A DNA stretch of 64,000 bases. Source: Bisporella sp. PMI_857. Lineage: Eukaryota; Ascomycota; Leotiomycetes; Helotiales; Helotiaceae. Positions 1-64,000 of this stretch are shown one piece after another. The DNA lies in NCBI GenBank assembly GCA_021307315.1, contig JAJSPD010000007.1, positions 620,001-684,000 on the forward strand, in the 5' to 3' direction. The translations under genes and the position numbers were made by a program. The notes under the pieces are model-generated. The model did not search any database. It saw only the letters and a list, made by a program, of their open reading frames with translations, and had not been told where the DNA came from. Numbering within the stretch: the first letter of the stretch is position 1; every line of letters begins with the position of its first letter.

Positions 1-899
1 CAGCAGTGCGGGAATCACCGTTATTGACGCAGGGCAGTTAATTTATAAAGCTGTCAATGATGATAAGATTTCTACATGAGGCAGGCTATCTTCTCAATAC
101 CCTTTTTGTTTCACAGCATTTTCATTCCCCTGCTGACCGAAATCAAGACATTTAGGCCATTTGAAGATTTGAAGGTGTCTGCATGGCTGTCCAACTTCCT
201 TCTCGGTCAATAAGCTCGATAAAACTTTTAGATAAACACACAATGATCAGGATTACTATGACCTACACTCAACGCTACCGAATATGATCGATGGATGCTG
301 TTCTATCACCAGTTTGACCACGAGCCACCACGATACGAAAGAGACTCTGTTTGGGCTTACTATTTGCGGGCATCGCAGCGCTTGAAGGTTGGCAGACATG
401 TCAAAGTATCTCCCTTATACACTGGAAACATTGCTTTCAACTCCACCGCAGAACCCTCGCGAAAGATGACACCGGTTGTAGTTTATTTATTATGACAGGC
501 GTCCTAGTCCGTGCTGCAATCAACATGAGCTACTATCATGAACCTTCTCGAACAACCTCCACTGGACAGATGTAAGAAGAGCTGCGACACCATGTATAGC
601 TCGTTATTGACAGTAAGGACAGCCTGACCTCTTTTACCGTTATGTTCCTTAGCGCATTGCAAAGCAGCTATTCAAAGACGTTGGAACCACAAAATATCCA
701 TGAATAAGAGACGTTTACCGATCTTTTGGCCTTTTCTCTTTCAAGACTCATAGATGAGATAGCGCCAGTTAGATATCGTTGCGAAAAGACGTCTAGTGCA
801 ACTCAACCCGTGTATCACACCCTGTCAAGGTCCAAGCCGAACCTCGATCAGGTAATCATCCCTTGACCTCGTACGGAATAGGTTAAATGTTCTTTATAC

Positions 900-934
<35 letters not shown>

Positions 935-3398
935 CTTTCTCTTTCTCTTTCTCTTTCCTATATCAATCAATTACATCCCTCTTGAATCCAGACCTTACAT
1001 CTGCACCAGCAGTTCTAGCTTAACAGTATATGTTTCATAGCAAACCTAATTCAACACTTCAAGCTTTATTACCTACTGGTACGATATCGGGCCTGCAAAG
1101 CAGTTTTCACCCTTGCTGCTATGGCTCTCTCCCTTAACCTGGAACCTATGCGTAAAAACACACATACCGATGTAAGTCCGAATTTTGACTCCTTCCAGGC
1201 GCACTCCAGATCTTTTGTGCAATAAGGGGAGAGGCAAAGGATACTTCTAATGAATCTAGGGGGATACACTAAATCTTAAGTATAATGTTTGTAAGCTTTG
1301 CAAGGACTAGTAGCTCGGCAGTACCAAAGCCAGAAATAGCAGCTAACCAGGAAAATTCACGGCCCCGACAGGCCGTCCTATTTGAGGGAGAAGCTATACC
1401 TTGATTAGTTTTTTACCCTTGTTACCCTTGTCCGGGTGCCTTCACGTTAATATTTCAACAAGCTATATGGGAATCATTTACGGGGGGAGCAGATTTTGAA
1501 GAAGTATACTAAGGAATAAATTTTAACCACTATGAATTCGAAGCTCCATTCTCATAAATTGCACAAAGTCCTTGATAGAGAAAGGATGTTCCTCCGCCTG
1601 ATCTGCTCTTAATACATTATGAAATAATTGGCAAACTGAGACAGATACATTATGACAGCATTTATCGGATCAAATAATTGTCTTCCAAAATAAACTTTAG
1701 GTGATGGTGGAACATATTGAGTCACACTGGAGCTTGGCAGGATGAGTAAACAGATTACAAGTTAAACTTAGAGAGTTTTGATAAAATAGAGTACCAAGCA
1801 ATAATTCAGATCTTACACACACTTAAATTTTAACTCTTTGCAAGGGCCGATCTAGCATTCCGGGTTGGCATTCCTCGTAGACAAAACACACCTAGAACCT
1901 TCGAACGGAGTAGGCTATTGATGAAGATTACTTGAACAGAATCATGGCAATCAGCTTCACGTATGGTTCAATATCAAGAAATGTTTACTTTCAAGATAAT
2001 AATATATAAGATTCATCACAAGCACAGGGGATTGAAAACCCCTACGTCAGTTGATCACAAACAGGAATAGAAAGAGTCGATAGCGTCGTACAAATAAGCC
2101 CTAACAAGACAAAACTGCCCCCGATATAGAAAGTTCCTTTAATCTTCGTAATTTCACTGTCCGCAAGATCATATTGTACTACCTGCGCTCGCAGCACAGG
2201 AAGTAGCAACTTGCTCATTAATACCTCTCCTAAGCATTTCTAGCGGTTATCCCCTAAGAATTTCCAACACTGTCATCGACATCTTTAATACCTAGAAATT
2301 AGTTTCCGTAAAACAGGTATTTGGTTGCAGATTAAGCAACTTACCTGGGATAGCCAATGCAGCTACAAAAGTTGCACAGGCGGGGATGATAGGGAGGTAT
2401 TGGAAACACATGATGATTTATTGATGAAGCATCTATACGAGGGATTTTATGAATTGGTGGAGCAGAACCCTTTTTCTTTTCTTGGAGAATGAGTGAAAGT
2501 TCTGGAGGCGAGATTTTGATCTGTAGGAGAAGGATTGAGGATTGAAGTAGAGATATGTAGGCTGTGGATCTTTTCAGAAGGGTTACAGTGCCAGGTATGA
2601 TAGGTGAGTTCTGGGCATGGCGAAGACGACAGGAGCTTCTGGATTGGATAGATTTGCTCTTTGGAGACGAATTTGAACGTCGTGGTGCATTCAACCAGTT
2701 GGGCCACGAGAACTAGGATTAAGACGAGGCGCGCTACTGAGCTTTAGTGTTAAGATACCCATAAGTTCACTCAATTGAGATGCTCCTGATTAGGTTAAGA
2801 ATGAGATCTAGAGTAGGATAAGGCTGAAGCTGCAATGCAAGATTTTGCATAGGCATCATGCGAGGAAAACTTACTACGAGCATTTCCTCTATATACAGGT
2901 GCTCACACATTGACGATTTCAGTTACACAGCTTTTGAATCTAAATCTTGGTTCTCGTACGACCATCCTAATCAATCTTTCAGTACGTATATCCCGATAAA
3001 ATGATCAAATTGTAGAACTGTCGTGATTTTCTCGCTTAAAAAGGAATCCAATGCTGCACAAATGCCACAACAATAACACACTAATTCTTATGAAATAGCT
3101 CCCACACTTATGTGCCAGCACCCCAGTTAGAGAATCCATGTGCTGGACAATAGAAAAGATTTTCACTACCTTGTTCCCTTCCTGTCTGATCTAGTATAGA
3201 CAAATCGCTCATGTCCAGCATTCTGAACCGGGCCCACCTATCACAACGTGGCCAGTTCACGCATTCATGATCACTCTACACCCTAGAAAACGGTTTATTT
3301 TGAGCCCACTCAAAAGTTGCAAATGACATGTCTCCTCTGCACATCACTGCCTTCCTCCAATACTCAAGACAGCGATCTAATTTAAAACTTAGCATTGT
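1..3398. other. gene-poor region, no recognisable gene
   Basis: Both strands carry only short open frames (under about 120 codons) with no family signature that I can recognise. The stretch is AT-rich with frequent stops and holds a CT-rich microsatellite near 900-958. It could contain heavily eroded genes; I see no support for an intact one. Confidence 0.6.
899..958. repeat. CT-rich microsatellite
   Basis: An uninterrupted (CT)n run grades into TTTC/TTTCTC repeats over about 60 bp. It is simple-sequence DNA with no coding context. Confidence 0.9.
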
Positions 3399-3406
3399 TT
3401 TTGAAC

Positions 3407-3849
3407 CAGTGAACGAGTTAGTATCGTAGTATTTAGTAATATCGAGTCTCGAGACATATAAGGTCGACCTTTTGATACTACGCTAGTATTAGTATGAGAT
3501 TCTCGTAAAGCGCTAGTTTAGTATGGAAATTGAATCTTATATCATATTAGCAATAATACTAAATACTGTGCTATGGCCACTTTGGGGCTTTTTTACAAGG
3601 GTCTGAAATAAACTCTACCCTTTTTAGTACAAATAACCGAATTAAAAAAGCTAAAACCCTTGTTGTATTGCTAATTTAGGAATAGCGTCATTTAGAGTTA
3701 GTGTTGTAGTATATCGCGGTATAGTATAATATAATATGAGATTGCAAATTTTGCTGTAATACGTATACAAATTTCAAATCTCATATTGCGTGGTATATAG
3801 TATTGATTTTTAGCGGTCGATATATCACGATAATACTAACTCGCTCACT
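3407..3849. mobile_element. hAT-type MITE with 8-bp target duplication
   Basis: The left end reads CAGTGAACGAGTTAGTAT and the right end, reverse-complemented, reads CAGTGAGCGAGTTAGTAT, so the terminal inverted repeat is near perfect. The element is flanked on both sides by the identical octamer TTTTGAAC (3399-3406 and 3850-3857). Ends starting CAGTG and an 8-bp duplication are typical of hAT transposons. At 443 bp with no transposase frame it is a non-autonomous miniature element. The interior is AT-rich and full of repeated GTAGTAT/ATACTAC-like words in both orientations, suggesting a largely self-complementary body. Confidence 0.9.
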
Positions 3850-4024
3850 GTTTTGAACCCATCTATTGAACGGCGAGTCGTGTACTTATATGTGCCTTCT
3901 CTTTTCTCAAATCATCTGCAGTCATATTTGGATAATAATAGTCAAGATGGAGAGACCTTCTAATACGTTTCTAAACGCTCGTCAGCATAAGTTGAAGACT
4001 TAAAAAGAGGAAGAAGCTCACTAC

Positions 4025-4500
4025 ACAGTATAATTCGTGATACGTTGCTATTTCAGCCATGAGGCCAGAACCACCAGCAAGTGCAATCGATTTCCATCGA
4101 TGGTATTGAGTTCCTCCGCCGTAATTTTGATAACTAAAGCCGGAATTCGTTTTAGCCTCTGCTCATCATATCTAACTTATTGTCACGGAGAAGTGGGTCC
4201 GCACGTGCTCATGAGCGTGCTCCCCACTCTCCTAGGCTATAAGAGCCTACCTGGCTTGACCTCTAGTTCTACAAGTAAGAATACACACATGCCGCATAAG
4301 TTTCTCTAGCTCTCGCAGGACGTACGAGCTGCTCCGTGACATTATCGGTCGTATACGTTCAATCAAAGCTGACCATGCTTCGTCAAACTCTGGCCGTGGG
4401 TCACCAGTGTACGGGTTGTTATTCAGGTCCCGCCACAGTCGAGGTTTCTGATATTGAATCGCAGTTCTCCCAGGAGCTGAAGAATTTCGGTAAACCTGCA
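4025..4500 (-). pseudogene. UstYa-like (DUF3328) protein, decayed
   Basis: On the minus strand the frame near 4370-4460 reads RLWRDLNNNPYTGDPRPEFD followed by EAWSALIE, which resembles the start of the UstYa/DUF3328 domain. Further on, in other frames, come KITAEELNTID and then ATYHELYCV at about 4025-4045, matching the position of the second HxxHC motif of the family with the last His changed to Tyr. The pieces lie in the expected order but need frame changes, so no intact protein is possible. UstYa-type proteins act in ribosomally made cyclic peptide and other fungal metabolite pathways. Assignment is by motif pattern only; the N-terminal membrane segment is not clearly visible. Confidence 0.5.
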
Positions 4501-4739
4501 AACTAAAACAGAATAGTCCTGAACGCGTATTCAATGAGTTGTGGCCGAACACCTTCGGGTGACAGAGCTGTTCTCCATAACCATACAAGAATGAGATTTG
4601 AAGATAACAACGAAATGTAAATAATATATGAAGCAGTGGAGAGAGGCCGAGAAAGTAGGATCTTCTCTTCAGCTGGGATGTCCAGTCTCCGGGCTTAGTA
4701 TACATTGTGTTACCCACTATGCCTCTACCCACTTAATGT

Positions 4740-5773
4740 AGATAAAAAAGGAGGTCGATAGATGCTATACAGAAGAAATATTTGGGCGTAATAATCGAGA
4801 ATGAGGTGATCACTGTCTGACACTGACTTTAGAGATACTTTGCTCTTCTCGTTATAGAAGGTAACAACAGTGGATGCCTCATGCAGTGTAGTTTGAATAC
4901 CGCCAATGGGGAATTCTATCAACATACCTATAGCACACTAGCATTTTATTTCACTGTGATTGCTGTTGCAGACTCTTGGTATCGTTCTCGGTCGAAACCT
5001 GACACTTTCAAGGCTTTGCGTCAACCAATGACAAAGTTCTTCAAATCAAGCAACGAGGTCGCCGGTAAGGTCTTCGCAACTCTGAATTCGGTCTAAATTT
5101 AAAAAGATCACTTCGGCCATTATGGCCAATCGAAGCTGGGCTGAAGGATGATCGTAACGTTTTGACATGAAGCCTCGTCTTTACCCCGAAGACAAGATTG
5201 AACAAGATTTTGGCCGTATCATCAATACCTACACATGTCCCTGGTTCTCTCTGCATCAAATAAGGCATTAAAACAGGAGTTGTATGATAGGTGACATTGC
5301 TGCGTTATGCTGGACCCTATTTATGAGATCTTTCGTACAGGTACTACCTGTATTTTGAAGTTCACCTGCTCAGCCCTATACTACCCTGCTCGTGGATCCC
5401 ACCCCACTTTACCCTTCCCGAACCCACCAATAACCTTGGTCCCTAGCTTAGAGCCCCGGAAGCCACTTAAGACACCCCTAAAGTGAACCTGACGACACAA
5501 ACCCACTTCAGCCACTGTTGCGCTGCCACCATGAAGCTATTCCCAAATCTTAACCAAGTATATATGGGCCTTCGCGTATAAGGTATCAAGGACTGAAAAT
5601 TGGCTAAGGACAATAAATCTAAAGAACTATAGTACTTGGTTGCGATTTCTCAAGCCATGCTACACATCTGAAGTCAAAAGCTAGCAAAGAGGCTAACTAG
5701 AGATATCCTTTGATGATGGATATACGCATACCATTTCTAGATCTGGCTTAGAGCTATTATCTTCCATACCGTC
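4740..5773. other. intergenic, nothing recognised
   Basis: Short frames on both strands (for example 4881-5096 on + and 5041-5268 on -) show no family signature. The stretch lies between two eroded genes and may contain further remnants too degraded to name. Confidence 0.5.
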
Positions 5774-6340
5774 CTAAGTGTCCAAAGTTTCCCTAATGGA
5801 GGCCTCCCTTATTATCATAGCTGCCGCCAAACCGAGTTGAGCAAACGTCATGCCAACCTCCCAGACAAGCTTCAAGCTCGCTTCGAAGGCAGCAATGACT
5901 TGCTCCTTAACGACGCCCTGCAGCGATCCTACAAATTGCTTTGAGGCATGTTCATATGCGCTATCGGCCCTCAGATTCTTCTTCACTAGAACATCCCCAA
6001 TGCTTGGGGACATCTCTGAATCTCGACTTAAATATGGATGTCTGTAAAGCCATGCCACAAATGAACCCCAACGCCTAGGTAAAGCCCCATATGCCTGTTA
6101 AAGCGGCAGCGTCCAGCCCTGGCAATGGTGTTTGTATTGCGGTGAGAGTTGACGAAATTACAAGACCTCCCCCAGAGGCAAAAACTAGCTGGAGAATGAC
6201 CCATAGAGCTATTGAAAAATTATGGCTTAGAACGCTAAAACAGCCGATGCAGATACCTGACAGGGCAAAGCCAGCAATTTGGTTGGACTTATATCTCATT
6301 TTGGCGGCAGTTAAGAAGGTCTGTTTCTAATCTAGTGCGA
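5774..6340 (-). pseudogene. 3' fragment of a DHA2-type MFS exporter
   Basis: Two minus-strand frames carry the last part of a 14-TM multidrug-type transporter. 6299-6075 encodes segments such as QLVFASGGGLVISSTLTAIQ followed by TPLPGLDAAALTGIWGF, matching the conserved 'GSGLVIS..LPAVQAPL...D.A.ATG.W.F' region. 6058-5774 carries the C-terminal SLKLVWEVGMTFAQLGLAAA. A stop codon directly after IWGF and a later frame change separate the parts. The N-terminal two thirds is absent; sequence further upstream belongs to a different (DHA1) transporter. Such exporters often sit in metabolite clusters. Confidence 0.75.
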
Positions 6341-6419
6341 AGATAATGCAAACTTGCTACAATGCCTCAACCTTTTGCCATATTTATAAAATACATACCT
6401 GCTATAACATTAGTAAGGA

Positions 6420-8620
6420 AGTAAATAACGCCTTTTTAGACTTTCAAACTTACGGGAAAGGAGCCATCACGAGAGAAAGAAGGGCAAGCAGCGTAGTTGC
6501 CCATTGATATCCCAACGTATTATACACTTGAGGCACTCATAAGCGAGATAACAACAGAATGGGAAGTTAAACACTGACTCTGTATACCAAATAAGGGGAA
6601 GGCTGTCGCGAACAGACTTCTAGAGAAGCTGTTTGCTGCGAGATCACTTGCAGCGTATTGAGGGCTGTAGATAAATTAACCTTTTCGGAGAATGCGAGGA
6701 CAAGGAAAGATTTGTAAGGTTCAAGGAGCCGAGACTTTGAATGAGGCCAAAATAGCCTGGTTGCAGATACAGGAGTTCTAAAAAGATATATCTCTAGGCT
6801 GTACTCTTTCAAAATATACCTCCCAACTTTTTCATAAGTATCAAAATGAAATATGGCTTACTATGCATGCACTAGAAAGGTAAAACCCCCTGAGAACACC
6901 AGGGTCATCCCAAAGCTAAACAAACTTGATTCAATGACTGGGACTATCAAGTGAATCGAAGACAACCTGTTGAATATTTAAAATTCTGTAGGAACAACAT
7001 CTGGACATCTGTAACTTACTGTGTCCATCCAAACAAAAACAGTCCAACTGTTCCAAAAGGAGCCCATATAACAGCACTTTGAAAGAGTGAGCTTGTGGCA
7101 ATCAGGGGTTATGCGGTTTCGCTCTCATGGTGAAAGGACAATTAGAATACAATTTTCACCACTACACTGGGTTTAGACTATAAAGAAATAAGGTACTATA
7201 TCAGACTAACGACAGTAACCTAAACTCCGGCTCTGACTCTGGTAGCCCTTCCCCTTCGTTTTTACATTTCTCCACCAGCCGCAAATAATTTCTAGGCCAC
7301 ATTGGACGAGGCTATGGCGGCGAGCATTCCTACCCCGATTCCAAGGAATGAGAGCCCGACTTGGTAGAGTGAAAACCCATGATTATTCTTGAATATTGTG
7401 GCAAAAGCACCAAAGAAGAGGTAAAGAATACCTAACAGCTAAAATGGGGCTAGCGCTACTGCCAATCGACAGTTGAGTACTACGAACCAACACCGAATAA
7501 ACACAGACTCAGACACATTGGCTCTAGCATAAGAAGCGTAAGCGGTCGATAAAAAGACCTTATAACGGTCTACAATTATGTTAGTTACGTCCCTAAAACA
7601 TCTCACCCAAGTTCAGTTTTACCATTAAAATAGAACGGCTCAATTTATCAATATTGGCATGCCACCTCTCATCTCCTGTCTTTCTCCGCATCCTTCGCGC
7701 CTTGTTCCTCAGAAGCACCGGATGGTAGGTCTCAGGAACGATAAATAAGATCAAGAGCACTTGGAAACCACTCCAGATAAGGATAGTCCAGAAAGACCAG
7801 CGCCTGGATTGGTCAGCTCCACTCACAGCTACCCGCAAAATGGCCCATCGTGAAACTTACCAGCCTGTGAATTAATTAATGAATCCTCCTAGAACAGGTC
7901 CTAGTACTGGGTCACTGTTGTAAGTTAGCTGCTTTGTGCCTAACAAATAGGTTCCCCAGTGAATAAACTTACAGAAAAAGTGCCGAGTAGAAAATTAACA
8001 TAGGAGCTTATAGTGACATTTTATCATATCTTCTACAGTACCACCAGCTACTGTGAGAAATGCAGCGCCTGCAAATCCACCGAAGAACCGAGAAATGAGT
8101 CCAGTTTCGACATTTTTGGCGACTGCACAAGGCACTTGCCAGATAGTAAAGAGTAGCATTGAAATGATGTATATCGGCTTCCTACTCCAAACTCAGCATA
8201 TTGTCTTAAGGCAAAAAAATAAATAAAAGTAAGGCAAGCCGCTTTGCATTGAGTATCTCTTTTCGTCACTTAGAAAGCACATATCCTTACTCACCTTCCA
8301 TAAATTTCGCTCAGCGGTCCCAAGAACAAACTCAACCCTAAAGTCGCCATAATACGTGAGCAACTAACATCTCTTTGGAGCTGCTTGTAGGCGCTTGTGT
8401 ATAGAGAACCCGCACACGTTACACACAAGGCGCTTGAAGATGCTGAAACAATCAGCCATTTCCACCAGACCGGGAAGTTGCGGGAGAAGGCCGGGTCTGA
8501 CGGGCCATCCCAACCAACTTCATATACTGCTTCAAAAGTAGTTTTTTTTTTTTTTTTTTTTTTTTTTTGGTTGCCATCTTGTGATGTAGGGAACTTTATT
8601 TTGCCGTTCGAGTTAGACAT
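6420..8620 (-). pseudogene. DHA1-type MFS transporter, decayed
   Basis: Successive minus-strand pieces align in order to a 12-TM drug:H+ antiporter: the N-terminus with WWKWLIVSASSSALCVTCAG, then LGPLSEIYGR, a spliceable intron (about 8215-8290), KPIYIISMLLFTIWQVPCAV, RFFGGFAGAAFLTVAGGTVE, RRWSFWTILIWSG, PETYHPVLLRNKARR, LLGILYLFFGAFATI, and near 6470-6640 ANSFSRSLFATAFPLFG with YQWATTLLALLSLVMAPFP. Stops and frame changes interrupt several membrane helices (after DMIKCHYKLLC, around 7870, and inside the central loop), and about nine residues are missing before LGPLSE. A 27-T tract lies in the N-terminal coding part and would encode a lysine run. It cannot make a working transporter as it stands. 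Confidence 0.8.
8542..8568. repeat. 27-T homopolymer
   Basis: A perfect run of 27 T on the plus strand, read as lysine codons in the N-terminus of the decayed DHA1 transporter. Such runs are slippage-prone and also error-prone in sequencing. Confidence 0.9.
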
Positions 8621-9136
8621 TCAGGCGCTCTTTCTCACAAGTTGATTGAACTTTGTGTAAGCTGCGTATTGGGGCTACAGCTTGTATTATATATAGACTA
8701 GGATGGTTGAAAGAGGAGGTGCAATAGCAAGTGGCAAAGGTTGGGTTATGTGTCACAATCCCATGCAGGAGTTATAATAAGAGTTTCGGGCTTACAAATT
8801 ATTTGTAACAAAGTCGAATATTTTATAACCTTGCAACCTCTTTTGATCTCTGTATGAAGTAGTAAAATCTTACTGTTTTTAAGGATTTGTAGAGAGTTGA
8901 AAAGGGGGGGGGGGTTAAGGAGATCTAAAGCTATATTCGTAACAATTAAATTATAAAGAAAAATTATAAAATAATACTAGGTTAATTATATATTGAAAAA
9001 CTTAATACGTTTGATATAGTGCCCTTATATTAGCCCAATTCAATATAAAATATGGCCAAAGTAGCAACAGAAAAAATTATTATTCAATTCCTACCCCAGC
9101 TGAACTATTTCAGCTAACTAATTTTCAATCACTTAC
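8621..9136. other. intergenic between two minus-strand pseudogenes
   Basis: AT-rich DNA with an 11-G run near 8904-8914. No gene or clear regulatory structure is seen. Confidence 0.6.
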
Positions 9137-10292
9137 CTACTCAAGCTTCTCGTTTGGTAAAACCAGCACGCCTCGATATCTCATCTTTCCCTCTTTTAAC
9201 ACACCAAAGGCCTTCTCAACACCCTCCCGATCCATCCTAAACTTATGTACTTTCGGCTTGACAGCATTCTTAGCCGCAAAGTCTAGCATGCGTCCGTGCA
9301 CACCTCTTGGTGCCAATACACTTCCTGAATCGTAATGCCATTGAGCAACAGCGGCATGCTGGGAGAGGGAAGGCGCCCGGGCCGATGGTGAGCGGGAAGG
9401 CCTTGGCTCTGGGAGCAAGCGGAGGCAGGCAGACTCTCCAATCTGGCAGCACAGTGGCGGCGGTTATGAGAACATCTAGGCTGCCGGCGAGCTTGAGGTC
9501 CTTGGCGGTTTCCATGGTATGGTAGGCGCTTGCGCCGAAAGCGAGGGCGTCGGATTCTTTTGAGGCGGTGTTAGAGAATGCTGTTACTTCGCAGCCGAGC
9601 TTCGACGCAAACTGAGGGGGGCGGTCATGTCAGCATAGAGCTTGTTAGGCCGGATCCTTGTTCATCCTCATCTGTATAGCCAAGTGATCCAATCCACCAA
9701 TACCGAGAACACCGACCCGATCTATAGACTTAACACCATATGTATCAAGAACATTGAAGACAGTTGCACCAGCACACATAAGTGGTGCTACTTCCTCATT
9801 GGAGAGCTCCTTGGGGATTGTGAAGAGCCGAGCTTCCTTGTTAATCGTACCGTACGCTACACTTCCCTGATCGAGATCTGCTCGGCCGTAGATCTTATGC
9901 TCCGGGCAAGAGTTATCGGTCTTCCCCGTGCATTGCGGGCAGTGGCCACCGGTGTCCTGGAGAAAGCCCCATCCTACGCGATCACCCTTCTTGAAGGCGA
10001 TGATATCGGGGCCAGTGGCGGCCACGACGCCGATACCTTCGTGGCCTAGAACCATCTGGAGTCATGAGTTAGCATATCTAAGTTACGCTGGATTCAAAAA
10101 GGCGAAGAGACGTGCATCATTGTCCCGGAAGAGAAGATCCCTACCACAAAGTCTAGACGCAGTGACAGCGACGAGGACATGGTCACCGGTTAAGGCTGGA
10201 CGAGTCGTCTGGGACTGAATGATCTCGCCTTTGGAGCCCCTAAAGGTTGTGAAGGTAATGTTATTAGGGGAAGTTATCTTGTAAGATCGCAA
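9137..10292 (-). pseudogene. zinc-type alcohol dehydrogenase (MDR family), decayed
   Basis: Exon 1 (from ATG at 10292) carries the GroES-like N-terminus with SRLCGRDLLFRDNDA. A good intron (branch GCTAAC, acceptor CAG) joins it to VLGHEGIGVVAATG and KKGDRVGWGFLQ, followed by a Cys cluster (CPQC..C..C) and the nucleotide-binding GVLGIGGLDHLAIQ. The next intron (9612-9671) has an excellent 3' end but starts AT instead of GT, so LAIQ can no longer be joined to FASKLGCEVTAF. Two one-base frame changes follow near 9300-9390: PLTIGPGAFPLP, then PLLLNGITIQ, then SVLAPRGVHGRMLDFAA are in three different frames. The C-terminus (KFRMDREGVEKAFGVLKEGK...) is well kept. Family identity is clear; substrate is unknown. 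Recent decay is likely because most residues are still conserved. Confidence 0.8.
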
Positions 10293-11033
10293 GGATGCTG
10301 TTGTGTTTATTTTTGGTTGTTGCGAGGAAAGTTGGTTAATTTTATACTACTGGACTTGGATGGAGCTCCCAGAGGAGTTGCAATATGGAAGTGAATCATG
10401 GATAGCACCAAAAGCAAAGTACGAACGCACAACTATGCTTTTTTTTGCAAACAACTTGTTGGTTTTACACACCCCAGCTTTGTCTGGCTTGCAAAAGCGT
10501 TAGTATTAATATTGTGACAAATACTGCCTTAAAGCCATCTGCCAAGCTTTGTGTTTTCACTCCGGCATGTACCGCCTGCAGTTTACAATTTGGGGGTGGC
10601 GCACGGCAATCTGGGAGGTGTCATGTAGTATTCCCCGATATGTAAGTAGTCTGTGTTCGTTTTGCTAAAGCAGCAACCTTAATGGCATGTTGATTGCAGC
10701 AGTAATGCTGATACTACTGTAGCAACTTTTCCTATAGCCTAAATTATGGTGGGGGGAGAGGAGGATGTAACATAGTAACTCGGTTTTATACTTTTGGCAA
10801 GGGATGCACTTCTGACTCTTCGCCGCTGACAAACACTACACCAACCTCCCCCCCTTTTCTGCAGATTATAATTTAGCTTATTGGGAAAGTTTGGCGAGGT
10901 AACTTTACAACACTGTAGCTGTAAGAATAATCCATTTAAAATTTTGCGTACTTGCTCTTTGTATCTTGCATAAAACGTTCTATGTAGCAGACCAACTTGG
11001 CCATAGTCCAAATAACTCCCAGAGATCAGCACT
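10293..11033. other. intergenic, nothing recognised
   Basis: Separates the minus-strand dehydrogenase pseudogene from the plus-strand PLP-enzyme pseudogene, so it was probably their shared promoter. Short frames on both strands show no known motif. Confidence 0.5.
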
Positions 11034-12424
11034 ATGGCCAACCAATTATCTTATAGGGGCAATGCCAATGTGAGCAAAATTATGCCTAAGATCCCGCAAA
11101 GAATCCTCTCAGCCGGTTGGGTCCTCGACTCCGACTCCGCCATCGACCTCTCTATGGCCGAGAACTGGTTGATCCTAATGAGATCTTGGATATCCATAAA
11201 AAACTATAACTTTAAACTCTGAAGTACAATATTCAAAATTCCCTCTACAGAAGTTGGGACTGACCATGCACTGAAGCATCTGGACTTTCCGAAAGGGTTC
11301 TGGGGAGATCCAGAATTACTAAGGAGCCTGGCAGGGGTTTTCAATAAGTCATTCAATCCATGGAAGCCTGTCCTTGCTGCGTATATTGCGGTGGCTCCGG
11401 GAGCAGGCGGTTGTATTGATGCTTTACTATTTAATATATGTGATGCCCACGATGGAGTTTTGGTTTCAGGTCCTTATTGGAGTGAGTGTGAAGCTCACTC
11501 ACCAAAAAAAAATTGGACCGACGTACTGAGAGATATTATTAGATGGGTATAACACATTCACTCGTTTTCGCGCCGACGTGGTGCGGTAATGGTGCCAACC
11601 CCAAACCTTGAAGACCCAGCTTCATTCATTAGCGAGTTCGAAAGCACTCTCCAAGCAGCACCATATCCTATCAAAGCGTTAGGCGTGTCTAAAGTTTTGT
11701 CAGGAAAACAAGCTCCATCTCATCTCAGACGAAGTTTTCGGACCATTGACTTTTGAGTCACCTGATCTTCTTAATGAGCAGCGCTTTGCGTCTGTTTTGG
11801 AGCTAGATTGTGAGACACTGTGCTGTGATCCTTCCCGTGTTCATATGATCTGGAGTCCAAGCAAAGTCTTTGCGCTCAGTGGTGTGCGATTAGTACGTTC
11901 AAATATGAGTTTAAATCTGACTAAGCTATATGTACATAAGTTCCCCAACTAATCCTTTCCTCTAGGGCTGTACGGTCACTCAAGCAAACCAAGAACTTCA
12001 CAATGACCTATCCCTGGCTTCATTCACAACCGTCTCCATCCTCTATTCCCTCCTAACAACCGGACTCCTTAAGTCCCCTAGACTGGACGACCTCCTGGCC
12101 GTCAGCTCCCAGCGCCATCGCCAATTCTACATTGTCCTCACTACCTGGTTAAAGAAGTTGGGATTACCTTATCTACCGTGCAATGCAGCGCCATTCTTAA
12201 TGGCTAAGATTGTACCCAACGCCAGCTCATGGGAGGACGAAGCCACTGTCGTGCATGCACTTAAGGAAGTCGACAATTGGGTTAGTTTCGGTCGGAGCCA
12301 GCACATGCCGGAGTATGCTAAGCGGTTGGCGAGATTGACATTTACAATTGAGCGTGCGAAGCTTGACACGGCATTGGCGAGGATAGAGCCTACATTATTG
12401 CGAATGATGAAGGTGGGAGTTTGA
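11034..12424 (+). pseudogene. ACC-synthase-like PLP enzyme (aminotransferase I/II), decayed
   Basis: Pieces in several frames follow the order of fungal 1-aminocyclopropane-1-carboxylate-synthase-like proteins: SYRGNANVSKIMPKIPQRIL, DLSMAENWLI, LDFPKGFWGDPELLRSLAGV, APGAGGCIDALLFNICDAHD, VSGPYWSE, then HLISDEVFGPLTFESPDLL (PLP-ring Asp), DPSRVHMIWSPSK (candidate Schiff-base Lys), a normal intron (about 11890-11966) and GCTVTQANQEL through ERAKLDTALARIEP. The NP(H)NPLG segment is deleted between IKALG and the HLISDEV block, and stops separate several pieces. Relatives act as aminotransferases or C-S lyases, including in sulfur-containing fungal metabolite pathways; the reaction here cannot be told. 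Confidence 0.75.
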
Positions 12425-12529
12425 AAGGGGCTTCCATGGCCTTTTTTTACTTTGTTTGGAACATTATATATATATTTCTGTCCCGAATATAAACCTTGTT
12501 ATATTGCAAAGTTCTAGAAACTTTTTCCG

Positions 12530-12739
12530 ATGTCTAGGGCTGCATATGTAAGCTGGCACGGAGCAACTAATATAAAAGCATGGAAAGTTTACGAAGGCGA
12601 AAGAGACGGAGCTTTAGGCTATGTAAATAGTGTGCATTCTAAAGGTGAGACCAAATTCATTGTTGGCAGTCCAGTTATACAGGTTTCTGCTGTTCTGGCT
12701 GATGGAAAGGAGCATAGGTCAGAAATTTTTGTGGCTTGA
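12530..12739 (+). pseudogene. C-terminal remnant of an arylsulfotransferase-like protein
   Basis: The 69-codon frame contains AAYVSWHGATNIKAWKVYEG and ends with VIQVSAVLADGKEHRSEIFV. This resembles the last segment of fungal ASST (arylsulfotransferase) proteins, usually 'YVSWNGAT.I..W.VY.G' followed by 'VQV.ALD..G'. The rest of the roughly 500-residue family is missing, so it is a fragment. Assignment rests on one short block. Confidence 0.5.
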
Positions 12740-13598
12740 TTTTTTAAGGTTAAAGGCTCACGGACAAGATATTCTATTTAAACTGCCGAAGAACGGCCAA
12801 TAGCAAACCTTTTGCATGGTACACTATTAAAGACTAATCTTGGCGCCTCTAATTCTTTTCCACTAGTTGAAGTAGTGTATGTCTTCAGACAGGCGGAGGG
12901 ATTGCTTATTGCAATTTTACATACCATGCATTCCAACAAAAAGACCGCCTTGTGCCACCATTGGTATCGAAAGGTCTCCATTAAGTGATTTTACATCGTA
13001 CAGCGGAATATTATCCTCGCTTTTGAACATCTCCCTCATGTCCTCAGCTGCCGCCTCGGCTACTTCCTTAGCTCAGCCACAAGCGAAACGAAAGGACAGG
13101 CTGGTTACTCTCCTGGAGCCATATCACGAGTTCTGGGATCAAAGGGGAGAGAGCTTGAAGGTAGAAGAGGATGGTGTATTCAGCAGGGGTTGGGTGACAA
13201 TGTTGGCGGTAATTGAAAAGTGATTGATGCTAGGTAGAGGAGATTGTGAGTTTGATCTACCCTATTAGTAAATCCACGAACCATTGTCCTTTTTGTTTTG
13301 GGGGTTATTGCCCGTTGTTGATGACCGCTGTTGATGGGATCTCTTTTATGATGGAAGACAAAAGTTTAGCGGATGACCCCACCATCTTTGGCGCGGAGGC
13401 TAGGTGCATTGGAAGGCTGAATTTGTCTTGGTGATGAGATATAAATTGCGAGAAGATGCCAGTAGGATCAAATCGACAACTCAACCAACATCCAGTACAG
13501 GAATCAGTTCAAACATCAAAGCTTGAAATCATGAACATAAAAATTAATATTTTTTTCTCCTTGGGTATCTCTGAAGCACACAAACGCCATGAGGCAAA
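12740..13598. other. intergenic, short unassigned frames
   Basis: A 114-codon plus-strand frame (12879-13223) contains VTLLEPYHEFWDQRGESLKV, which I do not recognise. It has no partner exon or homology clue, so I do not call it a gene. The pot1 3' end lies immediately to the right. Confidence 0.4.
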
Positions 13599-15930
13599 TC
13601 ACACAATGTTCACTCCAAATAAGCCGAATCTCCTCTCCCATCGCTTTCCCTTCCCATCATTTCCATTCCCGGCTGTGGCTTTGGATGGATCTGGCTCATC
13701 GACCTTTACGCCGTATTGCTTTATGCAACAAGCGAACGGCTTATTCTTCACGGGGGGATGATACACATCTATCTTATTGACTGTCCATCCTGCGTTTAAG
13801 GAGCGCTCTTCAAGAGATTTTAAGGCAGGAATATTATCCTCATCATCGCTGTTAATGTTTGGTTGTGCTCCGGGCCTTATCATTGGTGAAGAAGCGGGTT
13901 CCTCAGAGAATGAGGAGGGCACAACTTGCTGTTTTTGCATCAGAGCAGATTTCTGCTCCTCAAGGTCGCCCCATAGTATGCATAAGCGCTCCTTTAGCTC
14001 CGCGAGCAAAGAGGGATTAGTTCGAAGACTAGCTGAGTCAATTTGAGGGTCAAAAAATGCCTTGAAATATACGTACTTCTCAGCATCTATATCGAGTAGC
14101 CCTTGCCCAGAGAGATTGTCGACAACTAACCACATTCGCTCCTTAGGCAGCTGGCTATCACTGTCCTCAACTTCTAGAGCGAATCTCCATTCCCACTTCT
14201 TCACCCCGAAGCCTTTTCCGGCTTTGAAGATGCGCATATCTTCTTCTCGATTTGTGCCTTCGCCTTCACTGTGATCCGATAACATATCATATTCCGTGAC
14301 TCGCCGTCCGACAGCAAAATCTACTATTTTGTGCGGAAAATATCCTACAACACGGACGTTGGCTCGATACTTGTTGTTGACAAACGGCAAGACGATCACC
14401 TGATCTGAGTTGGGCAGAATGTACTCTTGTGGTTTCGTGATCTGCGCGATTCGCAAAGCAGCTTTGTCTAAATAGCTGCATTTCACTATGCTTGTGGTTA
14501 GTATTTCCAAAAGTTCATAAAAGTTCAAACTCACCATGTTCATTCAGATCAGGTCTCACTTGTGGTGCAGCTTCAACTGGCTTTTGAAGCGCAGCTCCTG
14601 CGGCTATAAGTTGTCCAGCCTCCCGTCTTTTTTTTCGACGCTTCTTAGAATTAGACTTTTCCTCCACGGGCTCTTCAATTGCTCTTCGCTTTTTAGTCGA
14701 GTCTAACTCCTCCGTGTCTTTTAGATATTTCGCCTTCTGCTCATTGAACTTCTTCCAATAATCACGTTTTCGGGCAACAGTAGCTTTCCATCGCTCGTCA
14801 TTCTCACGAGGATCTTCAGACATCTGCATGGTCTCTACGTTGACCTTCTCGCCCTCGCCATACAATACCCCCTCCAAGCAACCACCAATTTTGGCATGCT
14901 TGATTCGCACATTTTTTAGTCGCAACCATTCATGAATCTTGACATGTTCGCGAACGAAGAGGCCATGGGCATCAAATAGAGTAAGCTGAATCGTCTGTTT
15001 TCCATAAGGGCCTGGCCAAGTGTTTGTATCATTATTTTTGGCCTTTTTCTGCAGATACCCATATTCATCTCCATCTCGTCCCCCAGTAGATGCATCATCC
15101 TTCCATGAGTAGTCATAGAATGATGGATTGGTCGTGTAATCAGTTATGTAAACAGTAACGCCGATACCACCATCGAAGACTCGTATCACTTCTCCGATGA
15201 TCGTATAGAAGCAATCTGGCTTTACATCTTTAAGAAGACTGAATTTGTCTTTTACTTTCAGCGCCCGGCAAGCCTTGATACGGAAGTCATCAGCTGTGGG
15301 AAGTTCTTCTCCCTCGTCAAGGTCTTTTCTGGTTTGCACTACATAGGACAACTCCAAGGACCCAGGTTTTTTTGCTACAGCTGGATAAGAGTTCCAGTCT
15401 TGCTCGTGGCTGGGGGGATCAGCCAGAGATTGAGGGATATGAGATGCTGCCAAGATGTGAAATTCTGTATGATGGTTTGCCAACAAAGAAACTTGACCGG
15501 ACCATAATTGACACTACAGATCATATGAGCCAAGATTCACAAGGCAAGACTGAGACTGAACCGACCTTGACTGTCCGTATCACTACCGCATCGAATAGTC
15601 CAGATATCTGGGGCATTTTCGTCTCAGGCCAGAGTATGTGGACTTTCAAACCATACTTTTCATACTTGATTGAATTGTCCTTTATCTCCATTGTGCATTT
15701 GAAATCTGAGATGGTCAGCATTTTCGATTGACCTTTTAGACTAGGAGGAGCAAGCTACCAGGTCCCCTAGTTTGGACGGGGGGTTGAAAGTCCGTGATTA
15801 ATCCAATGATGTTGATGAACACCTTCCCCAGCTTTTCGTTGGGAAGCTCTTTAACTTGTTCAATTGTCATGAAGCCAGTTGGTAAAACTGGGTCCGCCAT
15901 CGCCGGCGCTGTGGAAGTGCTCTTCGCCAT
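13599..15930 (-). CDS. pot1: telomere end-binding protein Pot1
   Basis: Four exons: 15930-15759, 15705-15566, 15513-14535 and 14485-13599, giving 725 residues; introns are 49-53 bp with GT-AG ends. The N-terminal OB fold (Telo_bind, about residues 20-150) contains KVFINIIGLITDFQPPVQTR, DFKCTMEIKDNSIKYEKYG, KVHILWPETKMPQISG and, across the third exon join, CQLWSGQVSLLANHHTEFH. A second single-stranded-DNA-binding region follows (DFRIKACRALKVKDKFSLL, CFYTIIGEVIRVFDGGIGVT and YGKQTIQLTLFDAHGLFVRE). Between it and the C-terminal half is a Lys/Arg-rich linker (KKRRKKRREAG). Pot1 caps the telomeric 3' overhang and controls telomerase access in the nucleus. The gene is divergent from importin alpha with 418 bp between the start codons. 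All exons are open and in phase, so it appears functional. Confidence 0.93.
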
Positions 15931-16074
15931 GGTATTTTGGAGTCTATGGCAAGTGCTTGACTTTCATAGCACCGAATGATACACTCATTTGGGGTTCAAT
16001 GACATGAGATATATCCTGTTTCAATGAGCCAAATGCTTGTCACAGAAAATGTAGTGTACCGATGATTTAAGGAG

Positions 16075-16080
16075 ACGCGT
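16075..16080. promoter_or_regulatory. ACGCGT (MluI cell-cycle box-like) site
   Basis: The palindrome ACGCGT lies in the 418-bp divergent promoter, 145 bp upstream of the pot1 start and 269 bp upstream of the importin alpha start. It is the core bound by MBF (Mbp1/Res-type APSES factors) in yeasts. A single 6-bp match can occur by chance. Confidence 0.35.
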
Positions 16081-16348
16081 TGACCGTGTTTGGGAATATG
16101 ATTGGTCGTCTGCTCCCGCCACATCACGTGATTTTGGCATTCTATTTCGGCTTAGCCGTTTCCCGTTGCATCTGCTCTTTGAGCTTCTTCAAACTTATCC
16201 CACTTCGCAAAACATTTCCCTCCCCCTCATAACAACCACCCACCCCAATATCGCCCTCGCAAAATCAAAACATACTCACGGGGGTTCAGGACCAGACTGC
16301 ACACACATTTGAAGAACAACAAGACCGAAGTATCCACACGCCGCAACC

Positions 16349-18356
16349 ATGGCAGAGCGCTACATCCCAGAGCATCGGCGTACTCAATTCAAGGCAAAGA
16401 ACACATTCAAGCCAGAGGAGTTGAGACGTCGTCGTGAGGAACAACAAGTCGAGATTCGAAAAGCAAAGCGCGAGGAGAATCTTGCGAAGAGAAGAGGCTT
16501 GGGTGTTGGAGCAGATAGACCAGGCGCTTCCCTTGGCGCAGAGGCAGATAGCGACGATGACACTGTCCCGACCGAAACACAAGTAAGTTGCCTCACCCTG
16601 TCATCATACTATCACATGCGTTATTCTCCTACCAGCTCGCAAAGATGCCAGTAGTCCAGGAACAAGACGTCGTTGGCGGTCCCTCTATTTGCTTTGCGTA
16701 GTGGTGGGGTAATATTTAGCCAATCATGCCTGTCTTGAATCCTTGACCGCCATCACCATCGAACTATTTCGATGGCAATGGGGCCATGGAACTTTCGAGG
16801 ATTATTCTAATTGATTGGGCGTGCCAGTTTGCTAACAATGCATCTTTTTCTAGTTGAATGAGGATCTCCCACAAATGGTACAAGGTGTCTTCTCCGACCA
16901 AATCGATCTCCAGATCCAAGCGACAACCAAGTTCCGAAAGCTTCTCTCAAAGGAGCGCAATCCTCCTATTGAGGAAGTTATCAAAACTGGCGTTGTTGGT
17001 CGTTTCGTTCAGTTCCTCAGATCGCCCCATACTCTTGTCCAATTTGAGGCTGCCTGGGCTCTCACAAACATTGCGTCTGGATCTGCTCAACAAACACAAG
17101 TTGTCATCGAGGCCGGAGCTGTGCCAATCTTCGTTGAATTATTAGGCAGTCACGAACCAGACGTCAGAGAGCAGGCTGTTTGGGCTCTTGGAAACATTGC
17201 TGGTGATAGCCCTTCATGTCGTGACTATGTTTTGAGCTGCGGCGCTCTCAAGCCGCTCTTGGCGCTTTTGGGTGATAGCCGAAAGCTAAGCATGCTTCGC
17301 AATGCAACCTGGACTCTCAGCAATTTCTGTCGTGGTAAGACTCCACAACCAGATTGGAATACCGTAAGTACTGAAGACAATTACCTGTCATCATTTTCCG
17401 CTGGCTCACATTTGCAGCAGATCTTACCTGCCCTACCCGTCCTTGCTAAACTTGTCTATTCGCTTGATGATGAAGTTCTCATTGATGCTTGCTGGGCTAT
17501 CTCTTACCTATCTGATGGTGCCAACGACAAGATTCAGGCTGTTATTGAAGCGGGAATTCCCCGACGCCTTGTCGAGCTCCTCCTCCATGCTTCAACTTCT
17601 GTTCAGACTCCTGCTCTTCGGTCAGTTGGCAACATTGTCACCGGAGACGATGTTCAGACTCAGGTCATAATCAACTGCGGTGCTCTCCCTGCTCTCCTTT
17701 CGCTGCTTAGCTCCAATAAGGATGGAATTCGCAAGGAAGCGTGCTGGACTATTTCTAACGTTACTGCGGGTAACTCTACTCAGATCCAGTCGGTCATTGA
17801 CGCAAATATCATCCCACCTCTTATCCACCTGCTTTCAAATGGTGATTTGAAGACTCGCAAGGAAGCTTGCTGGGCTATCTCCAATGCCACGTCGGGCGGT
17901 CTCCAAAAGCCTGAGCAAATCCGCTACTTGGTTCATCAAGGATGCATTAAACCATTGTGTGACCTTCTTGCGTGCCCCGACAATAAGATCATCCAAGTTG
18001 CTCTTGATGGTCTAGAGAATATCCTCAAGGTTGGCGAGATGGATAAGGAAGCTGCAGGTGAGGGCGGCGTTGAAAACGTTAACAGGTATGCTCTTTACAT
18101 CGAGGAGTGCCAAGGCATGGAGAAGATCCACGATTGCCAAACCAACGCAAACGAAGAGATCTATATGAAAGCCTACAACATGATTGAGAAGTACTTCTCG
18201 GACGAAGATGAGGATAATGAGGCAATCGAGTCAGCTCTTGCTGGTACCACTGGAACCGCGAACGGCAGCTTCGGGTTTGGTACAGGGGCTCAAGGTCAAG
18301 CTACCAACTCATTCAATTTCGCCAGTGCCAACGGTGGAGATTCGATGGACATGTAA
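16349..18356 (+). CDS. kapA: importin subunit alpha (karyopherin alpha)
   Basis: Three exons, 16349-16582, 16854-17363 and 17418-18356, give 560 residues. The N-terminus is an importin-beta-binding domain rich in Arg/Lys ([20 protein letters not shown]), followed by tandem armadillo repeats with the family's W..N pattern ([59 protein letters not shown]) that hold the nuclear-localisation-signal grooves, and an acidic C-terminal tail ([13 protein letters not shown]) with Gly-rich residues. It carries NLS cargo into the nucleus together with importin beta. Intron 1 is 271 bp, long for this window. Intron 2 is only 54 bp, a multiple of three without a stop, so an unspliced message would still be translatable. 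I chose to splice it because GTAAGT and TTTGCAG flank it and the joined [13 protein letters not shown] matches the family. Confidence 0.95.
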
Positions 18357-19075
18357 TCATATAACATCGAACTACAACTCTAAGAGCGTGCTGACACGAC
18401 TATAACTTCGTTCACCGTACCACACAACAAATAGCCTTCTAATTCAGATTGCCACTCATCAATCAAGCATTCCCCTAAGCCGCGCATCAGTTCCCCACTA
18501 CCACATACCCCATCGCAAAGGCGCTTTCCAAAGCAGGACAAGGCCAACGAAGATTCACCATCATGTATTTTCTCTACTTGTTCACTTACCCCCCGTCACA
18601 TCACAATCGGCGCATGCGATTTCAGAATCCTGGAAGTTTATTTGGAGTTATGAGTCATGGTAGCTTGAAAGCTCCTGACATATGAAAGAAGAAGAAGAAG
18701 CAGAACCAGGAAGGTATTGCACGGTATTGACTGTGCCACGAGATCGAGTATGGTAGCTTGAAAGCTCCGCTCACATGAATATCATGAATGAAGATATACG
18801 CCTATGATAAGTATCATGCGGCAATAGAACTGATGGCGGTGAATAAATAAATAATTTTCAAGTGCCTAGCTGGCTTAACATATACCCTTTGTGAGATGAA
18901 TCTTTCCTGATGGTAATTATTCCAATGTCTAGATGTAAATTAAGTATTCAACTACATTGATAGTGATGCTCCCGAATCCACCCACTTCTCGCCCGAACCT
19001 CGGCAAAGGACGTCACTCAACCAACCTCCCCCCTCCATCTCCATTTGCAGCTCCTAAATCTTTCTCCAAACAACA
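18357..19075. other. 3' region of importin alpha and upstream region of the reductase
   Basis: No coding frame. It holds a 19-bp direct repeat, ATGGTAGCTTGAAAGCTCC, at 18657-18675 and 18750-18768, each containing the small palindrome GCTTGAAAGC-like AGCTTGAAAGCT, and an AGAAGA-rich run between. These may be 3' UTR elements of importin alpha or promoter elements of the next gene. Confidence 0.5.
18657..18768. repeat. 19-bp direct repeat, two copies 93 bp apart
   Basis: ATGGTAGCTTGAAAGCTCC is present identically at 18657-18675 and 18750-18768. Both copies include an inverted repeat (AGCTT-GA-AAGCT). Confidence 0.8.
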
Positions 19076-20113
19076 ATGCCAACAAACATCCTCATAGTCG
19101 GGGCCGGTGCTGTTGGGGCGTTCTACGCCTCCCGACTTTCCACCCTTCCTTCACTCCATATTTCCTGTATCTGCCGCTCTAACTTCTCCGCCGTCTCTGC
19201 CTCTGGTTTCCACATCACATCGCCCAAATACGGGTCTTCCACCTTCGTTCCTACACATACTTTCTCCTCTCCCTCCGCAGCCCGTTCCTCGGGCATTCAA
19301 TGGGATTACATACTTGTATCCACAAAAGCTCTGCCGGACGTTAGCGATGATAGTGAGATCTTAGAAGGGCTAGTCGGGGAACGGACAGCCATTGTGTTGG
19401 TACAGAATGGACTAGGGGTGGAAGAGCCTTATAGAAAGCGGTTTCCTACGGCGGTGATACTGAGTGCGGTTACAATCGTGAGTGCCGCACAAAATGAGCC
19501 AGGCATTATCACACATAATCGGTGGACACGCATCTCCATTGGTCCTTACCTTCCTGGTACCACAGATTCCACGTCTTTGGACACCCCAGGCCGCAATGCG
19601 GTAGCCAGGAATAAGGAGTTTGTTAGATTTTTACAAGAAGGCGAGGTCAAGGACGCGGAGGAATACAGCCATGCGAAATTACAAATGGTGCGCTGGCACA
19701 AGATCGCAATCAACGCCTCCATGAACCCCTCCTCCGTTCTCTCTGGCGGATCGACCAACAACAGCATGACGCTCGACCCCGAACTCTATATCCACCTCTT
19801 CGGCATAATGAACGAAGTCCTCTCCACGGCTCCAAAAGTCCTAGGGACGCCATTACCAAAGGAGTTCGCCACCGCAGAGCGGATATTAGAGAGCACGAAA
19901 AAGAATACGAGTGGCAGTAAGCCGAGCATGTTGTTGGATTGGGAAGCGGGGAAGAGGATGGAGTTGGAGGTGATATTAGGCAACCCGATTAGGATTGCGA
20001 GGGAGAAGGGTTTGGAGATGCCGCGACTACAGACTCTGTACGCGTTATTGAAGATGGCCCAGAATAACAGGGACGCGCAGAAAGAGACGGCAAAGACGAA
20101 AAGCAGATTATAG
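19076..20113 (+). CDS. 2-dehydropantoate 2-reductase-like (ApbA/PanE family)
   Basis: A single uninterrupted exon of 345 codons. Residues 5-20 (ILIVGAGAVGAFYASR) form the N-terminal Rossmann NADPH-binding loop (GxGxxG). LVQNGLGVEEPYRKRF near residues 111-126 and VRWHKIAINASMNPSSVLSG near 205-224 match the ketopantoate reductase substrate region, the latter with the catalytic Lys in WHK and the conserved N of INAS. The C-terminal helical domain follows, with GSKPSMLLDWEAGKRMELE and a conserved Glu in the ME-L-E-x-I-x-G-N-P segment. Family members reduce ketopantoate to pantoate for CoA synthesis, but fungi carry many paralogues with unknown alpha-keto substrates. No cluster context supports one role. 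The start is the first ATG, with a GC-rich CT-tract leader just upstream. Confidence 0.9.
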   Translation: MPTNILIVGAGAVGAFYASRLSTLPSLHISCICRSNFSAVSASGFHITSPKYGSSTFVPTHTFSSPSAARSSGIQWDYILVSTKALPDVSDDSEILEGLVGERTAIVLVQNGLGVEEPYRKRFPTAVILSAVTIVSAAQNEPGIITHNRWTRISIGPYLPGTTDSTSLDTPGRNAVARNKEFVRFLQEGEVKDAEEYSHAKLQMVRWHKIAINASMNPSSVLSGGSTNNSMTLDPELYIHLFGIMNEVLSTAPKVLGTPLPKEFATAERILESTKKNTSGSKPSMLLDWEAGKRMELEVILGNPIRIAREKGLEMPRLQTLYALLKMAQNNRDAQKETAKTKSRL

Positions 20114-20517
20114 AATCTGACGAGTTTTGCATATATGTACATATGTTTATAGAAATCAAGATATCTGATACCCTACTCAATTAATGATTTTTTCCTGTTG
20201 GCAACCAACATGAGCTATCACTTTTGTTATATTTCCACGGAGGCTCACACAATGCCGATTAGCAGCAGAAATGCAAACCATGGACTTGCCCGGTTCAAGT
20301 CCGCCCCGGTCCTTCATTCTCCTCTCGCTTGTTGCAGGTTCGGGGTCCTCCATCTTCATATGGCCTGGTCTTATAGCATTCAAGCCATTCATGCTTTCCG
20401 CTCCCCAACCCCTTAGATACTAACTCCTCCAAACAACCCACTTCCGTCTGCAAATTCACAACAAATCCCCTCCTCACCAAATATCTCTATGCCAAAATCC
20501 ACGGGCACCTTCAATGC

Positions 20518-21403
20518 TTAATCTCCACCCCGAAACTCTCTCCCAAGCGGCGCCTCCCTCGTCCAAATATTCATCCCCACCTTCCCACCACTCGTCACCG
20601 GCAATCCCGCATGCAGCGTCCTCTCATCGCCCCTCATGACCCCATCCACATCCCTCTCCATATTCATCCAAAACACGCCGCTGCCCTCCCGTGGCCGGAA
20701 CGTCACGCCGCGCTCCCACTCCTCATCGCAATCCACCATCTCACACCAGTCCCCTCCTCTCGGGGCATCCAACATCGGGAAATTCGTGCCCCCGCCCGTG
20801 GTTCCAGGGTGCACGTCGACATAGACAAAGAATGAGGACACGCGGTTCCCGCCATGAGCAGCGGAGGCGAGGGTCGGGTTCGTGAACCAGTCGGTGTGGA
20901 AATGGTAGGATTGGTTGGTGGTGTAGGAGACGAGCTGTAGAGGTTCTAGGTGGCTAGGCTGTAGCGGTAATAACGGTGCTTGGAATTGTAGAGCGCGCTG
21001 GGAGATACAGTCCACGACGTCATCCCTGGGTACGGATGTCGATTTCGAGGACCTCGTCTGTCTTAAGCCCTGTGCTCCTGCTTGGTCGGCGACGGCGGAA
21101 TTGGAGAAGGTGTCTTTTCTGGGAGGGTGTTAGGCGTGTGGAGAAGAGATTGGGAGGGGAGAGGTAGGAATGGTGGTGGTAGGGCACTTGCGTGATGGAT
21201 ATAAGATGTTGGCGCTCCGCTGGCGTGAGGAAGTCGGAGATGTAGATTACGAGGGGTGAGGTTGAGATGAGGTGTGTTTTTGAGGCAGGGTGCATGCAGG
21301 TATCTTCTGAAAGCGAGATTGGGACTTGATCCTTTACATTTTGAAGTGCATGGGTGAAGGTAAGAAGGCTGATTAAAGGCGGAAGCTTTGAGAGGATCAT
21401 CAT
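20518..21403 (-). CDS. 2OG-Fe(II) oxygenase, prolyl 4-hydroxylase-like, secreted
   Basis: The start at 21403 gives a likely signal peptide (MMILSKLPPLISLLTFTHAL). The first exon continues to YISDFLTPAERQHLISITQ. The catalytic part contains QTRSSKSTSVPRDDVVDCIS, VSYTTNQSYHFHTDWF with the Fe-binding HxD, and TLHAGLPVTSGGKVGMNIWT with the distal His and the 2OG-binding Lys. This is the P4H alpha-subunit layout. The join between the two parts is uncertain: splicing CAA|GTGCCC to the nearest good acceptor (about 21108) leaves a one-base phase clash, whereas an acceptor near 21077 keeps phase but skips some residues. A frameshift lesion is possible. It would hydroxylate prolyl or similar residues in the secretory pathway; the target is unknown. 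Confidence 0.75.
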
Positions 21404-21801
21404 GTTTTTGTATTTCCGTTAATATTTATAAAAATTAAGGAAGAAGTTCCAACTGTAGTAATGAAAGCAACTAGTGGGGTCATGCTCCAGTCCATCCCAT
21501 GAGCATTTGGGATCAGCAGAGAAAAGCTTGTCGTCCCAGAGATGCGACGGAAAGGACAGCCAAAAGCTCTGAGCGCGCAATCTGATTGGACTAATAGAGA
21601 TGAAACGTGTGGAAGCCGTCTGTTAATTAGCATTCTGAGACAGAAAGTGTTTAGGGGGGAACTCGCTTAGCGAAATGTTCCGAAACGGATCAGGGGTAGT
21701 GTCTGACTACCCCTCCATATGGCTCCAAGTTTTCAAGCTCTGTCTTCGTCTTTTAAAAAAAAAATCGTAGATGATTGATAGAGATTGAGGTATCAGAAGA
21801 T
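21404..21801. other. divergent promoter region
   Basis: Lies between the minus-strand prolyl hydroxylase-like gene and the plus-strand PDI-like gene. No further gene or obvious site is seen. Both flanking products are predicted to enter the ER, so shared regulation is possible. Confidence 0.4.
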
Positions 21802-23134
21802 ATGATACGAACATTGCAACTTCTGGTTCAGCTGGAGTTTGCCTCGAAAGTATTCGCGTGGAATCATGTATCGAGGGTGGAATATGAGGCAAGCTTAAAA
21901 GATAATGTAGCTTTGGTAGCCTGTAAGTCTGGATATCACAGGCCTCATGTCGCACTCGATTTTTCGATTCTTACTAATGTATTGTGTAGTCGTCATGGTA
22001 TGTAGTTTCCTGGGTGATGCATGCGACTCCCTGCTAAGTCACTATCTGCAATGCAGCCATGGACGTAAGCAGAACAACAATACTTCGATGGCAGAATTCT
22101 AATATGATTACTCAGGGACGCAAGTAAAGCTTTAGAACCAGAATGGCTCACTGCCAGCAAACAAGCTTCAAAACCGTTACTCAGTATCGACTGTTCGGCA
22201 GAAGTTGATCTCTGCATAGAGAACCAAGTCATCTCATATCCCGCAATCAGGTTATATGAAGGTGGAGGAAACATCATGAGAAGATATCGAGGACCAAGGA
22301 TAGCTCCTGCGTAGGCGTTCTCCCTATCGAGGTTGCTTTAATACTAATTCTCAATTTCCAGACTCACGTCCTTCTTGTCGAGATCTTTGTTGCCAGTCGT
22401 CTCTATAATCGACAAAAAGAACTTCACAGCATTTCAGTCGAAAGATGAAGCTGTGTTTATTGCATTTCCAGTCACCGGGAGCGAGGAGGCGATGTTTTCT
22501 AGCATGGCTAGCCTGGCTGCTCGCAACCGTGATCGATTCACATTCGGAGTTGCCAGTCAAGAGCTTGTCAAGTCCCAAACTGCACATGCAGGATGTATCC
22601 TGGCGTATGTGACAGAAAATGGGGAGCCTCAAAAGTTGTGCAAGGAGTGGAAATTGGATGTACTTGAGAGCTTTGTAGAAAAAGCAACTGCTCCTCTAAT
22701 CGGAGAGATGACAAGACGAAACGAACTGAAATATCTGAAGGTATCTTGTGTCTTAGCAATATCTCCAAATAAAAAAGCTTACAATAAAACAGGCTGGCAA
22801 ATCTCTAGTATACGTCTTTGCCAAAACAGAAGCGGAACGTGATAGCTTTAGGTCATCTTTGAGAGTCTTAGCTAAGGCATACAAAGATTACCTCAATTTT
22901 GTGACTGTAGACGCCATCGAGTATGCGGAGATGGCGCCTGCCCTTGGGCTAAACGGAAAATCGTTCCCGGCGTTGGTGGTGCAGAATCTTGCAATGGGGC
23001 AGGTGTTTCCTTATAGACAAAGCAGGGGAATCACTGCTGAGTATGTAGAGCAGTTCATCCAGGACATCGCACAGGGGCGCATTTCACCTGGACCTCAAGC
23101 AGCCGCTACAGAGGAAGGGCATACAGAGTTATGA
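21802..23134 (+). CDS. redox-inactive protein disulfide isomerase-like protein
   Basis: Six exons: 21802-21922, 21990-21997, 22057-22064, 22116-22310, 22362-22740 and 22793-23134, summing to 351 codons (350 residues). A signal peptide (MIRTLQLLVQLEFASKVFA) precedes a thioredoxin domain. Joining two 8-nt exons gives VALVAFVMPWTDASKALEPE, so the PDI active site PW-CxxC-K becomes PW-T46-D-A-S49-K: both cysteines are replaced. The downstream LLSIDCSAEVDLCIENQ and cis-proline segment ISYPAIRLYE are typical of PDI domain a, and two Trx-like b domains follow. The C-terminus is GHTEL, an HDEL-type ER-retention signal. At 350 residues it lacks the second catalytic domain (a') of the usual 500-residue PDI. 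A chaperone or ERp29-like holding role is inferred. If the micro-exons are skipped the frame is broken. Confidence 0.8.
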
Positions 23135-23876
23135 GGTAACATTGAGCGTCTAATTTTAGTGCGAAGTTTATGTTCGCCTTACACATAAATGCAATTTGCA
23201 GCGCCAGTTATGGCACTGTTAAATTTATGGCATTCTCAATACGCACGTCTTTGAGTCTAAAAGTGTGTGTCTCATGTACCATGAAATATGATATATCGGT
23301 TTGATAATATAGGATTAAGTTCCGAGTAGAATTCAGGTTAAATCCATTTCAGTAGGGCAGATCAGGAATCATATCTTTCAAATGTCACCCCAACTTAGAA
23401 ATATTCAAGTGACTCATGTAGTGCAAAGTTGTAATTATAAAGTTTTTTTAATAAAAAAATAGGTGGCGAAAAGAAAAGTAAAATTGCGAGGCTTGTTAAG
23501 TGTAGTTCATAGCACGAGTTATTAGTGTGGGTGTACCGCCCTTGCTTGATCCATGGGCAAGTTCACAACAGGGCGCCACGGGAGTAAACCGATAGAGCGT
23601 AGGATTAAGGAGATTATGGCATAGGATATCATGAGTGATATGGTGAGTGCTTAAAGCTGAACTGTCCCTATGGCCATCATCTGCTACAGGCTAAGCCAAG
23701 AACAGAAACCTTCTGGCGCTCAGGTTCTTTTTAATTCGCCTAAACGCTTCCCTCGCATTTCACATTCGACTCCGGCTTATGGATGTCAACTCACCAGGCA
23801 CAACCACATAGGGTGATACTTCTACTGTTCAGCTCTCAGTATTACACAACAATCATATCCTTATTGCTAACAAAAA
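23135..23876. other. intergenic, nothing recognised
   Basis: Contains the 3' end of the PDI-like gene and the promoter of the F-box-like gene. AT-rich, with an A/T run near 23445-23460. No gene is supported. Confidence 0.5.
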
Positions 23877-25529
23877 ATGAGCCAGCAAAGAATCACCCTC
23901 TTTTTCCCTCTCGTCTGGAGGAAGAAGAATTCTCCCCCAGTAGAGAGCCGAAGTCGATTTCTCGAGCTGCCATACAATATTCGCCGTCGAATTTACTTCG
24001 AAGCTGGTTTATTGACAGGAAAGACCATCCATATGAACTTCTGGGCGACGCGTATGAGAACAGGGCTCGACCGAGAACCGCGCGATTATGACGAGAACTC
24101 GTCTTTACCTTCTCTACCACTAAGCCTCATCGCCGTGTGTCGCGCCGTGGACGAGGAGATCACGCAGATCTTTTATGGCGAGAATTGCTTTGCAATCATG
24201 CGACGGGCTCCACGCGGTCTTCGAGCTCTAGAGCGCGTCCGCGACTCGACCCTCCGGAAAATGAGATTCGTCGTCGTTCGACTGAATCTCGCATCCTGTG
24301 CCAATCTTTGCTGCGGCCATCAGGATCGCAAGTGTGGCAATGCCTTCTACGACAGCGGCTTCCATCCGAGTCATGATGAGCCGCTAGACCAAGCCCGCAT
24401 GCCGGGCCAATCTATCATTTCCCAGTGGCAGCGAATCTGCACTCGGCTTTCCGTCATCGAGCCTGGGAAGCTCGCATTTTACCTTGTGTGCGACTGCGCG
24501 GACCATCAGACGGCGGACATGATTGTGCAACCGTTTTTGACCTTGCCTACCCTTCGAGACAGCGCGCTGCGCTTGGCAAGGGATTACGAGCCACAACTGC
24601 AATCCTTGGCTAGAAATGCTGTTCTGCGTGTCACTGGCGGCCACCCTCCCCAGGCTTTGCCGCCTTTCAGATTCCTCAACCTGCCCAAGGAGATCCAGCT
24701 CAGCATTCTAAGATATACATCTTTGGTCAATGATTATGAGATTACTTGCCGTCAAGATCGTATGCACTGTCTCGGCTCATGCTTTGCCAGCGGGGCCGCC
24801 ACTGAAGGCCCCAGGTTTGACATCAGACTATTCAAATGTTTCTGCTCCAAAGGCCACTCCGCTTTCAACTTCCGGTGCGACGGATGCGCAAGCCTCGGCT
24901 TCCCGCACGCAATGTTTCTTGTCAGTCGAGAGTTTAGAGACGCCGCCATTGAGGTCTTTTATGGAAAGAATGAATTTGAAGTATCTATGACACGCTCGAT
25001 TCCGTCATCTGCCGAGCTAGCGCGGGATGCTGGTCATATGTCAATTGTGCATGGACTTCAGCGGTTTCCAAGGTATTCTCTGCAATTCCTCACGCGTCTA
25101 ATCTTTCTCTTCGAAGAATATGAGCTTGGGAGCCTTCAGCTGAACCAGACAGCATGGGCGAGCTGGACCGGTTTAGTCAATGCGCTCTCAAAAGAGGCCA
25201 CCATACCAATCCTTGGCCTTGAAATCCGGTTTACCGAGCCATCTTACAACTCAATCTGGGACCCGCCGCTCGTGGTAGATGATGGCCACGATGAACGGAT
25301 GCTAAGGACTTACCGCAGGATGATCGAGCCCGTTGTGGCTCTGAAAGGCTTGAAAAACTTCTTTGTTCATATGAACTGGAATTCCAGCTGCGGAGTACCA
25401 GGGAAGGGCGTGCCAGATAGGAGACAGATAGTTGAGCAGAAATTTGAACGGATGATAATGGGACAACAATATGATGCTTGGAAATGTGGTAAGGCGGTGA
25501 GAATGGACATGGATATGTACGTGTATTGA
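23877..25529 (+). CDS. fungal protein with two F-box/2EXR-like segments
   Basis: A single 550-codon exon. Residues about 25-45 (RFLELPYNIRRRIYFEAGLL) and about 262-282 (FRFLNLPKEIQLSILRYTSL) both look like the leading helix of F-box-like domains found in fungal proteins that start with 'FL.LP.EIR..IY'. Each is followed by a 'short stretch then RA.DEEI.QIFYGEN' type unit: AVCRAVDEEITQIFYGENCF in the first half and LVSREFRDAAIEVFYGKNEF in the second, so the protein appears to be an internal duplication of one module. Cys-rich pieces (CANLCCGHQDRKC and CFCSKGHSAFNFRCDGC) follow each segment. The family is large in fungi and functionally obscure; an SCF-adaptor role is only a possibility. GC content is higher than in its flanks. 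The frame is intact. Confidence 0.75.
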   Translation: MSQQRITLFFPLVWRKKNSPPVESRSRFLELPYNIRRRIYFEAGLLTGKTIHMNFWATRMRTGLDREPRDYDENSSLPSLPLSLIAVCRAVDEEITQIFYGENCFAIMRRAPRGLRALERVRDSTLRKMRFVVVRLNLASCANLCCGHQDRKCGNAFYDSGFHPSHDEPLDQARMPGQSIISQWQRICTRLSVIEPGKLAFYLVCDCADHQTADMIVQPFLTLPTLRDSALRLARDYEPQLQSLARNAVLRVTGGHPPQALPPFRFLNLPKEIQLSILRYTSLVNDYEITCRQDRMHCLGSCFASGAATEGPRFDIRLFKCFCSKGHSAFNFRCDGCASLGFPHAMFLVSREFRDAAIEVFYGKNEFEVSMTRSIPSSAELARDAGHMSIVHGLQRFPRYSLQFLTRLIFLFEEYELGSLQLNQTAWASWTGLVNALSKEATIPILGLEIRFTEPSYNSIWDPPLVVDDGHDERMLRTYRRMIEPVVALKGLKNFFVHMNWNSSCGVPGKGVPDRRQIVEQKFERMIMGQQYDAWKCGKAVRMDMDMYVY

Positions 25530-26308
25530 CGTCGGAAAGATTCGCTGAAGTCGCTTGATCACAAGATCTCGGCATGAAGAGACTTATAACTAGACCCCGT
25601 GCCACCTCCATTGTACTTGTGACAGTTATAGTGCTGGAGGTTTAGGTGCACTGTTAACATGGGTAAATAGGGGCAGGAAATTCGTGCAAGATGATCCAAA
25701 CCCAGGGCAATAGTCAATTACCAAGGAGTGCTCTACTATGTATCACTCTCTACCATGAAATTTTAAAAGAAACCCTTTAACCTTCATTGTTTTCAATTCT
25801 CAATCCCGCATTTCTACAAACACAAACCTCGGATCGCAATGCTCTAATACCATATCTCAGCATGTCTAAATTAAAATTACTAGTTTAAATAGTTCTTTCA
25901 TTTAACTTAATTACATCCAGCTAAACACGTTTCTATACTAATAAATGGGTTAAAAAAATTATGCCAGGTACAATAAGTACAACGAACATTAAAACAGCGT
26001 TTTTTAATGAGAGAAATAAAATAATATATGAGTACGAAGGTATGTTGTGTTTAAAAGCACCACTTTTCGGTAATCGGGCTGGACAGTTAAAGATGAGATT
26101 TTACTCAATACTTCGTTAAATGCCTCAGTCATGGCTAAATAGCTTGAGTTGTGCATAAACTTCACTTGGGTCTAGTAGGCATTACTTAAGCAGCATTCTC
26201 ACCTCGCCCCTGGCTCGAATATACGGTCTTTCAGCCAAGATAAAGTAGTAACCGCTCACGTCCGAAAATTGAAACAGAACCAGTGAAAGCAAGAGATTAA
26301 TGCTGAGT
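25530..26308. other. AT-rich intergenic region
   Basis: Convergent gap between the F-box-like gene and the minus-strand Zn2Cys6 gene. 25840-26100 is strongly AT-rich. No coding or structural feature is seen. Confidence 0.5.
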
Positions 26309-27424
26309 CTAGGGGTTCATTTTCTTTCCATTAGATTCGGCCAAAATCTGAAGTACTTTCTGACCATTAAACGCTACCAAGAGCATTTTCTGAAACATTC
26401 CTTCCTGGTTGATGCTACTGTGGTCTCCATAATCCTCGACAAACTCGCGGAACGATAACAGAACCTCTGGCTCACCGCCATGGTCTCTCACTGTAGTATT
26501 CCATGCATCTTCAGACATAGCCTCCCACAACCCTCTTCTTGGGTCAAATGGTAAAGCTTCAAGAAAATGGATATAGATGAGGAAGCCTGATCTCATGACC
26601 GAGATTGCCCCTTTAATGAAATGAGCTGCGATGATGGTGCGTCGAATACTTTCAGCCATGATCCAGCCGTGCCACTGGGAAACTCCTTCGCTATTCGCCG
26701 GCTGGTCTTGAACTGCGGCCCAAAGATGCTCGATCCAACTCACAAGTAGTTCAACATACTGCTGTATCTCAGCTTTGAACTCAGATGGCAAGTTGTTGAC
26801 CGAGTAAATGATAAGAAGTAACGCTAACTCATGTATATAGATGAGCACATCTTTTAAAGGAAAGATCTTGATATCAAGATCTCTTAAGAGCCGCAAATGA
26901 GCATTTCGCGATGGGCGGACAATACTTGAAGAGCCGGCTATAATACGTCTATGTAGGTCCATAATATCCTGCATGTGAGCAGCACTATCCGCTTGTTCCA
27001 GATACAGCCGAGCATGAACAAAAGGCGACGATTGTCCTTGCTGTATCCGATCCAGCATCTGCGCCAACTCGGAGACAAACCAAAGAAGCATCGCCTCGTC
27101 AGGAACCATCCGTAGCTCCGGAGCTGGCAAGCCCTGATTATGCTGCTGTAATGCCTCAGCGGCAGCCCGGTGAGCCGCAGTCACGTCGTTGAAAACTGCA
27201 TAGTTTGCATGTGCAGGTATTTCGGTGCTCGCAAGCCGACCTTCTGAAAGGGGTGTTGTGATTGGCTGCTCTTCCGGACTGAGGCTCACCTGAGCCAACG
27301 GTTCGAGGTCATAGGCGCACGGTATCCCGTTTTTAAGGCACCGAGCACATTTGGGAAGCTGCGGTTGGCATTTTCGCTTGGCGGCAGTGCAGGCATGACA
27401 GGATTTGCGGAGCGAAGGAGGCAT
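26309..27424 (-). CDS. Zn(II)2Cys6 transcription factor
   Basis: I start at the ATG at 27424, which puts the zinc cluster at the N-terminus, as is usual; the frame is open further upstream to 27556. The motif is C9-HA-C12-x6-C19-x6-C26-AR-C29-x6-C36, a textbook CX2CX6CX6CX2CX6C cluster, followed by a basic/hydrophobic linker. The remaining 330 residues contain a helical region (EAMLLWFVSELAQMLDRIQQ, WHGWIMAESIRRTIIAAHFI) like those of pathway-specific fungal regulators. 371 residues, no intron needed. It is a nuclear DNA-binding regulator with unknown targets; neighbours do not suggest a cluster. Confidence 0.85.
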   Translation of the reverse strand: MPPSLRKSCHACTAAKRKCQPQLPKCARCLKNGIPCAYDLEPLAQVSLSPEEQPITTPLSEGRLASTEIPAHANYAVFNDVTAAHRAAAEALQQHNQGLPAPELRMVPDEAMLLWFVSELAQMLDRIQQGQSSPFVHARLYLEQADSAAHMQDIMDLHRRIIAGSSSIVRPSRNAHLRLLRDLDIKIFPLKDVLIYIHELALLLIIYSVNNLPSEFKAEIQQYVELLVSWIEHLWAAVQDQPANSEGVSQWHGWIMAESIRRTIIAAHFIKGAISVMRSGFLIYIHFLEALPFDPRRGLWEAMSEDAWNTTVRDHGGEPEVLLSFREFVEDYGDHSSINQEGMFQKMLLVAFNGQKVLQILAESNGKKMNP

Positions 27425-28768
27425 TCTCTTCCTGGTGGTACTTAGCCATATGAAATATCTCCCTATGCGAAAGGATGACGGATGTACTGGAGTCGTAAGT
27501 TGTGGATCCAGGTACCCGAGAATTGCTCTAGTCTTGAAATGGTTTGGCTGCCGCAATTATTTCAGGGGAACGTCGATCATTTTAATGAGGCCTCACATAT
27601 CAGGCATTCAGTTGCCCTCACTCCAATGATAAACTCCAATTCAAGCCGTGACTTCCGCTAAACAGAAAGAAGATGACTAGTAATTGGTCTACTTACAGAG
27701 AGACAAGCATCTTTTGGGTTTAGTTTCCGCTAGAAAGGCCAGAGAGCAGAATGATCTCAGCCTCAGAAAGTTGCATGACTATACAAGTAATCCACTATCG
27801 TTCTCTCGCGTCCTCCAACATGATTTCCCTCACCTCCCTCACCCGAAGTCCCAAATCTTTCGAATAGCTTTCTTTCCTTTTACCAATCTGTCTCTGTGCG
27901 AACTCCCCCAAAAATAATGGAATATAACCAAGACCTTCCTCGCGGAAAGTATGCCTCCTTCCCATCTCCTTGTTCCCAAAGCCAAACTAATGAATCACCA
28001 CACAGAGTTCCCCCAGTCTACTGCTGGGGCCACAAAGATATCCCAAGACAGTGGGGTATTCAAACCAACGCCCTCTCTTCAAACCAACTACGGCCCCTCG
28101 CGGGTGCAAGCCACAACGCCACTTTCAACACCTTCCGTCGTGTTAAGGGACAGTTTCTGTATGTGGCGCCACCACTTGCTGCCGCTTTATTGTTGATTGA
28201 ATGGGCAGAGAGGCGGTATATACTCCACTTTTGCTCTTCTATTGCTTGTGATATGACGGGAAAGGGGAGGACGAAAAAATTTGCTGATTGGGTTTTAGGA
28301 ATAAATTCTTGAATTCAAAGGAGGGAAGAAGGATGTATATGGATGGCGACGACGAGATATAAGTTTATAGGTTGATATACCAGAGAGTGGCAGAGGATTT
28401 GAAGGAGGCATGTAGAATAAGGGAGACCCGTACTCTGAGGTAATATCCCATTCATAGATTAGACGCAGAGCATGCAACAGAGACAGTAAAAGCATATCCT
28501 CCTGCCTAAAAAGATGCTTCGTGGAGTTTCAAACATCCAAGACACTGGCTCCGTTGATCTGGGTTCACTAGAAAGGTATGGAAAATAACAAGTGCGAGCT
28601 GACACAATCTTAATTCTGGTGCTACCGGGAGAGACATGATCTTTGACAGTCATGAAGTTTAGAATGAAGACCTGTTTTCCCAAGAGAATCAGACCAACAG
28701 CGGCTCAAGCTTGGAAGCTAAAGCTGCACCTTGGGCACCCAAATAAGTATTGCTCAGCCCGGCGACGT
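27425..28768. other. 1.3-kb gap without a supported gene
   Basis: Lies upstream of the Zn2Cys6 gene and downstream of mkt1. Frames at 27684-27917 and 27896-28312 on + are short and show no family signature. A small lineage-specific gene cannot be excluded. Confidence 0.5.
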
Positions 28769-31328
28769 TTACCTTCTCGCAATCAGATACTTTTTAGCTT
28801 CATCCCAAGCTTTTCGATCTGCCTGCGGAACTTCACTAGTACTAAGGGTCTTAATACCTTCATATAATGCATCAAAGAAATCGAACGCAACATCTAGATC
28901 CTCTGAGATGTTGATTCCATGAGGGAGATACTTCCCAGCATAGTCTTCCTTCGTAATCTTTGGCGCTTCTGGAGAAGTGTTGTCATCCAAATATGTTTTG
29001 ACTGCAATGCCAAGGCCGATATCGACATCCGTACCAAACGGGAGACTACTTTATATCAGTTAAATGCATGAATGACGATAAATTTGCTAACCTTTGGCCG
29101 AGTTTACGATAGTCCCCAGGGTCTCTCTCTCGGATCGCTTCGTTACTCAAGAACATTTGTGCTGCCACAGCCTCTACCATGTCTCTATCTGCTTCACGCA
29201 CAGCTTTGATGATCGAATAAAATGAGAGGAAGTTCTTGCTCAGAGGGCCAGTATAACCTAGACTCTCGTGCCGCAGCTTAAGAAGACAGGCAGTTCGACT
29301 GACAAGCATGCAACTTGCCTTCTGCTCATCCGTGCCCCTAAGTGGCCCGCCGATAAGTTTTGTATGAGGATTTCGAGAATTGAGATTTCCAAAGCGCAAG
29401 AGCTCAAAGGCAAGGAAGGCTGCTTCTTCGAGATGATGAACGTCGCCAAATTTCTGTACAATGGGGCTAATAGCCTTGAACGTGGTTGCTAGTGCTTTGC
29501 CCCAAGTTGAAAGCTCGTGATCATCGTTTGTATACCCTCGAAGGTGCATAAAACGCCAGATAGCATTTGAGAGCACTTCTGATGTCGATTTCAACCCAAC
29601 CACTCGCATGCTCGATTTTGTTTTCTTGAAGAAATTTGAATCTTGCAAAGCTAATACAGCAAAAGAAAGCCTTCCTGGCTTTGTGGTTGACAGGCCAGTG
29701 ACGGAATTTAGCTCCACATCTTTAACTCCCCAAGTGCGGGTTTTCTCCCTAGGTTGTTGTAGCTCTTCAAGAAGTAGCTTCTCGTTTCTTTTCTTCTCGT
29801 CAAACCAGAATCGAACATTTATTTCTTTCTTGATGAAAACGAAGTGCAACTCCTTTGCGATCAAAGCAGATGTGATTGCTTGCAGAGGCAGCAATGAAGT
29901 TGTTATTAATTGTTTGTATTCTTCCGAGTCAACACCGTCCAGTGTAGGGTATACTTGAATATCGAGCCATGTAAGACAACTGATGATTCGTGCACCGATC
30001 AAGCCATTTTGGAGATAGTGATAGAGCTCGCTAGTCGTTTGGAGGCCAATATATGAAGGATGGTCTGCCGTCAATGTATCATAGTCCTTAACATGATACT
30101 GACCTTTTTCATTAATAGTGATGCAATGATCAATTGCCATCCGCGCTTTCTGGAAGTTGTCCAGCCACTCAGGGTCGTATTTCCTAATTTCATCATTCGA
30201 GTAGAAGTTACATGCCTGAATTATCGACTTGCCGTGCGCTCGCAGTATATTGAATGCATCGCTGATGGTAAATGATGTACTTGTTCCTGTGATCTGCGGC
30301 CCCTGCGGGAATTGTGGCAGGAAGGATGTTCCGGTCATTAGAATAGCACTACAATAAACACTTAGTCAGCGATGTTGCATCGAGAGTTAGTATTCCAAAA
30401 AGATTTTGGTCAAATGTACTTACTCAACTAGAAGGTTTGGTGTAATATTCAGCTTCTTTATTAATGATAGCTTTGAGATTCCACGAAAGCACTGCTGGTC
30501 CCAATCTGATGAGGTTGGCGTGAACATTAATGCATCATCAATATTGAAGAGAAGAAGCTCTCGTGAGCCCATGACCCCATCAATGTATCGAATTTCTAGG
30601 GTATTGAGGTATGCGAGCTGCGCGACAATTAGGCAAGTGTGTAGCAAGAGATTCACAAACTTACCTGTGCACATGCACTGAAGGGCGCGACAATAAATTC
30701 TAGGCCCCGTTCATAAAGAACATCTTGCAAGATTGGATATAAATCCCGGGGCCGGACAGCACCTAATAAGGGATGTTAAACCTGAACTATCTCACGGATT
30801 GACCGTCGTACCAGCAGATCCAAACGCCTTGACAGCTTCAGTAGGCTTATTATCGCCATATAGGTCCCACGCAGTTTTGGTAGTCTCAAGAGCAGTCTTG
30901 GCAGCTCGAAACTCCATTTCAACCTGTCCCACCGTTGGTTGGCCGTCAAATACAAACAAAGGTCTCATTTTATGAGTTTTCCAGTGGTTTAACTCATTCT
31001 CAATTGTTTTCTCGAGTGCTAAGGGGAATCCGCCTAGTGCTGCCAGAAGTGGTTCGGGGTATTCGTCAGTTAAACGGAGTAGATAGTCAGAAGCTTCAAC
31101 ACCGATGACGGCATTTTCCATCTCTTTGAATGGTGATAGTCTGGTATATATTAGCGCAGAGGCACGTAGCGGAAAGCACATGACTTACATGGTATCGGCA
31201 CTTATGAACCGATCATCTTTATAATCTATCTCTCATGATCAGCAGCATTCGTCAATGTATGGGCTATCATAAAGCAGAGACCGGGCTCCAATATCGATAT
31301 TGACACTGTTGCTAGACGCGGGAGGCAT
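28769..31328 (-). CDS. mkt1: Mkt1-like post-transcriptional regulator (XPG/FEN1 fold)
   Basis: Exons read on the minus strand: 31189-31225, 30812-31140, 30665-30762, 30424-30617, 29092-30348 and 28769-29045, plus a tentative first exon 31307-31328, about 737 residues; introns are mostly 46-75 bp. The XPG-N region carries MENAVIGVEASDYLLRL, LAALGGFPLALEKTIENEL and RPLFVFDGQPTVGQ; the XPG-I region carries RGLEFIVAPFSACAQLAYLN and YIDGVMGSRELLLFNIDDAL. The acidic residues that bind metal in FEN1 (the GEAEAE and D-M-D positions) are missing, as expected for Mkt1, which is not a nuclease. The C-terminal MKT1 domain has LMTGTSFLPQFP, NAIWRFMHLRGYTNDDHELS and EEAAFLAFELLRFG. Mkt1 works with Pbp1 in the cytoplasm on mRNA fate. 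The N-terminal 15-20 residues are the weak point of the model. Confidence 0.8.
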
Positions 31329-31989
31329 TTTATTGAATCTCAGATACCCGTATTTCCTATTCCCCTCCTTCAAGGTCTTTCCATCTTGTTCTTTTGTCCA
31401 TTGGAACTATGCAGTTGAAGTCAACTTACGAGGCATGATGAGGGGTAGAGGGGAAGGACAGTTGCTCCTCCCGATTTGTTTCGATGTTTCTTTGCGAATC
31501 CAATTCTCAGAGTCGCTCCGGCATACAAAAACCAGCAAGCCCCGCAAAGGTGTGCGAAGGTATAGACAAATGATAGGCGGGATCAAATGTACGTTTAAGG
31601 TGTTCTGAATGTTCAGAGGCGGATGAGGACTCGATTATAGCAGTCGCAGATCCTACAAGTGTGCTGAGCCTGGATGTGAGGTGATGAGGAGGCAATTGAG
31701 AGGCTTAATGGGGTGGTTTAGGTTGGCTGACTGGGGAGGAAGTGGTTGTTGATTGGAACCTTATTTCTGAGCCTCGTCGTTGTGGTACCTTTCTGTGGCT
31801 GAAGCTCACCCATAAGGCTTAGCGTAATGTGGCTTCTTCATCACGTGATATAGAACTCTTATCTCGGTGTACACGCCCGAGCTGGGCCGATATGTCACTA
31901 CTTCCTTCCATTCTTCAAGAAATTTAGGTTATAAAGCTCACTTCTCTTGCAACCCAGGTGTTTCTCGGCAATAAATAACTCCAATCGTT
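31329..31989. other. divergent promoter region, mkt1 / dioxygenase
   Basis: Holds the upstream regions of the minus-strand mkt1 and plus-strand 2OG oxygenase. A TATA-like TTATAAAG lies at about 31930, some 60 bp before the oxygenase start. No extra gene is supported. Confidence 0.5.
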
Positions 31990-33433
31990 ATGTCAGTCAT
32001 CAACAAGAAGCTTGCAAAAATTCCTGTGGTTGATATCACTTGTGGTGGTGCTCCTGCAGACACATATTCGGATGTTGCCAAGGCTCTCTGTAGTGCAGCG
32101 TACGATTATGGCTTCGTATATATCAGGAACCAGGGCAAGGATATTCCCATTGGAGCTATTGATCGTGCATTTGAACTCGTGAGGCATGCCCAAGGTCAGA
32201 AATAAATGCGCAGCTAATTTGTATGGAGTCAAAATCTCTCTTTGCCTCTCCAGTCGAAGAAAAAGAGCCATGCAAGATCACCGAAAACGTCTGCTGACCT
32301 CGAATCTTTTTCCTGGTGCACACTTCTGACTCATAGATAGAACCGCGGATGGTCTGGAATGCATACTGAGACTCTAGATGCTAAGAATCAACGAGTATTT
32401 CATCCACCTCAACCATGCTTAGCAATTACTAACAGAGTCATAGGTTGGGGACTTCAAAGAGTAAGAATTTACGAGTCATATTATATCATTAAATGTATTG
32501 ATGCTTCTCAGAGCTTTTAACTTGGGCGAATTCGTAAAGGGAAAGGCTCAACAACCACTGCCAGCGGCTCTAGTTGACCATGAGTCCTTCCTTCATGAAT
32601 TTCAACACCTTTGCCACTGTCTCGTTCTGAAAATTCTCACTCTCTTTGCAGTTGGCCTCGAGGTAATCACTTCGTACCCTCACCCTCTCAGTTTAGACAC
32701 AATTATAACCAATTGCAGATTAGAGCGGAAAATGGCGGTGCAAATTGGTTCAAATTCCGGCATGAAGATGGCCCCACTAGCTCCATTTTGCGGCTCCTTT
32801 ATTATCCCGCTATTAAGCCAAGCGAAAACTTCCAGCCTTCCGTCGATATACGCGCGGGTGCCCATTCTGATTATGGATCTATTACCCTTCTGTTCCAGCG
32901 GCCTGGTCAGCCGGGTTTAGAGATCGTCCCACCATCCACTCTTCCAGCTGATGGCGTTAAAGACTATGGTTCTGCTGCATCCGTATGTCGCTTCAAAAGA
33001 TTGCCATCCGTATCTTACTCAAAATTAAATCGTTGCATACAATAGCTTTAGCTAATCACAACTCGCGTAGTGGACTCCTGTCGCAGTATATCCTCCAGGC
33101 ACTGAATCCGATCCATCGCCACCCATACTCGTCAACATTGGCGACCTCCTCTGCTACTGGACCAATGGTTTGCTCAAAAGCACCGTTCATAGGGTTGTCT
33201 TTCCTCAAAACGGCCCACAAGGCGGGGAAGATCGATACAGCATTGCATACTTTGCCCACCCACGTAATGATACGGTTTTAGAGCCAATTCCAAGCACGAT
33301 AGTGAGCTCTCGCAAGGAACTTAGTGGCATCGGGCCAGAGGGCAAAAAGTCAATAACTGCGGCTGAGCACTTGATGGGGCGGTTAAAGGCTACGTATTTA
33401 AACTTGTACAACGATGACGATGAAAAAAAGTAA
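31990..33433 (+). CDS. 2-oxoglutarate/Fe(II) dioxygenase (isopenicillin N synthase-like)
   Basis: Seven exons: 31990-32194, 32254-32288, 32341-32394, 32444-32460 (17 nt), 32512-32662, 32719-32982 and 33071-33433, 362 residues. The DIOX_N domain opens with KIPVVDITCG and YDYGFVYIRNQG. The catalytic jelly roll carries H203-x-D205 in GAHSDYGSITLLFQ, distal H282 in STVHRVVFPQ and R297 in EDRYSIAYF, the 2OG-binding RxS. All facial-triad residues are present, so it should be active. Members oxidise many small molecules, and the substrate is unknown. It stands beside a Gfo/Idh oxidoreductase and an organic-anion-type MFS carrier, a layout that fits uptake and breakdown of a carboxylic or sugar-derived compound, but this is inference. 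Confidence 0.88.
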
Positions 33434-33845
33434 TCCGGGGTTGCGGAAAGATCCAACAAGACTCAAGAATGGATGAGTATCTCATCAAGTATTGATTTTT
33501 GAAGCGTGGTACTGCTATAGAGCATTATACAGAGCGCTATGAGCATTTCTAACATTTGTTCCCCCTTAAATCAGTGAATGAAACGCAGTTCTACCAAAAG
33601 TGGATATTGAACATCATAGGAGTATATCTTGGCTCAGATACATTGGAAGCGTCTAACTAGCAATCAGGCCGTCAAGCAACTATTTATTTAACAAGTTTGA
33701 AAAACATTCCACCGGAAAGGTCCGCTCCTCTCCACTTTTCACTATAATGCTCTACTAACACATCAACTCAACTGTATTGAGTATAAACAATTCGTTTGAG
33801 TCAGTGCAGCCTGGATATATTTGTATTCCTTTTCGCGAAATGACT
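33434..33845. other. convergent 3' region
   Basis: Between the 3' ends of the dioxygenase (+) and the Gfo/Idh gene (-). AT-rich; no gene or clear structure is seen. Confidence 0.6.
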
Positions 33846-35261
33846 TTAGCTCTTCAAATCCAAAATATCTTTCACTAAAACAACACCCTCCGTTCTCAAA
33901 GACCGATTAGCAGCAATACCCGTCAAGATACTCCTTGCGCCATCAATATGATTCGCAGCTCTTCCAAAACTATCCACTTTTCCCTCGCCTCCAAACAAAT
34001 CATGCAAGAGTACCGGATCACCACCCCCGTGTCCTCCAAGACCACCCGCAATTTCAATTTCTCTCGGTGCCTCGAATAATGGCCTCAGTGTTAGGGTACA
34101 CTTCTCCAATGCGCCCTCAATGCCCTGCTCGCCACCACTATTCACGTAACTTTTCTCTATCACATCCAGCTCCAGTCGGCCTTTGGTTCCATTAAACACA
34201 GCTTTAAAGCCTTCCCATGGTGAGTATGCAATCAAGCTATACGTCAGAATCGCGCCACTCTTATACTTGACCAACACACCCATCGTATCCTCAATGCTAA
34301 TCCCGTCTCCAAACACACTCTGGTCACGATAATACGCATCCTCATGCTCAGCTTCGAGGTACATCTTCCTAAGCTGCTCATGCTCCTCCAGGTGCAGCGC
34401 GAATGGATCCTTCTTTGCGACCTCTGAGCCGTGGGCACGAGTATAGAACTCATTGATGCCTCGAGATTCAGCGTTCTCACGGCCGTAAAACATAAGCCCA
34501 CCTTGGGCGACGACGGAGACGGGCGACGAGCGCAGCCAGAAGTTGATGAGGTCGAAGTGGTGCGTGGACTTATGAACGAGAAGACCTCCGCTGTTGCGTT
34601 TGTCTCGGTGCCATCGACGGAAATAGTCAGCTCCATGGCTAGTGTTGAGCGCCCATTCGAAGTGGATAGAGTTTACTTTGCCTATTGCTCCATCTCCTGA
34701 TTTCCCGTCAGATTCTATTTAAACTGAGTTGTCGTGGGGCAGATGCGTGAGTTCGTGATACCAGCCTAAGATGCAACATCGTACAGAATGAGGAACCATT
34801 TATATGCACTTACCAAGTAGCTCGTATACCTTGGTATTATGTGGCGCATATCGGTAGTTGAATGTTACTCTAACCTTCTTCCCAGTCCTGTTGACCGCAT
34901 CGATGATGTTCTGGCAACGGACCTCGTCGATCGTCATGGGCTTCTCTGTGATCACATTACATCCCAACTCAAGAGCCTTGATGATATAGATATCATGAGT
35001 ACGATCCATAGTAGTGATTATCACCTCGTCCGGGTTTGTCTCCTTAATCATTTTCTCAAAATCTTGAGCTTTGTATGTGGGAAGGGGTGCTGAGGGATAT
35101 GAAAGCGCTTTCAGGTTGTCGTTGGCGACATTCATCCGGGTCTGGTTTGTATCACATAATCCGACGATGATTGAGGTTGACTTATAATCTTTTGCCAGAG
35201 AGCTATAAAAGAAACCACTTCGACCTCCGCACCCAACTATTGCATACCTCTTTGGAGCCAT
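33846..35261 (-). CDS. Gfo/Idh/MocA-family oxidoreductase
   Basis: Two exons, 35261-34814 and 34696-33846 (intron 117 bp), 432 residues. The start at 35261 puts the Rossmann loop VGCGGRSGFFYSSLA at residues 9-23. EKPM at 106-109 is the family signature that contacts NAD(P), and RVTFNYRYAPHNTKVYELLG follows. The C-terminal alpha/beta domain has HFEWALNTSHGADYFRRWHR and HKSTHHFDLINFWL, where the paired His residues lie in the substrate pocket. Members oxidise or reduce sugars, inositols and related polyols. The long HKSTHHFD branch is shared with bacterial and fungal glycoside-modifying oxidoreductases. Exact substrate unknown. Convergent with the 2OG dioxygenase and divergent from the MFS gene. 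Confidence 0.9.
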
Positions 35262-36217
35262 CTTGTAGGTAGGAATCTTAGGTTGATGAGACGAGGTTAG
35301 AATTATCCAACGCGACAACTAGACAATAACAAGCAATTACACGAGCTTCCAAAAAATGATTCTTGGCCACAATTAAGTAAATATATGACCTATGTCGTAT
35401 CACGTCGTTAGACCTGCCTAGGAAGTGGAGAAATTGGTCACGTGCAAGCCTCAGCATGCAGTCGCTTTGACTCGTGTCTCGCTGTTGTAGGTAGATGCTT
35501 TATCCCGAGATAGCGAACTAATTTTCCTGTTTAGCTTAAGTGGTACGGTAATTTATCCTTCAACCGGAGCACGAAGATCGATCTTTAAACCTCTTGTAGC
35601 TCAATTAGACTACGAGTAATCGAGCTAAAGCAATCCCACTCTTGTTCTTCACTACACCGTACGATAAAGCGTACCTAGGAGTTTATTGGCTTTATTTGGG
35701 GCAGCAAAGATACAGAAGTGGTCAACGTAAGAGACGAGTAGGTTTAGCCTAAAGAGCAGGAAGCGGGGATTGCTACCTAGTGAGGATCTGCAAGAGGATG
35801 CAACAAGCTAAAGACAGTATGAAGAGTGGAGGATCCTCTTCGCAGCCGTTTACCTCATTTGGGTAATGGGGGAATGCGGAGAATATCCGATAATAGCCAA
35901 AGCATCTCTCCCATGACCTCAAGGTACAACCCTGGACTCGGTGTTTGGACAAATGTGCGGAATGGTTGGATGAAGAAGAGAACGCTGGAGTCATGGTTGA
36001 TGAAAAGCGAGGCCACGCCATGCCGAAAAACACGCACCGTTACTAGAAGCAAGGTTTGACAGCCCTTGCGACCCAAGTTCATGGTGCGCGGTACCAAGGA
36101 GAAAAGCTGGGAACTTCTATAAAGTTACATTGTCTCTCTCTCTCCCAAATTATCTATACGGCTTGGTCGCCGCCGACTTTTGCCTCAGCCTTTGACCGAC
36201 AACGCCTGCATCCGATC
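35262..36217. other. divergent promoter region, oxidoreductase / MFS carrier
   Basis: A 956-bp gap between divergent starts. A CT-rich tract (TCTCTCTCTCCC, near 36130) sits about 85 bp before the MFS start. Short frames (35773-36097) show no known domain. Confidence 0.5.
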
Positions 36218-38076
36218 ATGGCGGACTCAAAAACCCAGGCCGATTTCATCAGCTCTCATATTGAGGCCAGCAACGTAGCGGAGGCAAGGGAGGATCCCGT
36301 CGATATTCTTGCCCATGATGCCAATGTTGTATTTACAGTCGAACAAGAGAGACGTGTTCTGCGAAAGATAGATCTTCGCGTACTTCCACTCATGCTGGGA
36401 TCCTATTTCTTGCAGCAGCTCGACAAATCCTCCCTCTCATACACGTCTGTTTTTAACATCCAAAAAGATGCAAATCTGCACGGACGACAATACTCTTGGC
36501 TTGGGTCCATTCTATATTTTGCACAGCTTGTTATGCAACCACTCGGTGCGGTACTGCTGGTGAAGCTGCCCACAGGAAAGCTAATTTCATGTGCGATTTT
36601 CATGTGGGGAGTCACAATGTGTTGCATGGCAGCCGCGACAGATTTCAAGTCCCTGCTTGGATTGAGATTTATGCTGGGAAGCTTCGAGAGTTTGATTGGT
36701 ATGTTACTCCTACATCTTAGGGAAGATTCTCTGTAACTTATACGAAATAGGGCCTACATTGGTTGCGGTTACTCAAATGTGGTATCGTCGAAGTGAGCAA
36801 ACTAACAGAACATCTGCGTGGAATGCCATGAACGGGTTTACCTTTGTGGTATGTATTTTTGTCTTCCGAGTTTTGCTTGTAGAACTAACGTATAGCCAGT
36901 TTGGAAGCTTGAGCACATATGGATTGGGTCATATTGCTTCCGATAAATTGCACTCGTATCAGGTAAAAGCCTTGGCCTTGCAATAATGAAAAAGCTGCTT
37001 ACATACAGCAGATAATATTTTTATATTGCGGAGCACTAACTCTAGTATTTTCCGTTATATCCTTCATCTGGTTTCCTGATTCCCCCATGGAAGCCAAGTT
37101 TTGGAAAGAAGGCGAGCGAGATATTGCCATTGAGCGTTTAAGGGCTAATCAAATGGGCATTGTCACACGAAAGTGGCGATGGGACCACGTCCTAGAGGCT
37201 TTCCTTGACCCCAAATCATGGTTCTGGTTCTTTCTGGTCCTTGCTATCTCGTAAGCTGCCTCTTATTATGATAAGACTAACACAAGGTCTAACATGATCG
37301 TGCAGTATTCCATCCGGTGGTATCGGTACTTTCGGACCACTGATCGTGCAGTCCTTCGGCTTTGACAAGTTCAGAACAATCCTGTTCAATATCCCTTTTG
37401 GTGCAGTGAACGTCATCGCGATCCTTGGTGGTGGTTGGCTGGCAACCAGAATCAAGAGCAAAGGCATTGTGATCGCCATCCTTGCGTTTCCCTGCATCGT
37501 TGGTGCGTCTATTCTCCTTGCCCTTCCGCGTGGCCCAGGAAGCAAGGGTGTTCTCCTCTTCGCATACTACCTAACATCCTTCCTTGCCGGAATCACACCT
37601 CTCATCTACACATGGCACATCCAAAATACAGCAGGCGACACTAAGCGTAAGGCTGTCACGGGAATGGTATTCGTGGGCATGTGCACGGGTAACATCATCG
37701 GTCCTCTTCTCTACACGGCGGAGGATAAGCCGTATTACCGCAAGGGACTTATCTCTAATCTCGCTATGTTCTCATTTGTAGAGGTCTTGGTTGTGTATGT
37801 CCCCTTCCCCCTTCCGCTTACGTCGTGTGAAAACGAGAGCTGACAAAAATATATAGGATCATCATGCTATATCTGAAGTTCCTCAACGCATGGCACGCCA
37901 AAATGCGCACTCAAGTCGGAAAATCTGCAGTCTTGGTGGATGAGTCAATGATGACCAAATCTGACCTTGCGCAGTTAGGAAAAGGCGTCAATCAAACTGT
38001 TGGGCCGAGAGAGGAGGATAATGCATTTGCTGACATGACGGATCTGAAGAACGAAGATTTCATCTTTGTCTATTAG
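36218..38076 (+). CDS. MFS transporter, allantoate permease (Dal5/ACS) type
   Basis: Six exons: 36218-36698, 36751-36848, 36900-36962, 37009-37250, 37306-37794 and 37857-38076, 530 residues. I use the ATG at 36218, which gives the usual soluble N-terminus ending in RVLRKIDLRVLPLMLGSYFL. Landmarks are QQLDKSSLSYTSVFN (TM1-2), LGLRFMLGSFESLIGP (TM4), MWYRRSEQTNRTSAWNAMNG (the R-x-E-Q-x-x-R signature of anion:cation symporters), and in the second half IPSGGIGTFGPLIVQSFGF and YYLTSFLAGITPLIYTWHIQ with NTAGDTKRK. Relatives import allantoate, nicotinate, pantothenate and other organic anions through the plasma membrane. The acceptor of intron 3 is a tandem CAGCAG (37008/37011). Likely co-functional with the neighbouring oxidoreductase, by position only. 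Confidence 0.9.
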
Positions 38077-38896
38077 ACTTGAAAATAAATATGACCCCTG
38101 CCGGTTAAGAGGCGTAAAGATGATAAGGATGTTGATGTTATGAATTATTGCATGGACATCTCCTGGGCACTGAAGCCTTTGTTGAGCATTTTCGGCTGGA
38201 TATCTGGGATGGTTTCTCTAATCGTAAGGACGATTCCCGTCCAGATATCTTATTATGTCAACCGCCGCTCCTTCTCTGAATATGGCCTAGACGGACCAGC
38301 CTTGGATAGTTGTAGCTTCCTGGGGTGGTTTCAGTGTAGCCAATTGGACATGTAAGCGAGAACCCCTATCATAGGCATTGCAAGATTGCAAATCTTTGAC
38401 TCTTTATGCTCTCCAATAGGACCCGGAGTATATAAATATTACTAGAAGCATATGGTTCTCAGTACTCAACTTGTTGACTTTCAAATAAGGCCCTGCTCAT
38501 AGATATGGTCCAGACAACTAGAGAACGAAGGCAGTGATCACGTGATATCAAATATGACAAACCCCTCACAACATATCAATATTCACCACTACCCCATGCA
38601 GCATGAGTCATGTAAAAGCAAATTTGGAATTAGAATGCTTCACAGGAGTTGGGTTGCAAAAACAAAGAATGATTCACCTGCTTACATACTTCGCTTTCGA
38701 TCCGAGCCCCTGCGTCATCCGCTCTTAGCGAGCCTTCCAATCCCCCCTCCCCAAAATACAAACACCACAAAACGTGTCCCATCTCCCCCAGCATAAATCC
38801 TTCCCCCTCGCTCCTCTCATCTTTCCTCCATGTAGCCTCCCTCTTTCCCCTCCCCCATCTCTCATACGCGCCAAGAAAACGCACAACAAAAAAAAA
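38077..38896. other. intergenic, nothing recognised
   Basis: Between the MFS gene and the CofD-like gene. The last 150 bp are CT-rich (CCTCCCCC, CTCTCATC), typical of a filamentous-fungal core promoter. A 71-codon frame at 38140 is not recognised. Confidence 0.5.
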
Positions 38897-40847
38897 ATGA
38901 GCAGGCGTCACATCGTGGTGTTTTCAGGGGGTAGCGCCGCCAACAACCTGGTCGATGTGTTCGGCAAGGTTGCCGAGGACGAGGGCTGTTCTCTGAGCTA
39001 GTGAGTTATGTTCCCTGGGAAACTTGGCGGCCCAGGACCTGCTGGGGAGGGGGCCGCGCGATGAGCTGATGGTGGTAGTGTTATTCCGATTAGTGATAAT
39101 GGCGGGAGCTCGAGCGAGCTTATTCGGGTGTTTGGTGGGCCGGGAATTGGTGATGTGAGAAGTAAGTCTGGTTTTGCTGCCGCCAAAAACTATTCGGCGG
39201 TGTTTTTTGTCGATCGGGGTTTCTTTTCTTTATATTTGATGGAGAGGACTGGATTTGGTGGCTTGTATTTGTACTGTCTTCAAGGATGCGTCGTCAAGTG
39301 ATGAGGCTCCGCTCTAGCGCGGCATTGGTTTTACTGTGGAAATTCTAGTTCCTTCATGTTGCGGATCTCTGTGTCTCCAAAAGCCTGTACAAAAGATGTA
39401 ACGTGGTGGGCGTTTAATACTCACACTCTTGTACATGGTCTCATGGTCTCATGTTCTCGTACCGGTTATGCATGTGATTGTGTTTTCAATGTTTGAAATT
39501 GCTCTACCACTAAGATGGTTTCTATACTCTTATTCTGACAAAACCAGGTCGACTTGTTCGTCTAATTCCCGAGAATCCGGGCTCCCCAGAAAATGTGGCC
39601 ATCAAGAAATTCTTCAATTATCGTCTCTCTCCAGATCCAATAGAAGCCCGAAATGAATGGCTCTCAATCATGTTCGTCTTATCCTTCTTCTCTTTATGAC
39701 TCTCCACTTCATGAAGGTTCCTGAGAAAGCCATCTAATATCTGTACAGAGACTCCACCTCGCCCCTCTGGATCCATATCCCGACCTCAAAGCACCAGTTA
39801 ATCCGCTCTTTTCTTTCAACCTTCAACCTCGAGATCCTCAAACGGGCTCGCCCCTCCTCCGCCTTTTCCTTTCAATCCGCCAGCGTAGGAAACCTCTTCC
39901 TGACAGGCGCGCGGCTCTTCACCGGCTCATTTGAAGCTGCCATATATCTGCTGGGGAGCATAACCGGCGTGCCAAAGGATGTAGGCGTCATCCCCGTGAT
40001 CGAGAGCAACTTCTCCCACCACATATCCGCCGGCCTCGCAGACGGCACGATCATCACCGGCCAAAACAGCATCTCGCACCCTTCCCCGACCCCAGCACCG
40101 CTTATCTCTCCCCGTACTACGTCCGCTCATGATGCCGGGGCCGAGCTCGCTCAGGCGATGAGGGAACGCCGCTCCTCCTCGCTCTCCCATGATCGCGTCG
40201 AAGACGCTAATCTGCCCGGCTCCCTGCCGAGCCTGAGGAAACAATACATCGCCTTCACGAAATCACATACCGAGGACCTGCCGACGCGCATCGAGCGTAT
40301 CTGGTACATAAACCCGTACGGTCAGGAAATACGGCCAGCGCCTAACCCTGCCGTGCTCTCATCTCTCGCTAAGGCCTCCGCTGTGATATACAGCATTGGC
40401 AGTTTGTACACGTCGTTGATTCCGAGTCTGGTGGTGAGAGGCGTCGGGGACGCGATTGCAGGCCCCGCGATAAGGTATAAGATCCTCATCCTCAACGGCT
40501 CCTTAGACCGCGAAACGAGGTCGGCTGCCTCTGGGGACTTCTCGGGGACGGATTTCGTAGAGGCGATCGCGAAGGCGACGGGCAGGGAGGTGCGGGATGT
40601 GGTTACGCATCTGATATACCTTCATGGCGAAGGCACGCCGCGCGTCGACAAGGAAGCATTGTCAACGAAAGGTGTTGAGTGCGTGAGGATCTATGGGAGG
40701 AGAGATGAGAACGGTATGATATATGATGGAAACGCGCTAGTTGGTGCGTTGGAGGCAATCTTGGGGAGTCCGAGGCGGAAGGAGAAAGGGGAGAAAAGCA
40801 GGCGGAATACGGTAGATGATATCGGTGTGAGGAGGGGCGATGTATGA
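38897..40847 (+). CDS. CofD/YvcK-family (UPF0052) protein
   Basis: Four exons, 38897-39000, 39079-39161, 39548-39671 and 39749-40847, 469 residues. The N-terminus has HIVVFSGGSAANNLVDVF, a P-loop-like GGxxAN nucleotide site, followed over two introns by YVIPISDNGGSSSELIRVFG and GPGIGDVRSRLVRLIPENP, the defining blocks of the family. FSFQSASVGNLFLTGARLFT and AIYLLGSITGVPKDVGVIPV follow and link straight into the long exon, so the frame is continuous. Bacterial YvcK binds UDP-GlcNAc-type ligands and links carbon source to cell-wall synthesis, while archaeal CofD makes F420 precursors; the fungal function is not established. Intron 2 is 386 bp, the longest supported here, and intron 3 has an unusual GTTCGT donor. 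Confidence 0.88.
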
Positions 40848-41281
40848 AGCAGAGTGGAGAGAGATAGGGCAGTAACAATAATAAGAACATGATAGATGAA
40901 GAATGGTTGCCAGTTCTGATGCGCCTGCTGATGATGTGATTATAGTTTGCTTGGTGCTGCTGTATGACAGGAGTAAGATTAATCTTGCTATTTGATTATC
41001 CATTTCCTGTTACTGGCGTAGAGCATCAGAAATCATGGATAGATGATGGCAGAGAATAGGTGTATTTCTGTATCAAGAACTCATCGGTCTTGATTCTAGG
41101 TGCCGTTCTGCTAGCACGGTGTATAAATATACCTCTCTGACTTACACGGTGACTAACCATCCAGCTGGAGCAAGATTACCGGTATTTTCGTATCGGTACC
41201 CCCAAAGCTCTTAAACGCCAGCTGCTAATCCCATCCTGCCTATTCTACTGTCGTCATGAGTATTCTCTTATCATCGTACCT
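40848..41281. other. convergent 3' region
   Basis: Between the 3' ends of the CofD-like gene (+) and the RING gene (-). No gene is seen. Confidence 0.6.
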
Positions 41282-42337
41282 TCACTTGTCCCTAACCGGT
41301 TGTTTGCCTTTCTTGTTGGCCGTCATCAGCTTCATCTCAAGATGGAAAAACCCGGTCTTTGATTGTTTCTTTCCTGGTGCAGGAGCGGTTGAAACGTGAG
41401 TTCGGCAAACGGGGCATGATCGTTTCCCATTGTCGGCGTGGAGGGCTTGATGTAGACATTCGGAGCAGAACAGATGCCCTGAGATAGCTTAGGTAAGTAT
41501 ATTCAAAGTAATGACAGGGAGAAACATACCACAATGTGTGACCGTCAGATCTGTAGGGTTGTCCATGCAGATGACGCACTGAAATTCTGCAAGCCTGATG
41601 GGCTTGTTCGCCTCCTCCTGCTGCTGTTGTTTAATCAAGTCCGCTGCCTGCTTTGCCTGGAAGACCTTCAGCTGTGCCTCATCCTCCACATCTGCCAAAT
41701 CAATAACCTCGGCACCGTCTTCAGGTTTGATCTTTGATGCAGATGCGGATGCCTTGGTGCCCGTTCGAGCTGACTTGCTTGCCCGCACCTCAGCTGGCGT
41801 ATTCGCTCTTCGCTTCCTGGTCTGTGGTGCCATTTCTGGCGGAGGTGATTCTGTAAGATCCACTACGCTTGACTGTCTCGTTATTCGCCTCGACCCTGTG
41901 TCTCTCGAAGATGTATTCCGTGGTGGCGAGAGGTCGAGGAAGTCTGCGTAGGGATCGGGCGAGTCTGAGAAGTCGTATTGATTATACTCAGATCGACGTT
42001 GTCCGCTGCGTTGGGAAAGCCGTGAAAGGTTTCGTGCCTGCTGGTTGGAAGGTGGTTGCTGTGAGGATGAGACTTCGGGTCCAGAGAGAAAGGGTTGTGG
42101 TGTTGGTGAGTTGAACAGGGAAAATGAATCATATTCATAGTCGCCGAAGATGTCGTTGTCACCAAATAAACTATCATCGATAGAGCCTGGCTCGTCTATC
42201 GATAGCGGGTTGTTGTTGTTCGAGGCAGCACCGGCGCCATTTCTAGGCAACCAATTCCAAGATAGAGCATTATCATCCACGTCGCGCGAAGAACTAGGCG
42301 ATCGAGGTCTGGGGTATGAGAAGTACCCTTGAGACAT
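41282..42337 (-). CDS. RING E3 ligase with SUMO-interacting motifs (Slx8/RNF4-like)
   Basis: Two exons, 42337-41530 and 41478-41282, 334 residues. The C-terminal RING is C254-VI-C257-x11-C269-G-H271-LF-C274-SE-C277-x13-C291-PV-C294 (C3HC4). The long disordered N-terminus holds two strong SUMO-interacting motifs, VVDL (158-161) with TESPPP after it and VIDL (211-214) with ADVEDE after it, both hydrophobic cores followed by acids, and a basic patch KRRANT between. SIMs followed by a C-terminal RING are the layout of SUMO-targeted ubiquitin ligases (Slx8/Rfp in fission yeast, RNF4 in animals), which ubiquitinate SUMOylated nuclear proteins in DNA repair. The 5' leader contains a (TG)n(TA)n microsatellite. 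Confidence 0.8.
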
Positions 42338-42404
42338 GAAAGATGGGGGAATTTCCTACGAGGGATATTCGGAGAATAGATTATGACGAAGAAGGGAAGG
42401 GTTG

Positions 42405-42443
<39 letters not shown>

Positions 42444-42949
42444 TCAATCCGAATCACTATACAGCCATGATAGCGTGGCAGTAAAAAGAATTTGGCCTTA
42501 AGTCAAAAAGCGACAGAAGACAACAACAACAACGAGGACGACCCTTACTTATTTATGTTTTGTGTGATGTGATACTCGATAATTGCCCACCCACCACGCG
42601 GTGCCACTTTCCGGAGAAGGTTTAATGCCCACTACGGCGCGTCGGATTTAAGCTCCCTCCCCTACAAGCCCTGTTCTCCTCTCTCTCCCTGAGTTTGTTT
42701 AGTGTTCAGCACCCCCTGTGGCGATGCCCCTAAATTCCATTTCCCGAGTTCTGCTGACCTTATCGATTACCTGAGAGCGCCACTAAATGAACGCATATTA
42801 GTGGCTGATATTAGAGAGAGAGTGGATCGCCAATCAGTCGCAAGTCGGCGCGACAGAAAGTTCTCAGGAGTCATGAACTCTCGTACGATGCAGATGTCCC
42901 GGCAGCCCCGGTACGGAAAATGCTCTAATCATTAATCGTAGCATATAGT
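42338..42949. promoter_or_regulatory. divergent promoter, RING ligase / DNA polymerase gamma
   Basis: A 612-bp gap between divergent starts. The RING-side leader contains the (TG)n(TA)n microsatellite; the polymerase-side half has CT-rich DNA near 42675 and several GGCGCG-like words. A 77-codon frame at 42702 is not supported as a gene. Confidence 0.45.
42408..42442. repeat. (TG)n(TA)n microsatellite
   Basis: About 12 bp of TG repeats run directly into about 24 bp of TA repeats, 70-105 bp upstream of the RING ligase start. TA runs are prone to hairpins and length change. Confidence 0.9.
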
Positions 42950-45900
42950 ATGCTTTCATCAATACGCGCCGGTCGATCGAGCAGACCATGCGCCAGTTTT
43001 GTGCGCCTCGCCAGCTATAGAGCGCATCACCTCCGCGAGAGCACCCTATGTTCTCTGCGGGGACGACAATATGTCACAGAGGCTGCAGAACGAGACGTGG
43101 GCTCTGGTATGTCGCCTGGATAAGTAGTGATTTAAGGGCCTTCTCTGACACCTCGCAGACCCATCAGGAGCCCGCTTCAACGAGATAGGAGTTCAGCAGC
43201 TCAGCAGTCGTATATTTTCTCAGATTTTTAAGAATGGGCCAGATCCCATACCTAAGGAGCTCGTAGCGCTGTCCAAAGATCACCTACGACGCCACGAGCT
43301 TCTGGGGAAGAATACGGACAACACTCCGCCGATTTCGTTCGACCTCCCGGAGCTTCAAGGGCAAACGCTGGACGAGCATTTTCATAAGCTTGGTGTGCAT
43401 GCAGCAGAACCATATCTTTCACTAGCGCAACGATTTGTGAGAGCAAACGCTCCCCCAAAGCCGCGGAAATGGGTGCACAAGAGCGGATGGACAAAATATT
43501 ATCCTGATGGCAGAACAGAGGCTGTGGATGCTCCAGAGGAGGAAATGCTATGTTTCGACACCGAGGTTATGTGGAAAGAGAGCTCTTTTGCTGTGATGGC
43601 ATGCGCAGTTAGTCCTACAAATTGGTATGCCTGGCTATCACCATGGCTGTTAGGAGAGACGGAAAATGACCGGCATCTGATACCACTGGGAGATCCCACC
43701 AAGGCGAGGGTTATTGTAGGACATAATATTGGTTACGATCGTGCGCGTATAGCTGAGGAATACGACATCAAACAATCGAGAAACAGCTTTCTCGATACTA
43801 TGTCCTTACACGTTGCTGTAAATGGAATGTGCTCGCGACAGCGGCCGACCTGGATGAAGCACAAGAAGAGCAGAGAGCTGCGAGATAAGATTGCCTCAGA
43901 AACGGATAATGCCGAATTAGCAACACTCCTAGGAAATAAGGCTCTAACTGAAGAGGAGGAAGAACTGTGGGTAGGTCGTAGTTCTATCAATTCATTGAGA
44001 GACGTGGCGAAATTCCACCTCGACGTCACAATTGACAAGGCCCAGCGAGAATATTTTGGAGAACTCGACCGAGCTGGTGTACGAGAGAAATTGGACGAGC
44101 TTCTCGACTACTGTGCTGCGGATGTGGTTATCACTCACCGTGTCTACAAGATTGTATTCCCAAACTTCTTGGAAACTTGTCCCCATCCGGTCAGCTTTGC
44201 CGCGTTAAGGCATTTATCGTCAGTCATTCTGCCAGTTGATAAGTCATGGGAGTCATATATTGCAAACGCTGAGGCAACGTACCGGCGATTATCCGATGGT
44301 GTACAAGACAGACTTATTACACTCACGAATCAGGCATTGGAGATCAAAGAGGACTCTGAAAAGTGGAGTAAAGACCCTTGGCTGAGTCAAATGGACTGGT
44401 CGGGGCAGGAAATTAAGATGGTGAAAGGCAAGAAGAAGAATGACCCTCCCAGACCTGCCGCGAGACAGAAGATGCCTGGCATGCCTATGTGGTATAAGGA
44501 TCTATTTGCGAAGAAAGATGGCCCAATTGGTCTCACAGTTCGCACTCGTATTGCACCTTTACTTTTGCGACTTTCTTGGGACGGGTATCCTCTAGTATGG
44601 TCCAATAAGTATGGTTGGACTTTCAAAGTGCCGCAGGAAAAGGCAGAGGGATATCAACGCTCAACCAGTATGACTCAATGCTCCGCTTTTGAGGAGGATG
44701 ACATGCACTTGAAAATGGATAGGAGTGGTACCTATTTCAAACTGCCTCATAAGGATGGCCCCACTGCTCGTTGCGCAAATCCTATGGCTAAGGGATATCT
44801 ACCATATTTTGAAAAGGGCATTCTATCTTCTGAATTTGCGTATGCTAAAGAAGCCTTAGAGATGAATGCTTCTTGTTCTTACTGGATAAGTGCGAGGGAC
44901 AGAATAATGTCACAGATGGTGGTTTATGAAAGTGACGGTGCAAAGGGCCCAGCTAAAACAAGTGGAGGATCGGAAACAGGCTACATTCTACCTCAGGTGA
45001 TTCCAATGGGCACAATAACGAGAAGAGCCGTCGAGAACACTTGGCTTACTGCTAGCAATGCCAAAGAGAATCGAGTAGGATCTGAACTAAAATCCATTGT
45101 GAAAGCTCCACCTGGTTATTGCTTCGTTGGCGCAGATGTAGACTCGGAGGAGCTCTGGATCGCAAGTCTTGTTGGCGATGCGCAATTCAAGTTACACGGA
45201 GGAAATGCGGTCGGCTTTATGACTCTAGAAGGCACCAAAGCAGCGGGAACAGATCTTCATTCCCGTACCGCCAGCATTCTAGGGATTACTAGAAACGATG
45301 CGAAGGTGTTTAATTATGGACGCATCTACGGAGCCGGCCTCAAATTTGCGTCTACCTTACTTCGTCAATTTAACCCTAGTCTATCGGAGTTAGAAACTTC
45401 CAAAACAGCATCAAATCTCTACAAGGCTACGAAAGGGACGAAGACCAATAAGAAGGCTCTTCACAACAGTCCCTTCTGGAGAGGTGGTACCGAAAGCTTC
45501 GTGTTCAATAAGCTAGAAGAGTTTGCTGAGCAAGAACGACCTAAGACTCCTGTACTTGGCGCAGGTATCACAGAAGCGCTCATGTCCCGCTTTGTCAGCA
45601 AAGGCGGTTTCATGACATCACGCATCAACTGGGCAATTCAATCCTCTGGAGTCGATTATTTGCATCTACTTATCATCTCTATGGATTATCTGATCAAGCA
45701 GTATAGCATCGATGCCCGTCTTGCAATTACAGTGCATGACGAAATTCGGTATCTCGTCAGGGAGGAAGATAAATATAGAGCAGCTTTGGCTCTCCAAGTA
45801 TCGAATCTTTGGACTCGAGCAATGTTCTCACAGCAAATGGGCATCAATGATCTTCCACAATCTTGCGCTTACTTCTCAGCTGTCGATATTGACCATGTCC

Positions 45901-46403
45901 TGAGGAAGGAGGTGGATATGGATTGCATTACTCCATCGAACTTAGAAAAGATCCCACATGGCGAGTCGCTCGACATAATGACTCTGCTGGCGAACCCAGC
46001 ATCTAACTTAGGGTCGCCGACTTCCAATACAGACCTTTCTACCATACCGTACCAGCACCGAGTCCCAGTCATGGAATCTCTTCAGCAAGGATTGTCGAAT
46101 CTGATCTTCATGAAGGCCCAGATCACAGCAGATGATAAGGAACTGAGAGATATCGTCAAGGAGCAGAAAGTCAAAGCGGATCAAGAGAAGGGAATAGTTA
46201 GCACTGTGCGAGTAAAGAAAGCTCGGGCCATCAAGCCATACTTTGCGCATGCAGAACTGATGGAAGAACCCATAACTGTCTCTGCTGCGCTAGGCACTGG
46301 AAATTATATGCGACGAGATGCGGACAGCTACAAAAATGGGAATTATGGAGGTTGGGACCGCCCAATTTCAAGGGCAGGCGCGAGAACTGCGAGCTGGCGG
46401 TGA
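42950..46403 (+). CDS. mip1: mitochondrial DNA polymerase gamma, catalytic subunit
   Basis: Two exons, 42950-43106 and 43159-46403, 1133 residues. The first exon encodes a basic, Ser/Arg-rich mitochondrial targeting peptide (MLSSIRAGRSSRPCASFVRL). The 3'-5' exonuclease motifs are CFDTE (D186, E188), HNIGYDRAR (about 241-249) and YCAADVVITH (about 370-379). The polymerase motifs are A, GADVDSEELWIASLVGD (about 711-727); B, RNDAKVFNYGRIYGAG (about 764-779); and C, VHDEIRYL (about 911-918), all catalytic acids present. Family A polymerase; it replicates and repairs mtDNA in the matrix. A long C-terminal tail beyond motif C, about 200 residues, ends in basic, Gly/Arg-rich sequence; such fungal-specific extensions are known for Mip1 and help polymerase processivity. 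The gene looks intact. Confidence 0.96.
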
Positions 46404-46837
46404 GCATCGGTCATGTGTAATATTGTATTTGATTGCAAACTGATCAGTATTCCCTTTGTAAGCTAAGTCGTTCTTTTTGGAGACTTGAAAAGGCGTTGTT
46501 TGTATTATATATTGTACGAGATTTGCGTACAATTTAGGGTCGGATGGGTATCTGGATCAAAGCATAGCATCGGCGCTGGTGTGAGCGATTATGTAGCATT
46601 GAAAGTATAGTCTTGGTTTGGAGCTTGTGCCATCTGTCCAATGTCAAGCTCAGTGATCCGCCTAAGTGCGAGGCTTTTTTCTACGCTTGGAGCGACCCAA
46701 ATAAGAGAGAAAGCATCCGATGTGCTTATGCCACTACCAGATCACAATCACCACAACGTGATTAGAAAAGGCAGCGGGTCCTACGCGCAACTTCGTTGTT
46801 TGGGTCTGGATAGCCTAAGCTTGCAAGCGGCAAGCAT
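46404..46837. other. intergenic, nothing recognised
   Basis: 3' flank of the polymerase gene and the eroded 5' side of the HET pseudogene. A 68-codon frame at 46641 has no HET-domain start motif. Confidence 0.5.
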
Positions 46838-47535
46838 ATGGAAGTGATGGACCAGTATTTCGGGCTGGGGGTAACGTCAAGCTCTGCCTCTGCTCTTCGT
46901 TGGCAGCGCTCAAGGAATGCCAGCAGGCTTTTATGGGTAGATGTGATTTGTATTAATCAAGCGGACAGTTCCGAACGGAGTCGCCAAGTAGCGCTCATAT
47001 GTTGGATATATGGCCAAGCTAGTCAAGTGATTATCTACCGTGGGGAGAGCAGCGACAATAGCGATTCAGCGATGAAGTTGCTCTCTCGAATACATAGTTC
47101 GGATTTTGGATGTAAGCCGCACAATGGATCCGGCAGTTCGATCATTAAAATTGATTTCTCGGATATGCAGCCTCGATCATGGGCTCTACCCTGGCCAAGC
47201 TTTTCTCTACCCTGGGCTAACTGGAACCCGCAGATGTGCGAGACAAAGTATATGCTGTTGTTCTATTACTTTTACAAGCTGGCATAGAATTACACTTCAT
47301 CCCGAATTATAACCTCTCGCCGACACGTGTTTTCGTGGATCTGGCAATGTATATTATGTATGGTACTGGATTGGAAGTATTATGCTCAATCCAAAGACAT
47401 TCAAAGCTGCCGAATTTACCCTCATGGGTTCTGGACTGGAGTACGCAAAATAGACTCACAATACTTGGGTTGGGAGCCTTTCACCAGATGGAAACTACCT
47501 TGACTGCTCATGGGTGTATACCTCGAGATATCTAG
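46838..47535 (+). pseudogene. HET-domain protein, truncated and frameshifted
   Basis: 46870-47100 encodes SASALRWQRSRNASRLLWVD and VICINQADSSERSRQVALI, then IYGQASQVIIYRGES, the central HET-domain block ('LWVDAICINQ.D..ER..QV..M..IY..A..V..WLG'). The 'YEALSYTWG' start is missing, and the expected 'RPWF.R.WV.QE' region is lost. At 47236 the frame resumes with RDKVYAVVLLLLQAG, YNLSPTRVFVDLAMYIMYGTG and LPSWVLDWST, matching the region that follows the HET core. HET genes control vegetative incompatibility; this copy cannot be functional. Confidence 0.75.
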
Positions 47536-48196
47536 CCGGAGGCCAATTCGCTCAATTTGGGTAATTATATAGATGTAGTGAGCCAAGGTTTATCGTAGGA
47601 ACCGCAGACGAAACTCGTATACAGATGGAAACAGGTGGCGGCAAAATTGGCAGCACTCTACAAATCGGAGCTTCTTGCGCCGAAGATGAGGAGTATCCGC
47701 CTCTTTACCACTGGAAAGCTATCGCAAACGCTGGTCCAGACCGTTTCGCAGCGCTGTCTGCTTTGCCAGAACGAACCGATGGTCTTCTTTATTACCCATT
47801 CACTTTCGATGATACTGTCATGAAGGGCGAACTCCAGGACAATAGTTCATGGAATTATTCCTTACCAACAGAGCTGTTCTTAAAGCACGATGGTATCAAA
47901 GCGGGCGAAATCCAGCTTCTATAATCCGCGGGCTCAGTTCGTTAATTAGCTCTCGCTTAAATTTAAAGTTGCCCCATGCCAAGCTTTATTGTAACGCTAA
48001 TAGTTGCCGTTTCAATCGTATTCGTTTTAACAGCCCTAGTAGTGGACCAAAGTGCTATGATGGTTATGCAAGGAACGGCTAACCCGTACCTCTACCTAAA
48101 TTTCCTATAAGACATTGTAGATCGAACAACTTTGATTGTCACTCCCATTCACCACCCAATTACCCATTCACAATCCTAAAACATTCCGCCATTCAC
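47536..48196 (+). other. unassigned 100-codon frame and methyltransferase promoter
   Basis: 47625-47924 is an open frame of 99 codons containing EYPPLYHWKAIANAGPDRFA. It may be the C-terminal remnant of the HET gene or a small unrelated gene; I recognise no domain. The rest is the promoter of the methyltransferase gene at 48197. Confidence 0.3.
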
Positions 48197-49337
48197 ATGG
48201 ACAGCGAGGTTGTCGCTCGTGAGGCTACTGCCAACAATCTAGCCAAACGGGAGATTGGTGACAATTATGAAACACCAGCTCCAGAACCCTTCATCTCCTT
48301 CAATGCCCTTAAGGACCGCATAAGACATCATTATGAAGTGTGTTCAGATTACTACTATTCCATGTGGTAAGCCCTCACAATGCATTAAGTCATAGGCGGT
48401 TCAGCTCAGAATCTATAGGGGTGAACACATCCATCATGGATACTTTCTCGACCCTGCTGATACGAAAGAGGTCGCCCAAGTCCGGCTGATTGACCTCCTT
48501 CTGGAAAACTCCAAGCTTGCCAAAGGAAGCACCGTTTTGGACGTTGGATGTGGCATTGGAGGAACGTCACGCCATCTAGCCAAAAACCATGGATGCAAAG
48601 TTACCGGTGTGACCATCAGCGGCCGCCAGGTAGAGATTGCACAAAAGATCACTAACGAGGCGGCCGGGCCAGCCTCTTCAGACTCCAAAGATGGCTTTAC
48701 CAAGTTAGGAGAAGGAGCTGTGAGGTTTCTGGAACTCGACGCAGAGAAGATGGGGGACTATTTCACGACAGGCGTAGAGAAAAGTTCATTTGATTGTGTT
48801 TGGATCTCCGAGGCAATGAGCCATCTTCCTAATAAAGAGCTCTTTTTTCGTAACGCCGCTCTACTATTGAATCCGGGAGGAAAGCTCGTTATTGCTGACT
48901 GGTTCAAGTCTGAGAACCTAACAGAGAAGCAGCTTAATGATGACATCAAGCCAATTGAAGGTGATCCTTCCCTATGACTGATTCATAGTCAAAACATGTA
49001 ATGCTAATTACCAATCTAGACGGGATGCTACTGCCACCACTTTGCTCTCAAGAAGACTACGTGAACTTGGCTACAGGCGCCGGCTTGAGTACCTTCTCTA
49101 AGCCCTTCGATATTAGCACGAAAGTCTCAAAGACCTGGTATGTTCTCATCAAGCTTCGTAACATCTGCTAATCCATATAGGGATATCTCGTGGTCTCTCA
49201 TCCAATCACCCGCATTGTGGGCGTTTGCCATTACACAAGGTCGAGATGGCCTTGCTTTCCTTCAGGCTTTCCGAGCGATGAGGAGAGGGTTCGCAAATGG
49301 CACATTTCGATATGCTGTTATGGTGTTTCAAAAGTAA
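48197..49337 (+). CDS. SAM-dependent methyltransferase (gamma-tocopherol/sterol MT-like)
   Basis: Four exons, 48197-48366, 48419-48960, 49020-49137 and 49181-49337, 328 residues. After RIRHHYEVCSDYYYSMWGEH and IHHGYF comes motif I, TVLDVGCGIGGTSRHLAKNH (about 95-114), then GVTISGRQVEIAQ (motif post-I), KSSFDCVWISEAMSHLPNKE (motif II) and LLLNPGGKLVIADWFKSENL (motif III). 'HYD..SD.Y..MWGEHIHHGYF' is the lead-in of the sterol-C24/gamma-tocopherol group and related small-molecule methyltransferases. Substrate unknown; it stands alone among accessory DNA between two broken HET genes. Exons are in phase and all motifs intact, so it should be active. Confidence 0.85.
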
Positions 49338-49432
49338 AGCTCCAGAGGCTATCGAATGCTATCTCCTGCAAACCAGACTGCGTCTTTGATAGACTTTTGC
49401 ATGGGCCATTAGCTCCTTCAAGCACCCCAAAT

Positions 49433-50748
49433 TTAGCTTGAACTACAATTGGAATCACCTGCTTTAATTCGCTTGGTCTGGGTTCCGTCATATGCATCCG
49501 TCTCTTCTATGTCCATGTCACCTTCGTACAAGCGCTTTCCTTCAGATTGTGGAAGTAGCTTGCGCTTCATGCCCAAGCGGCAAGGTTTCTCTTCTATTCT
49601 CATCTTATTGTGCTTTCCCTTCTGCTCTGGTTCATCTGGATCCAGGCGACTCAGCTCTGGCGCGGCCATTTTCGAGAACCTCAGCACGCCGCCCGGCGAT
49701 CCCAAACTACATCCGTCAGTAATAAATAGACCCTTTTTAGGCAAAGCACTTACCACCATTAATGTATCTTGCTCTCAAAACATAAAATACAATCGCACAA
49801 TCTCTCCCCAGTGAACGGAACAGATGTTGCTATGAGTTCGTTCTTGTCTTCTGGTACATATCTATTGGCAGGCATTCTTGCCACTACCATCTCTTTATTA
49901 GCAAGTCACCGTGATACCTTGTGCGCACGCAGCTTACGTTCCACATCAAAATCCCGCTGACCGCCCCCTGGGCCATTCCCGAAATCATCATCGTGTTCCG
50001 TCGCCCTCCACAGATGATCCAAGACCATCCTCTGGGATTCCTCCGACGGGACGTCAAACCTGCGATCTGCCCGCTCGTATTTATCTGGCCGTCCCCCGGC
50101 GGGAAACAATGCCATGTGGCTCGGTAGCGGCTCCTTCCATTTATCCTTCTGGAACACGGGGTGGATTTGGTCATTTGCAGATGTCCACAGGTGATTATCA
50201 TCCCATTGATAAACAGGCGCCAATGCAACCAGATCTTCGAGCTCTTGCGCTGAAAACCCTGCCCTCACCCTCAGTCAGCACAGTCTCCTCGCCGCCTAGT
50301 CTTCCTCTAGATGAGCTATTAAACCAAAATAAAACACTAACCATATAACCGTAGTACCTGGTACAGCAACATTTGCTCGTGCTTCTTTGCAGTTCTAGCT
50401 CTTATTGACCTCCCCTCTTGAATTTACGTGCGTTCTGCACGTAAAGGCTCCAATGGTGTCAGCCCGCCCTGGTGTCGCATTGTCGTATCGGTTCGGCCAC
50501 CATAGACCTGTGCTAGGGCTGTGAGCTTTCTTTTCGTACTTCTCGGTCTGGGCTGAGTTACTGAGGAGGAGGAAGGCTCGGGCTCGGGATCGGAATCGGG
50601 ACCTGGTGGAGGTTGTTGTTTGGATTGATTTTGAGCTTGTGCACTTTTGAGTTCGATTTCGTGTTGATCAGCGAAGATTTTGTATATTCTGAGTTTTGTA
50701 TGTGCCTGCTGCGGCGTTTGATTTTCGAGATTTGGGCTTAGCAGCCAT
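49433..50748 (-). pseudogene. unknown fungal protein with in-frame stop, model unresolved
   Basis: A minus-strand frame from about 50720 reads through LRIYKIFADQHEIELKSAQ, a Pro/Ser-rich linker and GGRTDTTMRHQGGLTPLEPL to RAERT, hits TAA (50424-50426), and then continues without a frame change as IQEGRSIRARTAKKHEQMLL. A normal intron (50259-50341) joins this to GFSAQELEDLVALAPVYQWD and on to RWRATEHDDDF-like sequence ending at a GTATCA donor (49917). A final Lys-rich exon carries GSPGGVLRFSKMAAPEL and KIEEKPCRLGMKRKLL-like sequence to a stop at 49433. The joins to the last exon and to a likely start (ATG 50748, one base out of phase) are not resolved. A CAA-to-TAA change would explain the stop. 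No known domain. Confidence 0.45.
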
Positions 50749-51610
50749 CTCAGATTCTACACGGGCGGAATTAACGTTATATTTTAATGAGCTGGGCGAT
50801 GTGTGTTCATGGGAACGTATGTAGACTTGGCTAGAAGATGGAATCTTGCATATTCTATTGCCGAGTTTTAGTATCTTTGTTGGAGATCGAGTTATTGGTA
50901 AGTGCTCCTTGTGCACTTTCGTTTGTTTCTTTACTGCTGTGATAAAGCGAGAAGTGAATTTTCTTTTGCAAAAAGCAATACTGAGAAACTGGCTAAAGTG
51001 GAGACCCTCGGACGAATACCGCGGCTACTTCTACACCACACCAGCTATCGCATTAGCTTCAATGAAATCAAGTGAAGCCTTCGCTAGACTAGAAGGCAAA
51101 ACTACAAAGCCCACGAAAGAAAGAATGCTTGAAGACTTTCTTCGCAGCTACCTTTACCTACTAGTCCCTAAAAAGACGCTTTTCTGTCCGCAGTTTAAGC
51201 AGGCAGATCTTTTATAAGTCCTGCAACATAAGTGATCCATTCCAGATCTATACTATTAAACGGCAGTAGCGTAGCAAAAGGGGGAAGCGGGATCTGGCAT
51301 GGGGATAACTTAAAGCATAAGAGATGGTACTTTGAAGTCGCAACGGGCAAGTAAAGTTGAGTTGCGCTTGAGTCTGTAACGCATCTAGCAAAACTCGGAG
51401 AGGACGCTTTTTCAGTAAACACGAAGGTGGACCGCGGGTAGGCACATATTGGACAGGGGCGGAAAGACTAACCGCATCAGGGGTAAGCGACACAGTGTGA
51501 TAGAAAAGCGGGCGGCATTAAGTACATAGAACAAGGTCTGAGAATAGCCTCCCGGTAGGGATAGGTTCCATTCTCGCTTCTTCAACGCAATAGCTCTTCA
51601 TGTTACCCAG
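50749..51610. other. intergenic, short unassigned frames
   Basis: A 123-codon frame on + (50846-51217) contains SDEYRGYFYTTPAIALASMK but no known domain; two short minus frames overlap at 51195-51493. No supported gene. Confidence 0.4.
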
Positions 51611-53126
51611 CTACCTTTGCTTCACTATATACCACCAATGGTTTTGATAAAAGACCTCGTTCGGCTTGTCCCCACAGACTACAAGGGAAGAGGACATCCC
51701 CTTCCATTTATTTATTTCAGCGTTCTTCACAAATTTACCCCCCAGATCCTTCCAGACTCTCAACTTTCCCCGAATCTCAAAGTATCTAGCCGCAGTAAAG
51801 AGTGTTGGATGCGGAGCCTGTGCAAGATACTTAATGGTTGGATACCAGTCCGCTTGTTTGTCCACCGAAAATCCTGAGTGGAAGGCTGCTGCTAGATCTG
51901 GTGTCCTGTAATGCTCGGTGTCGGCGTATGCATGATATGGGCCTCTCCAAGTGGTGATGGAAATTGTTCGTCCCATCTCGGTACACCTGTTACAGCACTG
52001 GAGTATATGTGGATTCTGGGTTTCTGTGTCGTTTGTAGAGTCCACTATCACATTCAGACCCACAAATGATAATCGAAGGGCTTTCAGCGATGGTAGAAGG
52101 TGCAATAGCTCCTCAAATGCAGGAATAGAGGCAAATTCAGCTCCAGCTGCGCCTATGATATGAAGGTTGATCGAACTTCGAGTGCTGAGTTTGGATGTTA
52201 TCGCCTCCAGAGCAGCGATTAGGGTGAGCTGAATTGTTGTCGTGTTAGTTCCGCATCTTATATATTCGATGAACTCTCGTTCTTTAGGATCGTTTGACAG
52301 GTACTTCAAGTCTCGGTTCATTTTAGACCTGAAGCCACCCATGTCTGAGAGCCCTGTATAGTAGTCATACCAGTCCTTTATGGACGAGAGTGAAAAATGT
52401 TCTCCTCTCGGCAATTTTGTGAAAGAAATGGTCGAGCTCTTTCCCGTTCGCCGGCGGAGATTTACCATAATCTTGTCGTCGGCTGCGATATCTTGCAAGA
52501 TGGCGCACTCAGCTAACGGATGTGTTTGCTGGCAGGTGGGGCAGAATAACGTGAGAAAACAGTATTGGCAGGCGTTCAACTTCACCCCGTCTTCAAGTTG
52601 AGACTCTCTCCTGTAGCAGTAATAGCAGTACGGTTCGTGGCTAATCGTAAGTGTCAGCTTAGATTCTCTACAACATCAATATAACATGATGACAGTGCTC
52701 CAACTTGATGGTGTCGCTAGAATGGATATACCCAACCAATCTTCCAAGTTCACAAGGATTCAGAGCATTAGATCTTAACAACTGTAGCACCTGTAAAGTG
52801 TGTCAGAATCTGCTCGTCGTCTTGCCCAAAGAGCCAAATAATGTACCTGCTCGTCATAGTAGTCATTCCAACACCTGCCAGCTGAGGGTATATATCCCTT
52901 CTGCTTGTTCAAAGCAATAATCCGCTTGCAGATTTTCTTGTGATTCCTGTCCCAGTCTTGCTTTTGGCACTTTGCTGAGCAGTATGAGACCCGCTTGCAA
53001 GCGCTGCATCGACTGAGATTAGAGGATACATCCCAGCAGGAATAGCATAGAGCTTGTTTTTAATGCCAAAGTCGGGGCTGGAAACGGATCTGAGTCCAAA
53101 TCAGGATCTGGATTTTTGGATGCCAT
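51611..53126 (-). CDS. MYND zinc-finger, MSS51-like protein
   Basis: A MYND finger near 52925-53080 reads CYSCW...C-SA-C...YCSAKCQKQDWDRNHKKIC, with the Cys/His pattern of MYND domains. An intron (GTACAT...TTACAG) links it to VLQLLRSNALNPCELGRLVG. The 324-codon final exon begins near HEPYCYYCYRRES, has a second Cys-rich patch (CQYCFLTLFCPTC) and carries INLHIIGAAGAEF with FEELLHLLPSLKALRLSFVG, matching the C-terminal region of MSS51-type proteins. Some MSS51 proteins act in COX1 translation in mitochondria; fungi have many MYND paralogues. Two joins are not clean: the first exon to the finger, and the exon before HEPYC, each need a 33-34-nt intron or a one-base lesion. The large final exon is intact. 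Confidence 0.6.
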
Positions 53127-53739
53127 TTTTGAGCTGAGGTGGGAATATTGGAAACTATGATAAATTTGCTGTGATCGAGGCAGGTGCTTTTAAGTAAGGG
53201 GATATGCTGTGTAACCCAAATTACGTGGACCTATCGCAACATTGATGCTGCATGCAAGTATCCTTGGAAGCAGATTTCTTCCTCATCATTTGAAATGTAA
53301 TCGTGATAGAGCTGTGTCGATTTCTGGATCGGGGAGCCCGAGAGATTGAAGGGATTTTGCCAGGCCGTTTCGAAGCTCTGCTGCAGTTTGGTGCTTTCCT
53401 GGCAGGTGAGTTGTGGCCTGACTTCTGGCAAAAGCAAGTGTATACACGCACTTTTTATATATTAACGCAGGGTCTTTAAACGTCAAGCAATGGATCTACA
53501 AGAGCCAGGCGACGCTCTCCCTATTCCTCGGGCACATTGATGGTCGGCGACAGTAGGATTGGAAGAATTTGACAGATTCCGATTAAAGTCTACTGCGGAC
53601 GCGTGTACGGCCATTTTCTTTGGAATATGATATCTAGTTGACTCGTGCACAGGAGTTTTTCTTGGAAATATGAGATATTTTGGATGGCACTTCATGCATG
53701 TTTTCTTTGGCATAGGTATGACTTATGGAAGGATATACG
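53127..53739. other. intergenic, eroded DNA
   Basis: Short overlapping minus-strand frames with stops. It could be the far 3' part of the HET gene next door; no motif is clear enough to say. Confidence 0.4.
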
Positions 53740-54790
53740 TTTAAACAAGGAAAAGATCCAGTGTTGATTTCCTCACCTGGTACCACTGAACCACTGGCTG
53801 AAGCTTACTTAACTGATCTCCAATTTCTAGAATGAGAATTATTGATGGATGAGTCTCCAGTACGCTTATCTCTCCTTCCCATCCTATCCAGCACCTGCTG
53901 GGGAAGAAATTACCTGAAGACGTGATATCTCCTTGCCTTTTTCGAAGAACTTTTCGAGGCTTCCATATCGTGAAAGTGCCGAAGAATGTCTCTGGCATAC
54001 CCTAGAGTATCCCACCACTGGATACACGGTCAAAAACAGATGTAGCTACAGCATAAGCATTGATCGAATCCTCGTCATATGTCAGCTTTCGTTTTCTGAA
54101 CTCTCTAACAAGAACAGAATAGTAGTCAGCGTCTGGCTAAGTAGGAAATTTCCCTGAAAAATGTATCTTGGTAAAGCTGAGATCGTAAGCCTTTTCATAA
54201 GCTAGGTCTTCTGAGGTCTTGTTGGCATGTCCCTCCTAGATGGTTGTCCGATAAAACCGTGACACTAGTCCATTGAAAATGAGAAGGCTTCAACTAAACA
54301 AGGCCTCCTGAAAGGTCCAACCTCTTGCCCCTAAGTAGTGTATGCTGGATGCCATGCTCTAAAACGATAGACCAGCAGCTCTTGCCCGCTCTGAAGTCGG
54401 ATAATGTCGCACGCGAAATTGGTTCTATTAGCCCCTGGGATGCCTCGCAGCCCATGATGGGCACCAAACCCTTGAGCAGCAACGATTGTGAAGAGTGAGT
54501 GGGCATAAATCGATACCATGGACTGAAGGCGGGCTTGCATTGTGTCATCTCCATCCTGAATGATACAGAGAGCGTCAATCTATAGATATCGCTCATTTAG
54601 CAATGAAGCGAGTCGCATGGCATCGCGAATAGTTTCTGGAATTGCCAGAACCTTCACATCAGGTCCTATGGTCCCTGGATTTCCCAGATGCCCAGATTAT
54701 TCTTCGTCACTGTCACTATTTTCATGTTGCCTCATCCATAACTCAAGGCGATATATCTAGCCTCTGCTGATTCATCAAGCCACTTAATCC
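53740..54790 (-). pseudogene. HET-domain protein, decayed by nonsense changes
   Basis: Reading the minus strand from about 54790: ESAEARYIALSYG, then stop TGA (54732-54734) where the family has W in 'SYVWG', then GPDVKVLAIPETIRDAMRLA, NERYL, stop TAG (54580-54582) where the family has W in 'YLWIDALCIIQD', then IDALCIIQDGDDTMQAR and MVSIYAHSLFTIVAAQGFGA, GIPGANRTNFACDIIRLQSG. Further stops follow. Two signature tryptophans (TGG) have become stops by G-to-A changes; the TAG case is a CpA-to-TpA change on the other strand, the dinucleotide bias of repeat-induced point mutation. Heterokaryon-incompatibility gene, now dead. Confidence 0.8.
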
Positions 54791-55117
54791 TTTCCATCCA
54801 AAACGGTTTATTTTCTCGTACGTAGACTGTGATCTTTTCCGTATTGTACTTAGGCTGAAAGTTCCGGCATGGTAAGTAGTCTTATATCTCATGACTTTGT
54901 AAGCCCTGTGTTGGCTGGTCCTTAATACAAATAAATTAGCCTGCTAGTCAAAGCGACCTTTCTAGTGGTAGAAGAGAACGACCTTGTCTCCAAACGAGAC
55001 TAAGGTTCAACGGGGCCAGTTTACAAAGGTGAAGAATACTATGGTTGGTTAAAGAAGCTATTTAGAATATTGAGAAACGTATAAAATTCTGTATGGTGAA
55101 GAGCTTTGTGGAAGATA
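54791..55117. other. intergenic, nothing recognised
   Basis: Upstream side of the HET pseudogene, AT-rich, ending at the insertion point of the pogo-type element. It may contain the eroded 5' end of the HET gene. Confidence 0.4.
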
Positions 55118-55290
55118 CAGTCAAACCCGGTTATACCGGAACGTTCGGTGCCAAACCAACTTTCCGATATATAGAGGTTTCCGATATAACGAGGTCTATT
55201 ATAGCTACCTAAAGCTCGGCGGATCCAAGGTTCATTCCGATATACAGAGGTTTCCGATATAACGAGTTCCGATATAGCTAGGTTTGACTG
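55118..55290. mobile_element. pogo/Fot1-type MITE with TA duplication
   Basis: The left end reads CAGTCAAACCCGGTTATA and the right end, reverse-complemented, reads CAGTCAAACCTAGCTATA; both are flanked by TA (55116-55117 and 55291-55292). AGTCAAACC ends and a TA target site are typical of pogo/Fot1 transposons of the Tc1-mariner group. The 173-bp body has no coding capacity and holds two near-identical 32-bp direct units of TTCCGATATA-x-AGAGGTTTCCGATATAACGAG type (55162-55193 and 55235-55266). Confidence 0.85.
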
Positions 55291-55434
55291 TAACTCAGAC
55301 TTCCCAATTGAGTCAGCTGGTGTAAATACAGGCACAACTCAAGGAATCCCTCTTCGCAAAATAAATAGCAAGTGCAATTCGGTATTGACAGATTAGGGCT
55401 GTTGGCAGTCTACTCTCATTCCAGACGTCGAATC

Positions 55435-56315
55435 TCATAGTATTGTAATAACAAACTTCTCAAATGGCCCAGCACCATTCTGAATATTGACCACACCCGC
55501 ACCGCTTGGCCCACCTTGGATGTCCACATTTTTCATCCTCAGATATCGTCCAGGCTGCGTAGCCGAAGCGATGACCCAATACCCATCGCCTGGCCACTCC
55601 CAGCGGAACTGCTCATATGCCCCAGCCGTGTACTATTGCAATAGTTAGTCGAATGAGCCGAAAATTGTGGACAACCGGAAACTACTGCCTGCGCATTCAC
55701 AGTCGGACTCCCATCTGGATACGATACCCCAGGAAGTACCTTCGATCCATCCATTCTCAGATACACGTTTGCAAATTGGTGGCTCAGAATGGAGAATGCA
55801 CCGGAGGGATGTGTCTCGATGTAATGCTGTTCATAAGCTCCCACGAAATTTTGACAATTGACTATGCTGTGTGATGCTCAGCCAGAAACAAAGAATATTA
55901 TGCCAGAACGGGGAATGGTGAGGAATCACCGTCCTTACCCGCCTCCAGGCCCTGAAGGAGAAACCACATCTCTCCCATCGATGCGTAGATATGATCCTGG
56001 GAAGTATGCTGATTGAATGCTCACCAGAACCAAGGCTGCCGTTTGCAACGTGCTGTTGAATGGTGAGCGTGGTGTCAGGAGCATTTCTATTAGTTCTAAC
56101 ACGTTGGTAACCTCGGTAATGGAAAGTAGTTTGCTGTAAATTAGAGATGGGAAAGAGGGGGCAGTGGCCTTTAGAGCGTTCGTTACAGAGTACGAGACTC
56201 GGGTGTATTCAAATACAAGGAGTACAAGGTGTAACTTGACTACACAGTGCCTGCCGCACGTAACAGATACATGACCAGACGGTGGATTCTCGATCGACAG
56301 AAAGCGATTCGCCAA
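55435..56315 (-). CDS. beta-trefoil (ricin/fascin-like) repeat protein, N-terminus uncertain
   Basis: Exons 55939-about 56020 (upstream limit unclear), 55683-55866 and 55435-55632 join in phase. Three similar units are seen: YFPGSYLRIDGRDVVSPSGP then GGGIVNCQNF; GAYEQHYIETHPSGAFSILS then QFANVYLRMDGSKVLPG; and GAYEQFRWEWPGDGYWVIAS then QPGRYLRMKNVDIQGGPSGA. 'YLRMDG' with 'GAYE' starts is the pattern of beta-trefoil lectin-like repeats. In the first exon, RFLSIENPPSGHVSVTC looks like the start of another unit, but phase is lost around 56030, so the 5' part may be broken. A carbohydrate-binding or structural role is inferred from the fold only. Confidence 0.5.
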
Positions 56316-56781
56316 TTATTTCAGGTCGGCAGTGAGCTAGCAGACTTGTACATCGCTCATTACGGCTCAGGTGCAAGTTAATCTGTCTACGGTTTATGCT
56401 AAGCGACGGAGAAAAGGGGGTTGAGGTCTTTTGAAGGTATGCGAGAAGTGGCTCTTGGCTTGGTTACATACTTTATTATTTTTCTACGTAGACTCGTATA
56501 TAAATGAGTCTCAGGTTCCTATTCGAATTCGGTAATTACCATGATGATATTGTCGCGTTATTGTCGCGTTATGGCCGCAGGATCCAGAACATCTGAAAAA
56601 TGCAAAGATCATGATCAAGTGTAATTTAGGTTGTCGAATGTGTGGGTGCAGGTGTGTGTAAGCTGGTATGGAATTTGTCTACCAGTATGTATCTACATAA
56701 AAAAATGGGTATATGAACAACGCTATGATTAGCAAACATCACACCGTCGCTATGTATGTAAAACAGACCACTCATCAAGGC
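56316..56781. other. intergenic, nothing recognised
   Basis: Upstream of the beta-trefoil gene and downstream of cdt2. No coding frame or structure is seen beyond short simple runs. Confidence 0.5.
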
Positions 56782-58962
56782 TCAATATTCATCGTCATCG
56801 TCGAAAGCCGCGCTCACATCCGCCCACCCGCAACCCCATCTTCTTCCCTCCGCCTCGCCATGGACTCTCAGATCTCTCGCATCCTTTCCATCCCCATCGT
56901 CGTGCCAACAGCGGACCAGAAAGTCATCCCCGACGGTCACAAGATTGCCTTCAGATGTCCATGCCAGATTGCCTACCTCTCGGTCGTGGCCTCTGATAAG
57001 CGGTGTACCATTCATTGAGAACGAAGTATCTTCCTCTACCCTAGAAAGACCGAGACTGCCCTGGCGTCTGAGGCCTGGTCGACGGGGTATTCCGCACTTG
57101 CGAGCATTGTACTCGGCACCATCTTCTGCTGTCTGAGATGTGTGCTTCGGCAGGTATCTCTCATCTGTTGGAAAGAGGACAGCGCATCCATCGCTGCTTC
57201 CTACAGCTAACATCTCACACTTCCCATCTTTTTCCTTACGTATGGCCGACTTGACATAGAAAGAAGTAGCATGGAGCTGAGGATGGCGGTATCCATACAT
57301 AGGCCCTAACCCTTCTTTGGCCTCCTTCGGAGGAAGTCTATGAGCAGAGCTAGTGGAGGACATTTCCGGAGCGTGACCAAGAATCAGGTGGGCTGTGGAA
57401 TAAACATAAACAGTATTGTCTTTACAGAGGCTGTACAATTTGCTTCCGTCACCACCAAGATTGATAGAGCTGATGCCGAAATGTCGCCACGAGGTGTGAC
57501 TTTGTGGCGTTACAGTTTGTGAGACAGGAACCTGTGCTTTTCGTTTACTGTGCAGGGCACGAAGGTCCCACAGTCTGATTGAGGCGTCTGCTTCTGAGCC
57601 AGTGACCAGAAGGTTGTCTTGGGCTAAAAATGACAAAGCCGTGACAGACATGTCTCCAAGTCGGCCAGGAACTTCGCCACGAGTCGGTTCGTCGTTACGA
57701 TACATGGAAATGGACATTCGAGTGTTAAAGTCTTGCTTGTGAGCATCTTTCAAAGTGTGTATGGGACGGGACCAAGCCGCTTCGTCAGCCTGAGACGGGT
57801 TAGCAAAACGAAGACCCGATACTTTGAAGATACTTACTCCTTGGATATGAGCATGAAATTGTTGCTGCGGACTCTTGGTAGTGTTACATCTCAAATCCCA
57901 TAATTGCACGCAACCATCTCGACTTGAGGTCGCAAGAACACTGTTGTTATTGGCACCCGGCTGAAAGCGCACCTGTTTTAGAGATGCAGTGTGATTTCCA
58001 AGCTTAGATAATGTAGTCTGAGTACTCATATCGACTACCCTTGCACTTTGATCTCCTGAAGCGGTTGCAAGTAAAGAGTCATCCTCCGAAAACACCATAT
58101 CAATGATGGCGTTAGCATGAACTCGGAAAGACATGAATGTCTGAGAAAATCCCGGACTGCCACCCTTGCTTGACTCCAATAGACGAACCTGGCCTTCTTC
58201 ATCTCCTACTGCCACAAGAGAATTGGTATTGCAGCTAGCCGTACAGAAAGGTATAACACGATTATTGCCTTCGATGCTGGTAGTCATATGGACATCAAGA
58301 GGCCTGGTATGAAAGCCAGCAGTTTCACATTGCCAATCATTAGCAGGATAAGCTACGAGATCCGGTTCCGCGTTGGAAATGCGGAGCTGGAGCAACTGAG
58401 CAGATAGTCCACAGTCCTCAAGTCGACGCATTGGTTTTGGCCGTTGCTCTTTCTTTTCTCCAGGCACTTCTCTATCTCCAAATGTGTTTACGAATTTGCT
58501 TGCTCGCACACATGGCGATGATGGGATATGTTGATCATCTTGTCTTTCGCCGACCTCTGGGCTAACCACTGGTCCGAGGTCTTGATATTTAATATCCTCA
58601 TGAGCATTTTCACGAGATGACTCAGGCGTATGGTAAAGCTTCCTTCGCTTCAGTCCTCTTGGGAAACCGGAGGAATCATTCTCCTGACCGGGAAGACTCC
58701 CACCAAAGCCTCGGGACGTGCTGGAATCTCTAGAATTTCGATTGCTGGAATCTCGGGAGGTAATGTTTTCAAGGGCAACCCGAGAACTAGAGGTGCTCAT
58801 GGCTTGGGATCGAGGGGTGAAGAAGCGAGTGAACTTCCTAGGGGTGATTGAGGGTATTCCCTTCGGCTTTCCATCTCCTTTTGCTTCTCCATCTTCCTGT
58901 ATCAGTGATCTGGGCGGCGAACTAGGTGGGTTTGAAAATTGCATTGCCTCGGATATCGTCAA
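56782..58962 (-). CDS. cdt2: WD40 protein Cdt2, CRL4 substrate receptor
   Basis: I splice out 57790-57837 (GTAAGT...CTAAC...CAG, 48 bp), giving 710 residues; the intron is a multiple of three with no stop, so an unspliced message gives 726. An N-terminal disordered part has KRRKLYHTPE and the FF-containing PRKFTRFFTPRS (41-52). WD repeats include NTNSLVAVGDEEGQVRLLES, EDDSLLATASGDQSARVVDM, NNSVLATSSRDGCVQLWDLR, DNLLVTGSEADASIRLWDLR and GDGSKLYSLCKDNTVYVYST. The HLILGHAPE stretch is typical of fungal Cdt2. Cdt2 brings Cdt1, Spd1-like and histone-methyltransferase substrates to Cul4-Ddb1 during S phase and after damage. It shares a 313-bp promoter with spb1. The assignment rests on repeat pattern, so moderate certainty. 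Confidence 0.75.
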   Translation of the reverse strand: MTISEAMQFSNPPSSPPRSLIQEDGEAKGDGKPKGIPSITPRKFTRFFTPRSQAMSTSSSRVALENITSRDSSNRNSRDSSTSRGFGGSLPGQENDSSGFPRGLKRRKLYHTPESSRENAHEDIKYQDLGPVVSPEVGERQDDQHIPSSPCVRASKFVNTFGDREVPGEKKEQRPKPMRRLEDCGLSAQLLQLRISNAEPDLVAYPANDWQCETAGFHTRPLDVHMTTSIEGNNRVIPFCTASCNTNSLVAVGDEEGQVRLLESSKGGSPGFSQTFMSFRVHANAIIDMVFSEDDSLLATASGDQSARVVDMSTQTTLSKLGNHTASLKQVRFQPGANNNSVLATSSRDGCVQLWDLRCNTTKSPQQQFHAHIQGVSIFKVSGLRFANPSQADEAAWSRPIHTLKDAHKQDFNTRMSISMYRNDEPTRGEVPGRLGDMSVTALSFLAQDNLLVTGSEADASIRLWDLRALHSKRKAQVPVSQTVTPQSHTSWRHFGISSINLGGDGSKLYSLCKDNTVYVYSTAHLILGHAPEMSSTSSAHRLPPKEAKEGLGPMYGYRHPQLHATSFYVKSAIRKEKDGKCEMLAVGSSDGCAVLFPTDERYLPKHTSQTAEDGAEYNARKCGIPRRPGLRRQGSLGLSRVEEDTSFSMNGTPLIRGHDREVGNLAWTSEGNLVTVGDDFLVRCWHDDGDGKDARDLRVHGEAEGRRWGCGWADVSAAFDDDDEY

Positions 58963-59275
58963 ATATTTTTGATTTGAGCCTTCCCCCGAAGATACTTTTA
59001 GAGGCTACTGATCTCTACAAAGTTCTGCAAGTGGAATTGGGTCTAAGAAAGAGAGAAAGAGAAAGTCGGGGTTTCGTATCACCAACCTTCTTGTCGCGAT
59101 GCGCGTTGAAGCGCGTTAAGTGGAACCAAATGTGTGGTCGATAAGCTCCCAGCCACTTTTTCCTTATCGTAGTGGCTTGGCATTCTCGAAATCGAAATTT
59201 TTATTTTTGGCGGGATGCATTCTGGAATGTAAGAGCTGAGCTCCCCCGCCACGAAGTTCGACACCAGTAGCCGTC
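58963..59275. promoter_or_regulatory. divergent promoter, cdt2 / spb1
   Basis: Only 313 bp separate the cdt2 (-) and spb1 (+) start codons. It contains an AGAGAAAGAGAAAG-type purine tract near 59050, two GCGCGTT words (59101-59117) and TTTGGCGGGA near 59208-59217, an E2F-like core. Confidence 0.5.
59101..59117. promoter_or_regulatory. paired GCGCGTT words (MCB-core-like)
   Basis: GCGCGTT-GAA-GCGCGTT: two copies of the CGCG-containing core of MBF sites, 10 bp apart (one helical turn). In fission yeast cdt2 is a known MBF target, so the placement is suggestive, but neither copy is a full ACGCGT. Confidence 0.35.
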
Positions 59276-61887
59276 ATGGGTATTCAGAAGAAACATGGGA
59301 AAGGTCGTCTTGACAAGTGGTACAAGTTGGCCAAAGAAAAGGGATACCGTGCCAGAGCTGCCTTCAAGTTGATTCAGTTGAACAAGAAGTATGGTTTCTT
59401 GGAGAAGAGCAAAGTTCTGCTGGATCTTTGCGCTGCGCCAGGAGTACGTCGCTCTTTTGGCATCATGGTACTTCTGCTAATGCATCGCAGTCATGGTCTC
59501 AAGTAGCCGCCGAGACTATGCCGCCGAGCAGTCTCATTGTTGGTGTGGATCTTGCTCCCATAAAACCAATTCCGCGAGTTATTACATTTCAAAGCGATAT
59601 CACCACCGACAAATGCCGAGCAACACTTAGACAGCATCTTAAAACTTGGAAGGCAGATACGGTTCTGCACGATGGCGCGCCTAATGTTGGTACTGCCTGG
59701 GTACAGGATTCTTTCAACCAAGCAGAATTGGCGCACAAGTCAATGGTTCTAGCTACTGAGTTTCTTGCAGAAGGGGGAACATTTGTTACAAAAGTATTCC
59801 GATCGAAGGATTATAACAGTCTGCTATGGGTCTTCAATCAGCTTTTCACCAAAGTCGAAGCCACAAAGCCTCCATCTTCGAGAAACGTTTCCGCAGAGAT
59901 TTTCGTTGTATGCAGAGGTTTCAAAGCGCCCAAGCGGATTGACCCTAGATTTCTCGACCCCAAGGCTGTCTTTGCAGAACTATCAGACCCGACTCCTAAT
60001 AATGAAGCCAAAGTATTCAATCCAGAGATCAAGAAGCGCAAAAGAGATGGTTACGAAGAGGGAAACTACACCCAGTTCAAGGAGGTTCCAGCAAGTACAT
60101 TTATAACAACAACGGACCCAATCGAGATTTTAGGACAGATGAGCCGTTTGGGCTTCAAGCAAGAAGCCAATGGAGATATTGCCCTGGCAGCTCTGGACAT
60201 GATGCCAGAAACCACACAGGAGATCCGAGATAGCTGTAATGACATCCGGGTACTTGGAAGGAAAGAATTTAAGAATCTGTTAAAATGGCGTCTGAAGGTA
60301 CGAGAAAAGTTAGGGTTCCCATCCAAGAAGAATCTGAAGGAGGCAGCAGAGGCAGCGGAAGAGGTTGCTGAGATAGAGCCTATGGACGAAGAGCTCAGGA
60401 TCCAGGAGGAGCTGCAGGCGATGACTGAGAAGGCAAGTGGCCAGAGGAAACGCGAACGAAGGAGGGAGAATGAGAAGAAGCAGAAAGAGATTGTCCGGAT
60501 GCAGCTCCACATGACAGCACCGACAGATATAGGAATGGAACAAGCAGGACCAAATGGAGATGGTGCGATGTTCGGTTTGAAAGCGATCGACAAGTCTGGT
60601 GCTGTGGACAAGATTGCGAAAGGGAAAATGGCTATTCTCACCGAAGCAGACTACAAGAACCGAGATGCCGAATCAGAGTCTGAGGAGGACAGTGATCCTG
60701 AAGAAGATCGGCTTGATAGAGAGATGGACTCTATGTATGCGCAGTACCAGGAGCGAAAGTCAGAATCAGACGCCAAGTACCGGGCGAAAAAGTCACGGAA
60801 AGAGCATGAGGATGGAGAATGGGAAGGATTCTCGGAAGATGGTCATGGTAGTGATGATGATGACAGGCTTGATGAAGACAGCAGCGACGAATCATCAGAC
60901 GACGAAGCACCGACCAATCGTAGTCTTCTAACGAAGCTAGAGCAAGATGAGAAGAAGAACGGAGGACTTTCAAAGCGAGCAGCCCAGTTCTTCGATCAGG
61001 ATATTTTCAAGGACATCGGTGGCATCCCGGAAGAAGAGCCTGAATCTGAGGCTGAAGACGATGAAGATGAAGAGATCTCCGCGGACTTGAGCCGATTAGT
61101 CACCCTCAGACCAGATGTTGCGCAAAGGGAATCCGATTCTGACATCCCAGAAGAGGTATCGCAGTTTGACAATAGTTCCGGAGACGAAGACGAAGACGAA
61201 GACGGGTTCGAGGTCGTGAAGCGCACAGCCGAAGAAACAGCATGGGAAGACGAAGTACCTCTGAAAGACGGAAGACCTGGTAAGCCTAAATACATGCAAT
61301 TTCTAGTTCGGCCCACGGACTAACGCACAACAGACATCGACATCATAACCGCCGAAGCCATGACGCTCGCGCAATCCATCGCATCAGGCCAAACGACGAC
61401 ACACGACTTGATAGACCAATCCTTCAACAAGTACGCTTTCAAGGACCGCGACGGGCTGCCGGACTGGTTCCTCGACGATGAGGCCCGGCACGACAAGCCG
61501 CACCGGCCCATCAGCGCTGCAGGCGCCGCGGCCATCAAGGAGAAGCTGCGCGCGCTCAATGCGCGACCGATCAAAAAGGTGCGCGAGGCGAAGGATCGGA
61601 AGAAGTTCCATGCCGCACAACGGCTCGAGAAGCTGCGCAAGAAGTCGGCGCTGCTTGCCGACGAAGAAGGCATGACCGAGAAGGAGAAGGCGCAGTCCAT
61701 CATCAAACTTATGGGGAAGGCCGCGAAGAAGAAGCCGAAGCAGCAGGTGAAGGTCGTGGTGGCTAGGGGGGGAAACCGAGGGATTGCTGGTCGGCCCAGG
61801 GGCGTCAAGGGGAAGTATAAGATTGTGGATGCACGGTTGAAGAAGGATGTCAGGGCCGAGAAAAGAGTTGCTAAGAAGAAGAAATAG
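59276..61887 (+). CDS. spb1: rRNA 2'-O-methyltransferase Spb1
   Basis: Three exons, 59276-59443, 59491-61279 and 61334-61887, 836 residues. The N-terminal FtsJ/RrmJ domain has [38 protein letters not shown] (SAM loop, about 47-64), [17 protein letters not shown] and [19 protein letters not shown], with the K-D-K-E residues of 2'-O-methyltransferases. A long acidic linker ([36 protein letters not shown]) follows, and the C-terminal SPB1_C domain starts [15 protein letters not shown] and ends in Lys/Arg-rich sequence. The GTAAGC...AACAG intron at 61280-61333 is required: without it the protein stops at 61323 and loses that domain. Spb1 modifies the A-loop of 25S rRNA in the nucleolus for 60S assembly. 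Confidence 0.95.
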
Positions 61888-62358
61888 ATGTTAATGCTAG
61901 AACTTGCTGGGGATGAAGTATTATGTGAAATGAAAGCGAGGTTATACTCAATACCACCGTATTTCAGTGAAGAGAATCCAAAAAATTAATCACTCTATCA
62001 AGAATCATCATGTATTAAAGGCCATTCGCTATAGTCTTGTCGCTATTTGAATAACCACCATACTATAGCCCGTCCTCCATCTTGTGTTTCATCCAACCTG
62101 ATATCTACCTCTCGACTTGATATCCCTGTTGAATGTGGCTCTTGATAGACCGCAGCAATAGAGGGAAAAAACAAAATAAATGCAAATGCATGGCCACCGA
62201 CCCGCATCGCAGCGCCAGTAAAGAACACAAGTCATGCTAGCAGTCGTTTGCAGACCACGGGGTATCATGAGACCAAATAAATCAGCCAAGCCCCCAAACT
62301 CCCGAATCAAATGAGTCCTCGATTATCAATCATATGCAGCCAATCAATCTTTCGAAAC
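61888..62358. other. convergent 3' region
   Basis: Between the 3' ends of spb1 (+) and the BTB gene (-). Short minus frames at 62043-62310 show no domain. Confidence 0.55.
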
Positions 62359-64000
62359 CTAGTTCCAATCCTTCAAAACTCCTGCGACAGGCTTCTGCTC
62401 AGCCGCAACCCAATATAACTTCCTTGGAAATGTTAGCTTTGTATCGAAACCCAGAACGGTAAATGAAATTAGCACTTACTTTCGCTCCTCCAAGTCCTCG
62501 AATGGCTTGACAGGCCGACCCTTGGGGCTGCTGTTCATCACACCTCTAATGCGATCAAGCACATCCACAGTTGCGGCACGTGGAAACTCTTCTTCAGTTG
62601 CGCGCTTGAGCCAGGCCATGTCCAAGGTCCAGGCACATTGATCAATAAGTAGCTTCTTGAGGCCGCACTCACCATGCTTGTACTCCTTGGTCATCTCGTA
62701 TATATCGGTAAGAGCGCAAGTTTGAATCATGCCAGTGTTTCGACGCCACATTTCAATACCCTCAATGCAAGCATCCTGGCAAGCGGGTACACCGATACGA
62801 CCGGCAACAATCCAAAGTTCAACCAGAGTTTGGCATGAAGCCTTGGGGCGGCCATCGAGAAGACCAAATCCCTCAAAGCCATTATAGAGCCAATCAAGGA
62901 ATGCGGCGAAGCTTCGACGGTTGACAGGACCAAGCTACCAAGTATTAGTAGCAGACAAAAGGAGAGCACATAGAGAGTCGACCCACTTTGTCATAATCAA
63001 TAGTAATCTCACGGGGGACATCTGGAATCTTCACCGTCATATCAATAGAAACCTTGCGTGTATCATTCTTTCTATGATATTTAAAGTTAGTAAGTATTTC
63101 AATCAAGGTTTTAGCGGGGGTAGCAACTTACAAGAATTTTGCAATCTCATCATCACCCGCCCAGTGTAACTCATCTCTAACCAGGTCACCATCCATAGAT
63201 CCTCGCAATGTGACAGAATCCTTCTTTGGTTGAAAAACATCCCGAAAGTAAGGGGAGAAGTAGCACAAGAGATTTCGGTGAACAACGAAGTCCTAGTTTC
63301 ACGTCAGTGCGTGTCGTTGAACTGTGAGCAGATGAAGAGTGTCATAACTACAGGCTTGGTTAGAAGGCAGAAAACAGGTAGTACTCACCTGCTTCAGGCC
63401 TTCAGATGCAACGTATATAATCACAGTGTTGTCACAATCCTCAATTGGAGTGAGCCAAAGATCTTGAATGGAGCGGCGGCGTTGTTCATCGTCGTAGATA
63501 GACTTGCGAGGCGGTGGCGATGGAGGAAGCGGAGGACCATAACCTGGGATGACAGATGGCCTAGCTGCGATTAAAGAGTTTCCGACCGAATAGATAGGCA
63601 CGAGTTCTGGGGAAGTCATGAATGAAGGAGAAGGGTAGAGACCTGGTGGTTGTGGAATCGCGAATCCCTCTGGAGGTGGGGTTGGGAGTCCTGGTGGAGG
63701 AAATAGCTTGGCGAATCCAGGACGATGGGGAATTGAGAAGTCTCCTTGGGGAGGGAATCCAAGGCCAGGTGGAGGTGGTGGGCATGGGAAAGTAGGAGCC
63801 ACATTACCAACCGGAGGCAGAAAGTATCGGTTGAGACTTTGAAGGTGAGAAGATCTCCCAGCACCAATATGAGGTCCACACTGTTGCATTTGTGAATAAA
63901 AAGGAGGAATTGGATCCATGCTCTCAAATTGTGAACCGCCGCAGAAATTAGGAGGAGAGTTGTTAATGTGAGGTAGGGTAGGGTATTCGAATGAAGCTTG
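62359..64000 (-). CDS. BTB/POZ-domain protein with proline-rich N-terminus, possibly partial
   Basis: Exons on the minus strand: (64000)-63389, 63292-63132, 63071-62987, 62934-62480 and 62422-62359. From the ATG at 63919 these give 431 residues, but the frame is open to the window edge, so the real start may lie outside. The N-terminus is Pro-rich (PPPPPGLGFPPQG, FPPPGLPTPPPEGF). The BTB domain follows: NTVIIYVASEGLKQ joined to DFVVHRNLLCYFSPYFRDVF and VTLRGSMDGDLV, the 'VHR.LL...S.YF' core. The C-terminal part has FAAFLDWLYNG, a Cys-rich ACQDACIEGIEMW and LKKLLIDQCAWTLDMAW. BTB proteins dimerise and often link targets to Cul3 or to chromatin; function here unknown. The last exon is found by splicing at a GTAAGT donor that otherwise reads as a stop. 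Confidence 0.8.

Follow-up and report, generated by a model that had tools for sequence, protein, structure and literature searches.

Remnants of a likely small metabolite gene cluster, with two MITEs inside one gene, in Bisporella sp. PMI_857

Six gene remnants and their flanks

The window, a 64,000-nucleotide stretch of the genome of Bisporella sp. PMI_857 (Helotiales), was found to carry six gene remnants, bounded on one side by an open intradiol-dioxygenase gene that lies left of the window and on the other, at 13.6 kb, by a POT1 gene. All lie within positions 3228-12739 and comprise a UstYa gene, two MFS genes, an alcohol dehydrogenase (ADH) gene, a gene for a PLP enzyme and a probable sulfotransferase gene, such that six families of metabolite-cluster type occupy 9.5 kb, four of the six on the same strand. 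UstYa proteins, MFS exporters, alcohol dehydrogenases and PLP enzymes are among the families of the kind found in metabolite clusters. Three remnants, those of a DHA1 exporter, a zinc alcohol dehydrogenase and an ACC-synthase-like PLP enzyme, are nearly complete in length and have legible introns, and two (an MFS exporter and, from weak matches, an arylsulfotransferase) are tails only. Of the six decayed genes side by side described in the initial annotation, adjacency and decay were thus confirmed, with the reservation that two of the six are tails.

On the right, the housekeeping region begins at 13.6 kb, as had been proposed, with a POT1-like gene (13599-15963, minus strand; PF16686 POT1PC at 14515-15513, E 1.7e-38) that has open frames of 314 and 332 residues, its 5' limit being approximate; ordinary open genes are found on both sides of the remnants. 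The left edge, placed earlier at 4025, had to be moved, since the UstYa remnant reaches 3228 (profile positions 149-218 at 3228-3431, 51 bits). Window 1-3379 was considered as a repeat or an additional cluster and rejected, since the genome contains no second copy of it and five pieces of it gave no Pfam match at E 0.1. No Rfam match at gathering scores was obtained across the window. At 60-62 kb a purine-rich stretch overlaps a lysine- and acid-rich open frame, which we take to resemble an FtsJ/Spb1 rRNA methyltransferase.

The UstYa-like pseudogene (3228-4498, minus strand) was read piecewise in its frames, as pieces at 4310-4498, about 3851-4102 and 3228-3406, with PF11807 matches at profile positions 48-105, 111-167 and 149-218. 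Pfam UstYa scored 27.1 bits at 4247-4732 on the minus strand (E 4.6e-6) and 32.1 bits at 3276-3482, both above the curated cut-off of 25. The family is defined by two HxxHC motifs; in the piecewise reading both are altered, at least one histidine being gone from each, and the remnant is, to judge from its sequence, a relic of the UstYa family and not a working member.

This gene holds two MITEs that are unrelated to each other. The first, of 444 bp (3407-3850), has the terminal inverted repeat CAGTGA(A/G)CGAG and a perfect 8-bp target duplication, TTTTGAAC, and is present in at least 39 other places in the genome (40 of 143 candidates scored), the nearest copy at 97%; short terminal repeats, an 8-bp duplication and many copies are features of the hAT type. 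It had been described as adjoining the cluster; instead it lies inside UstYa, apparently within an intron. The second, of 161 bp (4181-4341), has the terminal inverted repeat TGTCACGGAG and TTAT on either flank, and likewise occurs in at least 39 other places (40 of 50 candidates scored). Its flanks match over 4 bp (over about 5 bp in its other copies) and its terminal repeat is different, which sets it apart from the hAT type. It is the sole stretch of 4025-12739 with matches elsewhere in the genome, and no other DNA-level duplicate of that region was reported.

The MFS exporter tail (6021-6326, minus strand), DHA2-like by look and presumably of that subclass, gave no Pfam match and was recognized through paralogues in the same genome, with 46% identity to a stretch on contig C207 (E 1.5e-14) and, for 6272-6021, 38% over 84 residues to a paralogue on C46, itself MFS_1 at E 2.6e-36. 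It has no N-terminal part, and the DHA1 gene abuts it at 6341. That DHA1-type exporter pseudogene (6341-8605, minus strand) has 10 introns and is broken by frameshifts and stops as well as by a gap of 10 residues. Its Pfam MFS_1 match at 7995-8192 (minus strand, 29 bits) is under the cut-off, and its spliced protein-to-DNA alignment scored 1334, against a maximum of 80 in 15 dinucleotide shuffles. The subfamily is common, with 608 matches. An MFS gene on contig C173 was rejected as a relative of the window exporters, having no tblastn match to them at E 0.01.

The zinc alcohol dehydrogenase pseudogene (9146-10256, minus strand) carries two frameshifts and two intron positions without a GT donor, and has lost a conserved cysteine. 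ADH_N (PF08240) was matched at 9645-10061 on the minus strand above the curated cut-off (E 1.8e-11) and ADH_zinc_N (PF00107) under it (17.8 bits); the spliced alignment scored 1252, against a shuffled maximum of 49 (15 shuffles). Comparison of an ADH piece with a plasmid collection returned bacterial dehydrogenases only, at less than 60% identity, and was uninformative.

The ACC-synthase-like PLP enzyme pseudogene (11034-12421, plus strand) has four frameshifts and an 18-residue deletion that takes out the cofactor-binding NPxNPxG motif, which both homologues and the two aligned plant enzymes retain. Two Aminotran_1_2 (PF00155) pieces scored 17-18 bits, under the cut-off. The similarity to P0002 extends over the whole length, 246 of 387 aligned residues being identical, and the spliced alignment scored 1212, against 58 at most in 15 shuffles. 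Last, the segment 12518-12739 (plus strand) is probably the tail of a fungal arylsulfotransferase, as suggested by weak matches (E 0.18, and E 0.006 to a gene of the same genome carrying PF14269). Its 73 residues align beyond the Pfam domain of that paralogue and had no Pfam match of their own; the catalytic domain and the rest of the gene are absent.

Lesions and age of the decay

In each of the three long genes there are frameshifts, accompanied by stop codons, deleted segments, splice donors of non-canonical type or losses of conserved residues. The frameshifts, stops and small deletions reported earlier were in part real lesions; several other apparent breaks, 10 in DHA1 and 3 in the PLP enzyme, proved to be introns with GT and AG ends. 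These canonical ends could speak for intact, intron-rich genes or for errors in the assembly sequence, as could the public annotation, which lists P0001 (PLP enzyme, 358 residues) and P0004 (ADH, 302 residues) as ordinary proteins of Bisporella. P0001, however, skips the damaged stretch and is without the NPxNPxG motif, and P0004 is short against the 339-342 residues of three homologues whose full sequences were read, part of it being in a different frame from theirs. The lesions persisted, moreover, whichever homologue was used (5 of 5 for DHA1, 2 of 2 for the PLP enzyme and 2 of 2 for ADH), and two ACC-synthase-like paralogues of the same genome had none by the same method. On diverged genes the lesion caller is more prone to noise: of 19 ADH-family loci in this genome, 11 received at least one call, two of the 11 having only a long insert, and three of the five loci with identity of at least 0.45 were clean.

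Erosion of conserved sites likewise pointed to dead genes. DHA1 differs at 12 of 110 conserved columns (highest 5 and mean 0.58 among 89 homologues), and ADH at 7 of 73 near-invariant columns, defined as conserved in at least 97% of 108 homologues and including the lost cysteine (highest 6, mean 0.62); at a looser cut of 90% conservation, one of the 108 was equally eroded. Neither such erosion nor the MITEs stem from sequencing errors, and given the 18-residue deletion, the MITE insertions and the replaced motif residues, sequencing error hardly explains the damage. The evidence supports the death of the genes, and their being alive is very improbable.

Repeat-induced point mutation (RIP) leaking from the MITEs might also have killed the genes, and the UstYa/MITE stretch is indeed RIP-like (substrate index 0.98, product index 1.07; 0.71 and 1.26 for the hAT MITE alone), with DHA1 intermediate (1.17 and 1.05). 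In the ADH, PLP enzyme and MFS tail the values are flank-like, at 1.28-1.76 for the substrate index and 0.75-0.76 for the product index, so that RIP is unlikely as the cause there, and the damage includes indels and long deletions, neither of which RIP makes. As a general cause of death it is the least credible of the explanations weighed here.

Against five outgroups ADH falls within the scatter of intact homologues for three, and for the other two it ranks below them all by about one point; the PLP enzyme is 5-6 points behind (158 of 398 residues identical, against 181 of 398 and 173 of 392). About 10% of constrained residues have changed, which we convert to 4-5% neutral divergence. This is of the same order as the divergence of the hAT MITE from its 17 nearest copies (3-6%) and so fits a fairly recent loss. 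The earlier view that the cluster was lost fairly recently therefore looks sound, the decay being young relative to the divergence of the families.

One cluster or unrelated genes

The locus is read here, with a probability of about 0.7, as what is left of a single small metabolite gene cluster in a helotialean fungus, and the six genes likely belonged to one joint pathway. The PLP enzyme (of the ACC-synthase/C-S-lyase kind), the zinc alcohol dehydrogenase, the UstYa-type oxidase and perhaps the sulfotransferase would have modified a small molecule, amino-acid-derived or peptidic to judge from the families, which the two MFS pumps would have exported. Selection on the locus would then have been lost; the three long genes would have gathered frameshifts, stops, deletions and splice-site changes, two genes would have been cut to tails, and the two MITEs would have entered UstYa, in an order that we infer.

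A gene-poor stretch between stable genes that gains and loses dispensable genes singly could also end as a graveyard of unrelated genes. Consistent with this, the 28 Pfam-scanned pieces of window 1-13580 yielded neither a backbone gene (NRPS, PKS, terpene cyclase) nor a precursor peptide nor a pathway regulator, and two members are mere tails. The closest paralogues among the matches listed are scattered, on different contigs or far apart: ADH on C178, the PLP enzyme on C173 and C57, DHA1 on C219, C276 and C200, the MFS tail on C207 and the arylsulfotransferase on C2. A sister cluster in the same genome was accordingly not found among them. The similar decay states across families stand against unrelated genes, as does the Botrytis tulipae gene model P0012, in which the same DHA1 subfamily is fused to the same dehydrogenase, with the gene order reversed. 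This adjacency, known from homologue names, is the sole evidence from a relative and does not extend to the PLP enzyme. Among 120 matches for the C-terminal part of the window DHA1, the B. tulipae pump end ranks below the 15 best, and it is also shorter than the others. At least four loci of the Bisporella genome match P0132 at 50% identity along a long stretch, and at least seven do so when short C-terminal pieces are included; with a gene number that we assume to be near 12,000, the probability that DHA1 adjoins ADH by chance is roughly estimated to be of the order of 0.1%, rising to several percent if any MFS pump is counted. An assembly of unrelated genes is thus the weaker reading, unlikely but of some weight.

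If the remnants formed one cluster, they clearly exemplify a likely metabolite cluster in mid-loss, with legible introns and two different MITEs within one gene. As two of the relics are stored in databases as ordinary proteins, public gene sets hide such losses.

Comparison with known systems

The best solved relatives of P0003, an intact homologue of the PLP enzyme, are plant ACC synthases (PDB 1iax and 1m4n, E 1.2e-26). Both have the NPxNPxG motif and the lysine stretch in common with it, and 1iax has the AEN motif as well; unlike them, P0003 is fungal, and it is distant. A search with the last 153 residues of the window enzyme found few close relatives, which point to where an intact cluster may be sought; a homologue is present in Botrytis galanthina (BGAL_0480g00040). 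It is rather doubtful, and offered tentatively, that the relics represent an undescribed cluster type, combining an ACC-synthase/C-S-lyase-type PLP enzyme, a UstYa oxidase, a zinc dehydrogenase, a sulfotransferase and two pumps, intact in some Botrytis (PLP enzyme in B. galanthina, ADH and DHA1 in B. tulipae) and making an amino-acid-derived, possibly sulfur-bearing product.

Epithiodiketopiperazine clusters combine a GliI-type ACC-synthase-like PLP enzyme with an MFS exporter, as does the Bisporella locus. In such clusters an NRPS, a glutathione transferase and a methyltransferase stand beside the PLP enzyme, and ADH, UstYa and sulfotransferase genes are atypical; in the window pieces scanned, NRPS, glutathione transferase, P450 and methyltransferase were not matched. 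A locus of epithiodiketopiperazine-cluster look is present on contig C173 of the same genome, with a methyltransferase beside a PLP paralogue about 40% identical to the window enzyme.

Ustiloxin-type ribosomal peptide clusters (UstYa/DUF3328) bring together a UstYa oxidase, a PLP enzyme and an MFS exporter, and the Bisporella locus joins the same three. Unlike in those clusters, a tandem-repeat search found no repeated precursor in window 1-14000, and the window PLP enzyme is presumably of the ACC-synthase and not of the ustiloxin class. Among the papers searched, none joined UstYa, 1-aminocyclopropane-1-carboxylate synthase and a gene cluster; UstYa and arylsulfotransferase both occur in one paper, in separate gene lists (PMC12142624).

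The bikaverin cluster of Botrytis cinerea is reported to be likewise a helotialean secondary-metabolite cluster that is incomplete and non-functional in the reference genome; complete versions of it occur elsewhere. Unlike at the Bisporella locus, both its product and the intact cluster are known (PMC3538735). Dead clusters of this kind are already known, and the Bisporella locus is ordinary in kind and uncommon in its mix of genes.

Identification of the relics and their lesions

Scanning of 20 separate window pieces gave matches to UstYa and ADH_N above the Pfam cut-offs, while those to ADH_zinc_N, MFS_1 and Aminotran_1_2 fell under them. Intact homologues were then placed on the window DNA with a custom spliced protein-to-DNA aligner, in which introns run from GT (GC being penalised) to AG and frameshifts, stops and gaps are permitted. 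The ACC-synthase-like PLP enzyme, the zinc alcohol dehydrogenase (ADH) and the DHA1 exporter scored 1212, 1252 and 1334, against maxima of 58, 49 and 80, respectively, in 15 dinucleotide shuffles per gene.

Aligned to either of two homologues, the PLP enzyme relic (11034-12421, forward strand) shows four frameshifts and a deletion of 18 residues, and it has introns of 53, 61 and 73 bases in the alignment to the better one; it is identical to the homologue P0002 at 246/387 aligned residues. The stretch lost in the deletion spells NPxNPxG in both homologues and in two aligned plant ACC synthases. The DHA1 relic (6341-8605, reverse strand) has 10 introns and a 10-residue gap in 5/5 alignments, with three frameshifts and two stops against four homologues, and four and one against the fifth. 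The ADH relic (9146-10256, reverse strand; 249/328 residues identical to the homologue P0005) carries two frameshifts with both homologues, a GC donor at one intron, and a 60-base stretch aligning as an insert, which we take for a putative intron lacking a canonical donor. The public proteome holds the PLP enzyme and ADH relics as ordinary proteins (P0001, 358 residues, and P0004, 302 residues), models obtained by splicing round the damaged stretches; the PLP enzyme piece 11966-12424 has 100% identity to a database protein of Bisporella sp. PMI_857.

The two tails were assigned from relatives in the same genome. The MFS tail (6021-6326, reverse strand) has such relatives, one being MFS_1, and the putative arylsulfotransferase tail (12518-12739, forward strand) matches an own-genome gene with PF14269 at E 0.006 and a solved chain titled 'Sulfotransferase' at E 0.18. 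Neither tail piece gave a match in the Pfam scan.

The UstYa relic and its two MITEs

The genome-wide UstYa family search disclosed three stretches, covering profile positions 48-105 (4310-4486), 111-167 (3884-4102) and 149-218 (3228-3431), and they are read as one putative gene from about 4498 to 3228; two adjoining UstYa relics are a less likely reading. Read as a single gene, the relic runs past 4025, proposed initially as the start of the group, to 3228. Histidines are missing from both HxxHC motifs. The genome has 75 UstYa-family matches, some grouped (e.g. at 57-69 kb of contig C275 and 663-675 kb of contig C101), and a good number of these stretches contain stops, some of which introns may account for.

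Two MITEs lie within the relic. The first, of 161 bp (4181-4341), occurs in at least 39 other genomic places (40 of 50 candidates scored); its flanks match over 4 bp here and, in several of the copies elsewhere for which both ends could be located (7 of 17 examined), over about 5 bp, so it is not hAT-like. The second (444 bp, 3407-3850), likewise in at least 39 other places (40 of 143 candidates scored), is hAT-type with a perfect 8-bp duplication; the element first described as next to the group is there, but sits inside the UstYa relic. It is flanked by GT near 3885 and AG near 3377, and since this span without element and duplication is 57 bases, an ordinary intron size, we infer that it probably went into a UstYa intron.

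Controls on decay and age of the loss

The PLP paralogues on contigs C173 and C57 showed no frameshifts, stops or long gaps (coding strand, both homologues, 36-45% identity; two opposite-strand C57 alignments with noise-level scores of 71 and 51 were omitted). Of the genome's ADH-family loci, 19 were aligned in the same way: lesions were called in 11, in 2 of these a long insert only, and none in the other 8. At identity of at least 0.45 (n=5), three loci were clean and two apparently broken; the aligner is therefore noisier for diverged genes. The two apparently broken ones are zinc-dehydrogenase loci, C57:778957 (L023) with three frameshifts and two stops and C135:58174 (L031) with two of each.

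A conserved-site test served as frame-independent check, its columns being defined by the same homologues against which the relics are compared (from the best 120 of 2171 for ADH and of 608 for DHA1, minus P0012 and length outliers). At columns conserved in at least 97% of homologues, the ADH relic was changed at 7/73 (108 homologues, highest 6) and the DHA1 relic at 12/110 (89 homologues, highest 5); with a 90% cut the values were 20/115, equalled by one homologue, and 27/185, equalled by none. The decayed genes at this place form a real, dead group.

In comparisons with five outgroups, the ADH relic falls within the spread shown by five intact homologues in three cases and ranks lowest, by about one point, in two. 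The PLP relic trails its two homologues by 5-6 points (identity to C173 158/398 versus 181/398 and 173/392). About 10% of near-invariant residues are changed in the relics, by our own conversion roughly 4-5% neutral divergence, and the hAT MITE shares 97-94% identity with the 17 nearest copies among those scored. As these estimates concur, the group appears to have died fairly recently, in agreement with the age first suggested.

Gene neighbourhood and comparison with epithiodiketopiperazine clusters

In this plant-associated strain of Bisporella (Helotiales), which is not known to be a pathogen, the relic stretch lies between an open intradiol-dioxygenase frame on the left (616931-617998 of C252, the contig that contains the window; PF00775, 356 residues) and POT1 on the right. 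Farther along, a lysine- and acid-rich open frame (59314-61323), presumably FtsJ/Spb1-like, explains part of the strong purine skew at 60-62 kb.

A search with the last 153 residues of the PLP enzyme gave three matches at E <= 0.001 (the relic, an unnamed one and Botrytis galanthina BGAL_0480g00040), and is not a census because two paralogues of this genome are absent from its list. Among the matches listed, Botryotinia globosa, Botrytis byssoidea, B. tulipae and Hymenoscyphus fraxineus have ADH homologues at 51-56%. In B. tulipae, the gene model BTUL_0039g00290 (P0012) fuses the end of a DHA1 pump, 70-82% identical to that of the window in three pieces, to an ADH, so both genes are adjacent there too, the pump first in B. 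tulipae and the ADH first in the window. Pumps from other fungi match the window DHA1 equally well or better, and the pair is therefore a same-subfamily adjacency of unproven orthology. By eye, the P0012 dehydrogenase is without a stretch that its relatives have.

The likeliest identity of the group is a former metabolite cluster, of an ordinary kind but with an uncommon combination of genes; the window pieces scanned showed neither a backbone gene nor a precursor peptide. Going by the gene families, the substrate of the PLP enzyme would have been an amino acid or cysteine conjugate; UstYa and the dehydrogenase would have altered oxidation states, the sulfotransferase, if that gene is real, would have added sulfate, and the pumps would have exported the product.

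What the group has in common with epithiodiketopiperazine clusters is a PLP enzyme and a pump, no more. Contig C173 (12,994 bases; L057, L058) encodes an MFS pump, an ABC transporter, a lesion-free ACC-synthase-like PLP enzyme, an O-methyltransferase and a protein that carries the motif YFAYGSNM and has no Pfam match. This locus looks like an epithiodiketopiperazine-type cluster, and is the better candidate for one in this genome than the window.
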